Positions 1 through 64,000 of a stretch of 64,000 bases of DNA are shown one piece after another. A program made the position numbers and the translations under genes. The stretch's first letter is position 1. Each line of letters begins with the position of its first letter. A model generated the notes under the pieces. It was not told the DNA's origin and did not search any database. It saw only the letters and a program-made list of their open reading frames with translations. Source of the DNA: Streptomyces sp. cg36 (GTDB lineage Bacteria > Actinomycetota > Actinomycetes > Streptomycetales > Streptomycetaceae); NCBI RefSeq assembly GCF_041080675.1, contig NZ_CP163520.1:2480001-2544000 (forward strand), written 5' to 3'.

Positions 1-1185
1 GCCGGACCGCTGCTGGACTTCCCGCTCGACCGGCGCGGGGACGTGCTGCCCGCGGAGTGCGCCGCGCTGCGCGCCGCGGAGCCGGTCGCCCGGGTGCGCA
101 CCCTGACCGGCGACTCCGCCTGGCTGGTGAGCAGTTACGCACTGGCCAAACGGGTCCTGGAGGACGACCGGTTCAGCCTCAAGGACACCGCGGCCCCGGG
201 CGCGCCGCGCCAGTACGCGCTGACGATCCCGCCCGAGGTCGTCAACAACATGGGGAACATCAACAGCGCGGGGCTGCGCGGCGCCGTGATGAAGGCGCTC
301 AACCCGCGCACCGACGGGCTGCGGGAGTGGCTGCGCGGGCGGGCGGACGCGTTGATCGACGGCCTGCTGGCCGAGGGGCCGCCGGCGGACTTTCGGGCGG
401 GGTTCGCCGACCCCTTCTCGGCGGCGCTGCACTGCAAGGTCGTCGGGGTGCCGTTCGCGGACTGGCGGCGGCTGATGGCGGGCCTGGACATCGCGTTCAT
501 GACCAGCCCGCACGCCTTCGAGGGCTCCCGCCTCAACTGGTACAAGGACCTCGGCTACATGGTCGACCGGCTCAACGCGCCCGAGGAACAGCGCTCGGGG
601 CTGCTCGGCCGGCTCGCCGAGCTGCGCGCGGAGGAGGAGTCCGCGCACCTCACCGACGAGATGCTGGCGACGGTCGCGGTCTCGCTCTTCGGCGCGGGCG
701 CGGTGTCCACCTCCGCGTTCCTGGTCCTCGCGGTGCTGGCGCTGCTCCAGCGGCCCGAGCTGATCGGGTATCTGCGCGAGCACCCGGAGCGGATGGGCCG
801 GGCGGTGGACGAACTGCTGCGCTGGAACCTGTCGATCGGTGACGGACTGCCCCGGCTGGCGACCGAGGACGTCCGGGTCGGCGAGGTGCTGGTGCGCCGG
901 GGCGAGCTGGTCCTCGTCCTGGTCGAGGGCGCCAACTTCGACCCGGAGGTCTTCGCCGACCCCGACCGCCTCGATCTGGACCGGGAGGTCAATCCGCATC
1001 TGTCGTTCGGCGCGGGCCGGCACTTCTGCCCGGCCACCGGGCTCGGCCGGGCGCACGCGGAGATCGCGCTGACCGCGCTGGTGGAGCGGCTGCCGGGGCT
1101 GCGGCTCGCGGTCCCGCCGGAGCAGCTGGTGTGGCGCACCGGGTTCATCAAGCGGCTGCCGGAACGGCTGCCGGTGCTCTGGTGA
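1..1185 (+). CDS. CYP121-like cytochrome P450 (5' end just outside window)
   Basis: Haem-thiolate monooxygenase-fold protein, open at the left edge; 394 residues are visible. Compared with Mycobacterium tuberculosis CYP121 (about 396 residues, recalled), only a few N-terminal codons are missing. Blocks such as PPEVVNNMGNI, ALHCKVVGVPF, DGLPRLAT and GELVLVLVEGANFDPE match CYP121 almost word for word. The Cys ligand is C343 in FGAGRHFCPA. The I-helix reads FGAGAVSTSAF, lacking the usual acid but keeping the CYP121-type Ser (S236). F166 and W180 of the CYP121 pocket are kept. The residues equivalent to CYP121 Gln385/Arg386 are Ile383/Lys384. CYP121 couples the two tyrosines of cyclo(Tyr-Tyr), and Streptomyces relatives act on cyclodipeptides, so a cyclodipeptide synthase gene is expected just upstream of the window (inference). 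The exact substrate cannot be told. Confidence 0.9.
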   Translation, partial: AGPLLDFPLDRRGDVLPAECAALRAAEPVARVRTLTGDSAWLVSSYALAKRVLEDDRFSLKDTAAPGAPRQYALTIPPEVVNNMGNINSAGLRGAVMKALNPRTDGLREWLRGRADALIDGLLAEGPPADFRAGFADPFSAALHCKVVGVPFADWRRLMAGLDIAFMTSPHAFEGSRLNWYKDLGYMVDRLNAPEEQRSGLLGRLAELRAEEESAHLTDEMLATVAVSLFGAGAVSTSAFLVLAVLALLQRPELIGYLREHPERMGRAVDELLRWNLSIGDGLPRLATEDVRVGEVLVRRGELVLVLVEGANFDPEVFADPDRLDLDREVNPHLSFGAGRHFCPATGLGRAHAEIALTALVERLPGLRLAVPPEQLVWRTGFIKRLPERLPVLW

Positions 1186-1187
1186 GA

Positions 1188-1227
1188 CACGGCCGCCCCC
1201 GCGGGAGGTCCCGCGGGGGCGGCCGTG
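1188..1227. terminator. Bidirectional hairpin between convergent genes
   Basis: A perfect 19-bp inverted repeat (1188-1206 with 1209-1227, 2-nt loop) starts 3 bases after the P450 stop and ends 18 bases before the end of the convergent propeller gene. Its position suits termination of both transcripts. There is no T-tract, as is usual in Streptomyces. Confidence 0.8.
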
Positions 1228-1244
1228 CGTGCGTCCGGGACGGT

Positions 1245-2426
1245 TCAGCGGAAGATGCCGGTGTGCCCCAGCGAGTAGCGGCCGGGCTGCGGGTAGACCG
1301 CGAGGCCGTGCGGGCCGGAGCCGACCGGGATGCGGGCGATCTGCCGTCCGGTGGTGGTGTCGATGGCGTACACCTCGGAGTTGTAACGCCCGGACAGCCA
1401 CAGGACCTTGCCGTCGGCGGAGACGCCGCCCATGTCGGGGCTGCCGCCGTCGGGCAGCTGCCACTTCTTGGTCAGCTTGTTCTTGGTGAAGTCGAAGATG
1501 GAGATGGTGCCCTCGCCCCGGTTGGAGATGTACATCTCCTTGGAGTCCCGGCTGATGTACAGGCCGTGGCAGCCCTTGCCGGTGGGCAGCAGGGTCGGGG
1601 TGCTGAACCGGTCGCCGTCCAGGACCCACATGCCGTGGGCCATCATGTCGGCGACGTAGAACGTCTTGCCGTCCGGGGACATCTTGACGTCCTGCGGCAT
1701 CGCCCCGTCGAACGGCAGCTTCTGGTGGGCGATGACCTGCATCTTCTCCGTGTCGACCTTGAGCAGTTCGCCGGAGAACTCGCAGGAGACGATGAAGTAG
1801 CGCCCGTCCATGGAGAAGTCGGCGTGGTTGACGCCGGCGCAGTGCACGGGAACGGTCTTGACCCGGTTCATGTTGACGGGCTCGCGGAAGACCAGCTCCC
1901 GGTCCATCGACGCCATCACGACCGCGTACTTGCCGTTGGGCGTGAAGTAGAGGTTGTACGGGTCGGAGACCTCCACGGTCCGGCCGGTCTTGCCGGTGGC
2001 CGGGTCGATGGCGGTGAGGCTGTCGCCCAGGTCGTTGTTGACCCAGAGCGTCTTCATGTCCCAGGACGGCACCACGTGCTGGGGCTGGTGCCCGACCGGG
2101 ATGGTCTCGATGACCTTGTACGTCTTGGGGTCGATCACCGACACCGTGTTGGAGTTGGTGTTGGGGACGTAGACGCGTTCGAGGAAGTGCTTCACGGCGG
2201 GCTGGAGGGCGTTCGGGCGGTCCGCGGCGTAGGCGTCCTTGGGGTCCAGGACCGGCGGCATCCCGGGCAGCCCCTGCGGCACGGCCTTCCTGGGCGCCGG
2301 GGGCGCGGCGGGTTTGGTGCCCATGGCCTCGGTCCCGCCCCCGTCCGTGGGCGAGCCGCAGCCGGCGAGCGCGGCGAGAAGGAGGCCGCAGAGCAGCCCG
2401 GCGGTCCTCTTGGTGGCGGTCAGCAT
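1245..2426 (-). CDS. YVTN-type beta-propeller lipoprotein
   Basis: Predicted 393-residue extracytoplasmic lipoprotein. The N-terminus has a hydrophobic stretch and lipobox (LAALAGC), then a Pro/Ala linker of about 50 residues. The rest is a run of propeller blades with the YVTN pattern, for example VYVPNTNSNTVSVIDPKT, VMASMDRELVF, FSMDGRYFIVSCEFSGEL and EMYISNRGEGTISIFDF, enough for about seven blades. Several blades carry His/Cys/Met-containing turns (GVNHADF, GKGCHG, SPDMGG, GPHG), which might bind metal; that is inference. The ATG overlaps the stop of the upstream deacetylase gene by one base (TGATG), so the two are probably translationally coupled. YVTN propellers are binding or scaffold modules; no enzymatic role can be assigned. 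Confidence 0.85.
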   Translation of the reverse strand: MLTATKRTAGLLCGLLLAALAGCGSPTDGGGTEAMGTKPAAPPAPRKAVPQGLPGMPPVLDPKDAYAADRPNALQPAVKHFLERVYVPNTNSNTVSVIDPKTYKVIETIPVGHQPQHVVPSWDMKTLWVNNDLGDSLTAIDPATGKTGRTVEVSDPYNLYFTPNGKYAVVMASMDRELVFREPVNMNRVKTVPVHCAGVNHADFSMDGRYFIVSCEFSGELLKVDTEKMQVIAHQKLPFDGAMPQDVKMSPDGKTFYVADMMAHGMWVLDGDRFSTPTLLPTGKGCHGLYISRDSKEMYISNRGEGTISIFDFTKNKLTKKWQLPDGGSPDMGGVSADGKVLWLSGRYNSEVYAIDTTTGRQIARIPVGSGPHGLAVYPQPGRYSLGHTGIFR

Positions 2427-3235
2427 CAGGTCAGCAACTCCGTGGTGGTCACCGCGCGCAGTCCGCGGCGGTCGAGTTCGGCGAGGAGGACCGGCAGCGC
2501 GGCGACCGTGTCCGCGTAGCCGAAGTGCAGACTCACCACGGATCCGTTGCGGATCCGCCCGGTGACATTGCGGGTCACGGCCGAGGCGCCGGGCGAGGTG
2601 AAGTCGAGCGAATCGACGTCGTACGACAGGACGTGCGGGTACCCCGCCCGCCGGGCCAGTCTCTGAACGAGCGGCGTCGCGTACTGGGCACGGGAGGGGC
2701 GGAACCAGCTCCCGATCGAGCCGGTGAGCCGGCGCAGCCGGTCCGCGCAGCCGGTGATCTCGGCGTACGCCTCCGCCTCCGGCAGCGCGCCGATGTCGAT
2801 GTGGCGCTGGGTGTGGTTGCCGAGGTCGTGGCCGCCGTCGAGGACGCGCCGGGCCATCCCCGGGTGCTCGTCGAGCCAGCTGCCGACGGCCAGCACGGTG
2901 ACACGGGCCCCGGCCCGCTCGGCCTCGGCGAGGAGGGCGGTGGCCTGCCGGGGGTCGCCCTGGCCGTGGAAGGTGAGGGCGACCCGGGGCCGGTCGCGCG
3001 GTCCGCCGGCGATCTGGGCGGGCTGTCCGGGGAAGGCGCGCGGCGCGGGGGCGGTGCGGGCGGTGCCGGGCCGGGCGGAGGCGGCGGGGGTGGCGGAGCG
3101 CGCGGTGGTGGCGGGCGGCGCGGTGCTCCCGCCGCTCTCGGCGCAGCCGGTCGCGAGGGCTCCGGCGACGGCCGCCCCCGCCCCGGCGCGCAGTGCACTG
3201 CGGCGGTCGACCCCACGGGGCGTTGGATTCAGCAC
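2426..3235 (-). CDS. NodB-fold polysaccharide deacetylase-like lipoprotein with altered motif 1
   Basis: 269 residues from a GTG start. The N-terminus has a twin-arginine pattern (DRRSALRAG) and a lipobox (LATGC), so it is probably exported folded and lipid-anchored. A low-complexity Ala/Pro/Thr linker follows, then a NodB homology domain from about residue 80. Motif 2 (H141-TQR-H145, metal ligands), motif 3 (FRPS), motif 4 (SYDVDSLDF) and motif 5 (SLHFGY) are recognisable. Motif 1, normally TFDDGP with the catalytic base and a metal-binding Asp, reads TFHGQGDP (H90), so both aspartates are replaced. It may be a non-hydrolytic glycan binder or use different chemistry. It is the first gene of a two-gene unit with the propeller gene. 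No clear Shine-Dalgarno is seen before the GTG, so the exact start is less certain than the domain call. Confidence 0.8.
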   Translation of the reverse strand: MLNPTPRGVDRRSALRAGAGAAVAGALATGCAESGGSTAPPATTARSATPAASARPGTARTAPAPRAFPGQPAQIAGGPRDRPRVALTFHGQGDPRQATALLAEAERAGARVTVLAVGSWLDEHPGMARRVLDGGHDLGNHTQRHIDIGALPEAEAYAEITGCADRLRRLTGSIGSWFRPSRAQYATPLVQRLARRAGYPHVLSYDVDSLDFTSPGASAVTRNVTGRIRNGSVVSLHFGYADTVAALPVLLAELDRRGLRAVTTTELLT

Positions 3236-3457
3236 ATGGACATTTAAGTCGGGTTGGGAGCGGAAGGTAATGATTGAACCAATTGAGGACCTTTGCGTCG
3301 TCGGGGACGCGCCGTGCCGGACAGCGGCCGGTTCGATGAATCACTCATGCAGTTCGATAGTTATTCACCATTTGAAAGGTGAGTGCTCTACCTCACCTAC
3401 GATTCACAGCTAAACTGTGGCGATATGTGGACGTTTATCCGAGTAAGGACTTTTGGC

Positions 3458-3481
3458 GTGAAGGCCCCCCGTCTGCCATAG
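3458..3481 (+). CDS. Possible 7-codon ORF (MKAPRLP)
   Basis: A GTG followed by six sense codons and TAG, preceded by AAGGA with about 7-nt spacing. It sits in the loop of hairpin 1 of the C-rich structured region. It could be a leader peptide or a chance ORF. The Shine-Dalgarno spacing is the only support. Confidence 0.15.
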   Translation: MKAPRLP

Positions 3482-3526
3482 TCGGAGACACGACCCCTCA
3501 TTGACCCGAGCCCGGTCGTCTTCTGT

Positions 3527-3559
3527 CGCCGTGGATCACACCCCCTTCGATCCACGGCG
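3527..3559. terminator. 11-bp hairpin downstream of the ATP-binding regulator gene
   Basis: Perfect inverted repeat CGCCGTGGATC/GATCCACGGCG with an 11-nt loop, about 110 bp downstream of the minus-strand stop at 3668. It can serve as terminator for that gene, or be the last hairpin of the candidate small RNA. Confidence 0.5.
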
Positions 3560-3667
3560 GCGCTCCGCAGAGGCCCCCGCAGATCCGCCGCATCCGGCAG
3601 ACCCGGGGGCTTCGGCGCATCCGGGGCCCGACTGCGCCCCGCCGCCCCGAGCCCGCGCCCGGCGGCC

Positions 3668-4171
3668 CTAGCGGTCGGCGACTCTCATCTCGAACCAGGT
3701 CGTCTTGCCGCGCGGCAGCAGATCCACGCCCCAGCGGTCGGAGAGCTTGTCGACGAGGAAGAGCCCGCGGCCACTGGTGTCCATCTCGTGGACCGGCATC
3801 AGGCACGGCAGCCCCCGCGAGGGGTCGCGCACCTCGATCCGGATCCACCCCCGGCGCCGCAGCATCCGCAGCCCGAAGGCGCGGGCACCGGTGTGCCGGA
3901 CCGCGTTGCCGACGAGTTCGGAGACGAGCAGGATCGCCTGTTCGGCGAGGGCCGGGGAGAGCGACCAGTGCCGCAGTATCACGCACTGGGTGAGCCGTCG
4001 CGCCGTCGCCGCGGACTCCGGGCGGGACGGCAGCCGCACCTCCGACTCCGTCGGGTTTCCGAACAACTCCATTGCCTGGAGCGCCCGTTCGTCCTCCACG
4101 GCCGGTGTCCACCGCGCCGCGGTCGCGCCTGCGCGCTGCCGCGGTTCCTCCACGCCCTCCAGCCCCGCCAT
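3668..4171 (-). CDS. RsbW-like ATP-binding regulatory protein (GHKL fold)
   Basis: 167 residues from the ATG at 4171 (MAGLEGV); an in-frame start further upstream is possible but matches the family less well. The C-terminal 120 residues form an HATPase_c domain of the anti-sigma/serine-kinase type abundant in Streptomyces. The N-box is in LLVSELVGNAVRHTGA, the G-box region is DTSGRGLFLVDKLSDRWGV, and the end is RGKTTWFEMRV. Such proteins bind ATP and often control sigma factors or anti-anti-sigma partners. No partner gene is adjacent, so the target is unknown. The upstream 250 bp contain the terminator of the preceding gene and presumably this gene's promoter. Confidence 0.82.
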   Translation of the reverse strand: MAGLEGVEEPRQRAGATAARWTPAVEDERALQAMELFGNPTESEVRLPSRPESAATARRLTQCVILRHWSLSPALAEQAILLVSELVGNAVRHTGARAFGLRMLRRRGWIRIEVRDPSRGLPCLMPVHEMDTSGRGLFLVDKLSDRWGVDLLPRGKTTWFEMRVADR

Positions 4172-4225
4172 GGACCCATCATGGCTTCCCGGAGCGCCCC
4201 GCGGGGCCGTTCCGAGGGAAAACGG

Positions 4226-4250
4226 CCCCCGGAACCAGAGGTTCCGGGGG
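4226..4250 (-). terminator. Hairpin with T-run after the enoyl-CoA hydratase gene
   Basis: A 10-bp perfect stem (4226-4235 with 4241-4250, 5-nt loop), followed on the minus strand by CCGTTTT. It lies about 175 bp downstream of the hydratase stop, before the start of the ATP-binding gene, so it fits an intrinsic terminator of the hydratase transcript. Confidence 0.65.
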
Positions 4251-4424
4251 TCCCGCTCAGCATATGCCGACGGCAGTGGATCTCGGGCAAACCGCCCACG
4301 AGCTGCGATGACGGGCCGCAACGGACTGATCACCAACGGTTCACACGCCGTCGTACTTAAGGTTCCTTTAAGGCCAGGCTAATCCACCCGCAGGGTGTAC
4401 GCCCGGCCGCCAACCCCGTACGGG

Positions 4425-5192
4425 TCAGAGGAACTTGGCCTTGCCCGGGCCCTCCTCGACGAAGCTGCGCATGCCGCGCTCGCGGTCCTCGGTCGCGAAC
4501 AGCCCCGCGAACCAGTTCCGTTCGATCGCGAGGCCGGTCTCGATGTCCGCCTCCAAGCCCGCGTCCACGCACTCCTTGGCGGCGCGCAGGGCCAGCGCCG
4601 GGCCCTGCGCGAGCTTCGCCGCCCACGCGTGCGCCTGCTCGTACACCTGGTCCGCCGCGACCACCCGGTCCACCAGGCCCAGCGTCAGCGCCTCGTCGGC
4701 CCTGACCATGCGGCCGGTGAAGATGAGGTCCTTGGCCCGGGACGGGCCGATCAGCCGGGACAGCCGCTGGGTGCCGCCCGCGCCGGGGATCAGGCCGAGC
4801 AGGATCTCGGGCTGGCCGAGCTTGGCGTTGTCGGCGGCGATCCGGAAGTCGGCGCAGAGCGCGAGTTCACAGCCGCCGCCCAGCGCGTAGCCGGTGACGG
4901 CGGCGACGACGGGCTTGGGGATGCGGGCGACGGCGGTGAACGACTCCTGGAGGGCGCGGGAGCGGAGCACCATCGCGGTGTGGTCCATCTCCTGCATCTC
5001 CTTGATGTCCGCGCCCGCCGCGAACACCTTCTCACCTCCGTAGAGCACCACGGCCCGTACGTCGGCGCGGCGGGTCGCCTCCTCGGCGAGCTCGCGCAGC
5101 CGGTCCTGGATCGCGATGTCCAGGGCGTTCATCGGGGGGCGGTCCAGGCGGAGGGTGCCGACGCCTTCGGAGACTTCGAGGGTCACAGTCAT
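4425..5192 (-). CDS. Enoyl-CoA hydratase/isomerase (crotonase family)
   Basis: 255 residues, full length for a crotonase. The oxyanion-hole segment FAAGADIKEM, the first catalytic-Glu segment ALGGGCELALCADF and the second Glu segment QPEILLGLIPGAGGTQRL are all intact, so a syn-hydratase reaction on a 2-enoyl-CoA is likely (fatty acid or branched-chain acid beta-oxidation). It is cytoplasmic and appears monocistronic: a strong hairpin ends the gene on its upstream side and another lies downstream. The chain-length or pathway preference cannot be read from the sequence, and no acyl-CoA dehydrogenase or thiolase gene is adjacent. Confidence 0.92.
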   Translation of the reverse strand: MTVTLEVSEGVGTLRLDRPPMNALDIAIQDRLRELAEEATRRADVRAVVLYGGEKVFAAGADIKEMQEMDHTAMVLRSRALQESFTAVARIPKPVVAAVTGYALGGGCELALCADFRIAADNAKLGQPEILLGLIPGAGGTQRLSRLIGPSRAKDLIFTGRMVRADEALTLGLVDRVVAADQVYEQAHAWAAKLAQGPALALRAAKECVDAGLEADIETGLAIERNWFAGLFATEDRERGMRSFVEEGPGKAKFL

Positions 5193-5221
5193 GGCGCCAG
5201 GTTAGTGCGCGTTAACGGCAA

Positions 5222-5256
5222 CGGACCCGGTGCCGTGTGTCACAGCACCGGGTCCG
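5222..5256 (-). terminator. 12-bp hairpin after the first L,D-transpeptidase gene
   Basis: Perfect stem CGGACCCGGTGC/GCACCGGGTCCG (5222-5233 with 5245-5256, 11-nt loop), starting about 20 bases past the transpeptidase stop on the minus strand. It separates that gene from the hydratase gene. Confidence 0.75.
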
Positions 5257-5277
5257 CCGCGCGCGGGCGCCCGCGCG

Positions 5278-6522
5278 CTACTTGGTCCACTCCGACCAGG
5301 GCATGTTCCAGCCGTTGAGCCCGTTGTCGGGCTGGATCTGCTTGTCCTTGGAGTTCTTCACGACGACCACGTCACCGATGATCGAGCCGTTGTAGAACCA
5401 GGCCGCCGGGGTCGAGGGGTCGCCCGCGCCGCGCGCGTCCCGCAGCCCCACGCAGCCGTGGCTGGTGTTGCTGTTGCCGAACACCGAGGGGTCGCCCCAG
5501 TAGTTGCCGTGGATGAAGGTGCCGGAGCTGGACAGGCGCATCGCGTGCGGCACGTCCTTGATGTCGTACTCGCCGCCGAAGCCCACGGTGGCGCCGTTCA
5601 TCCGGGTCACCTCGTACTTCTCGCTGATGACCATCTGGCCGTTGTACGTGGTGTTCGCCGGGGAACCCGCGCTGATCGGGATCGTCTTGAGGACCTTGTC
5701 GTCGCGCACGACGGTCATGGTGTGCGCCGCCGCGTCCACCGTGGAGACCTGGGAGCGGCCGACGGTGAACTTCACCGTACGGGTCTGCTTGCCGTAGACG
5801 CCGGGGCGGCCCTCGACGCCGTCGAGGTTGAACTTGACGGTCACCTTGGTGCCGGGCGCCCAGTACTTCTCGGGGCGGAAGTCCAGGCGGTCGTTGCCGA
5901 ACCAGTGGCCCTCGACCGGCACCGACGGCTCGGCCGTGACCTTGATGGCCTTCTCGACGGCCCCCGGGTCGGTGATGCCGCGGCTGAAGTTGATGGAGAC
6001 CGGCATGCCGACGCCGACGGTGGAGCCGTCCTCCGGGGTGTACTGGCCGATGAAGGTGTTCTTCGGGACCAGCGTGGTGAACACGGTGTCCTTGGCGGAC
6101 TCCCGGCCCTGCTCGTCCTTGGCGACGGCGTGGACCTTGTACTTGGTGGCCGATGCCAGGTGCTGGTCCGGCGTCCAGCCCGCGCCGTCGGCGGATATCT
6201 TGCCGGCCACCGCGTTGCCCTTGGTGTCCGCGACGGCCACCGCGGTGAGCCTGCCCTGCGCGGCGGATATCTTCAGCGCGCCGCTGGTCGCCACGTCGCT
6301 GGCGCCGTCCTTGGGCGCCACGGTCACCACCGCGGCCGACGCCTTGGTGTCCTCGGCCGCCTTGCCGGCCGCCTTGCCGTCACCGCCGGCGGAGTCGTCC
6401 CCGCCACCGCACGCGGTGGCGAGCAGAAGCAGCGCCCCCAGCGGCAGAGCCAGCAGGCCGCGCTTGCCGCGCCGCCGTCCCGCCGCCCTGTCCGGAGCCC
6501 CCGATATGTGCTGCCCGTTCAC
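5278..6522 (-). CDS. Lipoprotein L,D-transpeptidase (YkuD), copy 1
   Basis: 414 residues from a GTG at 6522. AGGGGAG 9 nt upstream makes this the preferred start over the in-frame codon at 6555. The N-terminus has an Arg/Lys-rich segment, a hydrophobic helix and a lipobox (LATAC), then a Gly/Ala/Lys linker. Two Ig-like domains (about residues 60-270) precede a C-terminal YkuD catalytic domain with the HGN...SHGC signature; C357 is the nucleophile. The enzyme should form 3-3 cross-links in peptidoglycan, or attach proteins to it, outside the membrane. It is a close paralogue of the next gene. Each copy has its own downstream hairpin, suggesting separate transcription. Confidence 0.92.
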   Translation of the reverse strand: MNGQHISGAPDRAAGRRRGKRGLLALPLGALLLLATACGGGDDSAGGDGKAAGKAAEDTKASAAVVTVAPKDGASDVATSGALKISAAQGRLTAVAVADTKGNAVAGKISADGAGWTPDQHLASATKYKVHAVAKDEQGRESAKDTVFTTLVPKNTFIGQYTPEDGSTVGVGMPVSINFSRGITDPGAVEKAIKVTAEPSVPVEGHWFGNDRLDFRPEKYWAPGTKVTVKFNLDGVEGRPGVYGKQTRTVKFTVGRSQVSTVDAAAHTMTVVRDDKVLKTIPISAGSPANTTYNGQMVISEKYEVTRMNGATVGFGGEYDIKDVPHAMRLSSSGTFIHGNYWGDPSVFGNSNTSHGCVGLRDARGAGDPSTPAAWFYNGSIIGDVVVVKNSKDKQIQPDNGLNGWNMPWSEWTK

Positions 6523-6699
6523 GACTGTTCTCTCCCCTCGCACGGCCTGGTTCACGCCACGGCCCGCACTGGTCCTTCACCCCCGCGCGCGTCCTCGCGC
6601 GCACACGGTTGCTTAGGTAATCACACCGGACCCGCACGTATCGCCTCGCGAATGTCACCGTTCAGTCCCAATGTCCCTGTGCGTTCGCTGTGGCGACAT

Positions 6700-6737
6700 C
6701 CGGCCGTCACCCGGGGGTGTACGGGGGCGACGGCCGG
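6700..6737 (-). terminator. Hairpin after the second L,D-transpeptidase gene
   Basis: A 9-bp perfect inverted repeat CCGGCCGTC/GACGGCCGG (6700-6708 with 6729-6737, 20-nt loop), just past the minus-strand stop at 6749. Confidence 0.5.
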
Positions 6738-6748
6738 CCGGGCCGCGG

Positions 6749-7996
6749 TCAGAGGGCCGAGCCCTTCCTCCACTTCGCCCAGTCCAGGTTCCAGCCGCCC
6801 AGCCCGTTGTCGGGAGCGACGCCCTTGTCATGGGAGTTGACGACCTCCACCACGTCCCCGACCAGGGTCCGGTCGAAGAACCACCCGGCCGGGGTGTCCG
6901 GGCTGCCGCCCTTCACATCGCGCAGCCCGACACAGCCGTGGCTGGTGTTGGTGGTGCCGAAGGTGCCCGGGGTGGCCCAGTAGTTGCCGTGCAGGAAGGT
7001 GCCGGAGGCGGTGAGCCGGATCGCGTGCGGCACGTCCGGGATGTCGTACTCCCCGCCGAAGCCGACCGTCCGGCTGTTCATCCGGGTCACGTCGAACATC
7101 TCGGTGACCACCATCTTCCCGTTGTACGTGGTGTTCTTGGGCGACCCGGCCGAGATCGGCACCGTACTGATCAGCTCGCCGCCCCGGCGCACCTCCATGG
7201 TGTGCGCCTCGGCGTCCACCAGGGACACCTGGGAGCGCCCGATGGTGAAGGAGACCTTCTTCTCCTGGATGCCGTAGACCCCCGGCGCGCCCGGCACGTC
7301 CCGCAGCCGCATGTCCACGGTCACCCTCGTGCCGGGCCGCCAGTACGCCTGCGGCCGGAAGTCCAGCCGCTCCTTGCCGAACCAGTGCCCCACCACGGCG
7401 ACCGGCGGGTCCGAGGCGACGCGGATCGCGCGCTCCACGGCCGCCCGGTCCTCGATCTCCTGGTTGAAGCTGAACGACACGATCATGCCGACGCCGACCG
7501 TCGAGCGGTTCTCGGGCTTGAAGTAGCCGATGAACCGGTGCTCGGGCACCAGGGTCGTGAAGCTGGTGTGGCGGGCCTGGCGGTGGCCGTGGCCGTCCAG
7601 CGCCACCGCGTCCACCGTGTACTTGGCGGCCAGCTCCAGCCGTCCCGGCGCGTCCTCGGACGGCGACCAGGTGAGGCCGTCCGCGGTGATCGTGCCCGGC
7701 ACCTCCTCCGGCTGGGCGTCCTCGGCCTTCATCACCCGGACCCGCTCCAGGCGCCCGCCGGGCACCCGCACCTCGATCCTCCCGTCCGCCGGCACGCCCT
7801 TGGCGCCGTCCTCGGGGGTCACCAGGATCGCCTCCCGGGGCGACACCGCCTTGCCCGCGACGACGTCGCCGACCCCGCCCACGTCCAGCCGGTCGCCGCT
7901 GCACCCGGTCAGCCCGGCCACCAGTGCCGCCGTCAGTCCTGCCCATGTCAGGGCCGCCGCTGCGGTCGCCCCTGCCCGCTTCAGTACGCATCTCAC
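6749..7996 (-). CDS. Lipoprotein L,D-transpeptidase (YkuD), copy 2
   Basis: 415 residues from a GTG at 7996; no good Shine-Dalgarno precedes it, so the exact start is less certain. The layout is the same as copy 1: signal peptide with lipobox (AGLTGC), Ig-like domains, then the YkuD domain with HGN (LHGNYW), TSHGCVGLRD and nucleophile C355. The catalytic half is nearly identical in motif order to copy 1 (EYDIPDVPHAIRL, GNYW, SHGC), while the N-terminal part has diverged. This is a tandem duplication probably giving paralogues used at different growth stages (inference). The 140 bp upstream, shared with the divergent glgX, must hold both promoters. Confidence 0.9.
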   Translation of the reverse strand: MRCVLKRAGATAAAALTWAGLTAALVAGLTGCSGDRLDVGGVGDVVAGKAVSPREAILVTPEDGAKGVPADGRIEVRVPGGRLERVRVMKAEDAQPEEVPGTITADGLTWSPSEDAPGRLELAAKYTVDAVALDGHGHRQARHTSFTTLVPEHRFIGYFKPENRSTVGVGMIVSFSFNQEIEDRAAVERAIRVASDPPVAVVGHWFGKERLDFRPQAYWRPGTRVTVDMRLRDVPGAPGVYGIQEKKVSFTIGRSQVSLVDAEAHTMEVRRGGELISTVPISAGSPKNTTYNGKMVVTEMFDVTRMNSRTVGFGGEYDIPDVPHAIRLTASGTFLHGNYWATPGTFGTTNTSHGCVGLRDVKGGSPDTPAGWFFDRTLVGDVVEVVNSHDKGVAPDNGLGGWNLDWAKWRKGSAL

Positions 7997-8136
7997 GGCG
8001 GCTCAACGACCGGGGCCCGGCCGGGGAAACGTGAGTACGAGCCGGGTAACGGGAAGAACACCTGCGAAGACACGCGTGGGGAGCCGCGGCCGGGACGCCG
8101 CGCTCGTCCAGGCGCCGAGCCGCGGGAGGCCGAGGG

Positions 8137-10392
8137 GTGTCGAGCGCAGCCGAGCGGGAGGCAGAGCGGGGATGGGGGCGGCCGGCTCCGGGCGGTCAGC
8201 GGCACCGGCGGCGGGGCGGCCACCGGGGCGATCCGGGGGCGCTGCGCCCACCGGTGTGGCCGGGTGCGCCGACGCCGCTGGGGGCGCGCGTGCGGACCGG
8301 TCCGGACGGGGTGGCGGGCACCAACTTCGCGCTGTGGGCGGGCGGGGCGGAGGCGGTCGAGCTGTGCCTGTTCGACGCCGCGGGCACCGAGACGCGGCTG
8401 GCGCTGGCCGAGCTCACCCATGAGATCTGGCACGGCTTCGTGCCGGGCGTACGGCCGGGGCAGCGCTACGGCTTCCGGGTGCACGGCCGCTGGGACCCGT
8501 GGACGGGGGCGCGCTGGAACCCGGCGAAGCTGCTCCTGGACCCGTACGCGCGCGCGGTCGACGGGGACTTCGCGCTGCCGCCGCAGGTCTACGGGCACGT
8601 CCGGGACTGGCCGCAGCAGCACGTGGCCGACACCGTGCGCGACGAGCGGGACTCCGCCCCGTACGTGCCCAAGGGGGTCGTGGTCCACGACGACGACGAC
8701 TGGGCGGACGACCACCGGCCCAAGACGCCGTGGGCCGACTCGGTCATCTACGAGCTGCACGTGCGCGGCTTCACCAAGCGGCACCCGGGCGTCCCCGAGG
8801 AGCTGCGCGGCAGCTACGCGGGGCTGGCGCACCCGGCCGCGCTCGACCACCTCGTCTCGCTGGGGGTGACGGCGGTGGAGCTGCTGCCGGTGCACCAGTT
8901 CGCCCACGAGGACCATCTGCTGCGGCGGGGCCTGCGCAACTACTGGGGCTACAACTCCATCGGCTACTTCGCCCCGCACGCGGCCTACTCGGCGTCCGGG
9001 ACGGCCGGGCAGCAGGTCGGCGAGTTCAAGCGGATGGTGCGGGCGCTGCACTCGGCGGGCATCGAGGTCATCCTCGACGTGGTCTACAACCACACGGCGG
9101 AGGCGGGCGAGCTGGGCCCCACGCTGTCGCTGCGCGGCATCGACAACCGGGGCTACTACCGGCTCCAGCAGGAGGCGCGCCGGTACGCGGACTACACGGG
9201 CTGCGGCAACACCCTCCACGTGGTGCAGCCCCAGGTGCTGCGGCTGATCACCGACTCGCTGCGGTACTGGGTGACCGAGATGGGCGTGGACGGCTTCCGG
9301 TTCGACCTGGCCGCCGCGCTGGCCCGCTCGATGCACGACGTCGACATGCTCTCCCCGTTCCTGGCCGTCATCGCCCAGGACCCGGTGCTGCGCCGGGTGA
9401 AGCTGATAGCCGAGCCCTGGGACGTGGGGCGCGGCGGCTACCAGGTGGGCGCCTTCCCGCCGCTGTGGACGGAGTGGAACGACCGCTACCGGGACGCGGT
9501 GCGGGACTTCTGGCGGGGCGCGCTGCCCGATGTGCGCGATCTCGGCTACCGGCTGTCGGGCTCCAGCGACCTGTACGCGTGGGGCGGGCGCCGCCCGTAC
9601 GCCTCGATCAACTTCGTCACCGCGCACGACGGCTTCACCCTGCGCGACCTGGTCTCCTACGAGCGCAAGCACAACGAGGCCAACGGCGAGGGCAACCGGG
9701 ACGGCACCAACGACAACCGGTCCTGGAACTGCGGGGTCGAGGGCGAGACCGACGACCCCCGGGTGAACGCGCTGCGCCGCCGCCAGCTGCGCAACCTGCT
9801 CACCACCCTGCTGGTCTCCACCGGGGTGCCGATGCTGGTCGCCGGGGACGAGATGGGCCGCACCCAGCACGGCAACAACAACGCCTACTGCCAGGACGGC
9901 GAGGTGGGCTGGGTCGACTGGTCGCTGCTGTCCGAGCCGGGCCCCGGCTCGCTGCTCGCGCTCGCCCGGCGGCTGCTCGCGCTGCGCCACCGCCATCCGG
10001 TGCTGCGCCGCCGGGCGTTCTTCTCCGGCCGGGCCCAGGGCGCGGACGGGCTGCGGGACCTGGCCTGGTTCACCGCGCACGGCGCGGAGATGACCGAGCG
10101 GGACTGGTACGGGCCGACGGCGACGCTGGGCCTGTACCTGTCGGGGCGGGACATCCCGGGCCGGGACGCGGTGGGCGCGCCGGTGGTCGACGACAGCTTC
10201 CTGATCGTGCTGCACGCGGGGAGCGCGCCGGCCGCCTTCGTCCTGCCGGGGGCGCCGTGGGCGCAGCGGTACGAGGTGGTGGTGGACACCTCGCTGGAGG
10301 AGCAGGAGGCCGCGCCGGAGGCGGCGCACACGGGCGGGACGCGGGTGACGCTCCCGGCCCGGTCGGTGCTGGTGCTGCGGGTGGCGAGCTGA
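8137..10392 (+). CDS. glgX: Glycogen debranching enzyme GlgX/TreX
   Basis: 751 residues; GTG start supported by GGGAGG 7 nt upstream. A CBM48-like N-terminal domain (about 45-150) is followed by a GH13 barrel: nucleophile D390 in DGFRFDLA, acid/base E426 in LIAEPWD and transition-state Asp D498 in TAHDG. The NGEGNRDGTNDNRSWNCGVE segment is typical of isoamylase-type debranching enzymes. It hydrolyses alpha-1,6 branches, especially of phosphorylase-trimmed glycogen, and so works with GlgP encoded 25 kb away. The first 45 residues are Arg/Gly-rich and not part of a fold I recognise. Confidence 0.95.
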   Translation: MSSAAEREAERGWGRPAPGGQRHRRRGGHRGDPGALRPPVWPGAPTPLGARVRTGPDGVAGTNFALWAGGAEAVELCLFDAAGTETRLALAELTHEIWHGFVPGVRPGQRYGFRVHGRWDPWTGARWNPAKLLLDPYARAVDGDFALPPQVYGHVRDWPQQHVADTVRDERDSAPYVPKGVVVHDDDDWADDHRPKTPWADSVIYELHVRGFTKRHPGVPEELRGSYAGLAHPAALDHLVSLGVTAVELLPVHQFAHEDHLLRRGLRNYWGYNSIGYFAPHAAYSASGTAGQQVGEFKRMVRALHSAGIEVILDVVYNHTAEAGELGPTLSLRGIDNRGYYRLQQEARRYADYTGCGNTLHVVQPQVLRLITDSLRYWVTEMGVDGFRFDLAAALARSMHDVDMLSPFLAVIAQDPVLRRVKLIAEPWDVGRGGYQVGAFPPLWTEWNDRYRDAVRDFWRGALPDVRDLGYRLSGSSDLYAWGGRRPYASINFVTAHDGFTLRDLVSYERKHNEANGEGNRDGTNDNRSWNCGVEGETDDPRVNALRRRQLRNLLTTLLVSTGVPMLVAGDEMGRTQHGNNNAYCQDGEVGWVDWSLLSEPGPGSLLALARRLLALRHRHPVLRRRAFFSGRAQGADGLRDLAWFTAHGAEMTERDWYGPTATLGLYLSGRDIPGRDAVGAPVVDDSFLIVLHAGSAPAAFVLPGAPWAQRYEVVVDTSLEEQEAAPEAAHTGGTRVTLPARSVLVLRVAS

Positions 10393-10421
10393 CGCGGCGG
10401 GGCACGGGGCCCCGGGGCCGC

Positions 10422-11066
10422 TCAGCCGAGGATGCCCCGGTCGTACCCGACGGCGACGGCCGCCGCGCGGTCCTTGACGTCCAACTTGCCGTAGATGTGG
10501 GTGAGATGGGTCTTCACGGTGGCCTCGCTGATGAACAGCGCCCGGGCGATCTCGCGGTTGGAGGTGCCCTTGGCGACCAGCACCAGCACCTCCCGCTCGC
10601 GCGCCGAGAGCGACTCGTCGGCGCGCGCCGGGGTGCGCACCCGGGAGACCAGCCGGGAGGCCACCGCCGGGGAGAGCACCGTGCGCCCGGCCGCCGCCGC
10701 CCGCACCGCGGTGAACAGCTCGTCGCGGGGCGCGTCCTTGAGCAGATAGCCGGTGGCGCCCGCCTCGATCGCGGGCAGGGTGTCGGAGTCCGTGTCGTAC
10801 GTGGTGAGGACCAGCACCTTGGAGCGCAGCCCGCGCCGGGTCAGCTCGGCGATCGCCGCCACTCCCCCGCCGCCCGGCATCCGCAGGTCCATCAGGACCA
10901 CGTCCGGGTCCAGGCGTGCGGCCAGCTCCACCCCCTCGACGCCGTCGGGCGCCTCGCCGAGCACCTCGAAGCCCTCGGCGGAGGCGAACATGCCGCGCAG
11001 CCCGTCCCGGACCACGGGATGGTCGTCGCAGATCAGCAGGGTGATGATGGGGGTGTCTTCAGCCAT
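10422..11066 (-). CDS. NarL/FixJ-family response regulator
   Basis: 214 residues from MAEDTPI. The receiver domain (1-125) has the acidic pair DD, phosphoacceptor D60 in DVVLMDLRMP, and a conserved Lys (YLLKDA). The C-terminal LuxR-type HTH (about 148-210) contains SAREREVLVLVAKGTSNREI. The start lies inside the end of the kinase gene (8-nt overlap), so the two are co-translated. It probably controls the ABC-2 exporter genes of the same operon or the divergent exporter pair. Confidence 0.95.
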   Translation of the reverse strand: MAEDTPIITLLICDDHPVVRDGLRGMFASAEGFEVLGEAPDGVEGVELAARLDPDVVLMDLRMPGGGGVAAIAELTRRGLRSKVLVLTTYDTDSDTLPAIEAGATGYLLKDAPRDELFTAVRAAAAGRTVLSPAVASRLVSRVRTPARADESLSAREREVLVLVAKGTSNREIARALFISEATVKTHLTHIYGKLDVKDRAAAVAVGYDRGILG

Positions 11067-12366
11067 GGCGGACCAACGGTACGCGGGCCGAGACCGCGGT
11101 GCCATGACCGGGTTCCGCCTCGACTGCCACGGTGCCCGCCACGCGCTCGGCGCGGGCCCGCATCCCGTCAAGGCCGAAGCCGCCGGTGCCCGAGCGCGGC
11201 GGCAGCGCGGCGGGGTCGAAGCCGCGCCCGTCGTCCCGTACGTCGAGGGAGACCTCGTCGCCCATGAACGACAGGGTGACGCCGAGCCGGGCCGCCCCGG
11301 CGTGGCGGCCCGCGTTGGAGAGCGCCTCCTGGGCGATCCTCAGCAGCGTCGCCTGGATCTCCTCGTGCAGCTGCTCGACGGTGCCGGTGACCGTGAACTC
11401 CGCCCGTACGCCGTGCCGGGCGCCCCACTCGGCGACCGTCTTCTTCAGCGCCTCGGGCAGCGCGTCGTGCTCCAGGGCGGCCGGGCCGAGGTTCTGCACC
11501 GAGCGGCGGGCCTCGCCGAGGCTGGCCCGGGCGAGCGCCTGGGCACTGGCCAGGTGCCGGGCGGCGGCCTCCGGGTCGGGGCTGCCCGCCACGACCTGGA
11601 GCTGGGCGATGATGCCGGTCAGGCCCTGCGCGATGGTGTCGTGGATCTCGGCGGCGAGGCGCCTGCGCTCGTCGGCGACGCCCGCCTCCCTCGCCTGGAG
11701 CAGGAGTTGGGAGTGGAGGGCCGCGTTCTCGTCGAGGGCCTGCTGGAGGCGGGCGTTGGCGCTCTCCAGCTCGGTGATGGCGACGGCCTGGAACTGGGCG
11801 CGCTCGTCCTCCTGGGCCGCGAGGTGGGCGAAGACGGAGAACATCACCATGTTGACGCCGAGCAGCGCCCCGAACACCAGCCAGCCGGTGCCGCCCTTGG
11901 GCGGCATGCCGCCGGACTGGGAGCCCGCCATGGTGACCGCGGTGGCGAACATGCCCGTCCGCACCCAGCGTTCGGGCAGCAGCAGCTGGGCCCCGAAGTA
12001 GCCGACGACGGCGTAGAAGGCGAAGAACGGGTTGAGCCAGGTCAGTGCGAAGGCGATCGCCCAGCGCAGCACGTAGTAGAGGAGGGAGGCGCGCGAGGGG
12101 GTCGGCCGGGCCGCCGGGCCCCGGTCCCAGACCAGCTGGAGGGCGACGGCCAGCACCACCAGGACGCCGGCGGCCCACCGCTCGGCCGGGCCCATCAGGG
12201 CCTCGGCGGTGGCGCCCGCCGCCAGGGTGCCGAAGCCGAGCATCACGTACGGGCCCCAGCGGTGGAACAGCCGCCACCGCTCGTCGACCCGGGCCCGCGC
12301 CTCGCGGCTGCCCACCAGCACGGTCACGCCCGGCCGGGGCACCGCCCCGCTTCCTTGATCGTCCAT
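11059..12366 (-). CDS. Two-component sensor histidine kinase (HisKA_3)
   Basis: 435 residues from MDDQGSG. Several hydrophobic segments (about residues 30-180) form a membrane domain without a large extracytoplasmic sensor. A coiled-coil follows (EDERAQFQAVAITELESANA), then the HisKA_3 dimerisation segment with phosphoacceptor H242 in AAEIHDTIAQGLTGI, and an HATPase_c domain (RIAQEALSNAGRHA, DVRDDGRGFDP, GLDGMRARAE). This is a DesK/LiaS-like architecture often sensing the membrane or its stress. It sits downstream of an ABC-2 exporter, a frequent arrangement for drug or envelope-stress response (inference). Confidence 0.93.
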   Translation of the reverse strand: MDDQGSGAVPRPGVTVLVGSREARARVDERWRLFHRWGPYVMLGFGTLAAGATAEALMGPAERWAAGVLVVLAVALQLVWDRGPAARPTPSRASLLYYVLRWAIAFALTWLNPFFAFYAVVGYFGAQLLLPERWVRTGMFATAVTMAGSQSGGMPPKGGTGWLVFGALLGVNMVMFSVFAHLAAQEDERAQFQAVAITELESANARLQQALDENAALHSQLLLQAREAGVADERRRLAAEIHDTIAQGLTGIIAQLQVVAGSPDPEAAARHLASAQALARASLGEARRSVQNLGPAALEHDALPEALKKTVAEWGARHGVRAEFTVTGTVEQLHEEIQATLLRIAQEALSNAGRHAGAARLGVTLSFMGDEVSLDVRDDGRGFDPAALPPRSGTGGFGLDGMRARAERVAGTVAVEAEPGHGTAVSARVPLVRHG

Positions 12367-12401
12367 CCGCCCAGTGTCGGGCACGACCGGCTCCACGCGC
12401 C

Positions 12402-13145
12402 TCACTCCCAGCGGAACCAGCGGGTGGCGGCGGCCGACAGGACCACCGTCCACAGGGCGAGGACCCCCAGGTGGGACCAGCCGGGCCAGTCTCCGGCGGC
12501 GGCCTGGGTGAGGGCCTGGGCGGCGGCGCCGAACGGCAGGCTCTCCACGATCCTGGCCAGCACCTCCGGCATCGCCCGCACCGGCAGCCAGAGCCCGGCG
12601 GTGAACATCATCGGGAAGAACAGCGCGGCACCGGCCGAGTTGGCGATCTTCGCGGTCCGGGACAGGGCGGAGACCAGCGCGCCCAGCGACAGCGCCGCCA
12701 CCAGCGACAGGGCGAGCGCGAGGACGTATCCGGCCGGGCTGCCCGGCAGCCGTACGTCGAAGGCGAGCCGGCCCACCGTCAGCGAGAGCGCCACCGAGAC
12801 CAGGGCGGCGGCGCCGTGCAGCGCCATCTGGCTGCCCAGCAGCGCCGTCGGCCGGACCGGGGTGAGGGACATCCGGCGCAGGATGCCGCGCTCGCGGTAG
12901 CCGGTGAGCACCGGCGGCATCGCCTGGAGCGCGGCCATCACCAGCGCGAGCAGCACGCTGACCGGCACGTACACGTCCACGGGCCGCAGCCGGCCGAGGG
13001 AGTCGTCGGGCTGGCGGAAGTACGGGATGGAGCCGAGCACCGACAGCAGCAGGGTCGGGAACGCCATGATCCAGAAGATCCCGGCGGGCTCGCGGCGGAA
13101 GAGGCGGAACTCGGTCCGCAGGACGGCGGTGGTGGCGGTGGACAT
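12402..13145 (-). CDS. ABC-2 type exporter permease
   Basis: 247 residues with six predicted membrane helices (for example GIFWIMAFPTLLLSVLG, YVLALALSLVAALSLGALV, AALFFPMMFTAGLWL). It has the ABC-2 pattern seen in drug and lantibiotic exporters, including the conserved turn GYRERGILRRMSLTPV after the second helix region. The start codon lies 2 bases after the stop of the ATPase gene, so they form one translational unit and one transporter. Substrate unknown. Confidence 0.92.
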   Translation of the reverse strand: MSTATTAVLRTEFRLFRREPAGIFWIMAFPTLLLSVLGSIPYFRQPDDSLGRLRPVDVYVPVSVLLALVMAALQAMPPVLTGYRERGILRRMSLTPVRPTALLGSQMALHGAAALVSVALSLTVGRLAFDVRLPGSPAGYVLALALSLVAALSLGALVSALSRTAKIANSAGAALFFPMMFTAGLWLPVRAMPEVLARIVESLPFGAAAQALTQAAAGDWPGWSHLGVLALWTVVLSAAATRWFRWE

Positions 13146-13147
13146 GG

Positions 13148-14089
13148 TCAGTGTGCCTTTCCGTGCGGGGCGGTGGCCGGCTGCGGAGCCCCGGCGGGCC
13201 CGGTGAGATCGAGGAAGGCGTCGTCCAGGGACGCCTCGGTGACGCGCAGCTGCCCGGCCGTGACGTGGTGGCGGGCCAGCAGGGTGAGGACGGCGTTGAC
13301 GGTGTCCTCGCCGCCGTGGACGATGAACCGGCCCTCGCGCAGCTCCACCTCGGAGACCGCGGGCAGCTCCCGCAGCAGCTCCGCGTCGAGCGGGGCGGAC
13401 GGGGTGAAGGAGACCAGGGTGGGCGCCGCGGCCCGGCTCACCAGACCGGCCGGGGTGTCCAGGGCGACGACCCTGCCCCGGTCGATCACCGCGATCCGGT
13501 CGCAGAGCCGCTGGGCCTCCTCCATGAAGTGGGTGACCAGCAGCACCGCGACCCCGCCGCGCCGCACGTCCTCGATCAGCTCCCAGGTGTCGCGGCGGGC
13601 CCTCGGGTCGAGGCCGGTGGTCAGCTCGTCCAGGACGACGGCCCGGGGGTTGCCGATCAGGGCGAGCGCGATCAGCAGGCGCTGCTTCTGGCCGCCGGAG
13701 AGCGCGCAGAAGCGGGTGGTCAACCGGTCGGTGAGGCCGAGGCGTTCGGCGAGCGGGCGCCAGTCGGCCGGGCTCGGGTAGAAGGCGGAGTACAGCTCCA
13801 GGGCCTCGCGGACGGTGAGCTTGGGCTGGAGTTCGCTCTCCTGGAGCTGGACGCCGAGCAGCCGGGTGACCTCGGCGCGGTCGGCGACCGGGTCGTGTCC
13901 GGCGACCCGGACGGTGCCGGAGTCGGGCACCCGCAGTCCCTCGACGCACTCCACGGTGGTGGTCTTGCCCGCGCCGTTGGGGCCGAGGATCCCGAAGATC
14001 TCGCCCTCCTCCACGGTGAAGGAGACGCCGTCGACGGCGGTGGTGCGGCCGTACGCCTTGCGCAGTGTGTTGACCTCGATGATGGGCAT
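13148..14089 (-). CDS. ABC exporter ATP-binding protein
   Basis: 313 residues from MPIIEV. Walker A GPNGAGKTT, signature LSGGQKQRL, Walker B AVVLDELTTGLD and H-loop LVTHF are all present. The C-terminal 90 residues form the extension typical of DrrA/CcmA-type exporter ATPases. It is first in a four-gene minus-strand operon: ATPase, permease, kinase, regulator. Its promoter lies in the 149-bp region shared with the divergent ABC exporter genes, which carries two palindromes. Confidence 0.95.
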   Translation of the reverse strand: MPIIEVNTLRKAYGRTTAVDGVSFTVEEGEIFGILGPNGAGKTTTVECVEGLRVPDSGTVRVAGHDPVADRAEVTRLLGVQLQESELQPKLTVREALELYSAFYPSPADWRPLAERLGLTDRLTTRFCALSGGQKQRLLIALALIGNPRAVVLDELTTGLDPRARRDTWELIEDVRRGGVAVLLVTHFMEEAQRLCDRIAVIDRGRVVALDTPAGLVSRAAAPTLVSFTPSAPLDAELLRELPAVSEVELREGRFIVHGGEDTVNAVLTLLARHHVTAGQLRVTEASLDDAFLDLTGPAGAPQPATAPHGKAH

Positions 14090-14151
14090 GTACCGAGAAT
14101 CGCCCGCGCCGGTATCCGGCCACATCGCCCATCGCGCTCGACACCGCATCA

Positions 14152-14185
14152 ACCGATCGGTCGATGCTGGGTACGACCTTGGTCG
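14152..14185. promoter_or_regulatory. Two palindromes in the divergent promoter region
   Basis: ACCGATCGGT (14152-14161) and CGACCTTGGTCG (14174-14185) are perfect palindromes with centres 23 bp apart. They lie between the divergent ABC exporter operons, a natural binding site for a dimeric regulator such as the operon's own NarL-type protein. Confidence 0.35.
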
Positions 14186-14238
14186 CCCGTCGAAAAGCCG
14201 TGGGCGTCACCGGCCGCGAAGCATAGGGTCGTTGATTG

Positions 14239-16020
14239 ATGCCAGATATACATGCACCCACCAAGAACCAGTCCTCGGTCCGCACGCTGCTGCGGCTCCG
14301 GCCCTATGTGCGGCCGGTCCGGACCCGCCTGGTCATCGCGGCGTTCGTCGCCGTGGTCGCGTCCTGTCTCGGGCTGGTGATCCCGCTCGTCCTCAAGTGG
14401 ATCGTGGACGGGCCGGTCACCGAAGGGGACCCGGGGGGCGTCTGGCTGGGCGCCCTGGTCCTGCTGCTGCTCGGCATCGCCGAGGCGCTGCTGTTCGGGC
14501 TGCGGCGCTGGCTGGTGGCGCGTCCGCTGGCCGGGGTCGAGGCGGCGATGCGGGCCGATCTCTACCGGCACCTGCAGCGGCTGCCGGTGGCCTTCCACGA
14601 CCGGTGGCCCTCGGGCCAGCTGCTGTCGCGGGGCACCACCGATCTGAGTCTGCTGCGGATGTTCCTCGCCTTCCCGTTGACGTTCTTGCTGGTCAACGCG
14701 GTGACCATCCTGGCGGGCTTTGTCATCCTGCTCTCCCAGCAGTGGTCGCTCGGGCTGGTCCTCATCCTTCCCGTACTGCCGCTGGTGGTGCTCTGCTCGC
14801 TCTTCGAGACGCGCTACTCGCTGGCGGCCCGCCGGGCCCAGGACCAGGTCGGCGATCTGACGACGGTGGTCGAGGAGAGCGTCCTCGGCATCCGCATCAT
14901 CAAGGGCTTCGGCCGCCACCGCAGCCAGGCGCGGGCCTTCACCGAGCTCGCGGGCGGGCTGCGCGGCACGGAGCTGCGCAAGGCGCGGCTGCTGGCCGGG
15001 CTGTGGGGCCTGATCACCACCATCCCCGAACTCGCCATCGGGGCGGCGCTGGTGCTCGGCACGGTCCGGGTCGCGGACGGCGACCTCTCGGCGGGCACGC
15101 TGGTGGCGTTCCTCTCCACCGCGCTCGCCCTGCGCTGGCCGGTCGACTCCATCGGCTTCCTGCTCGCGATGAGCCAGGAGGCGGCGACGGCGACCGAGCG
15201 GTTCTTCGAGGCGATGGACGAGCCGGAGGAGTCGGACGCCCCCCGGGAGGCGGCGGCCGGTGCCGTCGCGGACCCGGCGGGCGGGATGCGGTTCGAGAAC
15301 GTCAGCTTCGGCTACCCGGACGCGCCCGAGGGCAGCGCCCCCGTACTGGACCGCGTCGACCTGCACATACGGTCCGGCGAGACGATGGCCGTGGTGGGGG
15401 CGACCGGCTCCGGCAAGACCACGCTCACCGCGCTCGTCCCCCGGCTGTACGACGCGACCGGCGGGCGCATCACGCTCGACGGGGTGGACATCACCGCCCT
15501 GTCGCGCGAGGAGCTGCGCGGGCTCGTCGCGGTGGCCTTCGAGGAGCCCACCCTGTTCTCGGCCGCCGTCGGCGAGAACGTCCTGATGGGCGGCGGCGGA
15601 CCGGGCGACCTCGACCGGGCGCTCGACATCGCCCAGGCCGACTTCGTACGCAAACTCCCCCACGGCCCGGACACCCAGGTCGGCGAGCAGGGGCTGAGCC
15701 TGTCCGGCGGGCAGCGCCAGCGGCTCGCCCTGGCCCGGGCGGTGGTGGGGCGGCCCCGCTTCCTGGTGCTCGACGACCCGCTCTCCGCGCTCGACGTGCA
15801 CACCGAGGCGCGGGTGGAGGCGGCGCTGCGGGAGGTGCTGCGCGAGACGACCGCGCTGGTGGTGGCGCACCGCCCGTCGACGGTGATGCTGGCCGACCGG
15901 GTGGCGCTGCTCTCCGGCGGGCGCGTCGCCGCCGTCGGCACCCATCAGGAACTGCTGCGCGGCAACGCCGAGTACGCCTGGCTGATGTCGGGCGCGGACG
16001 ACAAGGGGGAGAACCGGTGA
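14239..16020 (+). CDS. ABC exporter half-transporter, degenerate NBD
   Basis: 593 residues from the ATG at 14239. A six-helix type-I exporter membrane domain (about 20-320) is fused to an NBD. Walker A is GATGSGKTT and the signature LSLSGGQRQRL is canonical. The Q-loop position reads FEEPTLFS, without Gln. The residue after Walker B is Asp (D513 in LVLDDPLSALD) instead of the catalytic Glu. Its Walker A/B site is therefore expected to be the non-hydrolysing site of a heterodimer with the next gene, whose signature is changed in turn. The stop overlaps the GTG of the next gene (GTGA). Confidence 0.93.
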   Translation: MPDIHAPTKNQSSVRTLLRLRPYVRPVRTRLVIAAFVAVVASCLGLVIPLVLKWIVDGPVTEGDPGGVWLGALVLLLLGIAEALLFGLRRWLVARPLAGVEAAMRADLYRHLQRLPVAFHDRWPSGQLLSRGTTDLSLLRMFLAFPLTFLLVNAVTILAGFVILLSQQWSLGLVLILPVLPLVVLCSLFETRYSLAARRAQDQVGDLTTVVEESVLGIRIIKGFGRHRSQARAFTELAGGLRGTELRKARLLAGLWGLITTIPELAIGAALVLGTVRVADGDLSAGTLVAFLSTALALRWPVDSIGFLLAMSQEAATATERFFEAMDEPEESDAPREAAAGAVADPAGGMRFENVSFGYPDAPEGSAPVLDRVDLHIRSGETMAVVGATGSGKTTLTALVPRLYDATGGRITLDGVDITALSREELRGLVAVAFEEPTLFSAAVGENVLMGGGGPGDLDRALDIAQADFVRKLPHGPDTQVGEQGLSLSGGQRQRLALARAVVGRPRFLVLDDPLSALDVHTEARVEAALREVLRETTALVVAHRPSTVMLADRVALLSGGRVAAVGTHQELLRGNAEYAWLMSGADDKGENR

Positions 16021-17990
16021 CCACGACCATGGGCGCGGAGCGCCCCACCGACCCGGAGGAGCCGGACGGCGGACCGGCCGCGGCGGCCCCCGGGCCCGCC
16101 GCCCCGACCGAGCGGGCCCGGACCGGGAAGGCCGGCCCCGAGGACGCCCCGCCCGAGGGCGCCCGGCTCGCCGCCACGAAGCCCGCGGGCCCCGGCGCCG
16201 GCGACCCCTTCGACAGCGACACCCTGCCCGTACCGCACGGCGCCACCCGCGCGCTGCTGCGCGATCTGCTGCGGCCGATGCGGGGGCGGGTGGCGCTCAC
16301 GGTGCTGCTGGTGCTGCTCCAGCAGGCCGCGGTGCAGGCCGGGCCGCTGCTGGTGGCGTACGCCATCGACCGGGGCGTGCCCGCGTTCCGCGACGACGAC
16401 CACGGGCCGCTGATCGCGGTCGCGGCCGGATATCTGCTGTGCGCGCTGGGCTCGGGCCTGCTCCAGTACGCGTTCATCGGCACCTCGACCCGGGTCGGCC
16501 AGGACGTCCTGCTCGATCTGCGCGGGCGGATCTTCCGGCACGCGCAGGCGCTCAGCGTGGACTTCCACGAGCGCTACACCTCGGGCCGCCTGATCTCCCG
16601 CTCCACCTCCGACGTGGAGTCGCTGCGCGAGCTCCTCAACGAGGGCCTCCAGGAGCTGATCGGCGTCGTCCTCTCGGCGGTCTACATCTGCGCCATGCTG
16701 CTCTGGCTGGACTGGGGCATCGGCGCGGTCGCGGTGGCCTCGTACGCGCCGCTGCACCTGCTGATCCGCCGCTACCGGCGCCGCGCCTCGGTGGCGTTCG
16801 ACGCCCGGTCCACCGCCATCGCGGCGGTGATCGTGAAGTTCGCGGAGACCCTGAACGGCATCCGCCCGGTCCAGGCGTTCCGCCGCGAGAAGGCCAACGA
16901 CGCCGAGTTCGAGAAGCTCAACCACGTCCACGAGCGCGCCAACGGCGACGCGATCCTGGAGATGGCGCAGTACGTGGTGGGCTCCCGGCTGGTGGCCAAC
17001 ACCGCCGTCGCCGCGATGGTGCTGTGGGGCGCCTACCGGGTCGCCGACGGCACCCTCGCGCTCGGGGTGCTGGCCGCGGCCGTGCTGTACGTACGGCGGC
17101 TGTACGACCCGATCGACCGGCTGGGGATGTTCCTCAACTCCTACGAGGCCGCCGTCTCCTCGCTGGGGAAGATCGCCGGTCTGCTCGCCCAGACCCCGAC
17201 CGTGCCCGAGCCCGAGCACCCGGTGCCGCTGCCGGAGCGGCGCGGCGAACTGCCGGGCCGCGACGTCGTGTTCGAGGGCGTGGGCTTCTCCTACCGCACG
17301 GGCGGCGAGGTGCTGCCGCGCTTCGACCTGACGATCCCGGCCGGGCAGACGGTGGCCGTGGTGGGCTCGACCGGCGCGGGCAAGTCCACGCTCGCCAAGC
17401 TGCTGGCCCGCTTCTACGACCCGACGGCCGGGGACGTCCTGCTCGACGGCGTGGACCTGCGCGACCTCGCGGTGCGGGAGCTGCGGCGCGGGGTGGTCAT
17501 GGTCACCCAGGAGGCGTTCCTCTTCTCCGGCACGGTCGCCGACAACATCGCCATCGGCCGCCCGGACGCCACCCGCGAGGAGATCGAGCGCGCCGCGAAG
17601 GCGATCGGCGCGCACGACTTCATCGCGGGGCTGCCGGACGGGTACGACACGGACGTGCGCAAGCGCGGCGGCCGGATCTCGGCCGGGCAGCGCCAGCTGG
17701 TCGCGTTCGCCCGCGCGCTGCTCGCCGACCCGGCGGTGCTGATCCTGGACGAGGCGACCTCGTCCCTGGACATCCCCGGGGAGCGGGCGGTGCAGCGGGC
17801 GATGCACACGGTCCTGCGCGGGCGCACGGCCGTGGTGATCGCCCACCGGCTGTCGACGGTGGAGATCGCCGACCGGGTCCTGGTGATGGAGCACGGCCGG
17901 ATCGTGGAGGACGGCTCCCCGGCCGAACTCATCGCGGGCACGGGCCGGTTCGCCGATCTGCACCGGGCGTGGCGGGAGAGCCTGGCGTAG
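16017..17990 (+). CDS. ABC exporter half-transporter, catalytic NBD
   Basis: 657 residues from a GTG overlapping the previous stop. A Pro/Ala/Glu-rich N-terminal extension of about 75 residues is probably disordered. A six-helix membrane domain and an NBD follow. The NBD has Walker A GSTGAGKST, Q-loop VTQEAFLFS, Walker B plus catalytic Glu (E579, ILDEATSSLD) and H-loop AHRLS. Its signature is RISAGQRQ rather than LSGGQ. Together with the previous protein it should form a heterodimeric exporter with one consensus and one degenerate ATP site. Substrate unknown; lipid or drug export is typical of the class. Confidence 0.93.
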   Translation: MTTTMGAERPTDPEEPDGGPAAAAPGPAAPTERARTGKAGPEDAPPEGARLAATKPAGPGAGDPFDSDTLPVPHGATRALLRDLLRPMRGRVALTVLLVLLQQAAVQAGPLLVAYAIDRGVPAFRDDDHGPLIAVAAGYLLCALGSGLLQYAFIGTSTRVGQDVLLDLRGRIFRHAQALSVDFHERYTSGRLISRSTSDVESLRELLNEGLQELIGVVLSAVYICAMLLWLDWGIGAVAVASYAPLHLLIRRYRRRASVAFDARSTAIAAVIVKFAETLNGIRPVQAFRREKANDAEFEKLNHVHERANGDAILEMAQYVVGSRLVANTAVAAMVLWGAYRVADGTLALGVLAAAVLYVRRLYDPIDRLGMFLNSYEAAVSSLGKIAGLLAQTPTVPEPEHPVPLPERRGELPGRDVVFEGVGFSYRTGGEVLPRFDLTIPAGQTVAVVGSTGAGKSTLAKLLARFYDPTAGDVLLDGVDLRDLAVRELRRGVVMVTQEAFLFSGTVADNIAIGRPDATREEIERAAKAIGAHDFIAGLPDGYDTDVRKRGGRISAGQRQLVAFARALLADPAVLILDEATSSLDIPGERAVQRAMHTVLRGRTAVVIAHRLSTVEIADRVLVMEHGRIVEDGSPAELIAGTGRFADLHRAWRESLA

Positions 17991-18506
17991 GGGCGGCCCT
18001 TGCGGACCCCGCCCGGGTCGCGGGGCGCGGCACGCGCGTCCGCGGCGCGGGACCGCCCGCCGGGGCGCGGCGCCCCGCGCCCGCCCGGTGGCGGTGCGCC
18101 GCGGCGCCGCGCACCCCGGCCGGAACGCCACATCCGTCACACCGTCCGCCATGCGGACACCGGGTGGAGCAAGTGCGGAGGCTGATTGCGGCCATTGTGA
18201 GGATCGTCTTCCGCGGCCCTCACGATGGCCGTTCACGCTGGTGGCGCACGGTGCGTATCCGGACACTCCCCTCTATCCGGTCGCCCCCGACTCCCCGATT
18301 GCGCCCAGGTGTTGACCCACGAAACGTTCGCTTAACGAACGGGGGCCCGCGCACAACGAACGATTTCCAGCCAAGTTCTTGACGCGCTCCTGACAGCACT
18401 CGGCCACTCCTGGCACTCTCTCCCCGATCCAAGAACCACTGCTCCGCATGCTCCAGCCGGACGGCCTCACCCAGCCGCCGGTACCCCCCTCGCAGAAGGA
18501 GTTCGC
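17991..18506. other. 516-bp intergenic region before the protease gene
   Basis: The first 190 bp are extremely GC-rich with no convincing gene. The terminator-like inverted repeat at 18189-18231 follows. The last 200 bp are less GC-rich and should carry the protease promoter: an inverted repeat CGTTCG/CGAACG (18325-18330 with 18336-18341) and a TTGACG at 18379-18384 are visible. I could not settle a matching -10. Confidence 0.6.
18189..18231. terminator. Inverted repeat after the ABC exporter pair
   Basis: CGGCCATTGTGAG (18189-18201) pairs with CTCACGATGGCCG (18219-18231) over 13 positions with one G-U pair and a 17-nt loop. A terminator of the exporter transcript is the simplest reading; an operator of the downstream protease is possible. 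Confidence 0.45.
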
Positions 18507-20549
18507 GTGAGATCCACGCACCGTCGTCGTGCCACCGCCACCGCCGCCCTGCTCTCCGCAGCCGCCATGCTCACCGTCGGAGTCCAGGCCGCCAGCGCCA
18601 GCGCACGCCCCGACGACTCCGCGTCCGCCAAGGCCCTCAAGGCCCAGGCCGTACGCAACCCGGGCGCCCTGCCCGCCAAGCTCTCGCCCTCACAGCGCGC
18701 CGAGCTGATACGCCAGGCCGACGGCAAGGCGGCCACCACCGCCAAGCAGCTGGGCCTGGGCGCGCAGGAGAAGCTCGTCGTCCGGGATGTGATCAAGGAT
18801 CAGAACGGCACCACCCACACCCGCTACGAGCGCACCTACGCCGGTCTGCCGGTCCTCGGCGGCGACCTCGTCGTCGACGCCTCGGCCGCCGGCGCCCCCC
18901 AGGGCGTCATCAAGGCGAACCGCGCCGAGCTGAAGAACATCGCCACCACCGCCAAGCAGGGCCCGGCCGGCGCGCAGAAGCAGGCCCTCGCCGCCGCCGC
19001 CGACAAGGGCGCCAAGAAGGCCACCGCCGACCGCGCCCCGCGCAAGGTCGTCTGGATGGCCAAGGGCACCCCGACCCTCGCGTACGAGACCGTCGTCGGC
19101 GGGCTCCAGGAGGACGGCACCCCGAACCAGCTGCACGTCATCACGGACGCCGCCACCGGCGCCAAGCTGTACCAGTGGCAGGGCATCGAGACCGGTGTCG
19201 GCAACACCCACTACAGCGGCCAGGTCACCCTCGGCACCACGCAGTCGGGCTCGAACTACACCCTGACCGACGGCGGGCGCGGCGGCCACAAGACGTACAA
19301 CCTGAACCACGGCTCGTCCGGCACCGGCAGCCTGTTCACCCAGACCAACGACACCTGGGGCGACGGCACCAACTCCAACGCCGCCACCGCGGGCGCCGAC
19401 GCCGCCTACGGCGCGGGCGAGACCTGGGACTTCTACAAGAACGTCTTCGGCCGCAGCGGCATCCGCGGCGACGGCGTCGGCGCGTACTCCCGGGTCCACT
19501 ACGGCAACGCGTACGTCAACGCGTTCTGGGACGACAGCTGCTTCTGCATGACGTACGGCGACGGCTCGGGCAACAACGACCCGCTGACCGCGCTGGACGT
19601 GGCCGGCCACGAGATGACGCACGGCGTCACCTCCAACACGGCGGGCCTGGAGTACAGCGGCGAGTCCGGCGGCCTCAACGAGGCGACCTCGGACATCTTC
19701 GGCACCGCGGTCGAGTTCTACGCCAACAACGCGTCGGACCCGGGCGACTACCTCATCGGCGAGAAGATCAACATCAATGGCGACGGCACCCCGCTGCGCT
19801 ACATGGACAAGCCGAGCAAGGACGGCGGCTCCGCCGACTCCTGGTACTCCGGCGTCGGCAACCTGGACGTCCACTACTCCTCCGGCCCGGCGAACCACTG
19901 GTTCTACCTGGCCTCCGAGGGCAGCGGCACCAAGGTCATCAACGGCGTGACCTACAACTCGCCGACCTCCGACGGCCTGCCGGTCACCGGCATCGGCCGC
20001 GACAAGGCCCAGCTGATCTGGTACAAGGCGCTGACCACCAAGTTCAACTCCAGCACCGACTACGCGGGCGCCCGCGCGGGCACCATCGCCGCGGCGACCG
20101 AGCTGTACGGTGCGGGCAGCGCCGAGGTCAACAACATCACCGACGCCTGGGCGGCCATCAACGTCGGCGCCCGCCACGGCGGCGGCGGCGACCCGGGCGG
20201 CAAGGTCTTCGACAACGACACCAACGTCAACATCCCGGACTCCCCGGGAGCGGCGGTCACCTCGTCGGTCAACGTCACCGGGATCACGGGCAACGCGCCG
20301 AGCGCCCTCAAGGTCGGTGTGAAGATCGTCCACACCTACATCGGCGACCTCCAGGTCGACCTGGTGGCCCCCGACGGCACGGTCTACCCGCTGAAGGCCA
20401 CGGGCACCGGCGGCTCGACCCACAACATCGACGCCACGTACACCGTGAACGCCTCCTCGGAGGTCGCCAACGGCACCTGGAAGCTGAAGGTCCAGGACAA
20501 GGCGCGGTACGACACGGGCTACATCGACGACTTCAAGCTCACGTTCTGA
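18507..20549 (+). CDS. Secreted thermolysin-like neutral metalloprotease (M4) with P-domain
   Basis: 680 residues from a GTG with AAGGAG 5 nt upstream. It is a prepro-enzyme: signal peptide (about 1-32), a FTP/PepSY-type propeptide (about 60-220), and an M4 catalytic domain with zinc motif H368-EMT-H372 and third ligand E392 in GGLNEATSD. A C-terminal proprotein-convertase P-domain starts at about 560 (GKVFDNDTNVNIPDSPG to the end). It is secreted and degrades extracellular protein, as expected for saprophytic growth or aerial mycelium formation. It is flanked by its own promoter region and a strong terminator. Confidence 0.96.
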   Translation: MRSTHRRRATATAALLSAAAMLTVGVQAASASARPDDSASAKALKAQAVRNPGALPAKLSPSQRAELIRQADGKAATTAKQLGLGAQEKLVVRDVIKDQNGTTHTRYERTYAGLPVLGGDLVVDASAAGAPQGVIKANRAELKNIATTAKQGPAGAQKQALAAAADKGAKKATADRAPRKVVWMAKGTPTLAYETVVGGLQEDGTPNQLHVITDAATGAKLYQWQGIETGVGNTHYSGQVTLGTTQSGSNYTLTDGGRGGHKTYNLNHGSSGTGSLFTQTNDTWGDGTNSNAATAGADAAYGAGETWDFYKNVFGRSGIRGDGVGAYSRVHYGNAYVNAFWDDSCFCMTYGDGSGNNDPLTALDVAGHEMTHGVTSNTAGLEYSGESGGLNEATSDIFGTAVEFYANNASDPGDYLIGEKININGDGTPLRYMDKPSKDGGSADSWYSGVGNLDVHYSSGPANHWFYLASEGSGTKVINGVTYNSPTSDGLPVTGIGRDKAQLIWYKALTTKFNSSTDYAGARAGTIAAATELYGAGSAEVNNITDAWAAINVGARHGGGGDPGGKVFDNDTNVNIPDSPGAAVTSSVNVTGITGNAPSALKVGVKIVHTYIGDLQVDLVAPDGTVYPLKATGTGGSTHNIDATYTVNASSEVANGTWKLKVQDKARYDTGYIDDFKLTF

Positions 20550-20577
20550 CGGTCAGGCGGCTGACCGGAACGTGAAA

Positions 20578-20610
20578 GGTGCCCGGACCCCCACAAGGGG
20601 TCCGGGCACC
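20578..20610 (+). terminator. 14-bp hairpin after the metalloprotease gene
   Basis: Perfect stem GGTGCCCGGACCCC/GGGGTCCGGGCACC (20578-20591 with 20597-20610, loop CACAA), 28 bases past the stop. It also lies beyond the minus-strand immunity gene end (20643), so it may serve both directions. Confidence 0.85.
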
Positions 20611-20642
20611 ACTCGTTTCCGGCTCCGGCCGGGTGCCGGGGG

Positions 20643-21002
20643 CTAGTCCCCGGCGGCCCGGGCGGCCGTCACGTAGTCCCGGAGCATCGCCTCGAACTCG
20701 TCCGCCGCGATGTCACAGTCCTCGAACTGCCCGTACAGGTCGGTCAGCCGCACGGTGCCGGCCGAGACGCGCTCGGCCCCGGCGCTCGCGGTGGAGAGGG
20801 TGAACCCCGACCCCCACCGCGCCGAGTCGGCGCGCCAGGCCGCCAGGTACGTCTCGGCGGCGCCCGCCGAGGCGATCCCCAGCAGGAGCGTCTCCACCGC
20901 CCGCCGCAGGTTCTCGTCCGCGGCGGGCTCCCTGGACGGGACCCAGTCCTCGTCCTCGTCCAGGGCGAACGTCCACACGGCCGGAGTGAGGGGCCGGCCC
21001 AT
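20643..21002 (-). CDS. Putative immunity protein for the Rhs-EndoU toxin
   Basis: 119 residues from the ATG at 21002, which overlaps the toxin stop by one base (TGATG); a GTG one codon earlier is also possible. It is small, soluble-looking and acidic (DEDEDW, EDCDIAADEFE), with no signal peptide or membrane segment. I do not recognise the family. Immunity function is inferred from the context: it is directly downstream of, and translationally coupled to, a polymorphic toxin whose C-terminal nuclease domain is Lys-rich. It would act in the cytoplasm by binding the EndoU domain. Confidence 0.65.
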   Translation of the reverse strand: MGRPLTPAVWTFALDEDEDWVPSREPAADENLRRAVETLLLGIASAGAAETYLAAWRADSARWGSGFTLSTASAGAERVSAGTVRLTDLYGQFEDCDIAADEFEAMLRDYVTAARAAGD

Positions 21003-24000
21003 CACTTGCCCTTCGGGAAGAAGGTCGAGGGCCGGTAGGTGCCGTCCTCCCCCTTCTCCAGGAAGCCCTGCATCTTCACTCCTCTGTGCGTGCCCGTCAC
21101 CCGGGTGTTGCCGTACTTGTACTTGCCGGAGCAGAACAGCTTGGCCCCGGCCTCCATGATGTCATCGGCCGTCCAGTCCTGCGGGAAGAAGGTCTGGCCC
21201 GCCGAGCCCTGTTTCTCCAGCTGGGTGCCGTCGTCGCGGATGGCGCCGACCTTGCCGTTGCCCTCTCCGTTGGCGCCGCGGACGGTCACGGAGCCGTCGG
21301 CGTTGGTGTGCATCTCGCCGTTGATGTAGCGGTTCGCCGGGATGCCGCCGGACTGCTTGGGGTGCAGGTGCCACCCGCCGAAGGCGCCCTTGTCGTTGAC
21401 GTCGCCGTTCAGGACGTGCCCCCGGGTCTTCGCCGAGATCGTGGCGTCCACGTTGGCCGGGGCGTTGCAGTTGTGGACGAGCAGCGACTCGTCGCCGACC
21501 GTGACGAAGTAGGTGTGCAGTCCGTCGACGGTCAGGTCGTAGGTGACGGTCGTGGCGCTGGAGAAGGCGCGGGTGTTCAGGACCTCGGCGGTGGCTCCGT
21601 CGAGGGTCTGGATCCGCTGGCCCGGGTGCAGGTCCTTCGCCCGCGTCCACGTCTTGGCGGTGGTCTCGTAGATCTGGTGCAGCGCCGTGGTGTGGAGCGG
21701 CTCGGGGCCCTCCTTGGTGGCGACGGTCAGGTCCACGAAGTCCCGGTCGTGCTTGGTCACATGGACCTCGGTGACCTTGTGGACCTCCTTCTTGTCCTTG
21801 CCCGGCTCGGCGGTCAGGACGAGGTCGCCGACCTTGACCTGGCTGATGGGCCGGGCGGCCCCGCCGGCGAGCACCACCGAGGTCTGCCCGCTGAAGCTGT
21901 GGCACCCGCCGCGGACCTTGCCGCCCACGGCACCGAAGATGCCGCCGAGCGCCGCGCCCGCCGCGGTCGCCTTGACGGCGCCGCTGACGCTGCACCCGTC
22001 CTCGCTGCCCGCACAGGTGGCCCCGTAGTAGGAGCCGCTCTCGGCCGCGCCGGCCGCGATGCCGGACGCCGCGCCGCGCGCCACCGCGCCCAGCGCGCTG
22101 CCCGCCAGGGCCCGGCCGACCGCCGCGCCCGCGCCCATGCCGATCAGGCCGGTGCCGGCGCCGATCGCCGCCGCGCCGAGGAAGCCGCCCAGGGTGTGGG
22201 GGCCGTCGCTCATCGCGTAGCCGACCGCGTTGGCCAGCGCTCCGGCGGCGGCGGCGCAGGCGACCGCGCCGACTCCGGCGGTCAGTGCGGTACAGGCGAC
22301 CGCGCCGGCGATGCCGACCACCATCGGCACGATGGTCGAGGCGTGCTGCTTGACGTAGTTGGCGGTCGCCTTCACCGCCTTCTTGACGGCTCTGCCGACC
22401 TTCTTGGCGGCCTTGACCACCTTGTGGGCGACGTGTTTGACCGCCTTGGCGACCCGCTTGACCGCGTGCTTGACGGCCTTGGCGACCTTGTGGACGTAGT
22501 GCTTGACCCGCTTGTACGTCCGCTTGACGTATCTCTTGACCTTCTTGACGGCGTCATGGACGTAGTGCACGGCCTTGCGGACCGCGTGCTTGATCCGGTG
22601 GACCGCCTTCTTGACGGCCTTCTTGATCTTCTTCGCTGCCTTCTTGACGGCCTTGGCGACGTGCTTGACGGCCTTCTTGGTCTTGTGCCAGGCCGACTTG
22701 GCGACGTGCTTGACCTTCTTCTTGAACTTCTTCCAGGCGCCGCCGAAGCTCCAGTGACCGGTGGGGTCGGTCATGGTCATCGGGTTGTCGTCGCCGTAGG
22801 CGAACCTGTTGGCGCCGATGGAGGCCGCGTCGTCCGAGACGTCCGCGGTGTCGCGGTCGCCGAACCGGCCGGTCTGCGGCGAGTACCAGCGCGCCGCCAT
22901 GTTGACCTTGGCGGTCTCCGGGTCGGTCCAGCCCGACTGGTAGCCCAGGCGGCCCAGCATGGTGCTGGACTGCTGGACCTTTCCGAACGGCGAGTAGGTG
23001 GTCGAGCCGCTGAGCGCCTCGCCGCCCGCCGTGAACTGGCCGATCACGTCGTCGTGGAGATCGGTCAGCACCAGCGCGGAGCTCGTGCCGTCCTTCACAC
23101 CGACCAGCGAGCTGTCGGCGTTGCGGCTGTAGGTCGCCGAACCGTCGGAGGCCACGTCGTTGCCGGTGCCGCTGTAGGCGAACCGGAACACCGCCACCAT
23201 GCCGGGGTCGTTGGCCGACAGGACCCGGTCCAGACCGTCGTAGGTGTAGGTCCGGTCGCCCTCGTTGATCACGCGGTTGAAGGCGTCCGACTTCATCGCG
23301 GTCTGCTTGCCCGCCTCGTCGGTGAGCGTGCTCATCGTGCCGCGGGCGGTGTAGGTGTAGCTGTTGTGCCCGTCCGAGGTGAGCTCGTTGCGGGCGTCGT
23401 AGGTGTACGTGTCGCCGCCCACGCGCGTCCGGTTGCCGGAGGCGTCGTAGCCGTAGCTCTCCGTCGCCGTCCCGTTGTTCCAGGAGGACAGGCGGTCGGC
23501 CCAGTCGTAGGTGTAGGTGTTGGCGGAGGCCCCGGCCACCCCGGTGGTGGTCTTCGACGTCTCGTTGCCGTTCGCGTCGTAGCCGTAGCTCACCGAGGCC
23601 AGCGTCTTGCCGGCCGGGGAGGTCAGGGTGTCCGACTTGAGCTGCTCCAGGGCGTCGTAGCCGAAGGCGCGCTTGGCCTTGCCGGTGCCGTAGTCGATCG
23701 ACTTGACGTTGCTGTTGACGTCGTAGCCGTAGGTCAGCGTGGAGCCGGTGGCGCCGTCGTTGACCGTGGAGAGACGGCCGTCGGTGTCGTAGCCGTAGGT
23801 CGACGTGCCCGCGGCGTCCGTCCGCGAGGTCATCCCGCCGTCGCCGTCGTAGGCGAAGGAGGAGGTGCCGGACGGGCCGGTGGTCGACAGCAGCTGACCG
23901 CGGTCGTCGTAGCCGAAGGTGTCCTTCCCGGTGTCGGAGTCGGTGCCGGTCACCGAGGTGATCCGGTCGTCCGGGTCATAGGTGTAGGTGTGGTCGGCGG

Positions 24001-27000
24001 TGGCGGCCTCGGCGCCGGTGCCGGTCTGCCGGGTGAGGCGGCCCTTCGCGTCGTACTCGCTGACGACCTTCACACCGCCCGGTGAACGCTGCTCGCGGAC
24101 CTGGCCGTTGGCGTCGTAGACCTGGGTGAAGGTGCGGTCGGCCGCGTCCGGGTGGGCCGGGGTGGCGGGCTCGATCGAGGACTCCTCCAGACCCCAGGAG
24201 TTGTACGTGGTCAGGAACGGGTTGCCCCGGCCGTCGGTGGTGCGGGTGCGGTGGCCGCCGATGTCGTACCCGAAGGTCGTGGTGATCGACTCGGTCGCGG
24301 AGACCGGCTGCACGGCCTTGGTGACCAGACCCGTGGGGTCCACCGTGAAGTTGGTGGTGTGCCCGCGGAAGTCGGTCGTCGAGACCGCGTTGCCCATCCG
24401 GTCGTAGGTCGCGCCGGTGGTGCGCAGCACCGCGCCGCCCGCGTCCAGGTCGCTGATGGAGGCCAGCTCGCCGTAGCCGTTGTAGGTGTTCCGGGTCGAG
24501 GTCCCGTCCGGGTCCGTGGACGTCAGCAGCTGCCCGTCCTGGTCGTACGTGAACCGCGTGGTGTTGCCGACCCCGTCCGTGGTGGAGGTGACCTCGCCGA
24601 GCGCGTTGTACCCGTAGGACTCGCTCACCCCGGCGGGGCTGACGTGCTGGGACAGCTGCTGCCCGGGCGCGTCGTAGGAGTTGATCGCCGTGTAGGCGCG
24701 CCGGGTGGGCTGGCGCACGATGTCCGTGCTGGTGAGCTCGCGGCCCAGGTAGTCGTAGGTCGACTCCTGGCGCGCCCCGTTGGGCCGGGTCGCCGAGAGC
24801 TGGTCGCCGTTGGTGTCGTAGGTGTACCTGGTGGTGTCGCCGCCCGGCTCCTTCACCGCGGCCAGATCGCCCAGCTGGGTGTAGGTGTACTCGGTGCGGT
24901 TGCCCAGCGCGTCGACCTCCGCGGAGACCTGGCCGAGGTGGTTGTACTCGTTCCAGGACACCGACTTGACCGGTGCCGGGGCGCCCGGCGCGGTGTAGTC
25001 GGGGAGCGTCGTGGACGCCTCCTGGCCCTCGCCGTCGTAGGCGGTCACCGTGACGTTGCCGAGCGGGTCCGAGGACTCGGTCTGCTCGCCGAAGGTGTTG
25101 TAGCCGGTGAGCGAGACCGGGCGGACCGACGAGGGGGTGCCGCCGTTCTGCTCGGCGTTCACGGCCGGCTCGGTCACGCTGGTCTGCTGGCCCGACTCGT
25201 CGTAGCCGTAGTCCGTCGTGTTGCCGTTGGCGTCGGTCACCGCGAGCGGCATGCCGCGCTGGTCCAGCTTCCAGCTGGTGGTGCGCACCGAACTGCCCGC
25301 GGCGGGCAGCGTCTTGCCGTAGACGCCCGAGACCTGGGTCGCGGTGAGCGCCTCGCCGTAGACCTGGACGTCGGCGAGGGAACCCTTGTGGAACTCGCCC
25401 TGCGTGCCGCCCGACATGCGGCGGCCGATCTGGAGCGGGCCGGTGGCCTCCCAGGAGCCGCTGTAGGGGGTGGTCGCCTTGAGCGCGCCGTTGACGTACA
25501 GCCGGATCTCCCCGGCCGCCGCGTCGTAGACACCGGTCAGATGCGTCCAGGTGTTGGCCGTCACCGCCGCCGTGCCGGAGGTGGCACGGGCCAGGGTCGG
25601 GTTGGCCTGGTCGCCGGAGGTGCGGTTGAAGGACCAGCCGTACGCCGTCGAGTAGTACAGCTGGAAGCCGTGGTCGGCCTTGCCGTCCTGCGAGACGAAC
25701 GTGTGGTTGGCGGTGGTGTCGGCCAGCTTCACCCAGGTGGAGACGGTGAAGCCGCCGTTGGTGTTGACCGCGGGGCCGGCGCCCTGGCCGTAGGCGTTCG
25801 CGGTGCCGTCGAAGACCGCGCTGCCGCCCTGCTCGGTGGAGCGGGTCACGCCGGAGCCGAAGGTGACCTTGTTGTTGCCGCCGGAGGAGTCCGCCGCGTT
25901 GGTCCCGCTGGTCTCGTTCAGCTTCCAGCGGCCGATGGGGGCGGTGGTGCCGTCGTGGACGGTGTTGCCGGTGACGTTGCCGAGCGCGTCGTAGCGCGTG
26001 TCGGTGGTGCTGGTGTCGCCGGTGGGGTCGTAGTCCGTCTCGGAGACGACGTTGTCGTCCGGGTCGTAGGAGACCTTGTTGGTCCGGGCGAGGCCGCCCG
26101 GGTCCATGGTGGTCGACGTGGTGCGGTCGGCGGCGTCCACCGTGAACGAGGTGGTCGTGGTGCCGTCGTTGGTGACCTGCTTGACCAGGTTCCCGGCCGC
26201 GTCATAGGTGTTCGCCTGCTCGGTGAACGCCTTGCCGTTCTGCGGGTCGCTGCGCACCACCGTGGCCGAGAGGCCGTCGTCGGTGTAGGTGTACGCGGTG
26301 ACCCAGCCCATGGCGTCGGTGATCGACGCGAGCCGCCCCGCCGGGTCGTACGCCCGCGACTCCTGCACCAGCTTCGTCGGGGACGACGGGCTGTTGGGGT
26401 CGCCGGTGTAGTTGAGCAGGCTCGTGGTGAGCGGCTTGCCCTCGGCGTCGAAGGTGTACTCGTTGACGTTCCCGACCGGGTCCGTCTCCTTGACCTTGTT
26501 GCCGTAGACGTCGTACTCGAACGCCGTGACGTCGCCGCCCGGATCCGTCCGGGTGGCGACCCGGTTGTACGCGTCGTACGTCATCGCGGTCGTCCGGGAG
26601 GCGTCACCGCCCGAGGCGTCCGCGACCGTCTGGGACTGGACGTTGCCGTCCGGGTCGTAGACGGTCGTCGACTTCGCCTGGTGGACGGCGCCGGTGACCC
26701 GGTTGGTGACCTTGGGGCTGAGCTCCGAGACGACCTGGTCGTCCTTGTCGTAGCCGAGCGTGGTCGTCAGACCCGCCGGATAGGAGTCGGAGACCTCGGT
26801 CCTGGTGACCTGGCGGCCCAGGTTGTCGTACGTGTACTTCACCGAGGCGCCGTTGGCGTCGGTGGCCTGCGCCAGGTCGCCGTTCTTGAAGTAGGTGTAC
26901 GAGGTGGTGCGCCCGCCGGGCGTGCGCACCGAGGCGACGAGTCCGGCCGGGGCGTAATTGGTGCCGCCCTCGGCCGCGACCGTGGTCGCGGTGGTGTACG

Positions 27001-30000
27001 CCGTGGTGGCGGTACGGCCCGCCGGTGAGCCCGGCACCGGCGGCGTGGTCACCGAAGTGACGTTTCCTCCGGTGTCATAGGTGTAGCTGGTGAGATAGGT
27101 GTTGTCGGTGGGCCCGGAGGAACGGCCGTCGCGCTCGGTGAGCATCAGGTCGTTGCGCGGGTCCATCGCCGGGAACAGCGTGGTCGCGTCCGGGTAGTAC
27201 GTGTAGTACTCGGTGGCGCAGACGTTGGCCGCGGTGTTCTGGCAGGTGGTCGTGGAGACCGTGTTGCCGCGCACGTCGTGGCCGGTCACCGAGCGGTTGC
27301 CGTTGGCGTCCGTCACCGTGTGCAGGAAGCCCGAGGTGTCGTAGCCGTAGGTGGCGCGCTGCCCGTTGGTGTCGACCGCCGCGAGCAGGCGGTTGCCGAG
27401 CTCCGCGTCGTAGACGTAGGTGAGCGTCTTGTCGGTCGGGTCGGTCAGCTTGACCGTGCGGACCGGGGCGGTGCCGGTGGCGGACCTGCCGGCCGAGTAG
27501 TGCCGGGCCACGTCCGCGTCGGTCAGGGCGCCCGCGTGGAAGGCGACCTCGGCGATCGAGCCGTCGAAGTGGCTCGCGTCGGAGGGCGCGCTGAACCAGC
27601 CCTTGGCGAAGCCGCCGCCGATGAAGGTGCGGCCGGTCGCCTGGGTGCCGGGGGCGCCGGTGAAGTCGGCCTGCTTGGCCCCGTCCAGGTACAGCGTCTG
27701 GGTGGTGCCGGAGGCCGTGAGGACCGCGTGGTGCCAGGCGTTGTCGGTCACCGTGGGCGTCGAGCCGAAGTCCTTGGCGCCGTCGGAGCCGGAGCTCCAC
27801 CAGTGGCCGCGCAGCTTGCCGTCGGCCCCGACGTAGAGCAGCGGCGCGTAGGCGCCGCCGACACCGGCCGGGTCGTCGGGGTCACGGGCCTGGTCGGCCG
27901 CGATCACGCCCGGCTTGGCGGTGCGGAACCACAGCTCGACCGCCCGGTTGCCGGAGCGGTGCAGGGGCGCGTAGGGCAGCTCGGCGTAGGAGGCCGCGCC
28001 GTCGAAGTCGACGGCGGTGCTGTCGTCCGGGCCGAACGGTCCCTCGGCGCCCTGGGTCGCCGAGTTGTACGTGCCGAAGCCGGTGTTGACCTCGTTGGCG
28101 GCCTGCGGCGCGCCCTGGGTGTCGCCGAGCCGCCAGTATCCGGCGGGGGCGTCGCCCATCACGGCCGAGCGGTAGACCTGCGAGGAGCCGGTGACGGTGG
28201 CCGGGTTGAGCTTCCAGGTGCCGCCGTCGCCGTCCACGGCCTGGGTGACCATGTCGTCGGCGGTGGAGTAGGTGACGGAGCTCTGGACCTTGCCGTTCGG
28301 CGTGGTGATCTTGTTGAGCAGTCCGGCGGGACGGGTCGCGGCCCGGTACTGGGCGGTGATGACGTCCTGGGCGAGCGGCTCGGAGTAGATCGCCGCCTCG
28401 GCGAGCTGGCCGCTGAAGTGGCCGAGCGGGTCGGCCGCGTTCATGTTCGGCCAGCCGTCGGTGTTCACCCCGGCGCCGAGCGTCAGACAGGGCTGGGCCC
28501 AGTCGTTGATGGTGCCGGTCTTGCTGCCCTGGAGCGTGCCGTCCAGATAGAGCGACATGGTGGTGGCGGCGCCGGTGAGGACGGCCTGGTGCCACTTGTT
28601 GTCGTTGACGGCGGCGGTGGAGGCGATCGTGGTGTTGCAGCCGGGCGAGGAGGCGAAGCAGCCGTGCAGCTTGCCGTCGGTGCCGACGTAGACCGCGGGG
28701 GTGTTGTGGGTGGTGGTGCCCACCGGGTCGGGGTCGCTCAGCGGCTTGTCGCCGTAGTAGAAGAGGACACCGCCCGCCTGCGCGGTCTTGAACCACAGCG
28801 ACACCGAGGCGTACGAGGGGGTCGCGCCCGGCGCGCTGGGTATCTCCACGTAGCTGCTGGTGCCGTTGAACGACGCCGTGGGCTGGGTGGATCCGGCCAG
28901 CACGCTCGCGCCGCCGGTGGTCACGTTGTGGTAGATGCCGTTGTACTTGCCCTGGTTGAGGTCGACGGCGTCCTTGGCGACGCCCTCCCCGGCCGCCTCA
29001 CCGAGCCGCCAGTACGCGAACGGGTCCTCGTCCAGGACCGTGGTGCGGTAGTGGTTGCCGGTGGCGTAGCCGTAGCCGGTGCACTTGGTCCAGTCGGCGG
29101 GCGGGCAGACCTTGGTGAGCTGGTCACCGGTGTAGTCGTACTGCCAGGTCTGCGCGGTGTTCGCGTCCTTCGGGTCGGACGGGTCGGTGGCGACCGTGGC
29201 GACGTGTGCGGCGCTCGCCCCGGCGGGCGTCTGCCAGGCGAGGGTCAGCGAACGCCCCGAGGTGGTGTTCGTGATCTTCGTCAGCTGGTTGCCGGTGTAG
29301 GCGAAGGTCTCGGTGCGGCCCGCGAAGTCCTTGATGGACGAGATCGCGTAGACACCGGCCTTCCCGGTCGGCTGGGTGAAGGTGTAGGTGGTGAAGTCCT
29401 TGTCGACCAGCGTGTATCCGCCGCTGACCGCCTGGAAGCGGGCGTAGCGGCCGAGCGGCGGGACGAAGGTGCCGTCGCTGTTGCGGCCGTAGGCGACCTG
29501 CTCGCCGCCCGGGTAGGTGATGACGACGTTGCTGAGGGCGCCGGTGCCGTCCTTGACCTCGGCGGCCTTCATGTCCGCGATGGTCGCCCAGCCCGCGCCG
29601 AACGCGCCGTCCTGGCGCGGGTCGAGGCTGTTGTAGGAGCGCTCGATGGAGAGCGAGGGCCCGCTGACCTGGACGTCCGCGTCGGTGTCGTCGGTGGTGT
29701 AGTTGCCGTCGCTGGGGTCGAACTCATGGCCGTCGGTGTTCTGGGTCAGCCCCGAGGTCACCGGCGGCTGCGGCACCGCGGTGGTGAACCGGCTGTCGTA
29801 GGAGACCGAGTTGGTCCCGTCGCTGACCGTCGCGAACCAGAGGTAGTTCCGGCTCCACTTCAGCTTCCCGGCCGGGACCTGCCAGGCACCCTTGGTGAGC
29901 GCGCCGGAGCTGACCACCGCGGTCTGGCTGGTGGAGTCGGCGTCGAAGACGTCGAAGGCGTACGAGAGCGGGCTCGGCCCGTGGTCGGCGTCGCTCGCGT

Positions 30001-31732
30001 ACACCGTGAGCTCCGGGCTCAGGGTGTTGGCCTGGAAGTTCTCCGGCGGGTACTGGGCGTTGACCTGCGGGGCCGCGTTGGCGGTGTAGGTGAGGTCGAG
30101 CGCCGGGCGGAAGCCCGCGGTGGTGGAGTTGTCCGAGTGGAACTTCTTCCAGTGCAGCATGTCGCTGGTGATCGCGGTCATCGCGAGGCCGTAGTTGGCA
30201 CCGCCGCCCGCGACACCGTTGAACCAGCTGGTGTTCAGCGGCACCGGCATCTTCACGCCGACACCCGTGGAGCTGGAGGAGTTGGAGCAGGACGCGCCGG
30301 GCGCCACGGTCGCCGAACCGATGGCCGCGCCGTAGGACGGGCCGGGGTAGCCGGTGACCGTGGAGGGCGTCCACGCCTTGGTGACCGGGTGGACGTTGAA
30401 CGGCTCGGGGGTGCAGGTCGAGGACCAGATCGCGTAGACGTTCAGGGTCGCGGCGGTGACCTTCTGGCCCGCCAGCGTGGTGCCCAGCGAGGAGAACTGG
30501 AGGAACGAGTTCGCCTTGTTGGCGCCCGAGTCGTAGGACCCCACCTTGATCATGTTCTCGGTGGAGTGGTCCCCGCCGATCGTGTTCTGGGTGTACGTCG
30601 AGTTGCCGGCCGCCACCGTCGGGTCGACCGTGACCGGGAAGACCCGCTTCGGGTCGTCCAGCCAGGTGCGGTCGGCGGTCATCCGCAGCGCGGGCGCGCC
30701 GTTCGCGGTGGTGAGCTCATAGGTGACCGCCCGCGACTGGGCGGCGTCGCCCGAGCGCGGGTCGATCTTCGAGTCCTCCATGAAGGCGTGCGGGACCGTC
30801 GCCGCCACCTTGCCGTCGGCGCCGGTGAGCACCACGTCGCCGTCGGCCCCGATCGCGGGCGTGAGGCCCTTGGCCTTCAGCGGGAAGAGCCAGGAGTTCG
30901 GCGCGTCCTTGGACTTGAGGACGATCCGCTCCTTGAAGCCCTCGGCCAGCGGCGACAGCTTGAGGTCGGTGTCCTTCAGGACGTCCGGGTAGGTGGCGGT
31001 GGAGTCGCCGTCGACCACCGGCTCGCTCCTGGCGGCGCCGCTCAGCCCGTACGCCAGCGAACGCCCGGAGCCGAAGTCGACCGAGGCGAGGTCGGGGGTG
31101 GCCGCGTCGGGCGCGAAGGTCACCGCGAGCGAGTTGGCGTTCTCGACCAGCTCGCCGCCCTTCTCCTCGCGCAGCCTGGTGTCGATCGGCTTCCAGCTGC
31201 CGTCGGCCGCCTTGAAGTTGCTGCGGCCGGTGTAGTGGCGCACGGTCGTGGAGCCGTCGGCGTTGGTGAAGAAGTCCGAGGTGGCATTGGACTTCTTGGC
31301 GTCCCGCCTGCTGGTGCGGGCGTCGAAGCTCTTGGCGTTCCCGGCGGCCTTGCCGGTCTTCGCCGGCTTCGCCCGGTCCTCGGGTCTCTCGTACGCGCCG
31401 AGTTCGCCCTTGCCCCTGCCGGGTCGGCGGCCGTTGCCGCCCTTGGCCCGGGTCTGCTGGGCGGAGGCACTGTGGCTCTTGCCGCGCGCGGTGCCGCTCT
31501 GCTGGTCGGGGGTGTCCAGCGGGGACTTGTTCGCCCACTCCCACAGCCCCGCCGGCGACCACTTGGGCATGGACAGCCGGGGCAGTGTGGCGCCGGTCGC
31601 CTCCGCCGTCTCCGTGGTCAGCATGAAGGAGAAACACAGCAGGACCAGGAGGGCGGTTCTCCTGGCCCTGCGGCGCCCGGTCCGACCGGGTGGGAACAGC
31701 AGACGGGACGTTCGTGCCCATCGAAAACGCAT
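21002..31732 (-). CDS. Giant secreted Rhs polymorphic toxin with Hint and EndoU-type RNase tip
   Basis: 3576 residues; ATG with AAAGG upstream. In order: basic signal peptide (about 1-46); a CBM96/DNRLRE-like domain (about 375-555); a DUF6531-like Rhs entry (about 660-720); a long Rhs/YD-repeat shell (YDxxGN, YTYDAxGR units) interrupted by three LamG-like lectin folds (about 900-1135, 1187-1410, 1928-2144). The Rhs core ends with NPMTMTDPTGHW near 2990. A Lys/His-rich tract (about 2998-3130) and a Gly/Ala-rich hydrophobic stretch (about 3130-3270) follow. A Hint self-cleavage domain runs from C3277 to VHNC (C3422). The last 154 residues match bacterial EndoU nucleases (RGHVLNGD, GGWHLHP, TFFPQDW, GVKMQGFL), a family that cuts tRNA or other RNA. 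It is coupled to an immunity gene. The delivery route is not visible. Confidence 0.9.
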   Translation of the reverse strand: MRFRWARTSRLLFPPGRTGRRRARRTALLVLLCFSFMLTTETAEATGATLPRLSMPKWSPAGLWEWANKSPLDTPDQQSGTARGKSHSASAQQTRAKGGNGRRPGRGKGELGAYERPEDRAKPAKTGKAAGNAKSFDARTSRRDAKKSNATSDFFTNADGSTTVRHYTGRSNFKAADGSWKPIDTRLREEKGGELVENANSLAVTFAPDAATPDLASVDFGSGRSLAYGLSGAARSEPVVDGDSTATYPDVLKDTDLKLSPLAEGFKERIVLKSKDAPNSWLFPLKAKGLTPAIGADGDVVLTGADGKVAATVPHAFMEDSKIDPRSGDAAQSRAVTYELTTANGAPALRMTADRTWLDDPKRVFPVTVDPTVAAGNSTYTQNTIGGDHSTENMIKVGSYDSGANKANSFLQFSSLGTTLAGQKVTAATLNVYAIWSSTCTPEPFNVHPVTKAWTPSTVTGYPGPSYGAAIGSATVAPGASCSNSSSSTGVGVKMPVPLNTSWFNGVAGGGANYGLAMTAITSDMLHWKKFHSDNSTTAGFRPALDLTYTANAAPQVNAQYPPENFQANTLSPELTVYASDADHGPSPLSYAFDVFDADSTSQTAVVSSGALTKGAWQVPAGKLKWSRNYLWFATVSDGTNSVSYDSRFTTAVPQPPVTSGLTQNTDGHEFDPSDGNYTTDDTDADVQVSGPSLSIERSYNSLDPRQDGAFGAGWATIADMKAAEVKDGTGALSNVVITYPGGEQVAYGRNSDGTFVPPLGRYARFQAVSGGYTLVDKDFTTYTFTQPTGKAGVYAISSIKDFAGRTETFAYTGNQLTKITNTTSGRSLTLAWQTPAGASAAHVATVATDPSDPKDANTAQTWQYDYTGDQLTKVCPPADWTKCTGYGYATGNHYRTTVLDEDPFAYWRLGEAAGEGVAKDAVDLNQGKYNGIYHNVTTGGASVLAGSTQPTASFNGTSSYVEIPSAPGATPSYASVSLWFKTAQAGGVLFYYGDKPLSDPDPVGTTTHNTPAVYVGTDGKLHGCFASSPGCNTTIASTAAVNDNKWHQAVLTGAATTMSLYLDGTLQGSKTGTINDWAQPCLTLGAGVNTDGWPNMNAADPLGHFSGQLAEAAIYSEPLAQDVITAQYRAATRPAGLLNKITTPNGKVQSSVTYSTADDMVTQAVDGDGGTWKLNPATVTGSSQVYRSAVMGDAPAGYWRLGDTQGAPQAANEVNTGFGTYNSATQGAEGPFGPDDSTAVDFDGAASYAELPYAPLHRSGNRAVELWFRTAKPGVIAADQARDPDDPAGVGGAYAPLLYVGADGKLRGHWWSSGSDGAKDFGSTPTVTDNAWHHAVLTASGTTQTLYLDGAKQADFTGAPGTQATGRTFIGGGFAKGWFSAPSDASHFDGSIAEVAFHAGALTDADVARHYSAGRSATGTAPVRTVKLTDPTDKTLTYVYDAELGNRLLAAVDTNGQRATYGYDTSGFLHTVTDANGNRSVTGHDVRGNTVSTTTCQNTAANVCATEYYTYYPDATTLFPAMDPRNDLMLTERDGRSSGPTDNTYLTSYTYDTGGNVTSVTTPPVPGSPAGRTATTAYTTATTVAAEGGTNYAPAGLVASVRTPGGRTTSYTYFKNGDLAQATDANGASVKYTYDNLGRQVTRTEVSDSYPAGLTTTLGYDKDDQVVSELSPKVTNRVTGAVHQAKSTTVYDPDGNVQSQTVADASGGDASRTTAMTYDAYNRVATRTDPGGDVTAFEYDVYGNKVKETDPVGNVNEYTFDAEGKPLTTSLLNYTGDPNSPSSPTKLVQESRAYDPAGRLASITDAMGWVTAYTYTDDGLSATVVRSDPQNGKAFTEQANTYDAAGNLVKQVTNDGTTTTSFTVDAADRTTSTTMDPGGLARTNKVSYDPDDNVVSETDYDPTGDTSTTDTRYDALGNVTGNTVHDGTTAPIGRWKLNETSGTNAADSSGGNNKVTFGSGVTRSTEQGGSAVFDGTANAYGQGAGPAVNTNGGFTVSTWVKLADTTANHTFVSQDGKADHGFQLYYSTAYGWSFNRTSGDQANPTLARATSGTAAVTANTWTHLTGVYDAAAGEIRLYVNGALKATTPYSGSWEATGPLQIGRRMSGGTQGEFHKGSLADVQVYGEALTATQVSGVYGKTLPAAGSSVRTTSWKLDQRGMPLAVTDANGNTTDYGYDESGQQTSVTEPAVNAEQNGGTPSSVRPVSLTGYNTFGEQTESSDPLGNVTVTAYDGEGQEASTTLPDYTAPGAPAPVKSVSWNEYNHLGQVSAEVDALGNRTEYTYTQLGDLAAVKEPGGDTTRYTYDTNGDQLSATRPNGARQESTYDYLGRELTSTDIVRQPTRRAYTAINSYDAPGQQLSQHVSPAGVSESYGYNALGEVTSTTDGVGNTTRFTYDQDGQLLTSTDPDGTSTRNTYNGYGELASISDLDAGGAVLRTTGATYDRMGNAVSTTDFRGHTTNFTVDPTGLVTKAVQPVSATESITTTFGYDIGGHRTRTTDGRGNPFLTTYNSWGLEESSIEPATPAHPDAADRTFTQVYDANGQVREQRSPGGVKVVSEYDAKGRLTRQTGTGAEAATADHTYTYDPDDRITSVTGTDSDTGKDTFGYDDRGQLLSTTGPSGTSSFAYDGDGGMTSRTDAAGTSTYGYDTDGRLSTVNDGATGSTLTYGYDVNSNVKSIDYGTGKAKRAFGYDALEQLKSDTLTSPAGKTLASVSYGYDANGNETSKTTTGVAGASANTYTYDWADRLSSWNNGTATESYGYDASGNRTRVGGDTYTYDARNELTSDGHNSYTYTARGTMSTLTDEAGKQTAMKSDAFNRVINEGDRTYTYDGLDRVLSANDPGMVAVFRFAYSGTGNDVASDGSATYSRNADSSLVGVKDGTSSALVLTDLHDDVIGQFTAGGEALSGSTTYSPFGKVQQSSTMLGRLGYQSGWTDPETAKVNMAARWYSPQTGRFGDRDTADVSDDAASIGANRFAYGDDNPMTMTDPTGHWSFGGAWKKFKKKVKHVAKSAWHKTKKAVKHVAKAVKKAAKKIKKAVKKAVHRIKHAVRKAVHYVHDAVKKVKRYVKRTYKRVKHYVHKVAKAVKHAVKRVAKAVKHVAHKVVKAAKKVGRAVKKAVKATANYVKQHASTIVPMVVGIAGAVACTALTAGVGAVACAAAAGALANAVGYAMSDGPHTLGGFLGAAAIGAGTGLIGMGAGAAVGRALAGSALGAVARGAASGIAAGAAESGSYYGATCAGSEDGCSVSGAVKATAAGAALGGIFGAVGGKVRGGCHSFSGQTSVVLAGGAARPISQVKVGDLVLTAEPGKDKKEVHKVTEVHVTKHDRDFVDLTVATKEGPEPLHTTALHQIYETTAKTWTRAKDLHPGQRIQTLDGATAEVLNTRAFSSATTVTYDLTVDGLHTYFVTVGDESLLVHNCNAPANVDATISAKTRGHVLNGDVNDKGAFGGWHLHPKQSGGIPANRYINGEMHTNADGSVTVRGANGEGNGKVGAIRDDGTQLEKQGSAGQTFFPQDWTADDIMEAGAKLFCSGKYKYGNTRVTGTHRGVKMQGFLEKGEDGTYRPSTFFPKGK

Positions 31733-31875
31733 TGAGGCAGCCTTTACTCACGCGCGGCTTACAGGGGACAAAGCCTGGCGATCGTGCCTCACGGTTTTAC
31801 TTTGGTTGCCTCCGGACCATGATCCTTTGATCTTTCTTTGCCATGTCCATGCGGTTCGGAATACTGAATTCCGGA
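31733..31875. promoter_or_regulatory. AT-rich promoter region of the Rhs gene
   Basis: 143 bp with a base composition far richer in A+T than the rest of the window. It contains CGGAAT/ATTCCG (31857-31862 with 31868-31873), either a terminator for the minus-strand gene upstream or an operator. No convincing -10/-35 pair could be fixed. The composition is compatible with acquisition together with the toxin gene. Confidence 0.45.
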
Positions 31876-32508
31876 CTAAGAGGGTGTATTGACGCCGCGC
31901 TCGACGGCGCGCGCCACCTCGGCCCGCACCTGGTCGCCCGGGGCGACCACCGTCGCGTTCGCGGCCGTCGACTTCCCGCCGACCAGGACGAACCGGACCT
32001 TGGGGTGGTCCTTCGCCGCCGCCTCGGCCGCCGCCACCGGCGCCCCGCCGACCGCCACCACCACATCGCAGGACCGCTGGATCAGACCGTTCACGAACGG
32101 CGTGGCGTTGCCCGCCGTCTGCTCGCCCGTCACCGGGACGAAGTTGACCCGCGCGCGCGTGGCCGCCGAGGCGTCCTGGAGCCCCGCCCACACCGGCGCG
32201 CCGGGGGTCCCCTCGGTGACGCCCTGCGGCCCGGTCAGCAGACAGGCGTCCACGTCGCGGTACTGGCGGGCCCGCGGATCCGGCGGCCCCGGCTTGTCGT
32301 CGTCGCCGAGCAGCGAGACCGCGAGGGCCCCGGCGGCCACGGCCGCGGCCACGCCCGCCGCGGTCCAGACGCGGCGCCGGTGCCGCCGGACGAACGCGGC
32401 GGCCCGCCCGAACCGCACCCGCTGCCGGGCGTACCCGTCCCGCTTGTCCTGCTCCTCCCGGGCGGCCTTCGCCGCCTGGGCCTGACGTACCTGCTTGACC
32501 TGCTTCAC
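31876..32508 (-). CDS. Membrane-anchored BMP-like (periplasmic-binding fold) protein
   Basis: 210 residues from a GTG at 32508. A basic, coiled-coil-like N-terminus (about 1-40) and one membrane helix (about 45-70, VWTAAGVAAAVAAGALAVSLL) precede an extracytoplasmic domain. The segments VVVAVGGAPVAAAEAAAKDH and VRFVLVGGK recall the Bmp/Med nucleoside-binding lipoprotein family, but the protein is much shorter than a full binding protein (about 330 residues). No transporter genes are adjacent. It overlaps the upstream 118-residue membrane protein gene by 4 bases (GTGA). Function unknown; it may be a sensory or assembly remnant of a binding fold. Confidence 0.6.
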   Translation of the reverse strand: MKQVKQVRQAQAAKAAREEQDKRDGYARQRVRFGRAAAFVRRHRRRVWTAAGVAAAVAAGALAVSLLGDDDKPGPPDPRARQYRDVDACLLTGPQGVTEGTPGAPVWAGLQDASAATRARVNFVPVTGEQTAGNATPFVNGLIQRSCDVVVAVGGAPVAAAEAAAKDHPKVRFVLVGGKSTAANATVVAPGDQVRAEVARAVERGVNTPS

Positions 32509-32861
32509 TCGCCCGCGCCGCTCTCTCGTGCCACATTCCGTGCCGTCGGCCATGCCAGCCAGCCGTGTACGGCCGCGCCCGCCGTCGACAGCCCGATCAG
32601 CAGCACGTCGGCGGCGAACCGGGTGCCGTGGGTGTCGTCCGGGGTGGTCGCCAGCTGGACCACCCAGGACACCCACACCGCGCAGAAGATCGCGAAGGCG
32701 ACCCAGTCGGCGGCCCGGTGCCGCTTGACGGCGACGACCAGCGACGGCACCGGGCACAGCAGCCCGAGCGTGACGAAGGGCAGCAGCGCGAGACCCACCC
32801 GCGCCGCCAGCGTCCGATACGGGCGTATCGGACGCGAAGCGGCATTCTCGGCAGGATTCAC
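32505..32861 (-). CDS. Small integral membrane protein, unknown function
   Basis: 118 residues with three predicted membrane helices (VGLALLPFVTLGLLCPVPS, WVAFAIFCAVWVSWVVQLA, VLLIGLSTAGAAVHGWLAW). I do not recognise a family. Its stop overlaps the start of the BMP-like gene, so the two are made together and may form a complex. The upstream gap to glgP is only 67 bp, so the pair could be read through from glgP or have a short promoter of its own. Confidence 0.7.
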   Translation of the reverse strand: MNPAENAASRPIRPYRTLAARVGLALLPFVTLGLLCPVPSLVVAVKRHRAADWVAFAIFCAVWVSWVVQLATTPDDTHGTRFAADVLLIGLSTAGAAVHGWLAWPTARNVARESGAGE

Positions 32862-32928
32862 AATCGGACCTCGCAGTTCCGTACGCGGTGCATGGCCATG
32901 GCCGACGTACGGTACAGCCCGCGCGGAC

Positions 32929-35556
32929 TCAGCGCATCAGCACCCCCGCGCCCTCCCCCGTCGCCTCGGTCGGCAGCGCGACCAGGCCGAGATCGGCGCC
33001 GCCGGCCAGCAGCCGGTGGGCGGGCAGCACCCGGACCGTGTAGCCGTACGGGCCGGTCCGGTCCAGGGCGAGGGGCCCCTCGTAGAGCCAGCGGCCCTCC
33101 AGGTCCGGGCCGCCCGCGGGCTTGAGCGCCACCGTCTGGGCGTCCGCGATGGCGTCCGCGGCGTCCACCCGGCCCGCGACCGCCTGCACCTCCACCTCGT
33201 CCGGCTGGAGCCCGCCGAGGCCGGTGCGCACCCGCAGGGAGAGCGTGGAGCCGAGCTCGGCGTGGCCGTTGACCGCGGTCGCCGCCAGCGCCTCCACGTG
33301 GTCGACGGTGACGTGCGGCCAGGCCGCCCGCACCCGCGCCTTCCACTCGGCGAGCTCCCGGGCGGCCGGGGCGTCCAGCGAGCGGTGGGCGCGGGCGGCC
33401 GGGGCGTAGAGCCGCTCCACGTACTCGCGCACCATCCGGCCCGCCAGCACCTTCGGGCCGAGCGAGGAGAGGGTCTCGCGGACCATCTCGATCCAGCGGC
33501 CCGGCAGCCCGTCCGGCCCCCTGTCGTAGAAGCGCGGCGCGACCCGGTCCTCGATCAGGTCGTAGAGCGCGGTCGCCTCCAGCTGGTCGCGGCGGTCCTC
33601 GTCGGTCGCGGAGCCGTCGGCGGTCGGGATGGCCCAGCCGAAGTCCGGCTCGTACCACTCGTCCCACCAGCCGTCCAGGACCGAGAGGTTGAGACAGCCG
33701 TTGAGCGCGGCCTTCATCCCGCTGGTGCCGCACGCCTCCAGGGGCCGCAGCGGGTTGTTGAGCCAGACGTCGCAGCCCGGGTAGAGCTTCTTGGCCATCG
33801 CCATCCCGTAGTCGGGCAGGAAGACGATGCGGTGGCGCACCCGGGGGTCGTCGGCGAACCGGACCAGCTCCTGCACCAGCCGCTTGCCGCTGTCGTCGGC
33901 CGGGTGCGCCTTGCCCGCCACCACGATCTGCACCGGCCGCGTGGGGTGCAGCAGCAGCTCCATCAGCCGGTCCCGGTCGCGCAGCATCAGCGTGAGCCGC
34001 TTGTACGAGGGGACGCGCCGGGCGAAGCCGATGGTGAGGATGCCCGGGTCGAGCACCCCGTCCACCCAGCCGAGCTCCGCCGTGCCCGCGCCGCGCAGCC
34101 GCCACGAGGCGCGCAGCCGCTCGCGCACCTCGGCCACCAGCTGCTCGCGCAGCTCGCGCCGGAGCTCCCAGATCTCGGTGCCGGGGATGTCGGCGACCGC
34201 GTCCCAGCGCGGTGAGCCGCCCACGGTCAGCGCGTCCTCGGCGCGCCCGGCGCCGATCTGGCGCGCGCCCAGCCGGAACACCTCGGGCGCCACCCAGGTC
34301 GGCGCGTGCACCCCGTTGGTGACGGAGGTGATGGGCACCTCCGAGGGGTCGAAGCCGGGCCAGAGCCCGGCGAACATCTCCCGGCTGACCTGGCCGTGCA
34401 GCACGGAGACGCCGTTGGCGCGCTGGGCCAGCCGCAGGCCCATCACGGCCATGTTGAAGAGGTTCGCCTCGCCGCCCGGATAGGTCTCCATGCCCAGGCC
34501 CAGGATCTTCTCCACGTCCACGCCCGGCAGTTCGCCGTCCTCGCCCAGGTGGCGGGCGACCAGCTCGCGGTCGAAGCGGTCGATCCCGGCCGGCACCGGG
34601 GTGTGGGTGGTGAAGACGGTCCCGGCCCGCACCGCCTCCAGCGCCGCCTCGAAGTCCAGCCCGTCGCCCGCGAGTTCGCGGATGCGCTCCAGGCCGAGGA
34701 AGCCGGCGTGGCCCTCGTTGGTGTGGAAGACCTCCGGCGCCGGGTGCCCGGTGATCCGGCAGTACGCCCGCACGGCCCGCACCCCGCCGATGCCGAGCAG
34801 CATCTCCTGGAGCAGCCGGTGCTCGCTGCCGCCCCCGTACAGCCGGTCGGTGACGTCGCGTTCGCCCGGTCCGTTCTCCTCCACGTCGGAGTCGAGCATC
34901 AGCAGCGGGACCCGGCCGACCTCGGCGATCCACACCACCGCGTGCAGCGCCCGGCCGCCGGGCAGCCGCAGCGAGACCCGGGCGGGCTCGCCGTCGGCCT
35001 CCCTCAGCAGCGTGAGCGGCAGTTCGTTGGGGTCGAGGACGGGATAGGTCTCCTGCTGCCAGCCGTCCCGGGAGAGCGACTGGCGGAAGTAGCCGTGTCT
35101 GTAGAGGAGCCCCACGCCGATCAGGGGCACGCCGAGGTCGCTGGCGGACTTCAGGTGGTCGCCGGCCAGGATGCCGAGGCCGCCCGAGTACTGGGGCAGC
35201 GCGGCGGTGATGCCGAACTCCGGCGAGAAGTAGGCGACGGCGCCGGGCAGCCCCTCGGGCTGCTGCTGGTACCACCGCCGCCCGCCCAGGTAGTCGGCGA
35301 GGTCGTCGGCGCAGGCGGTGAGCGCGCGCAGGAAGCGGCGGTCCCCGGCGAGCGCGGCGAGCCGGGCGGCGGAGACCGACCCGAGCAGGCGCACCGGGTC
35401 CTCTCCGGCGGCCCGCCACTGCTCGGGATCGACGGACTGGAAGAGGTCGCGGGTCTCGGGATGCCAGGACCAGCGCAGATTGCGGGCCAGCTCGCTCAGC
35501 GGCCGCAGGGGCTCGGGGAGGACGGGGCGGACGGTGAACCGACGGATTGCCTTCAC
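32929..35556 (-). CDS. glgP: Alpha-glucan (glycogen) phosphorylase, GT35
   Basis: 875 residues from the GTG at 35556, chosen because AAGGTGG lies 5 nt upstream. N-terminal DUF3417-type region, then the GT35 catalytic core: YFSPEFGI, GGLGILAGDHLKSASDLG and FHTNEGHAGFL, with the pyridoxal-phosphate Lys K615 in CGTSGMKAALNG. It releases glucose-1-phosphate from non-reducing ends of glycogen or maltodextrin; GlgX removes the remaining branches. It is divergent from the protease and glgE side of the cluster. The 255-bp upstream region presumably holds its promoter; an inverted repeat CCTTC/GAAGG lies at 35617-35632. Confidence 0.96.
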   Translation of the reverse strand: MKAIRRFTVRPVLPEPLRPLSELARNLRWSWHPETRDLFQSVDPEQWRAAGEDPVRLLGSVSAARLAALAGDRRFLRALTACADDLADYLGGRRWYQQQPEGLPGAVAYFSPEFGITAALPQYSGGLGILAGDHLKSASDLGVPLIGVGLLYRHGYFRQSLSRDGWQQETYPVLDPNELPLTLLREADGEPARVSLRLPGGRALHAVVWIAEVGRVPLLMLDSDVEENGPGERDVTDRLYGGGSEHRLLQEMLLGIGGVRAVRAYCRITGHPAPEVFHTNEGHAGFLGLERIRELAGDGLDFEAALEAVRAGTVFTTHTPVPAGIDRFDRELVARHLGEDGELPGVDVEKILGLGMETYPGGEANLFNMAVMGLRLAQRANGVSVLHGQVSREMFAGLWPGFDPSEVPITSVTNGVHAPTWVAPEVFRLGARQIGAGRAEDALTVGGSPRWDAVADIPGTEIWELRRELREQLVAEVRERLRASWRLRGAGTAELGWVDGVLDPGILTIGFARRVPSYKRLTLMLRDRDRLMELLLHPTRPVQIVVAGKAHPADDSGKRLVQELVRFADDPRVRHRIVFLPDYGMAMAKKLYPGCDVWLNNPLRPLEACGTSGMKAALNGCLNLSVLDGWWDEWYEPDFGWAIPTADGSATDEDRRDQLEATALYDLIEDRVAPRFYDRGPDGLPGRWIEMVRETLSSLGPKVLAGRMVREYVERLYAPAARAHRSLDAPAARELAEWKARVRAAWPHVTVDHVEALAATAVNGHAELGSTLSLRVRTGLGGLQPDEVEVQAVAGRVDAADAIADAQTVALKPAGGPDLEGRWLYEGPLALDRTGPYGYTVRVLPAHRLLAGGADLGLVALPTEATGEGAGVLMR

Positions 35557-35811
35557 GTGTTCCACCTTCGCAGGGGAGGTACGCAACCGGGTGGACGTAC
35601 AGCTCTGTTCGACTGGCCTTCACCCTCGAAGGTAGTGGGGCGGCGCCCCGCACCACCACGGCGCACGGAGGCGACCGCCCCCGGCGTGCGCCCTTGTGAC
35701 CACGTGGCCGACGGGGGGACGCTCGCGGGGGGCGTGCGGTGCGTACGGGGGACGGCCGGGGGGCCGGGCGCGGCGCGGGCCGGACCGGTGGTCGAGGAGG
35801 GGAACCACGGC

Positions 35812-37050
35812 ATGGGAGCACCACGTACCGCCCGGCCGCGCACGGCCGCGGCACTGACCGCGCTGGCCACGGTGGCCGCGCTGTCCCTCGCGCTGCCCGC
35901 CCGCGCCGCGCCGCCCGAGGGCCGGGTGCTGGGGGCGGGCGCGCCGGGCGCGGTCGGCGACAGCTACATCGTCACGCTCAAGGACTCCACCGGTGCCCGC
36001 TCCGCGGCGGGCCGTGAGCTCGCGGCCCGGTACGGGGCGCGGATCCGCCGGACGTACACGACCGCCCTGAACGGGTACGCGGTGCGCGTGGACGCCGGGC
36101 GGGCCCGGCTGCTGGCGGCCGATCCGGACGTGGCGTCGGTGGCGCAGGACAGCGCGGTGCTGCTCGACGACCACCGGGACGCTCCCCCGGGCCGGCGTCA
36201 GGAGGGACCCCCGAACTGGGGCCTGGACCGGATCGACCAGCGCGATCTGCCGCTGGACGGGGTCTACTCCTGGCCCGCCGGCGGGGGCGCGGGCGTCACC
36301 GCGTACGTCCTGGACACCGGGGTGCGCACCACGCACCGGGAGTTCGGCGGGCGGGCGCGCAGCGGCTGGGACTTCGTGGACGACGACGCGGACGCGCAGG
36401 ACGGAAACGGGCACGGCACCCATGTGGCGGCGATCCTCGCGGGCGCGGACCACGGGGTGGCCAAGCGGGCGGACGTGGTGGCGGTGCGCGTCCTGGACGA
36501 CCGGGGCGCGGGCACCACCGCCCAGGTGATCGCCGGGATCGACTGGGTCACCCGCAACGCGCACCGCCCGGCCGTCGCCAATCTGAGCCTGGGCGGCGCC
36601 CCCAGTCCGGGGCTGGACCGGGCGGTGCGGGGGGCGGTCGCGGCCGGGGTGACGTTCACGGTCGCGGCCGGGAACGACGGCGCCCCGGCCGAGCGGTACT
36701 CGCCGGCCCGGGTCCCGGAGGCGATCACGGTGGGGGCGAGCGACCGCGGCGACGCCCGCGCCCCGTTCTCCAACTGGGGCCCGGCCCTCGACCTCTTCGC
36801 CCCCGGGGTCGCCATCACCTCCGCGTGGAACACCGACGACACCGCGACCCGCACCCTGTCGGGCACCTCGATGGCCGCGCCGCACGCCGCGGGCGCGGCG
36901 GCGCTGTACCTGGGGGCGCACCCGGCGGCGGACCCGGCGCGGGTGGCGGCGGCGCTGAGCGCCGGCGCGTCCGCCGGGAAGATCACCGGCGCGGGCCCGG
37001 GATCGCCCGATCGGCTGCTGCGGACCGGAGTCGATCCGTCCGCCAACTGA
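35812..37050 (+). CDS. Secreted S8 subtilisin-like serine protease
   Basis: 412 residues; ATG preceded by GAGGAGGGG. Signal peptide (about 1-35, ending ALPARA), inhibitor-I9 propeptide (about 45-125, SYIVTLKD), then the subtilase domain of the proteinase K branch with the triad D168 (YVLDTGV), H201 (NGHGTHVA) and S353 (GTSMAAPHAAG). It is probably a stand-alone extracellular protease. It is embedded between glgP and glgE but separated from glgE by a hairpin, so nothing suggests a glycogen role. Confidence 0.95.
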   Translation: MGAPRTARPRTAAALTALATVAALSLALPARAAPPEGRVLGAGAPGAVGDSYIVTLKDSTGARSAAGRELAARYGARIRRTYTTALNGYAVRVDAGRARLLAADPDVASVAQDSAVLLDDHRDAPPGRRQEGPPNWGLDRIDQRDLPLDGVYSWPAGGGAGVTAYVLDTGVRTTHREFGGRARSGWDFVDDDADAQDGNGHGTHVAAILAGADHGVAKRADVVAVRVLDDRGAGTTAQVIAGIDWVTRNAHRPAVANLSLGGAPSPGLDRAVRGAVAAGVTFTVAAGNDGAPAERYSPARVPEAITVGASDRGDARAPFSNWGPALDLFAPGVAITSAWNTDDTATRTLSGTSMAAPHAAGAAALYLGAHPAADPARVAAALSAGASAGKITGAGPGSPDRLLRTGVDPSAN

Positions 37051-37076
37051 ACTTGCGGGTAGGCAAATTCTGGCCC

Positions 37077-37098
37077 GGTCCCGCCGAAAGGCGGGGCC
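37077..37098 (+). terminator. Hairpin with GAAA loop after the S8 protease gene
   Basis: Nine-bp stem GGTCCCGCC/GGCGGGGCC (one G-U pair) closed by a GAAA tetraloop, 27 bases after the protease stop. It is a good intrinsic terminator shape and isolates the protease from glgE. Confidence 0.75.
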
Positions 37099-37240
37099 GC
37101 CTCGTTGCCCGATCCGTTACGCGCAGGTAGTTAACAAACCACCGGAATGCCCACTCGCCACCCGTGGAAGGCTCCTCCGGTAGGACGCCGTCCGTGCAAC
37201 GCGCCACCCGCCACCCGAGTGAACGCGGACAGGAGCGGCC

Positions 37241-39334
37241 ATGCCCGACGCCCGTGGAACGCCGACGGAGCGGTTGAAGCAGTTACAAAGAGCAGACCCC
37301 ACCACGCCCCGCACCCACCAGCCACCAGGTGAGCCCGTGAATCTGCCCATCGGTCGTATCCCCGTCCTGGACGTACGCCCCGCCGTCGACTGCGGCAGAC
37401 GCCCGGCGAAGGCGGTGGTGGGCGAGACGTTCCAGGTCAGCGCCACCGTCTTCCGCGAAGGCCATGACGCGGTCGCCGCCAACGTGGTCCTGCGCGACCC
37501 GCGCGGGCGGCCCGGCCCGTGGACCCCGATGCGCGAGCTGGGGCCGGGCACCGACCGCTGGGGCGCCGACGTCACCCCCACCGCCGAGGGCCGCTGGTCG
37601 TACGTGGTGGAGGCGTGGAGCGACCCGGTGGCCACCTGGCGCCGGCACGCCTCGATCAAGATCCCGGCGGGCCAGGACACCGAGCTGGTCCTGGCGGAGG
37701 GCGCCGCGCTGTACGAGCGGGCCGCGCGCGGGGTGCCGAAGACCAAGGGCCGGGAGGCGGTGCTGGCCGCCGTGGACGCGCTGCGCGACACCGCGCGCCC
37801 GGCCGCCGCCCGGCTCGCCGCGGCCCTCACCCCCGAGGCGGACGCGGCGCTCGGCCGCCATCCGCTGCGCGAACTGGTCAGCTCCAGCGAGCCGTTGACG
37901 CTCGTCGTGGAGCGCGAGCGGGCGCTGTACGGCTCGTGGTACGAGCTGTTCCCGCGCTCCGAGGGCGCGGTGGTCGAGGCGGGCCGACCCCCGGTGAGCG
38001 GCACGTTCCGGACCGCCGCCGAGCGGCTCCCGGCGGTCGCCGCGATGGGCTTCGACGTCGTCTACCTGCCGCCCGTGCACCCCATCGGCACCACCTTCCG
38101 CAAGGGCCCCAACAACAGCCTGTCGGCGGCGCCCGGCGACGTGGGCGTGCCCTGGGCGATCGGCTCGCCGGACGGCGGGCACGACGCGGTCCACCCCGAC
38201 CTCGGCACCCTCGACGACTTCGACCACTTCGTGCGCACCGCCCGCGACCTGCGCATGGAGGTCGCCCTCGACTTCGCGCTCCAGTGCTCGCCGGACCACC
38301 CGTGGGTGGAGAAGCACCCCGAGTGGTTCCACCACCGGGCCGACGGGACGATCGCGTACGCCGAGAACCCGCCCAAGAAGTACCAGGACATCTATCCGAT
38401 CGCCTTCGACCGGGACCTGCCCGGCCTGGTCGAGGAGACCGTGCGGATCCTGCGGTTCTGGATGGACCACGGGGTGCGGATCTTCCGGGTCGACAATCCG
38501 CACACCAAGCCGGTGGTGTTCTGGGAACGGGTGCTGGCCGAGGTCAACGGCGGCGACCCGGACGTGGTCTTCCTGGCCGAGGCGTTCACCCGCCCCGCGA
38601 TGATGCACACCCTGGCCAGGGTCGGCTTCCAGCAGTCGTACACGTACTTCACCTGGCGCAACGGCAAGCAGGAGCTGACCGACTACCTCACCGAGCTCTC
38701 CGGTGAGACGGCCGCGTACATGCGGCCCAACTTCTTCGTGAACACGCCCGACATCCTGCACGCCTACCTCCAGCACGGCGGCCGGCCCGCCTTCGAGGTG
38801 CGCGCGGTGCTCGCCGCGACGCTCGCCCCGAGCTGGGGCGTGTACGCGGGCTACGAGCTGTGCGAGAACAACGCGCTGCACGACGGCAGCGAGGAGTACC
38901 TGAACTCGGAGAAGTACGAGCTGCGGCCCCGCGACTGGGAGGCGGCGGAGCGCGAGGGCCGGTCCCTCGCCCCGCTGCTGACCACGCTCAACCGGATCCG
39001 GCGGCGCCACCCGGCGCTGCGCCAACTGCGCTCGCTGCGCTTCCACCACACCGACAACGACGCGGTGCTCGCGTACAGCAAGCGCTCGGGGTCGAACACC
39101 GTTCTGGTGGTCGCCAACCTCGACCCCCACCACACCCAGGAGGCCACGGTCTCGTTGGACATGCCGGAACTCGGCCTCTCGTGGCACGAGTCCGTCCCGG
39201 TGCGCGACGAGCTCACCGGTGAGACCTACCACTGGGGCAGGGCCAACTACGTGCGTCTGGAGCCGGGCCGCGCTCCCGCGCACGTCCTGGCGCTGCGACC
39301 GTCCCCGCCGATCGGAGGGTCACCCACACCATGA
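37241..39334 (+). CDS. glgE: Alpha-1,4-glucan:maltose-1-phosphate maltosyltransferase
   Basis: 697 residues; ATG with CAGGAG upstream. The protein follows S. coelicolor GlgE isoform 1 (recalled) nearly block for block from [10 protein letters not shown] onward. Domain N (about 30-150), an insert-bearing GH13 barrel with nucleophile D418 ([11 protein letters not shown]) and acid/base E447 (FLAEAFTRP), and a C-terminal beta domain. It transfers maltosyl units from alpha-maltose-1-phosphate to the non-reducing ends of alpha-1,4-glucan. It is first in the glgE-treS pair with a 4-base ATGA overlap. The extra 5' codons up to 37241 are Pro/Thr-rich and variable in the family. Confidence 0.97.
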
Positions 39335-41040
39335 TCGTCAACGAGCCCGTCCACGACACCTTCGAGGACACTCCCGCCAAGGACCGCGATCCCGAGTGGT
39401 TCAAGCGGGCCGTCTTCTACGAGGTGCTCGTGCGGTCCTTCCAGGACAGCAACGGCGACGGCGTAGGGGATCTCAAGGGCATCACCGCCAAACTCGACTA
39501 CCTGCAGTGGCTGGGGGTGGACTGCCTCTGGCTGCCGCCCTTCTTCAAGTCCCCGCTGCGGGACGGCGGTTACGACGTCTCGGACTACACCGCGGTGCTC
39601 CCGGAGTTCGGCGACCTCGCCGACTTCGTGGAGTTCGTGGACGCCGCCCACCAGCGCGGCATGCGCGTGATCATCGACTTCGTGATGAACCACACCAGCG
39701 ACCAGCACCCGTGGTTCCAGGAGTCGCGCAAGGACCCTTCGGGGCCCTACGGCGACTACTACGTCTGGGCCGACAACGACAAGCAGTTCCAGGACGCCCG
39801 GATCATCTTCGTCGACACCGAGACCTCCAACTGGACCTTCGACCCCGTCCGCAAGCAGTACTACTGGCACCGCTTCTTCTCCCACCAGCCGGACCTCAAC
39901 TACGAGAACCCGGCCGTCCAGGACGAGATCCTGGCCGCGCTGCGGTTCTGGCTGGACCTGGGGATCGACGGCTTCCGCCTGGACGCCGTCCCGTACCTCT
40001 ACCAGGAGGAGGGCACCAACTGCGAGAACCTGCCCGCGACCCACGACTTCCTCAAGCGGGTCCGGGCCGAGATCGACGCGGGCTACCCGGACACGGTGCT
40101 GCTCGCCGAGGCCAACCAGTGGCCGGAGGACGTCGTCGACTACTTCGGCGACTACGCGGCGGGCGGGGACGAGTGCCACATGGCGTTCCACTTCCCCGTG
40201 ATGCCGCGGATCTTCATGGCCGTGCGCCGGGAGAGCCGCTACCCGGTCTCCGAGGTGCTCGCCAAGACCCCGGCCATCCCCAAGACCTGCCAGTGGGGCA
40301 TCTTCCTGCGCAACCACGACGAGCTGACCCTCGAAATGGTCACGGACGAAGAGCGCGACTACATGTACGCGGAGTACGCCAAGGACCCCCGGATGCGCGC
40401 CAACATCGGCATCCGGCGGCGCCTGGCCTCGCTGCTGGACAACGACCGCAACCAGATCGAGCTGTTCACCGCCCTGCTGCTCTCCCTGCCCGGCTCGCCG
40501 ATCCTCTACTACGGGGACGAGATCGGGATGGGCGACAACATCTGGCTGGGCGACCGGGACGCCGTACGGACCCCCATGCAGTGGACGCCCGACCGCAACG
40601 CGGGCTTCTCGTCCTGCGATCCGGGACGCCTCTTCCTTCCCACGATCATGGACCCGGTCTACGGCTACCAGGTGACCAACGTCGAGGCCGCGATGGCCTC
40701 GCCCTCGTCCCTGCTGCACTGGACCCGCCGGATGATCGAGATCCGCAAGCAGAACCCCGCTTTCGGTCTCGGCTCGTACACCGAGCTCCCCTCCTCCAAC
40801 CCGGCGGTCCTGGCGTTCCTGCGCGAGCACAACGACGACCTCGTGCTCTGCGTCAACAACTTCTCGCGGTTCGCCCAGCCGACCGAGCTGGACCTGCGGG
40901 ACTTCGCGGGCCGCCATCCGGTGGAGCTGATCGGCGGGGTGCGCTTCCCGGCCATCGGCCAGTGGCCGTACCTGCTCACCCTCGCGGGGCACGGCTTCTA
41001 CTGGTTCCGGCTGCGCAAGGACTGCGTCGTGATCGGCTGA
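39331..41040 (+). CDS. treS: Maltose alpha-D-glucosyltransferase (trehalose synthase)
   Basis: 569 residues; the start overlaps the glgE stop (ATGA). GH13_16 enzyme interconverting trehalose and maltose: [20 protein letters not shown] is the typical TreS loop, with nucleophile D218 ([11 protein letters not shown]), acid/base E260 ([12 protein letters not shown]) and D330 (RNHDE). It feeds maltose to the maltokinase encoded next, linking trehalose turnover to alpha-glucan. There is no fused kinase domain, unlike some actinobacterial TreS-Pep2 fusions. Confidence 0.97.
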
Positions 41041-41082
41041 ACCCAGCGGGCCCGGGGCCGCTTTCGGGCGCCCCGCGGCCCG

Positions 41083-41118
41083 CCCCGGGCGGGCCGGTTT
41101 CCTCCGGCCCGCCCGGGG
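41083..41118 (+). terminator. 15-bp hairpin between treS and pep2
   Basis: Perfect stem CCCCGGGCGGGCCGG/CCGGCCCGCCCGGGG (41083-41097 with 41104-41118, 6-nt loop), 42 bases after treS. It is strong enough to terminate or attenuate transcription inside the pathway cluster. Confidence 0.7.
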
Positions 41119-41252
41119 CACTCTCCACTGCGACGCTCCGGACCGCTTTCACCGGCACACCGGAGGCCCCGCGCGCCGCCGGACAGCCAATGCCGCAATC
41201 CGGGACACTCTGCGCACATCCTGCTGTGAGCCCGGGGAAAGGACGCGCTGCC

Positions 41253-42590
41253 ATGCCCAAGGCCGCACCCACCCTGACTCCCGTCGCACTGCTGCCCTCG
41301 CTGGCGCCGCTGCTCCACGAGTGGCTCCCCCGGCAGCGCTGGTTCGCGGGCAAGGGGCGACCGGTCACCGGCTTCTCGCTCGCCTCGGTCACCGAACTGC
41401 TCCCCGGCACCCTGCACCTGCTGGTCCGGGCCGAGCAGACCGGCCCCGCCCCCGAGCCCGCCGACGTCTACCAGCTGCTGCTCGGCGTGCGGAAGGTGCT
41501 GCCGCCGCCGCTCGCCCCCGCGCTGGTCGGCCACGCCACCGACGGGCCGCTGACCGGGCTCACCGTCTACGACGCCCTCCAGGACCCCCAGGTCGCCGCG
41601 CTGCTCCTGGAGCGGCTGCGCACCCCGGGCCGGCTCGGCCCGCTGCGCTTCGGCCGCGCCGCGGGCGCCCCCGTACCGGCCGGGCTCGCCCCCCGGCTGC
41701 TCGCCGCCGAGCAGTCCAACTCCTCGCTGGTGTACGGAGATACGTTCATCCTCAAGGTATTCCGCCGGATCCACTTCGGGGTCAACCCCGATCTGGAACT
41801 TCCGCTGGTCCTGGCCCGCCACGGGTGCGCCCGGGTGCCCGCGCCCGCCGCCTGGCTCCAGACCGAGCGGCCCGAGAACGCCACCCTCGCCGTGCTCCAG
41901 CCGTTCCTGAGCGGCTCGCGGGACGGATGGGAGCTGGCGCTCGGCGCGCTCGCCGACCGGCGCGACTTCACCCGGGAGGCGCACGCGCTGGGCCGGGCCA
42001 CCGCCGAGGTGCACACCGCGCTCGCCGACGCGCTGCCGGTGGTCACGCTCGGCCGGGCGCAGACCGAGGCGCTGGCCGCCGCCATGCACGAGCGCCTGGA
42101 GGCCGCGGCCCAGGCGGTGCCGACGCTGCTGCCGCACGTGCCGGGGCTGCGGGCCGCCTTCGACGCGGTGACGCGGGTGGCCGGACCCCGGCCCGCCCAG
42201 CGCGTCCACGGCGATCTGCACCTGGGCCAGACCCTGCGGACCGCGAAGGGCGAGTGGGCGGTCATCGACTTCGAGGGCGAGCCCGCCCGGCCGCTGGCCG
42301 AGCGCCGCCGTCCGCAGCCGCCGGTCCGCGACGTCGCCGGAATGCTGCGCTCCTTCGACTACGCGGCCCGCACCCAGCTGCCCTGGCGCCCCGAGTGGGC
42401 CGAGTCCTGCCGGGACGCCTACTGCTCGGGGTACGCGGCGGCGGCCGGCACCGACCCGCGCGACGAGCCCGAACTGCTGCGCGCCTACGAGACCGACAAG
42501 GCGGTGTACGAGGTGCTCTACGAGGCCCGCCACCGCCCCGACTGGCTCGCCGTCCCGATGGCGGCGGTCCGCCGGCTGGCCCAGCACTGA
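41253..42590 (+). CDS. pep2: Maltokinase (Pep2/Mak)
   Basis: 445 residues from the ATG at 41253 with GGAAAGGA upstream; an in-frame GTG at 41226 is an alternative. Aminoglycoside-phosphotransferase-like kinase: N-terminal cap (HEWLPRQRWFAGKGR), Brenner motif HGDLHLGQTL with catalytic D321, and metal-binding VIDFEGEPARP. It phosphorylates maltose with ATP to alpha-maltose-1-phosphate, the donor for GlgE. It lies 212 bp after treS, behind a strong hairpin, so it may have its own promoter. glgB follows 33 bp downstream. Confidence 0.95.
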   Translation: MPKAAPTLTPVALLPSLAPLLHEWLPRQRWFAGKGRPVTGFSLASVTELLPGTLHLLVRAEQTGPAPEPADVYQLLLGVRKVLPPPLAPALVGHATDGPLTGLTVYDALQDPQVAALLLERLRTPGRLGPLRFGRAAGAPVPAGLAPRLLAAEQSNSSLVYGDTFILKVFRRIHFGVNPDLELPLVLARHGCARVPAPAAWLQTERPENATLAVLQPFLSGSRDGWELALGALADRRDFTREAHALGRATAEVHTALADALPVVTLGRAQTEALAAAMHERLEAAAQAVPTLLPHVPGLRAAFDAVTRVAGPRPAQRVHGDLHLGQTLRTAKGEWAVIDFEGEPARPLAERRRPQPPVRDVAGMLRSFDYAARTQLPWRPEWAESCRDAYCSGYAAAAGTDPRDEPELLRAYETDKAVYEVLYEARHRPDWLAVPMAAVRRLAQH

Positions 42591-42623
42591 CCCCGATCCG
42601 CACCGCCCGAGGAGGCCGTACCC

Positions 42624-44921
42624 GTGACCGCCCGCCCGCAGAACCCCACCCCCTCCCGGCCCGGCCGATCCAGGGCGCCCGCGGCGCCGGAGGCGACGGC
42701 GAAGCCGCAGCGCGGCGGGAGCGGCGGCGTCCGGGCCGCGCGACCGCTCGCCGCCGAGGACCGCGCCCGGCTGCTCGCCGGGGCCCACCACGACCCGCAC
42801 GCGCTGCTGGGCGCCCACCAGGTGCGCGGCGGCGTCTCCTTCCGCGTGCTGCGCCCGTACGCACGGACCGTGACCGTGCTGGCCGAGGGCCTGCGCGCCG
42901 CGCTGAAGGACGAGGGCGACGGGCTGTTCGCGGGGGTGCTGCCGCTGCCGGAGGTCCCCGCGTACTCCCTGCTCGTCGGCTACGAGGACGGCGAGCTGGC
43001 GACCGAGGACCCCTACCGCTTCCTGCCCGCGCTCGGCGAGCTCGATCTGCACCTGATCGGCGAGGGCCGCCACGAGGAGCTGTGGACGGCGCTGGGCGCG
43101 CGCCCGATGACCCACCAGGGCGTCACCGGCACCCGCTTCACCGTCTGGGCCCCCAACGCCCTCGGCGTCCGGGTCACCGGCGACTTCTGCTACTGGGACG
43201 GCACCGCGTACCCGATGCGCTCGCTCGGCTCCACCGGGGTGTGGGAGCTGTTCCTGCCGGGCGTGGGCGACGGCGCGCTCTACAAGTTCGACATCACCCG
43301 CCCCGACGGCACGCACACCCTGCGGGCCGACCCGATGGCCCGGCGCACCGAGGTGCCGCCCGCCACCGCCTCCATCGTCACCGAGTCGCACCACGAGTGG
43401 CGGGACGAGCTGTGGATGGCGGCGCGCGGCGACCGGCCGGTCCACGAGTCCCCGTTCTCGGTGTACGAGGTGCACCTGCCGTCCTGGCGCCCGCGCCTGA
43501 CGTACCGTCAACTGGCCGAGCAGCTCCCGGCGTACGTCCGCGACCTGGGCTTCACCCATGTGGAGTTCCTGCCGGTGGCCGAGCACCCCTTCGGGGGCTC
43601 CTGGGGCTACCAGGTGACCGGCTTCTACGCCCCCACCGCCCGGATGGGCACCCCGGACGACTTCCGCTTCCTGGTGGACGCGCTGCACCGGGCCGGGATC
43701 GGGGTGATCGTCGACTGGGTGCCCGCGCACTTCCCCAAGGACGACTGGGCGCTGGCCTCCTTCGACGGGCGCACGCTGTACGAGCACGAGGACCCGGCCC
43801 GCTCCGAGCACCCCGACTGGGGCACCCTGGAGTTCGACTACGGCCGCACGGAGGTCCGCAACTTCCTGGTGGCCAACGCCACGTACTGGTGCGAGGAGTT
43901 CCACGTCGACGGGCTGCGGGTGGACGCGGTCGCCTCGATGCTCTACCTGGACTACTCCCGCGAGGAGGGCCAGTGGTCGCCCAACGAGCACGGCGGCCGG
44001 GAGAACCTGGACGCGGTGGCCTTCCTCCAGGAGATGAACGCCACGGTCTACCGCCGCTGCCCCGGCGTGATCACCATCGCCGAGGAGTCCACGGCGTGGG
44101 ACGGCGTGACCCGCGCGACCCACCACGTCGGGCCCGGCGGCTTCGGCGGACTGGGCTTCGGCCTGAAGTGGAACATGGGCTGGATGCACGACTCGCTGGG
44201 CTACGCCGCCCACGAGCCGGTGCACCGCAAGTACCACCACCACGAGATGACGTTCTCGATGGTGTACGCGTACAGCGAGAACTACGTCCTGCCCATCTCC
44301 CACGACGAGGTCGTCCACGGCAAGCGCGCCCTGGTCACCAAGATGCCCGGCGACTGGTGGCAGCAGCGCGCCACCCACCGCGCCTATCTGGGCTTCATGT
44401 GGGCCCACCCCGGCAAGCAACTCCTCTTCATGGGGCAGGAGTTCGCGCAGGGCGCGGAGTGGTCGGAGACCCACGGGCCCGACTGGTGGCTGCTCGACCC
44501 GTCGTACTCGGCCGAGCCCGACCACCGGGGCGTGCGGGACCTGGTCCGCGACCTCAACACCGTCTACCGCGACGCCCCGCCGCTGTGGCAGCGCGACACC
44601 GACCCGGCGGGCTTCGCCTGGATCGCGGGCGACGCGGCGGAGGACAACGTCTTCGCCTTCCTGCGCCACGACGCGGACGGCGCCCCGCTGCTCGCCGTCT
44701 CCCACTTCTCCCCGGTGGTGCGCCACGACTACCGCCTGGGCGTCCCCGACTCCGTCCCCGCCTGGACGGAGGTCCTCAACACGGATGCCGCGCGCTACGG
44801 CGGCGGCGACCTCCGCAACGAGGACGCCCTCAAGCCGGAGACCGTCCCGAGCCACGGGCGGCCCGCCAGCCTGACCCTCACCCTGCCGCCGCTGGCGACG
44901 GTGTGGCTGCGGCCGGCGTGA
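42624..44921 (+). CDS. glgB: 1,4-alpha-glucan branching enzyme
   Basis: 765 residues; GTG with GAGGAGG upstream. Pro/Ala-rich leader of about 40 residues, two CBM48-type N-terminal domains, then the GH13 barrel: nucleophile D434 ([15 protein letters not shown]), acid/base E487 (ITIAEEST) and SHDEVVHGK. It introduces alpha-1,6 branches into the linear glucan made by GlgE. It is the last gene of the cluster and ends 44 bases inside the 3' end of the convergent helicase gene. Confidence 0.97.
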
Positions 44922-47181
44922 GCGCGTCCGCCAGCGCGGCCGGGAGCGGCTCCGCGTGCAGCACGCCGAGCCGCTGGGTGGCCCGGGTCAGCGCCACGTA
45001 CAGATCGCTCACCCCGTACCGGGCGGGCTCCACCACCAGGACCGTGTCGAACTCCAATCCCTTGGCCTGACGCGGATCCAGCAGGACCACCGGGCGGGTC
45101 AGATCGGGCTCGCCCGGCGGGACGTCCGGCAGCGCGGTGTGCAGCGCCGGGTGCAGCGCCCGCGGGGCGATCACCGCGAGCCGTCCCGCCTTCGGCGCGT
45201 GCTCCCGCACCGCCCCGGCGACCGCGTCCGCGAGACCCTCCGGCGCCGCCCGGCGCGCCCAGGGCCGCACCCCGGTCGCCCGCACCGAGCTCGGCGGCTC
45301 GAAGGCGGGGTCGACCGCACGGCAGACCCGCGCCGCGACCTCCATGATCTCGGCGGGCGTACGGTAGTTGACCCCGAGCCGCACGTGCTCCCAGCGGTCC
45401 TCGACGTACGGCCGCAGGATCCGCTGCCAGGAGCCGACGCCGGCCGCCTCGGCGGTCTGCGCCGGGTCGCCGACCAGGGTCAGCGAGCGGGTCGGGCAGC
45501 GGCGCATAAGCAGCCGCCAGGCCATCGCGGACAGCTCCTGCGCCTCGTCCACGACGATGTGGCCGAACGCCCAGGTGCGGTCGGCGGCGGCGCGCTCGGC
45601 GGCGCTGCGGTGGTCGGCCTCCTCGTGCCGGTCGGCGAACCGCTCGGCGTCGATGATGTCGTGCGCCGCGAGCACCTCCGACTCCTCGTCCTCGAACTCG
45701 AAGCTCTCCGAGCCCGCCGAGAGGTCCAGCACGCCCTGCGCGTAGGCGATCCGGTCCTGGCGCGCGGCCTCGGCGGCGGCGCGGGCGGCCGAGTCGTCCT
45801 CGCCGAGCAGTTCGGCGGCCTCGTCGAGCAGCGGCACGTCGGCCTCGGTCCACCGGCCGCCGGTGCGCCGGATCAGCTCGGCGTCGGCGTCGTCCAGATG
45901 GACCGGATCGGCCAGGAAGTCGGCGAGGAACTCCTCGGGGGTGAGCGCGGGCCAGAACGCGTCGATGGCGGCGTGCACCTCGCGGCTGGTGGCGATCTCC
46001 TTGCCGAGCTGGGCGAGGTCGTCGGGGCCCAGCAGGTTCTCGCCGCCAACGGGGCCTCCCCCGCTCGAACGAAGTTGAGAGCTTGGGGAAAGGTCGGCGC
46101 CGATCCGCTCCGCCAGCTGCGCGGTGAGCGCGTCGATGACGTGGAAGGCGAAGTGCGGGCGGGCCAGGTTGTGCGGCAGACCGCTCTCCCGGGCGCGCCA
46201 GCGGGCGTCCTCGGCCATGGCCCGGTCCAGGCTGAGCGTGCCGTAGCCCTCGTGGTCGATCTCGACGGCCGTGTGCGGCACGGTCTGCCGGTCGCGGACG
46301 GCCCTGGCGAGCACCTCGGCCATCGCGGGCCGGCCCTTGACCTCGGCGGCGGCCGGGGTGTCGGTGCCCTCGGCCCGTACGCCCGGGAAGAGTTCGCCCA
46401 TGGTGGCCAGCAGCACGCCGGTCTCGCCCAGCGCGGGCAGCACCTCGCCGATGTACCCGAGGAAGGCGGGGTTGGGGCCGACGATCAGCACCGCCCGCCG
46501 GGCCAGCTGCTCGCGGTGCGCGTACAGCAGGTAGGCGGCCCGGTGCAGCGCGACCGCCGTCTTGCCGGTGCCCGGCCCGCCCTCGACGACCAGCACCCCG
46601 CGCCGCGGGGCGCGGATGATCCGGTCCTGCTCGGCCTGGATGGTCCGCACGATGTCGTGCATGCGGCCGGTGCGGGCCGCGTCGAGCGCCGCCAGCAGCA
46701 CCTCGTCGGCGTCCGCGCCCTCGTGGCCGGTGCGGGCCGCGTCGGCGAGGTCGAGCAGTTCGTCGTGGAGCGCGGCGACCTCGCGGCCTTCGAGGGTGAT
46801 GTGACGCCTGCGGCGCAGCCCCATCGGGGTGTGGCCGGTGGCGAGGTAGAAGGGGCGCGCGACATCGGCCCGCCAGTCGACGACCAGCGGGGTGCGCCGC
46901 TCGTCGTCGCGGCGGATTCCGATGCGGCCGATGTGGTGGCTGCTCGCGTCGGAGAAGTCGAGACGGCCGAAGCACAGCCCGTTCTCCCCCGCGTCGTAGG
47001 CGCTGAGCAGCCCGGACTGCTCGGCCACCAGCACATCGCGCTCGAGCCGCGCCTGAAGACCCGTACCGGCCTGCGCGAGCGCGCCGCGCACCGCCGCCTC
47101 GGCCTCGGTACGCAGAACGTCCAGGCGTGCGTAGAGCCCGTCGATGAATTGCTGTTCTTTCCGAATTTCCTCGGTTGACAA
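44878..47181 (-). CDS. HelD/UvrD-like SF1 helicase (RNA polymerase-associated type)
   Basis: 767 residues from a TTG at 47181, selected because AGGAG sits 5 nt upstream; no ATG or GTG fits as well. The N-terminal coiled coil (about 1-80, [21 protein letters not shown]) precedes a split SF1A motor with Walker [10 protein letters not shown] (K207), motif [10 protein letters not shown], and later [19 protein letters not shown] and [12 protein letters not shown]. This is the HelD/HelR plan: proteins that pry stalled RNA polymerase off DNA, some giving rifamycin tolerance. An in-frame palindromic repeat inserts about 11 residues near 365-375 ([12 protein letters not shown]). The 3' end overlaps glgB by 44 bp on the other strand. 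Confidence 0.9.
46058..46088. repeat. Dispersed Streptomyces palindromic repeat inserted in-frame in the helicase gene
   Basis: The segment reads CCCCCGCTCGAAC, GAAGTTGAGA, GCTTGGGG, a form I recall as a short imperfect palindrome scattered in many Streptomyces genomes. Its arms (CCCC..GCTC and GAGC..GGGG type) fold into a hairpin. It is read through as Ser/Gly/Pro residues between the motor subdomains without breaking the frame. Confidence 0.6.
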
Positions 47182-47198
47182 TTCCGCTCCTGACGCGA

Positions 47199-47214
47199 TA
47201 CAGTGCTTTCTGTA
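47199..47214. promoter_or_regulatory. Inverted repeat in the helicase promoter region
   Basis: TACAG/CTGTA (47199-47203 with 47210-47214) lies 18-33 bases upstream of the TTG start on the minus strand, inside the likely leader or promoter of the helicase gene. A CTTCATGAAG palindrome is found about 30 bp further upstream. Confidence 0.3.
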
Positions 47215-47270
47215 AGGGCTTTTCGTGCATTCACCTTCATGAAGACACGAAGAATCCACTATAGACAGCG

Positions 47271-47306
47271 AAAAACCCCGGCCGCAATATCGGACCGGGG
47301 CTTTTT
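47271..47306. terminator. Bidirectional intrinsic terminator after merR-trx
   Basis: CCCCGG/CCGGGG stem (47276-47281 with 47295-47300) flanked by five A on one side and five T on the other, an unusually classical rho-independent shape for this genome. It ends the trx transcript on the minus strand just before the helicase promoter. Confidence 0.75.
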
Positions 47307-47321
47307 GATTTTCCGGGCGCT

Positions 47322-47657
47322 CTAGAGGACGTCTTCGAGCTCCTGCATCAGCCGGCGCTGCGGGCGCGCGCCCACCAGGGACTTCACCGGCTCGCCCGCG
47401 CGGAAGACCATCAGCGTCGGCATCGAGAGCACCCCGTATCTGAGGGTCGTCTCCGGGTCCCGGTCCACGTCCAGCTGGACCACCTTGAGCCGCTCGCCCT
47501 CCTCGGCCGCGATCCGGCTCAGCACCGGCGCCAGCTGACGGCACGGGCCGCACCACTCGGCGGTGAACTCCACCAGCACCGGCAGCTCCGCCGCCAGCAC
47601 CTCCGCCTCGAAGGTCGCGTCCGTCACCACGTCCACGCCCGCCGCTCGTACCGTCAT
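47322..47657 (-). CDS. trxA: Thioredoxin
   Basis: 111 residues from MTVRAAG. Thioredoxin fold with active site WCGPC (C36, C39) and the cis-Pro segment SMPTLMVF. It reduces disulfides in the cytoplasm using thioredoxin reductase (not encoded here). The start overlaps the stop of the merR gene by 4 bases (ATGA), so the regulator and its likely target are one operon. The symbol marks the family only; the genome surely has other thioredoxins. Confidence 0.95.
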   Translation of the reverse strand: MTVRAAGVDVVTDATFEAEVLAAELPVLVEFTAEWCGPCRQLAPVLSRIAAEEGERLKVVQLDVDRDPETTLRYGVLSMPTLMVFRAGEPVKSLVGARPQRRLMQELEDVL

Positions 47658-48085
47658 GCCAACCCCTCCGTCACACCCGTCAGTTCGCACCCGGGGACCC
47701 CGGGCACCAGCGAACCGGCCTCCAGCTCCGCGCGCGCCGTCTCCGCCCGGGCCAGCTGCGCGCCGACCTGGTCGCGCACCGACTGGAGCTGGCCGATCAG
47801 GCCGTCCAGCTCCGCCAGCTTGCGGCGGTACACGGCGAGCGAGGCCGGGCAGGTGTCCCCGGCCTCGTGACCGGCCCGCAGGCACTCCACGAACGGCCGG
47901 GTCTCCTCCAGCTCGAACCCGAAGTCCTGGAGCGTCCGGATCTGCCGGAGCAGCCGGAGGTCGTCCTCGTCGTACGTGCGGTACCCGTTCTCCGAGCGGC
48001 GCGCGGTCAGCAGACCGCGCGACTCGTAGTAGCGCAGCGCGCGAGTGGTGGTGCCCGCCCGCGCGGCCAGTTCGCCGATTCGCAT
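47654..48085 (-). CDS. MerR-family transcriptional regulator of trx
   Basis: 143 residues. N-terminal winged HTH (MRIGELAARAGTTTRALRYYESRGLL), then the dimerisation coiled coil. Cysteines lie in VECLRAGHEAGDTC and near the C-terminus (PGCEL), so thiol or metal sensing is plausible given the co-encoded thioredoxin (inference). It probably autoregulates from the inverted repeat at 48100-48119, only 15 bp upstream of the start, which implies a very short or leaderless transcript. Confidence 0.92.
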   Translation of the reverse strand: MRIGELAARAGTTTRALRYYESRGLLTARRSENGYRTYDEDDLRLLRQIRTLQDFGFELEETRPFVECLRAGHEAGDTCPASLAVYRRKLAELDGLIGQLQSVRDQVGAQLARAETARAELEAGSLVPGVPGCELTGVTEGLA

Positions 48086-48099
48086 GGGTTGACGGTAAT

Positions 48100-48119
48100 C
48101 CTTGACGCCGAGGTCAAGG
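48100..48119 (-). promoter_or_regulatory. MerR-type operator/promoter of merR-trx
   Basis: CCTTGAC/GTCAAGG (48100-48106 with 48113-48119, 6-bp centre) contains a TTGACC -35-like element on the minus strand. The dyad over the core promoter is what MerR proteins bind. No sharp -10 could be defined. Confidence 0.5.
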
Positions 48120-48142
48120 CAAGGGCCACCCGCGGCCCGGCC

Positions 48143-49084
48143 TCACCCCGCCCGGACCTCGTCCACCGTCCGCGACCAGTCGTCGCCCCCGTGGCCCTTC
48201 GCCAGGGAGCGGCCGGCGATCGCCCGTACCGCCTCCAGTACCGAGACGTCGAGGCCGCGCGCCCGCGCCAGGTGCAGGATGTGGTCCAGGTTCGCCGTCT
48301 CCATCGTCAGATTGCCCAGCACCCCGGGGTGCTCCCCCGCGTCCACGTGCCCGGCCATCGCCCCCGCCAGCGGCGGCAGGATCGAGGAGATCGTGTCCAG
48401 ATGGGGTGCGAGCTCGGCCGCCTTCACCCCTTCCGCGCCCGCCAGCGCGAACGCGTGGATCAGCCCCGACATCGCGGTGAAGAAGAAGTCCAGCATCGCC
48501 AGGTCGTACACCGCCGCGGTCCCCGGGTCCTCGCCCAGGAACACCGCCCGGCCGCCGAGCGCCCCGAGCACGCCCTCGTGCGCCGAGAACACCGCCCGGT
48601 CACCGCTGTAGAGCACCAGCGCCTCGGGCGTCCCGACCACGGTGGTCGGGACCAGCACCGAACCGTCCAGGTAGGAGATGCCGTGCCCGGCAGCCCACGC
48701 GGCGGCCGTCCGCGAGCGCTCGGGGGTGTCCGAGGTGAGGTTCACCAGGACCCGGCCGCCGTCGAAGGCCCCGGCCTCCGCGAGCGGCCCGAGGACCGCC
48801 TCGGCCGCGTCGTAGTCCACCAGCGAGACCACCGTCAGGTCGCTCGCGCGGACCGCCTCCTCGGCGCTCGCGGCGAGGGCCGCGCCCCGCGCCACGAGCT
48901 CGTCCGCGCGCCCGGCGCTGCGGTTCCAGACGGTGGCCGGATGCCCGGCCGCCAGGAACGCGCCGGCCAGCGCGCGCCCCATGTTGCCGAGCCCGAGAAC
49001 CGTCACGGAAGTGGCGGAAGAAGGAGTGGCGGGGGAAGGAACGGAAGGAACGGAAGAAGTGGAGGAGGAAGTCGTATGCGTCAT
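48143..49084 (-). CDS. NAD(P)-dependent oxidoreductase, imine-reductase-like
   Basis: 313 residues from MTHTTSS. A Ser/Thr/Pro-rich head (about 25 residues, low complexity) precedes a Rossmann fold (VTVLGLGNMGRALAGAFL; NRS after strand 2 suggests NADPH). The C-terminal helical domain is that of the 6-phosphogluconate dehydrogenase/imine-reductase group: DGSVLVPTTVVGTPEALVLYSG, DLAMLDFFFTAMSGLIHAFAL with the Asp that many imine reductases use. The substrate is unknown; imine or beta-hydroxyacid reduction are the two likely chemistries. No neighbouring biosynthetic genes are evident. Confidence 0.8.
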   Translation of the reverse strand: MTHTTSSSTSSVPSVPSPATPSSATSVTVLGLGNMGRALAGAFLAAGHPATVWNRSAGRADELVARGAALAASAEEAVRASDLTVVSLVDYDAAEAVLGPLAEAGAFDGGRVLVNLTSDTPERSRTAAAWAAGHGISYLDGSVLVPTTVVGTPEALVLYSGDRAVFSAHEGVLGALGGRAVFLGEDPGTAAVYDLAMLDFFFTAMSGLIHAFALAGAEGVKAAELAPHLDTISSILPPLAGAMAGHVDAGEHPGVLGNLTMETANLDHILHLARARGLDVSVLEAVRAIAGRSLAKGHGGDDWSRTVDEVRAG

Positions 49085-49190
49085 GGGGTGATCCTTCGTC
49101 GCCCTCCAACTCCCCACAAGTACGGACCTTTTTGTCAGATACCCACCCCCGGGTAAGCATGCAGCTCAGCCCGCTCCCCGCTCCCCTGCC

Positions 49191-49706
49191 TCACTCCGGC
49201 GGCAGCAGCGGCTTTCCGCTCACCGGCGAGGACAGCACGATCGACGTCGTCGTGCGCCCCAGCACCGAGACCTGCGACAGGACCTCCTCCAGATGGACCG
49301 TGTCCGTCACCGCCACCTTGATGATCCAGCAGTCCTCCCCCACCACGTGGTGCACCTCCCGGACCTCCTCGCGCTCCATCAGCTCCAGGGTCCTCGGATG
49401 CTTGAGGGTGTAGCCGCCGTGCGGGTTGACCCGGATGAACGCCTGGATGCCGTAGCCCAGTCGGGCCGCGTCGACCCGTGCCCCGTACCCCGTGACCACC
49501 CCGCCCGCCTCCAGGCGCCGCAGCCGTTCGGTGACCGCCGCCGGGCTCAGCCGTACCCGCCGGCCCAGCTCGCTCAGCTTGATCCGGCCCTCCGCCTGGA
49601 CCAGTGCGAGGAGCTGCCGGTCCACCTGGTCGAAGGCCGCTGAGGAATCGTGGGCCGAAGCCCGTGAACTCCGTGGTTCCTTCGGTACGGCCGCCAGTTC
49701 TCCCAT
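49191..49706 (-). CDS. Lrp/AsnC-family transcriptional regulator
   Basis: 171 residues from MGELAAV with GAAGGGGG upstream. A variable N-terminus (about 30 residues) precedes the HTH (DQVDRQLLALVQAEGRIKLS, LSPAAVTERLRRLE) and the RAM ligand-binding domain (VHHVVGEDCWIIKVAV). It likely binds the 44-bp gap to the divergent epimerase gene and senses an amino acid or related metabolite (family knowledge). Confidence 0.93.
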   Translation of the reverse strand: MGELAAVPKEPRSSRASAHDSSAAFDQVDRQLLALVQAEGRIKLSELGRRVRLSPAAVTERLRRLEAGGVVTGYGARVDAARLGYGIQAFIRVNPHGGYTLKHPRTLELMEREEVREVHHVVGEDCWIIKVAVTDTVHLEEVLSQVSVLGRTTTSIVLSSPVSGKPLLPPE

Positions 49707-49750
49707 GTTTCCCCCTTCATGATCCCGGCCGTCAACGTAACACTGTGTGC

Positions 49751-50674
49751 ATGACATTCACCCCGTCCCCCACCCCCCGGAACGTGCTGGTCATCGGCGG
49801 CAACCGCTACTTCGGCAAGCGGCTGATCACCCGTCTCGTCACCGCCGGTGACCGCGTCACCGTGCTGAACCGGGGGTCCGCGCCACCACCGCCCGGCGTC
49901 GAGCACCTCGTCGCCGACCGCGACGACGGGGCGGCCCTCGAAGCCGCCCTCGGGGAGCGGACGTTCGACGTCGTCTTCGACCAGGTCTGCTACACCCCGC
50001 GCCAGGCCGCCACCGCCCGCCGCGTCTTCGCCCGCCGCACCCGCCGCTATGTGATGACGTCGACGGTCGAGGTGTACGAGTACGAGGACGCGGCCGAGCC
50101 GGTCGCCGAGTCCGCCGTCGACCCGCTCACGGTCGCCGTCGACCTCGAACTCCCCTGGCAGGACGGCGAGTTCGCGGCACGGCACTACGGCGAGGGCAAG
50201 CGGCAGGCCGAGGCGGTGTTCGCGGCCGGGGGCGACTTCCCGTACGTCGGGGTGCGCGTCGCCCATGTCCTCGGCGGCGCCGACGACTTCACCGGACGCC
50301 TCGCCCACTACGCGGACCGGCTGCGCGCCGGTGAGCCGATCGCGGTGCCCGCCCCCAACCGCCCCGCCACCTACATCGGCGTCGACGAGATCGCCGACTT
50401 CCTCTTCTGGACCGGCGGGCAGGACTTCACCGGGCCGGTGAACGCCGCCGCGCACGGCCCGCTCACCACCGAGGACATCGTGGCCGCGATCGGCGCCGGG
50501 CCCGCCCGCTACCGGACCGTGGAGGTCGGGGAGGTCTCCCCGTTCTCCTTCCGCCGCTCCTACGGCATGGACAGCACCCGCGCCGAACGGCTCGGGTTCG
50601 CCTTCTCGCACACCCGCGACTGGCTCGACGACGCCGTGGCGCAGACGCTCCCGGCCACCGAGGGGGACAACTGA
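49751..50674 (+). CDS. NAD-dependent epimerase/dehydratase-like protein
   Basis: 307 residues from the ATG at 49751. Atypical short-chain dehydrogenase: glycine motif VLVIGGNRYFGKRL, VLNRGS after strand 2, and a C-terminal part with PATYIGVDEIADFLFW. The YxxxK-like pair appears as HYGEGKRQAE. No Shine-Dalgarno precedes the start; a TAACACT element ends 6 bases before the ATG, suggesting a leaderless mRNA. It forms an operon with the aldo/keto reductase gene (1-base gap). Substrate unknown; a nucleotide sugar or isoflavone-reductase-like role is possible. Confidence 0.85.
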   Translation: MTFTPSPTPRNVLVIGGNRYFGKRLITRLVTAGDRVTVLNRGSAPPPPGVEHLVADRDDGAALEAALGERTFDVVFDQVCYTPRQAATARRVFARRTRRYVMTSTVEVYEYEDAAEPVAESAVDPLTVAVDLELPWQDGEFAARHYGEGKRQAEAVFAAGGDFPYVGVRVAHVLGGADDFTGRLAHYADRLRAGEPIAVPAPNRPATYIGVDEIADFLFWTGGQDFTGPVNAAAHGPLTTEDIVAAIGAGPARYRTVEVGEVSPFSFRRSYGMDSTRAERLGFAFSHTRDWLDDAVAQTLPATEGDN

Positions 50675-50675
50675 C

Positions 50676-51557
50676 ATGCGGTACCGCGCACTTGGCGACG
50701 TCCGGGTCGGCGCCATCGGATACGGCGCCATGCCGCTGTCCATCGAGGGGCGGCCCGACGGGCCCCGCGCCCTCGCCACCGTCCACGCCGCCCTCGACGC
50801 GGGGGTGACACTGCTCGACACGGCCGACTCGTACTACGCCCCCGGCGGCGAGCCCGGCCACAACGAACTCCTGCTCGCCCGCGCGCTCGCCCGCTACGGC
50901 GGCCCCACCGACCACGTCCTGGTCGCCACCAAGGGCGGGCGCGGGCGCACCCAGGACGGCGACTGGAGCGTCGACGGGCGGCCGGAGCACCTCAAGCGCG
51001 CCGCGAAGGAGTCGCTGCGAAGGCTCGGCACCGAGGCGATCGGCCTCTACCAGCTGCACAAGCCGGACCCGGCCGTGCCGTACGCGGAGTCGCTGGGCGC
51101 GCTGCGCGAGCTGCTCGACGACGGCACCGTCCGCCTCGCCGGGATCTCCAACGCCGGTGCCGGGCAGATCCGGCAGGCCCGGGAGGTCCTGGGCGACCGG
51201 CTCGTCTCGGTGCAGAACCGCTACTCGCCCGCCGTGCGGGACGCGGAGGCCGAAGCCGCGCTGCGGCTGACCGGGGAGCTGGGGCTGGCGTTCCTGCCGT
51301 GGAGTCCGCTCGGCGGCATCTCCCGCAGCTCGCTCGACGGCGCCTCGGCCGTGGCCGCCGATCCCGCGTACGCGGCCTTCCACCAGGTGGCGCGGGCGCG
51401 CGGGGTCAGTCCGCAGCGGATCGCGCTGGCCTGGCTGCTGGCGCTCGGGCCGCACGTCGTGCCCATACCGGGCGGCAGCCGCCCCGAGTCCGTACGGGAC
51501 TCGGCGGCGGCGGCCGATCTGGTCCTCACCGAGCAGGAGCGGGCGCTGCTGCCGTGA
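50676..51557 (+). CDS. Aldo/keto reductase
   Basis: 293 residues. TIM-barrel NADPH-dependent reductase with the tetrad D48, Y53, K86 and H128 (LLDTADSYY, ATKGG, YQLHKPDP) and the NADPH-binding end IPGGSRPESVRDS. It is translated right after the epimerase-like gene; the two probably act in the same unknown carbonyl pathway under control of the divergent Lrp regulator. Confidence 0.92.
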   Translation: MRYRALGDVRVGAIGYGAMPLSIEGRPDGPRALATVHAALDAGVTLLDTADSYYAPGGEPGHNELLLARALARYGGPTDHVLVATKGGRGRTQDGDWSVDGRPEHLKRAAKESLRRLGTEAIGLYQLHKPDPAVPYAESLGALRELLDDGTVRLAGISNAGAGQIRQAREVLGDRLVSVQNRYSPAVRDAEAEAALRLTGELGLAFLPWSPLGGISRSSLDGASAVAADPAYAAFHQVARARGVSPQRIALAWLLALGPHVVPIPGGSRPESVRDSAAAADLVLTEQERALLP

Positions 51558-51569
51558 GGGGCGCGGGCG

Positions 51570-51905
51570 TCAGCCGGTGCGCCGGCGGCGGAACCTGCGC
51601 ACGATCAGCCAGATCACCAAGGCGATGAAGGCCACGAAGAGCAGGAAGATCACCAGCAGGAAGATGCCCAGCTTCTTGAGGAAGCTCTTCTTTTTCTTCT
51701 TCTTGGGCTTGGCCAGCGTCACATGGGAGGCATGGCCGGACGTCCGGTGCGCCGCCGCCGGTGCGGCGGCGGGGGCCGGGGCGTCCGAGGCGGGCTGCGC
51801 CGCCACCGTGCGCACCACCGCGCTCGGCGCGGCCTCGGCAGCCGCCGGGGCCACCAGGGCGGTGCCCAGGAGCAGGGCGAGTACCACTGCGAACTTCTTG
51901 CTCAT
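51570..51905 (-). CDS. Small membrane protein with signal-like N-terminus, unknown function
   Basis: 111 residues from the ATG at 51905; a GTG at 51923 that overlaps the upstream stop (GTGA) would add 6 residues. Signal peptide-like N-terminus (KKFAVVLALLLGTALVAPAAA), an Ala/Pro/His linker, a KKKKKK run, then a strong C-terminal membrane helix (LGIFLLVIFLLFVAFIALVIWLIV) ending in basic residues. No family recognised. It is probably co-transcribed with the DUF2127-like gene. Confidence 0.7.
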   Translation of the reverse strand: MSKKFAVVLALLLGTALVAPAAAEAAPSAVVRTVAAQPASDAPAPAAAPAAAHRTSGHASHVTLAKPKKKKKKSFLKKLGIFLLVIFLLFVAFIALVIWLIVRRFRRRRTG

Positions 51906-51919
51906 CGTTCCGGTTCCCT

Positions 51920-52693
51920 TCACGTCGTCCCCACCGCGAGACCGGCGCTCGCCTCGACTTCCATCAGCGAGGCGCTGTGCCGCTCCGCCTCAAAGGCTGC
52001 CCGCCCGCCGCGCAGGCCGAACAGGCGCTTGGAGAGCAGGATGTAGAGCACGGCCAGCACATTGAGCCCCAGCGTGGCGATCTTGAAGTAGCTGATCTTC
52101 TCGGTCAGCTCGTAGATCTCCAGCGGCAGGAACGCCGCCGTGGCCACCACGGTCAGGTACTCCGCCCAGCGCTCGGCCCGCCACAGCCCGACGGCCTCGA
52201 CGATCTCGATCAGCGCGTACACCAGCAGCGCCACCGCCACGGCCACCAGGGTGGAGTGCTTGTAGCCGAACGACTTCTGGATGGTGTCCACGACCGGCGA
52301 GTGGTCCAGGTCGTAGTGGAAGTGCTGGAAGACCGGGCGGAAGACGTCCAGGTTCTCGTCGAAGAGGCGGCGCACCGAGTCCTGGCTGTTGCTGAACTTC
52401 CACACGGCGGCGGCCACCAGGACGATGAACACCCCGCGCACCAGCCGCTCCACGGCGAGGAAGCGCAGGATGAACAGGTCCCGCAGCACCTTGCCGCGCG
52501 GCACCAGCGGGGCGTCGTCGGCGGGGCCCGCGCCGTGCGGGGCGCCCAGGGCGAAGTCGCCGCAGCGCAGACAGCGCCACGCCTCGCCCAGCCCGGTGTC
52601 GGCGCGCAGCCGCTCCCGGAACACCGTCTCGCTCGGCTCGTACGTCACATGACCGCGCCGGGCGCAGGTGCGCCGGTCCCAGTCGATCTTCAT
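51920..52693 (-). CDS. DUF2127-like membrane protein
   Basis: 257 residues. The N-terminus carries CARRGH and WRCLRCGDF, a possible zinc-binding cluster. Four predicted membrane helices follow (FIVLVAAAVW, LVAVAVALLVYALIEIVEAVG, YLTVVATAAFLPLEIYELTE, ATLGLNVLAVLYILLSKRL), in the pattern of DUF2127 predicted membrane proteins. Function unknown. It is located upstream of a small membrane protein gene in the same direction. Confidence 0.7.
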   Translation of the reverse strand: MKIDWDRRTCARRGHVTYEPSETVFRERLRADTGLGEAWRCLRCGDFALGAPHGAGPADDAPLVPRGKVLRDLFILRFLAVERLVRGVFIVLVAAAVWKFSNSQDSVRRLFDENLDVFRPVFQHFHYDLDHSPVVDTIQKSFGYKHSTLVAVAVALLVYALIEIVEAVGLWRAERWAEYLTVVATAAFLPLEIYELTEKISYFKIATLGLNVLAVLYILLSKRLFGLRGGRAAFEAERHSASLMEVEASAGLAVGTT

Positions 52694-52766
52694 GCTCTCT
52701 CGCTCTCCCCGTCACCCGCTTCCGGACGGACGCCCCGCACCGTAGTGGACATCTGTCCGGACGCGC

Positions 52767-54167
52767 TCAGGGGGTCGCGGGTTCCCTGGCCTCGGGAACG
52801 TCACCGTGGCCGGGGGCGCGACCGGCGGCTTCCGGCGCGTTCTCCGGCGCCTTCTCCACCGGCCCGTGCGGGTCGCTCGCGGCGAATCCGGCCTCGTCGA
52901 ACGGGACCCGGCCCGCGAGGACCTCCTCGACCCGCGCCTTGTCGATCTCCTTGGTCCAGGTGCCCACCAGGACGGTGGCCACCGCGTTGCCCGCGAAGTT
53001 GGTCAGCGCCCGCGCCTCGCTCATGAACCGGTCGATGCCGACGATCAGGCCGACGCCGTCGACCAGTTCGGGGCGGTGCGACTGGAGGCCGCCGGCCAGG
53101 GTGGCCAGGCCCGCGCCGGTGACCCCGGCCGCGCCCTTGGAGGCCACGATCATGAACAGCAGCAGCGAGATCTGCTGTCCGGCGCTCAGCGGGTCGCCCA
53201 TGGCGTTGGCGATGAAGAGCGAGGACATCGTGAGGTAGATCGCGGTGCCGTCCAGGTTGAAGGAGTAGCCGGTGGGCACGGTGATGCCCGCCACGGCCCG
53301 GCTGACGCCCAGGTGCTCCATCTTGGCGATCAGCCGGGGCAGCGCGGTCTCGGAGGAGGAGGTGGAGAGGATCAGCAGGAACTCGCGGCCCAGGTACTTC
53401 AGCAGCCGGAAGATGTTCACCCCGGCCAGCAGCCGCAGCAGGGTGCCGAGGACCAGGAGGACGAAGAGCGCGCAGGTGAGGTAGAAGCCGACCATGATCA
53501 CGGCCAGCGACTTCAGCGCGTCCGTGCCGGTCTCGCCGACCACCGCCGCGATGGCGCCGAACGCGCCGACCGGCGCCGCCCACATCACCATCGACAGGAT
53601 CCGGAAGACCAGCTTCTGGATGTGTCCGACACCGCGCAGCACCGGCTCCCCGGCGGAGCCCATGGCCTGCAGCGCGAAGCCGACGAGCAGGGCGATCAGC
53701 AGGGTCTGGAGCACCTGGCCCTCGGTGAAGGCGGAGACCATCGTCTTGGGGATGATCCCGAGCAGGAAGTCGGCGGTGGACTCGCTGGCACCGGCCGCCT
53801 GCTTGGCGCCCGCGTGCCGGGTCGCGTCGGTGAGGTGGAGGCCGGAGCCGGGCTCCAGGATGTTGCCGACGACGAGGCCGATGGCGAGCGCCACCGTCGA
53901 CATCACCAGGAAGTAGCCCAGCGCCAGACCGCCGACGACGCCGACCTTGGCGGCCTTGCGCACCGATCCGATGCCGAGCACGATCGTGCAGAAGATGATC
54001 GGCGAGATCAGCATCTTGATCAGGTTCACGAAGCCGGTGCCGATGGGCTTCAGCTCGACGGCCACCCCGGGGGCGGCGAAACCGACGGTGATGCCGATCA
54101 GCACGGCGGCGATCACCGCGAGATAGAGATGGTTCGCGGGGTCGCGCCTGGCGGCTGCTGCGGTCAC
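52767..54167 (-). CDS. Dicarboxylate/amino acid:cation symporter (DctA-like)
   Basis: 466 residues; GTG with AGGAGG upstream. DAACS fold with eight membrane helices and hairpins: PIIFCTIVLGIGS, a serine-rich hairpin loop STSSSETALPRL, TGYSFNLDGTAIYLTM and a C-terminal NxxxD-like segment NFAGNAVATVLVG. It imports C4-dicarboxylates or acidic amino acids with H+ or Na+. It is divergent from a CitA/DcuS-type two-component system, the usual regulator of such transporters. The Pro/Glu-rich C-terminal tail is probably disordered. Confidence 0.95.
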   Translation of the reverse strand: MTAAAARRDPANHLYLAVIAAVLIGITVGFAAPGVAVELKPIGTGFVNLIKMLISPIIFCTIVLGIGSVRKAAKVGVVGGLALGYFLVMSTVALAIGLVVGNILEPGSGLHLTDATRHAGAKQAAGASESTADFLLGIIPKTMVSAFTEGQVLQTLLIALLVGFALQAMGSAGEPVLRGVGHIQKLVFRILSMVMWAAPVGAFGAIAAVVGETGTDALKSLAVIMVGFYLTCALFVLLVLGTLLRLLAGVNIFRLLKYLGREFLLILSTSSSETALPRLIAKMEHLGVSRAVAGITVPTGYSFNLDGTAIYLTMSSLFIANAMGDPLSAGQQISLLLFMIVASKGAAGVTGAGLATLAGGLQSHRPELVDGVGLIVGIDRFMSEARALTNFAGNAVATVLVGTWTKEIDKARVEEVLAGRVPFDEAGFAASDPHGPVEKAPENAPEAAGRAPGHGDVPEAREPATP

Positions 54168-54330
54168 GGGGGTGCCTCCTCCTGCTTCCGTACGCGTCCC
54201 GCGTACGTGCGTCCATGTCCCGATGGATCCCCGCGACTATCCACCAGGCTGTGACGCCGGTCACCCTTGCGTGCATTTCGTTCACACGGCCTGTCCCCAC
54301 GGTGATGTGCGCGGGTGCACACTGTCCGGC

Positions 54331-55923
54331 ATGCGCATACCCCGTCCCCGCAGCCTCGCGGGCCAGCTCTTCGCCATGCAGGTGGTGCTGGTCGCCGCGA
54401 TCGTGGCGGGCTGCGCGCTGTACTCCTACGTCCAGGACCGGGCCCAGGCCGAGGAGACCGCCCGGCGCCAGACCACCGCGATCGCGACGGCCGTGGCCAC
54501 CTCGCCGGCCGTCGTCGACGCGGTCCGCTCGCCCGACCCGACGGCGGTCCTCCAGCCGTACGCGGAGAGCCTGCGGCACACCTCGGGGGTGGACTTCGTG
54601 GTGGTCCTCGCGCCGGACGGGACCCGCTGGACGCATCCGGTGCCCGGCGAGATCGGCCGCCCGTACCTGGGCGACATCGCGCCCGCGCTGCGCGGCGAGA
54701 CCTTCAGCGAGACGCACATGGGGGTGCTCGGCCCCTCCGTGCGGGTCGTCTCCCCGGTCCGCGACCACGGCCGGATCACCGCCCTGGTCAGCGCGGGCAT
54801 CACCATCGACAGGATCAGCGAGCAGGTGCGCAGGCAGGTGGCGGCGCTGCTCCTGGTCGCCTCGGGGGTGCTGGCGTTCGGCGGCCTCGGCACGTACGTG
54901 ATCAACGCACGGCTGCGGCGGCACACCCACGGGATGAACGCGGCCGAGCTGAGCCGGATGCACGACTACCACCAGGCGGCGCTGCACGCGGTGCGCGAAG
55001 GGCTGCTGATGCTGGACGGGCGGCGCAGGATCGCGCTGATCAACGACGGCGGCCGGGAGCTGCTGGGGCTCGGCGAGGACGCGGTGGGCCGCTCGGTGGC
55101 CGAGCTGGGGCTGCCCGCGCCGCTGGCGGGGGCGCTGCTGGCGAGCGAGCCCCGGGCGGACGAGCTGCACATGACGGCCGACCGGATCGTGGTGGTGAAC
55201 ACCCGGCCGGTCTCCAGCGGGGGCCGCCGGGGCACCGTGGTGACCCTGCGCGACCACACCGAACTCCAGGCGCTCTCGGGCGAGCTGGACTCCGAGCGGG
55301 GCTTCACCCAGGCGCTGCGGGCGCAGGCGCACGAGGCGGCGAACCGGCTGCACGCGGTGGTCTCGCTGATCGAGCTGGGCCGGGCGGCGGAGGCCGTCGA
55401 GTTCGCCACCGCCGAGCTGGAGCTCGCCCAGGCGCTGACCGACCAGGTGGTGACGGCGGTGGGCGAGCCGGTGCTGGCCGCGCTGCTGCTCGGCAAGGCC
55501 GCGCAGGCCCATGAGCACGGCGTGGAGCTGGCGCTGACCGAGGGCAGCGCCATCGAGGACGGGCTGCTCGGACCCACGCTGCCGCCCCGCGACCTGGTCA
55601 CCGTGCTGGGCAATCTGGTGGACAACGCGGTGGACGCGGCCCAGGGCAGCCCGCGCGCCCGGGTCGCGGTCACCCTCACCACCGAGGGCGACGCGCTGCT
55701 GGTCCGGGTCGCGGACAGCGGCTCCGGCGTCGCCCCGGCCGCCGCCGACGCGGTCTTCGAGCGCGGCTGGTCCACCAAGAGCCCGGGGCGCGGCATCGGT
55801 CTCGCGCTGGTGCGGCTGACGGCGGCCCGGCACGGCGGCAGCGTGGCACTGGCCCAGGGGCCGTACGGGGGCGCCGAGTTCACCGTACGGCTGCCGCTGC
55901 GCAGTGAGGCCGTGCCGGTATGA
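54331..55923 (+). CDS. CitA/DcuS-family sensor histidine kinase
   Basis: 530 residues from MRIPRPRSL. A membrane helix, an extracytoplasmic PAS-like ligand domain (about 40-180) with FVVVLAPDGTRWTHPVPGEIG and VVSPVRDH typical of carboxylate sensors, a second helix, a cytoplasmic PAS, then a SpoOB-type box with H334 (AHEAANRLHAVVSLIELG) and a HATPase (VLGNLVDNAVDAA, DSGSGVAP, GRGIGLALV). It likely senses an external di- or tricarboxylate and controls the divergent symporter gene. It is co-translated with the regulator (ATGA). Confidence 0.95.
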   Translation: MRIPRPRSLAGQLFAMQVVLVAAIVAGCALYSYVQDRAQAEETARRQTTAIATAVATSPAVVDAVRSPDPTAVLQPYAESLRHTSGVDFVVVLAPDGTRWTHPVPGEIGRPYLGDIAPALRGETFSETHMGVLGPSVRVVSPVRDHGRITALVSAGITIDRISEQVRRQVAALLLVASGVLAFGGLGTYVINARLRRHTHGMNAAELSRMHDYHQAALHAVREGLLMLDGRRRIALINDGGRELLGLGEDAVGRSVAELGLPAPLAGALLASEPRADELHMTADRIVVVNTRPVSSGGRRGTVVTLRDHTELQALSGELDSERGFTQALRAQAHEAANRLHAVVSLIELGRAAEAVEFATAELELAQALTDQVVTAVGEPVLAALLLGKAAQAHEHGVELALTEGSAIEDGLLGPTLPPRDLVTVLGNLVDNAVDAAQGSPRARVAVTLTTEGDALLVRVADSGSGVAPAAADAVFERGWSTKSPGRGIGLALVRLTAARHGGSVALAQGPYGGAEFTVRLPLRSEAVPV

Positions 55924-56612
55924 GCGACGCCGCCTCCCCCATCAGAGTGCTCGTGATCGAGGACGATCCGGTCGCCGCCGACGCGCACCAGCTGTACGTG
56001 GGCCGGGTGCCGGGCTTCGCGGTCGCCGGGGTCGCCCACTCGCGGGCCGAGGCGCTGCGCCTGCTGGACCGCGTCGGGATCGATCTGCTCCTGCTCGACC
56101 TGTACCTGCCGGACGGGCACGGCCTCCAGCTGGTGCGCTCGCTGCGGGCCGCCGGGCACGGCGCCGATGTGATCGCGGTGACCTCGGCGCGCGATCTGAC
56201 GATGGTGCGCGAGGGCGTATCGCTGGGGGTGGTCCAGTACGTGCTGAAGCCGTTCACCTTCGCCACCCTGCGCGACCGGCTCGTACGGTACGCCGAGTTC
56301 CGCGCCACGGCCGGGGAGGCCAGCGGGCAGGAGGAGGTGGACCGGGCCCTGTCGGCCCTGCGCGCCCCGCAGCCCGCGGCCCTGCCGAAGGGGCTGAGCG
56401 CGCCCACGCTCCAGGCCGTCACCCGCACCCTGCGGGCCTCCGCGGCCGGGGTGACCGCGACCGAGGCGGCCGAGGCGGTCGGCATCTCGCGGATCACCGC
56501 CCGCCGCTATCTGGAGCACCTGGTGACCACGGGCCGGGCCGGGCGCACCCCGCAGTACGGGCAGATCGGCCGCCCGGAACTCCAGTACCGCTGGCTCGAC
56601 TCCCGCCGCTGA
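55920..56612 (+). CDS. CitB/DcuR-family response regulator
   Basis: 230 residues. Receiver domain with acidic pair ED, phosphoacceptor D60 (LLLLDLYLPDGHG) and K in LKPF, followed by a winged HTH of the CitB type (AAEAVGISRITARRYLEHLV). It is translationally coupled to the kinase gene. Expected targets are the dctA-like gene and its own operon, reading from the 163-bp divergent region. Confidence 0.95.
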   Translation: MSDAASPIRVLVIEDDPVAADAHQLYVGRVPGFAVAGVAHSRAEALRLLDRVGIDLLLLDLYLPDGHGLQLVRSLRAAGHGADVIAVTSARDLTMVREGVSLGVVQYVLKPFTFATLRDRLVRYAEFRATAGEASGQEEVDRALSALRAPQPAALPKGLSAPTLQAVTRTLRASAAGVTATEAAEAVGISRITARRYLEHLVTTGRAGRTPQYGQIGRPELQYRWLDSRR

Positions 56613-56621
56613 CACGTGACA

Positions 56622-56634
56622 TGACGGACCGTCA
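56622..56634. promoter_or_regulatory. Palindrome upstream of the sugar ABC operon
   Basis: TGACGG-A-CCGTCA, a perfect 13-bp dyad 28 bp upstream of the predicted -35 element of the ABC operon promoter; a possible operator. Confidence 0.35.
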
Positions 56635-56661
56635 GCATCGCTGGGGCGCGCCACCGCCCCA

Positions 56662-56690
56662 TTGACCATGCTCCGGGGCGGCTTTACGTT
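56662..56690 (+). promoter_or_regulatory. Promoter of the sugar ABC operon
   Basis: TTGACC (56662-56667), a 17-bp spacer and TACGTT (56685-56690): a good sigma-70/HrdB-type match, placing the start of transcription about 30 nt before the GTG. An inverted repeat CCGCCCC/GGGGCGG (56654-56660 with 56675-56681) brackets the -35, a likely repressor site. Confidence 0.65.
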
Positions 56691-56727
56691 CACCGGGCAG
56701 CCATTCGTGGCCCGAGGAGGTCGTGCC

Positions 56728-58086
56728 GTGCGCCCCACCGCCCTTGCCCCGCTCATCCTCGCCACCGCGCTCACCGCCGGTTCGCTCGCCGCCTGCGACT
56801 CCGGATCCGGCGGCGACCGGGACACCGTCAAGGTCGCCTACAACCGCTCGACCGACAACAAGGTGCGCTTCAAGGACGACTTCCTGGAGTCGGTGAAGCG
56901 GCAGTTCGAGCAGGACCACCCCGGCAAGAAGATCAAGCTCGTGCCGATCCAGGCCCCGGACAACGACTACGCCACCAAGGCGCAGCAGATGATGCGCTCC
57001 GCGAAGACCGCGCCGGACCTGGTCTACGAGGACACCTTCCGCATCAACTCCGACATCAAGGCCGGGTACTTGAGCCCCCTCGACGACAGACTGGCCTCCT
57101 GGGACTCCTGGAGCCGCTTCGTCCCCACGGCGAAGGCCGCCGCCAGGGCCGAGGACGGCAAGACCTACGGCGTCCCGGACGGCACCGACACCCGGGGCCT
57201 GTGGTTCAACAAGCAGATCCTCACCAGGGCGGGCCTGCCCGCCGACTGGCAGCCGAGGAACTGGGCGGACATCCTGACCGCCGCCCGCACCATCAAGGCG
57301 AAGGTCCCCGGCGTCATCCCGCTCAACGTCCTGACCGGCAAGGCCGTCGGCGAGGCGGCGGTGATGCAGGGCTTCGAGATGCTGCTGTACGGCACCGGCG
57401 AGAACCCCCTCTACGACCCCGCCGCCAAGAAGTGGATCACCGGCTCCCAGGGCTTCCAGGACGCCCTCGCCTTCGTACGGACGGTGTACGGCGAGAAGCT
57501 CGGCCCGGACGTCTCGGACGCGCTCGACCCCAATGTGAACACCCGGGTCGCCACCGAGTGGCTGCCCGAGGGGAAGCTGGCGATCGCGCTGGACGGGTCG
57601 TGGCTCGGCCAGTTCTGGGGCCCCAGGGGCGCGAAGGAGTGGCCGCAGTGGCCCACCGCGCTCGGCCGGGCCGCGATGCCCACCCAGGACAGCCGCGCGC
57701 CCGGCCGGGTCTCCCTCTCCGGCGGCTGGACCTGGGCGATCCCCCGCAAGGCCGGGAACCCGGAGCTCGCCTGGGAGTTCCTGAAGGCGATGCAGACCCC
57801 GGCCAACGCCGTGCGGTGGGACGTGGCGGACGCGCAGATCGCGGTGCGCGACGACGTGGCGAAGGACCCGGCGTATCTGAAGTCCATGCCCGGCATCGAC
57901 TTCTTCACCGGACTCGTCCAGTACACCCACTACCGCCCGGCCCTGCCGGTCTATCCGCAGGTCTCGTCCGCGATCGGGGAGGCGATGGAGGCGGTGACCA
58001 CCGGGGACTCCTCGCCGCGGCAGGCCGCCCGGTCCTACGACGAGCAGCTGCGCACGATCGCCGAAGGGGCGGTGGCGGCCCGGTGA
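56728..58086 (+). CDS. Carbohydrate ABC importer, solute-binding lipoprotein
   Basis: 452 residues from a GTG with GAGGAGG 7 nt upstream. Lipoprotein signal peptide (GSLAAC) and a type-I extracellular solute-binding fold (SBP_bac_1 family): VKVAYNRSTDNKV, DNDYATKAQQMMRSAKTAPDLVYED, GVPDGTDTRGLWFNKQIL. It captures a sugar or oligosaccharide outside the cell for the two permeases encoded next. The stop overlaps the first permease start (GTGA). Confidence 0.95.
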   Translation: MRPTALAPLILATALTAGSLAACDSGSGGDRDTVKVAYNRSTDNKVRFKDDFLESVKRQFEQDHPGKKIKLVPIQAPDNDYATKAQQMMRSAKTAPDLVYEDTFRINSDIKAGYLSPLDDRLASWDSWSRFVPTAKAAARAEDGKTYGVPDGTDTRGLWFNKQILTRAGLPADWQPRNWADILTAARTIKAKVPGVIPLNVLTGKAVGEAAVMQGFEMLLYGTGENPLYDPAAKKWITGSQGFQDALAFVRTVYGEKLGPDVSDALDPNVNTRVATEWLPEGKLAIALDGSWLGQFWGPRGAKEWPQWPTALGRAAMPTQDSRAPGRVSLSGGWTWAIPRKAGNPELAWEFLKAMQTPANAVRWDVADAQIAVRDDVAKDPAYLKSMPGIDFFTGLVQYTHYRPALPVYPQVSSAIGEAMEAVTTGDSSPRQAARSYDEQLRTIAEGAVAAR

Positions 58087-58940
58087 GGGCCCGGCCGGTC
58101 CGCTGGCTGCCGCTGGCCCCCGCCACCCTGCTCCTGCTGCTCTTCCTCGCCGGACCCATCGGCTACTGCGTCTGGATCTCCTTCACCGACATGCAGCTCA
58201 CCGGCTCGTCCGGCACCAGCTTCGTCGGGTTCGCCAACTTCCGGCGGGCCTTCGCCGACCCCGGCTTCCGCAACGCGGTCTGGCTGACGGTGGTCTTCAC
58301 CGTGCTCTCCTCGATCGTCGGCCAGAACACCCTGGGCCTGGCGCTGGCCGCCCTGATGCGGCGCGCCTCGCGGCCGGTGCGCACCCTCACCGGCACGCTG
58401 GTGATCGCCGCCTGGGTGCTGCCGGAGATCGTCGCCGCGTTCCTGCTGTACGCCTTCTTCCGCCGCGAGGGCACCCTGAACGCGATCCTGCACTGGCTCC
58501 ATCTGCCCACCCAGAACTGGCTGTTCGGGCTGCCGGTCCTGGCGGTCTCGTTCGCCAACGTGTGGCGCGGCACCGCGTTCTCGATGCTGATCTACTCGGC
58601 CGCGCTCGCCGAGATCCCCCAGGAGATCACCGAGGCCGCCGAGGTGGACGGCGCCAGCGGGCCGCGCCGCCTCTGGCACATCACGCTGCCGATGATCCGC
58701 CGCTCCATCGGCACCAATCTGATGCTCAACACCCTGCAGACGCTCTCGGTGTTCGGGCTGATCTGGGCGATGACCCGGGGCGGCCCCGGGCGGCGCAGCC
58801 AGACGCTCCCGGTGTTCATGTACGACCAGGCGTTCCTGAAGAGCCTGCTCGGCTACGGCACGGCGGTCGCCCTGCTGCTGCTCCTGGTGGGCGCGCTGTT
58901 CTCGGTGGTCTACCTGCGGCTGATGCGGGTGGAGGTGTGA
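58083..58940 (+). CDS. Carbohydrate ABC importer permease (MalF type)
   Basis: 285 residues, six membrane helices, with the EAA loop TEAAEVDGASGPRRLWHITLP that docks the ATPase. The GTG start overlaps the binding-protein stop and its own stop overlaps the next permease start. No ATPase gene is present; Streptomyces sugar importers commonly share the MsiK ATPase (family knowledge). Confidence 0.95.
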   Translation: MRARPVRWLPLAPATLLLLLFLAGPIGYCVWISFTDMQLTGSSGTSFVGFANFRRAFADPGFRNAVWLTVVFTVLSSIVGQNTLGLALAALMRRASRPVRTLTGTLVIAAWVLPEIVAAFLLYAFFRREGTLNAILHWLHLPTQNWLFGLPVLAVSFANVWRGTAFSMLIYSAALAEIPQEITEAAEVDGASGPRRLWHITLPMIRRSIGTNLMLNTLQTLSVFGLIWAMTRGGPGRRSQTLPVFMYDQAFLKSLLGYGTAVALLLLLVGALFSVVYLRLMRVEV

Positions 58941-59782
58941 GCGCGCCGCGCCGGGGGCCGCGCCGCCGCACCCGGGAGCGCCTGGCCGCCGACGCCGCGC
59001 TGACGGCGCTGGCCGCCGCCTTCGCGCTGCCGCTGGTGTGGCTGCTGCTCTCCTCCCTCGACCCGGACGCCGATCTGCGGGTCAGGGTCCCCAGCTCGCC
59101 GACCCTGGACAACTTCTCGGCGGTGTGGACGGACGAGATCACCTTCACGCCGATGCTCAACAGCCTCGTCCTGTGCGGCGGGGCGACCGCGCTGACCGTG
59201 GTGTGCGCGGTGCTCGCCGCGTACCCGCTCTCGCGCTACCGCTCGCGCCTGACCCGCCCGTACCTGCTGACGGTCCTGTTCACCACCTGTCTGCCGATCA
59301 CGGCCGTGATGGTGCCGGTGTACGGGCTGTTCGTCCGGGTCGACCTGATCGACACCGTCTACGGCACGGCGCTCTTCCTCGCCACCTCGCAACTGCCGTT
59401 CGCGATCTGGCTGATGAAGAACTTCATGGACGGGGTGCCCCGGATCCTGGAGGAGGCGGCGTGGGTGGACGGCGCGTCGATGCCGCAGACGCTGTGGCGG
59501 GTGGTGCTGCCGCTGATGGGGCCGGGCGTGACGGTGGTGACGATCTACACCTTCATCATGCTGTGGGGGAACTTCTTCGTCCCCTTCATGCTGCTGCTCT
59601 CCCCCGACAAACTGCCCGCCTCGGTCTCGATCTTCACCTTCTTCGGCAACTACGGCTCGGTGGTCTACGGCCAGCTGGCCGCGTTCTCCATCCTGTACTC
59701 GACCCCGGTGCTGCTCCTCTACGTACTGATCGCGAAACGGCTCGGCGGAGGTTTCGCGCTGGGCGGCGCGGTGAAGGGATGA
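58937..59782 (+). CDS. Carbohydrate ABC importer permease (MalG type)
   Basis: 281 residues; GTG overlapping the previous stop. MalG-type permease with six helices and the EAA loop LEEAAWVDGASMPQTLWRVVLP. The basic N-terminus (RRGPRRRTRERL) is cytoplasmic. It completes the importer with the two preceding gene products. Confidence 0.95.
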   Translation: MSAPRRGPRRRTRERLAADAALTALAAAFALPLVWLLLSSLDPDADLRVRVPSSPTLDNFSAVWTDEITFTPMLNSLVLCGGATALTVVCAVLAAYPLSRYRSRLTRPYLLTVLFTTCLPITAVMVPVYGLFVRVDLIDTVYGTALFLATSQLPFAIWLMKNFMDGVPRILEEAAWVDGASMPQTLWRVVLPLMGPGVTVVTIYTFIMLWGNFFVPFMLLLSPDKLPASVSIFTFFGNYGSVVYGQLAAFSILYSTPVLLLYVLIAKRLGGGFALGGAVKG

Positions 59783-59859
59783 GGGCGGGCCCCGCGCGCG
59801 GTGCGGCGAAGGGGCCGGTGGACGGGCCGGTGAGCGGTCCGGCGGGCGGTCCGGTGCGA

Positions 59860-59884
59860 ACGTCTCACCGATAAGCGGAGACGT
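59860..59884. terminator. Inverted repeat after the sugar ABC operon
   Basis: ACGTCTC (59860-59866) pairs with GAGACGT (59878-59884) over an 11-nt loop, about 80 bp past the last permease gene. It may end the operon or act as an operator of the next gene. Confidence 0.35.
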
Positions 59885-59946
59885 ACCTTCCTACGATCTG
59901 CCATGTTTGGGCGAACACACCGTGGTCAGCCGTCACCCTGTGCACC

Positions 59947-59952
59947 TACGGT
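59947..59952 (+). promoter_or_regulatory. -10 element of a probable leaderless transcript
   Basis: TACGGT lies 6 bases before the GTG at 59959, and no Shine-Dalgarno precedes either GTG here. This is the arrangement of leaderless actinobacterial genes. Confidence 0.45.
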
Positions 59953-59958
59953 GTGCGC

Positions 59959-60639
59959 GTGCACCCCACCCCGCCCTTCAACGCCGCTGCCATGCGCCGA
60001 CTGCGCGAGGCGCTGGGCATGGCGCCCGGCCATGTCGCCTACGGTCTGTACGCCCAGTACGGACTGCGGGTCTCCCCCGACACCGTGGCCTCCTGGGAAC
60101 GGGGCCTGCAAACCCCCGACTCCCGGGAGCTGACCGCCCTCGCCGGAGTGCTCTGGTGCTCGCCCGGCGACCTGATGGCCGCCGCCGCCACCCTGCGCGA
60201 ACACCGGATGGCGCGCGGGCTGAGCCCGCAGGAGCTGGCGCGCCGGGTCGGGCTCGACGCCGGGGCGTACGTCCGGATGGAGGAGTCGGGCCGCTGGCGC
60301 GGCAACGAGCGCCAGTCCGAGGCGCTCGCCGGGGTGCTGGGCCTGTCGCTGCGCGACTACGTGACGGCGACCGGCCAGGAGGAGGACCTGGCGGAGCTGC
60401 TGCGCGGCGCGGTCACCACCCGCTGGCAGGCGTACGTGCGCCCGGCCGCCAAACTGCTCGCGCTGCCGCGCCACCATCTGGAGGACGTGCTGGAGCAGCT
60501 GCACACCGACTACCAGGGCCGGATGGTGTCCACCATGAGCTGGGGGACGAGCGGCGCGGCGGAGTCGACGGCGGGCGACGCGGGCCGCGACTTCCTGGAC
60601 CGCATAGTCGACCACTTCTGGGCGGTGGCACGGGTGTAG
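59959..60639 (+). CDS. Double-HTH XRE-type DNA-binding protein
   Basis: 226 residues from the GTG at 59959 (a GTG two codons earlier is also possible). Two XRE-like helix-turn-helix domains in tandem: about 10-70 (RRLREALGMAPGHVAYGLYA, TVASWERGLQTP) and about 80-140 (LREHRMARGLSPQELARRVG, YVRMEESGRWRG). The remaining C-terminal 85 residues have no recognised fold. Target genes are unknown; it stands alone between the sugar importer and pfkA. Confidence 0.85.
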   Translation: MHPTPPFNAAAMRRLREALGMAPGHVAYGLYAQYGLRVSPDTVASWERGLQTPDSRELTALAGVLWCSPGDLMAAAATLREHRMARGLSPQELARRVGLDAGAYVRMEESGRWRGNERQSEALAGVLGLSLRDYVTATGQEEDLAELLRGAVTTRWQAYVRPAAKLLALPRHHLEDVLEQLHTDYQGRMVSTMSWGTSGAAESTAGDAGRDFLDRIVDHFWAVARV

Positions 60640-60769
60640 GCACGGACCGGGCGCGGCCCGGGACCCGTCCGCGGGCCGGGGGCCCTCCGCGGACCGCGCG
60701 TCCGGTCGCGCGGTTCCGGCCGCGCGGTTCCCCGCGTCCCCGGCTGCCCGGGGACTCGGGGAGCGCCCG

Positions 60770-61795
60770 TCAGAAGACCGACTCCGCCTCGAACATCCGG
60801 TCCGCCGGCACGGTCTTGAGCTCCGTCACCGCCGACGCCAGCGGCGCCATCACGATGTCCGTCCCGCGCAGGGCCGTCATGTTGCCGAAGTCCCCCCGGT
60901 GCACCGCCTCCACCGCGTGCCACCCGAACCGGGTCGCGAGCACCCGGTCGTAGGCGGTCGGCACGCCGCCGCGCTGGACGTGCCCGAGGATGACCGGCCG
61001 GGCCTCCTTGCCCAGGCGCCGCTCCAGCTCGTTGGCGAGCCGGTTGCCGATGCCCGCGAACCGCTCGTGCCCGTACTGGTCGATCGCGCCCTTCTCGTAC
61101 GGCATCGCGCCCTCGGCCGGGTGCGCGCCCTCCGCGACGCAGATCACCGCGAACTTCTTGCCGCGCGCGAACCGCTCCTCGACCATCTTGACCAGGTCGT
61201 CGACCTCGAAGGGCCGCTCCGGCAGACAGATGCCGTGGGCGCCGCCCGCCATCCCGGACTCCAGCGCGATCCAGCCCGCGTGGCGCCCCATGACCTCGAC
61301 GACCATCACGCGCTGGTGCGACTCGGCGGTGGTCTTCAGCCGGTCGATGGCCTCGGTGGCGACCGTCACGGCGGTGTCGAAGCCGAAGGTGCGGTCGGTG
61401 GCGGAGATGTCGTTGTCGATGGTCTTGGGCACGCCCACGACCGGCATCCCGGCGTCCGACAGCATCCGGGCCGCGGTCAGCGTGCCCTCGCCGCCGATCG
61501 GGATGAGCGCGTCGAGGCCGTAGCGGAGGGCCAGCTCCGCGCAGTTCTCGGCGGCCTCGCGCAGCCGGTCGCGCTCCAGGCGGGCCGAGCCGAGGATGGT
61601 GCCGCCGCGCGCCAGGATGCCGCTGACCGAGTCGAGGTCGAGCTTGCGGAAGTGGCCGTCGAGCAGGCCCTTGAAGCCGTCCTCGAAGCCGATGACCTCG
61701 TCGCCGTGGCCGGTGAGGGACCGGTGCACGACCGACCGGATCACTGCGTTCAGCCCTGGGCAGTCGCCGCCCGCGGTGAGTACTCCGATGCGCAT
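60770..61795 (-). CDS. pfkA: 6-phosphofructokinase
   Basis: 341 residues from MRIGVLT. Phosphofructokinase with the nucleotide loop GGDCPGLN, GGEGT (Gly at the position that allows ATP), PKTIDNDIS with Lys at the position where classical ATP enzymes have Gly, the catalytic TIDND Asp, and MGRHAGW. This G/K combination is typical of the actinobacterial ATP-dependent group III enzymes, which lack the usual allosteric control. It makes fructose-1,6-bisphosphate in glycolysis. It is divergent from pta. Streptomyces usually carry several pfkA paralogues. Confidence 0.93.
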   Translation of the reverse strand: MRIGVLTAGGDCPGLNAVIRSVVHRSLTGHGDEVIGFEDGFKGLLDGHFRKLDLDSVSGILARGGTILGSARLERDRLREAAENCAELALRYGLDALIPIGGEGTLTAARMLSDAGMPVVGVPKTIDNDISATDRTFGFDTAVTVATEAIDRLKTTAESHQRVMVVEVMGRHAGWIALESGMAGGAHGICLPERPFEVDDLVKMVEERFARGKKFAVICVAEGAHPAEGAMPYEKGAIDQYGHERFAGIGNRLANELERRLGKEARPVILGHVQRGGVPTAYDRVLATRFGWHAVEAVHRGDFGNMTALRGTDIVMAPLASAVTELKTVPADRMFEAESVF

Positions 61796-62146
61796 CGTGC
61801 TCAGTCTCCTGCTCTTCGGTGCCGTGCTGTGCCGGCACACCGGGGACCGGGCCGACGACCCGATTGTCACACGCGCAACGCGGGCCCCGCCTTTCCGGCG
61901 CGGGCGCGCCGCGCACCCCGCGGGCCCTCCGCCCGTGGGGTCCGGGGCCCTCCGCCCCTGGGCCCCGGGGCCCTTCGGCCCGTACCGCCGGGCCCTTCGG
62001 CCCCACCTCCGGCGGACCTCGGTCCGGCGGGCGCTTTAACTACCCACGGAGGTATTGTCAAGGGGGCATCCTTGGCCTATCTGCATTTTTTCCGACCGCC
62101 GGAGCCCGGCCGCCTGGGCGAGGACAGACAGAACGGGAGAGCACGC
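61796..62146. other. 351-bp divergent intergenic region of pfkA and pta
   Basis: 61900-62035 is a GC-rich tract of imperfect direct repeats built on GGGCCCTCCGCCC and GGGCCCTTCGGCCC units, with many small hairpins. The 110 bp next to pta are AT-richer and hold its promoter. No gene is seen. Confidence 0.6.
62055..62083 (+). promoter_or_regulatory. Promoter of pta
   Basis: TTGTCA (62055-62060), a 17-bp spacer and TATCTG (62078-62083), a reasonable HrdB-type promoter about 64 nt before the GTG of pta. Confidence 0.5.
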
Positions 62147-64000
62147 GTGACGCGCAGCGTGTACGTGACCGGGATCGACCGGGGAGACGGCCGCCAGGTC
62201 ATCGAGCTGGGAGTCATGGAGCTCCTGACCCGCCAGGTGGACCGGGTGGGCGTCTTCCGCCCCCTGGTGCACGACGGGCCGGACCGCCTCTTCGATCTGC
62301 TCCGGGCCCGCTACCGGCTCTCCCAGGACCCGGCGACGGTGTACGGGATGGACTACCACGAGGCGTCCGCGCTCCAGGCCGAGCGCGGCACCGACGAGCT
62401 GGTCTCCCAGCTCGTCGAGCGCTTCCACAAGGTCGCCCGCGACTACGAGGTGGTCCTGGTCCTCGGCACCGACTTCGCCGCCACCCAGCTCCCGGACGAA
62501 CTGGCGCTCAACGCCCGGCTCGCCAACGAGTTCGGCGCCTCCGTGATCCCGGTGGTGGGCGGCAAGGGCCAGACGGCCGAGTCGGTGCGGGCCGAGGCCC
62601 GCAACGCCCACCGCGCCTACCAGGCCCTGGGCTGCGACGTGCTCACGATGGTCGTCAACCGGGTGAACCCGCAGGACCGCGCGGCCATCGCCGAGCGCCT
62701 GGCGGCCCGCCTCCCGGTGCCCTGCTACGTACTGCCCGACGAGCCCGCGCTGGCCGCGCCGACCGTCGCCCAGATCACCTCCGCGCTCGGCGGCACGGTG
62801 CTGCTCGGCGACGACGCCGGGCTCGCCCGGGACGCCCTCGACTTCGTCTTCGGCGGCGCCATGCTGCCGAACTTCCTCAACGCCCTGACCCCGGGCTGCC
62901 TGGTGGTGACCCCGGGCGACCGCGCGGACCTGGTCGTCGGCTCGCTGGCCGCGCACAGCGCCGGCACGCCCCCGATAGCCGGTGTGCTGCTGACCCTGGA
63001 CGAGCGGCCCGGCGAGGCCATCCTCACCCTGGCCGACCGGCTCGCGCCCGGCACCCCGGTGATCGCGGTGAGCGGCGGGTCCTTCCCCACCGCCGGTGAA
63101 CTCTTCGCCCTCGAAGGCAAGTTGAACGCCGCGACCCCCCGCAAGGCGGAGACCGCCCTCGGCCTCTTCGAGCGGCACATCGACACCGCCGACCTGCTGG
63201 CCCGGATGTCGGTGGCCCGCAGCGGCCGGGTCACCCCGATGATGTTCGAGCACGAGCTGCTGGAGACGGCCCGCGCCGACCGCCGCCGGGTGGTGCTGCC
63301 CGAGGGCTCCGAGGAGCGCGTGCTGCGCGCCGCCGACGTCCTGCTCCGCCGGGACGTGTGCGAGCTGACGCTGCTCGGCGACACCGAGGCGATCCGCAAG
63401 AAGGCCGCCGACCTCGGCATCGACGTCACCAAGTGCCAGATCATCGACCCCCACACCTCGGAGCTGCGCCAGCCCTTCGCCGAGCGCTACGCCCAGCTGC
63501 GCGCCCACAAGGGCGTCACCGTGGAGCTCGCGTACGACGTGGTGGCCGATGTGAACTACTTCGGCACCCTGATGGTCCAGGAGGGCCTGGCCGACGGCAT
63601 GGTGTCGGGCTCGGTGCACTCCACCGCCGCCACCATCCGCCCTGCGTTCGAGATCATCAAGACCACGCCGGGAGCCTCCATCGTCTCGTCGGTCTTCTTC
63701 ATGTGCCTGGCCGACAAGGTGCTGGTGTACGGCGACTGCGCGGTCAACCCGGACCCGAACGCCGAGCAGCTGGCCGACATCGCCGTACAGGCCGCCGCCA
63801 CCGCCGCCCGGTTCGGCGTGGACCCGCGGATCGCGATGCTCTCGTACTCGACCGGCACCTCCGGCTCTGGCGCCGACGTCGACAAGGTCCGCGAGGCCAC
63901 CAAGCTGGTCCGCGAGGCGCGCCCGGACCTGCGGATCGAGGGCCCGATCCAGTACGACGCGGCGGTGGAGCCGTCGGTGGCCGCCACCAAGCTGCCGGAC
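62147..64000 (+). CDS. pta: Phosphate acetyltransferase (3' end outside window)
   Basis: 618 residues visible from the GTG at 62147 (GGGAGA upstream); the frame is open at the window edge, and about 70-90 residues should be missing. Three-part Pta: an N-terminal BioD-like P-loop-fold domain (RSVYVTGIDRGDGRQVIELG, its loop not a classical Walker A), a DRTGG domain (about 230-330), and the catalytic PTA_PTB domain from about 360 (RRVVLPEGSEERVLRAA, GMVSGSVHSTAATIRPAF, YSTGTSGSGAD). It interconverts acetyl-CoA and acetyl phosphate. ackA usually follows. Confidence 0.95.
   Translation, partial: MTRSVYVTGIDRGDGRQVIELGVMELLTRQVDRVGVFRPLVHDGPDRLFDLLRARYRLSQDPATVYGMDYHEASALQAERGTDELVSQLVERFHKVARDYEVVLVLGTDFAATQLPDELALNARLANEFGASVIPVVGGKGQTAESVRAEARNAHRAYQALGCDVLTMVVNRVNPQDRAAIAERLAARLPVPCYVLPDEPALAAPTVAQITSALGGTVLLGDDAGLARDALDFVFGGAMLPNFLNALTPGCLVVTPGDRADLVVGSLAAHSAGTPPIAGVLLTLDERPGEAILTLADRLAPGTPVIAVSGGSFPTAGELFALEGKLNAATPRKAETALGLFERHIDTADLLARMSVARSGRVTPMMFEHELLETARADRRRVVLPEGSEERVLRAADVLLRRDVCELTLLGDTEAIRKKAADLGIDVTKCQIIDPHTSELRQPFAERYAQLRAHKGVTVELAYDVVADVNYFGTLMVQEGLADGMVSGSVHSTAATIRPAFEIIKTTPGASIVSSVFFMCLADKVLVYGDCAVNPDPNAEQLADIAVQAAATAARFGVDPRIAMLSYSTGTSGSGADVDKVREATKLVREARPDLRIEGPIQYDAAVEPSVAATKLPD

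Follow-up and report, generated by a model that had tools for sequence, protein, structure and literature searches.

A predicted Rhs-Hint-EndoU toxin of Streptomyces sp. cg36 and a linked small acidic protein as candidate member of a new immunity family

A 64,000-nucleotide stretch of DNA from Streptomyces sp. cg36 (contig NZ_CP163520.1, positions 2,480,001 to 2,544,000; in the following called the window) encodes a giant Rhs protein with a predicted EndoU RNase at its C-terminus, directly followed by a gene for a small acidic protein. The pair is interpreted as a polymorphic toxin of the Rhs/WapA type and the immunity gene cognate to it, working as proposed below, and a probability of about 0.82 is assigned to this reading. 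The 119-amino-acid protein is well supported, by its linkage, as a new immunity family for a known kind of toxin, and protection of the producer from this toxin is its most likely role.

The toxin is encoded on the minus strand by a single open reading frame of 3576 codons (21002–31732), which starts with ATG and has no internal stop. An Arg-rich N-terminus followed by a hydrophobic part (residues 27–45, by hydropathy) suggests that residues 1–45 form a Sec-like signal peptide (31598–31732). Downstream of it lie a DNRLRE domain (residues 389–548; 30089–30568; NF033679, E 3.3e-18, above cut-off) and a long shell (residues 672–2993; 22754–29719) made up of DUF6531, RHS/YD repeats (PF05593, E 5.9e-78), three laminin-G-like stretches, and a Rhs-associated core (TIGR03696, E 2.1e-14, above cut-off); such cores number seven in the whole genome. 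The C-terminal part comprises a Lys/His-rich amphipathic stretch, predicted to be helical, with an 11-residue (33-bp) repeat (residues 3000–3133; 22334–22735), a hydrophobic, Gly/Ala-rich stretch that includes two membrane-like segments (residues 3134–3272; 21917–22333), a putative Hint-type self-cleavage domain (21467–21904), and the EndoU tip (residues 3423–3576; 21005–21466), all on the minus strand. An earlier note on this DNA had described a 3576-residue Rhs protein ending in a 154-residue EndoU-type tip, and the reading frame together with the PF05593, TIGR03696, and PF14436 matches confirmed this description. It had been silent on the strand, the DNRLRE domain, the laminin-G-like inserts, and the Lys/His-rich stretch.

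Releasing domains of the Hint/intein type are marked by an N-terminal Cys and a C-terminal His-Asn-Cys, and both are found here, as C3277 and as HNC at 3420–3422. Profile support for the domain is weak: NCBIfam intein_Cterm scored above its cut-off (19.0 versus 15.6; residues 3397–3422), but PF01079 remained below (20.7 versus 29.7). For the EndoU tip, the profile search that had been suggested for the toxin C-terminus gave a PF14436 match at residues 3434–3573 (E 4.9e-15, 56.5 bits versus a cut-off of 25.3), the only one in the 9.02-Mb genome, and none was found in 14 control genomes. All four residues of the EndoU signature H, H, [SNT], [SNT], as given in the accessible part of PMC3482391, are present as H3439, H3455, T3514, and T3570. 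They are invariant in eight of eight aligned tips and belong to fifteen invariant columns of this alignment, in which the other seven tips are 27–92% identical to the window tip and which leaves out the cut-short tips of genomes G325 and G311 as well as the tips of a plasmid and of G1010. Because these residues fit the published signature and the profile matches, RNase is the likely activity of the tip. The tip is basic (pI 9.0), and its structure model, computed from two alignment rows only, was unusable (pLDDT 39.6). The locus had also been called a complete weapon, a description that holds for its anatomy only.

The small gene downstream of the tip (20643–21002, minus strand) has its ATG at 21002 and a stop ending at 20643, and overlaps the toxin stop by 1 nt within a TGATG, where the A of the toxin TGA is also the A of the ATG. 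As had been noticed before, its 119-amino-acid product is acidic (net charge -11, pI 4.25) and of no recognised family; it contains a 'DLYGQF' motif and matches no family in Pfam, NCBIfam, or PADLOC. Among 14 family members, sporadic matches to five Pfam families (best E 0.082) and two NCBIfam families (best 0.0056) were seen, none of which is an immunity family. Searching 5.8 billion proteins with this one sequence retrieved 16 clusters including its own, and a 14-row profile retrieved 26 clusters among 7996 candidates scored from these proteins, namely those sharing most words with the query. Clusters with names come from Streptomyces, Kitasatospora, and Allostreptomyces, and one relative that adjoins a tip comes from a different bacterial family within the order (G1010). 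The antidote family is rare: 3 of the 295 genomes surveyed in the genus matched, as did 3 of 396 from the whole phylum, and each of these two sets of three includes one weak match. The fold was modelled confidently from 24 rows (mean pLDDT 92.9) in the order two strands, two helices, four strands, and a C-terminal helix, and no PDB chain matched the model at E <= 0.001. The accessible parts of PMC3482391, PMC9990079, and PMC12700104 do not describe the protein, a weak absence, as subscription papers were mostly uncovered. On its other side the small gene adjoins a convergent gene for an M4 (thermolysin-type) metalloprotease with a P-domain (18507–20549 of the window); S. melanogenes has, judged by position alone, a convergent frame of 679 codons in a comparable place (L006:6447-8486).

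Linkage of the small gene to this type of tip was observed in other strains. A tip search in 394 genomes of the family gave matches in 18, eight of them at E <= 1e-10, and in six of these eight an antidote-family gene adjoins the tip. Together with a Streptomyces anulatus plasmid, the sole record found by either query among 72,556 plasmid records, seven of nine tip-first loci have such a neighbour; the plasmid antidote was found by plain tblastn of the window antidote (4e-15), and the plasmid tip is about 60% identical to the window tip, compared with 92% for the tip of S. melanogenes. The small gene is lacking in G321 and G311, the latter with its tip cut short, and is present in G325, where just the C-terminal half of the tip is visible. 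Among the ten genomes with weaker tip matches, seven of which lie in frames of 7229 codons or more, an antidote was seen within the 1.5 kb examined in one (G413), and there the likeness is weak alone (blastp E 0.05, profile 1.1e-5). Antidote homology is independent of linkage, since a profile made from 14 close members, which had been collected without using tips, picked up all seven distant antidotes adjoining a tip (E 1.9e-26 to 1.1e-5). The same profile recognised none of 17 control frames, 16 of which follow other EndoU tips and one the cut-short tip of G311. Distances of tips and antidotes co-vary over eight pairs (Mantel r 0.847, reached in 0 of 10,000 permutations; r 0.832 and 4 of 10,000 without S. 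melanogenes), a correlation to which shared ancestry of a linked cassette contributes as well, so that it supports linkage more than binding; the set covers eight of the ten pairs seen, with G325 and G1010 left out. In 26 of 28 pairwise comparisons the antidote is more diverged than the tip. The tie between small gene and tip that had been expected in other strains was thus found, and linkage, co-variation, and the lack of a catalogued profile match speak for the possibly new immunity family proposed in the earlier note.

Searches starting from the immunity gene led to three loci with a tip (the window, G1010, and S. melanogenes, which has an intact tip-antidote pair) and to four without a toxin tip in the stretch read (G236, S. 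hilarionis, G095, and G1011), the weak matches G286 and G929 not being counted. The orphan antidote of G236 is preceded by 50 nt, 40 of which are identical to the 'ADDIMEAGAKLF' part of the tip, a likeness reached by none of 500 shuffles, and the locus reads as one where the toxin is lost and the antidote retained. The relatives in G095 (L059/L067) and G1011 (L102) are distant, have no EndoU tip in the stretch read, and adjoin genes that look transporter-like by eye; they might be orphan immunity genes or represent a reused fold.

The plasmid locus (L061), a Hint-EndoU toxin end plus antidote, lies near the end of a mobilizable linear plasmid of 327 kb (NZ_CP109519.1). A transposase gene is found no more than a few kb away, and the annotated gene leaves part of the antidote frame uncovered. 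Behind EndoU tips of other subclasses in the genus stand other small frames, of at least four kinds (85–89, 138–145, 142–145, and 146 amino acids), tip and antidote classes being grouped by eye, and these frames are candidates for further immunity families (L007-L011, L013, L014, L016, L018, L020, L022-L024, L026, and L050). Giant frames of 7981 to 19630 codons (L012, L021, L133, and L134, in G232, G133, and G023; also in G141 and G504) each contain between one and several EndoU matches, together with a zinc-protease stretch of the HEIGHLIGLRDEY type, the latter seen by eye in L012. In the giant frame of G133, a 4899-amino-acid piece is without a Pfam match and the next 1600 amino acids contain one EndoU.

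The seven best relatives of the body, compared from the Lys helix to Hint, are 55–73% identical per piece and occur in frames of 3475–3898 amino acids. All seven carry tips other than the window tip and other downstream frames, two of them having one tip type in common, and the antidote profile had no match in the stretches read. C-terminal tips are thus exchanged among related Rhs bodies, as seen in these relatives and in the approximately 13 tip clusters described below. The same genome encodes a second Rhs protein (G000:C1:4725344-4726351; frame of 3655 amino acids) with a related Lys/His stretch, a Hint, and a different tip that is 91% identical to one in G168. A Hint end precedes the window-type tip in the window itself, in S. 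melanogenes, in G340 and G407, and on the plasmid; in G472 just the start of a Hint stands before it, and in G308 and G1010 it comes straight after the Rhs core. As the tip also occurs without a full Hint, release by Hint appears to be optional for it.

Residues 2995–3140 contain 42 Lys, 7 Arg, and 13 His with a single acidic residue, and their periodicity suggests a helix. A 110-residue part has a mean helical moment of 2.12 compared with 0.73 ± 0.12 when shuffled, and all 12 loci examined had a moment above that of every one of 200 shuffles; Lys is largely replaced by His in some relatives, which retain the amphipathic face. Among 241 window frames of at least 110 amino acids, the toxin frame alone passed a test that combined charge and moment; the frame antisense to this stretch reached a moment of 1.91 but failed on charge. 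The DNA shows tandem units of 33 bp and 66 bp among others. Of 22 loci, which come from 18 of 199 genomes, 19 showed an 11-residue period stronger than all 300 shuffles, and in the remaining three the period was reached by 3, 13, and 194 of 300; these loci, like the 12 used for the moment, were chosen by similarity to the stretch, which makes the basic segment a matter of construction, but not the period and the moment. Their 20 readable tips form about 13 clusters, a number that is approximate, with one cluster of five joined partly by a 23–37-residue linker; automatic cutting after Hint did not succeed in two of the 22 loci, and in one (G168a) the cut was placed within Hint. Since so many tip clusters sit on such bodies, the module belongs to the body rather than to any one tip. 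Pfam gave many weak matches for the stretch, among them ApoLp-III (E 3.1e-4, below its cut-off), from which no more than a hint of a lipid-facing helix can be taken.

Tentatively, the Lys/His 11-residue repeat and the Gly/Ala-rich stretch might together be an undescribed membrane-entry module of Streptomyces Rhs proteins, in which a cationic amphipathic helix docks to the polyanionic Gram-positive envelope and carries any tip across the membrane. Envelope anchoring or nucleic-acid binding are alternatives to the entry role. No Lys-rich or amphipathic module in Rhs toxins was found in the literature, again a weak absence with subscription papers mostly uncovered, and the words 'amphipathic' and 'lysine-rich' do not occur in the accessible part of PMC3482391. 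This delivery module may be more interesting than the antidote. According to the part of PMC12704120 available, entry of WapA C-termini into recipient cells is enigmatic, and the module could make this question testable; as it is common to bodies with many tips, a single test would be informative for an entire class of Streptomyces toxins. The antidote would add an immunity family beyond the profile libraries used, directed against a widespread class of RNase toxins, and its confident fold model is a ready start for a structure of the complex.

In the proposed mechanism, Sec would export the toxin, and its Rhs shell, together with the laminin-G-like inserts, would display it. The Lys/His and hydrophobic stretches may then aid the C-terminal part into the target cell, and a cut by Hint at N3421/C3422 would free the EndoU RNase to degrade target-cell RNA. 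The acidic 119-amino-acid protein would remain in the producer cytoplasm and block the basic tip (pI 4.25 versus 9.0), probably by covering its RNA groove. That the small protein instead serves the toxin C-terminus as a secretion or folding chaperone is improbable.

EndoU RNases could act on any RNA and the laminin-G-like inserts could bind many surfaces, as would suit a toxin aimed at non-bacterial cells, e.g. fungi or soil eukaryotes; however, the toxin has a dedicated antidote that co-varies with it, and related species carry antidote copies without the toxin. Both findings suggest that close relatives attack one another, and non-bacterial targets are considered unlikely. The persistence of antidote genes after toxin loss (G236, S. 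hilarionis) could likewise mean that the window locus is silent, its sequence intact and its product not made or not exported, but 3576 codons without a stop, the retained signature residues, and the intact pair of S. melanogenes make this improbable as well.

Known systems resemble parts of the locus. Imm28, SUKH, and SuFu immunity families were reported with EndoU toxins (PMC3482391, in part), and none of them is among the five Pfam families matched by the 14 antidote members (E <= 1). YxxD of Bacillus subtilis, an immunity protein of about 110 amino acids, meets basic toxin residues with acidic ones and blocks the substrate site, and YxiD-YxxD resembles the pair described here as an RNase tip of the wider BECR fold with a small immunity protein (PMC12700104, in part). 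In contrast, YxiD is an LXG toxin with predicted type VII export and another tip; YxxD was absent among the sequence and structure matches listed for the antidote, which is compatible with a shared fold all the same. The CDI and Maf EndoU toxins (CdiA-CT STECO31 and MafB) belong to the same Pfam family, PF14436, as listed in the accessible part of PMC9990079, whereas the window tip sits on an actinomycete Rhs-Hint protein and its antidote matches no catalogued immunity family. Lipid-binding repeats of apolipoproteins are similar in build to the proposed Streptomyces helix, which differs by its all-basic polar face. WapA/Rhs toxins are known from Gram-positive bacteria such as Bacillus subtilis and Streptococcus suis. 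For S. suis WapA, PMC12704120 (in part) describes a Sec signal, a DUF6531-Rhs shell, and interchangeable toxic C-termini next to which immunity genes are found, and the window locus resembles it in its Sec-like signal, its shell, and its swappable tip with an adjoining candidate immunity gene. Compared with these toxins, the window toxin is distinguished by an EndoU behind Hint, by laminin-G-like inserts, and by the Lys/His stretch with its 11-residue repeat.
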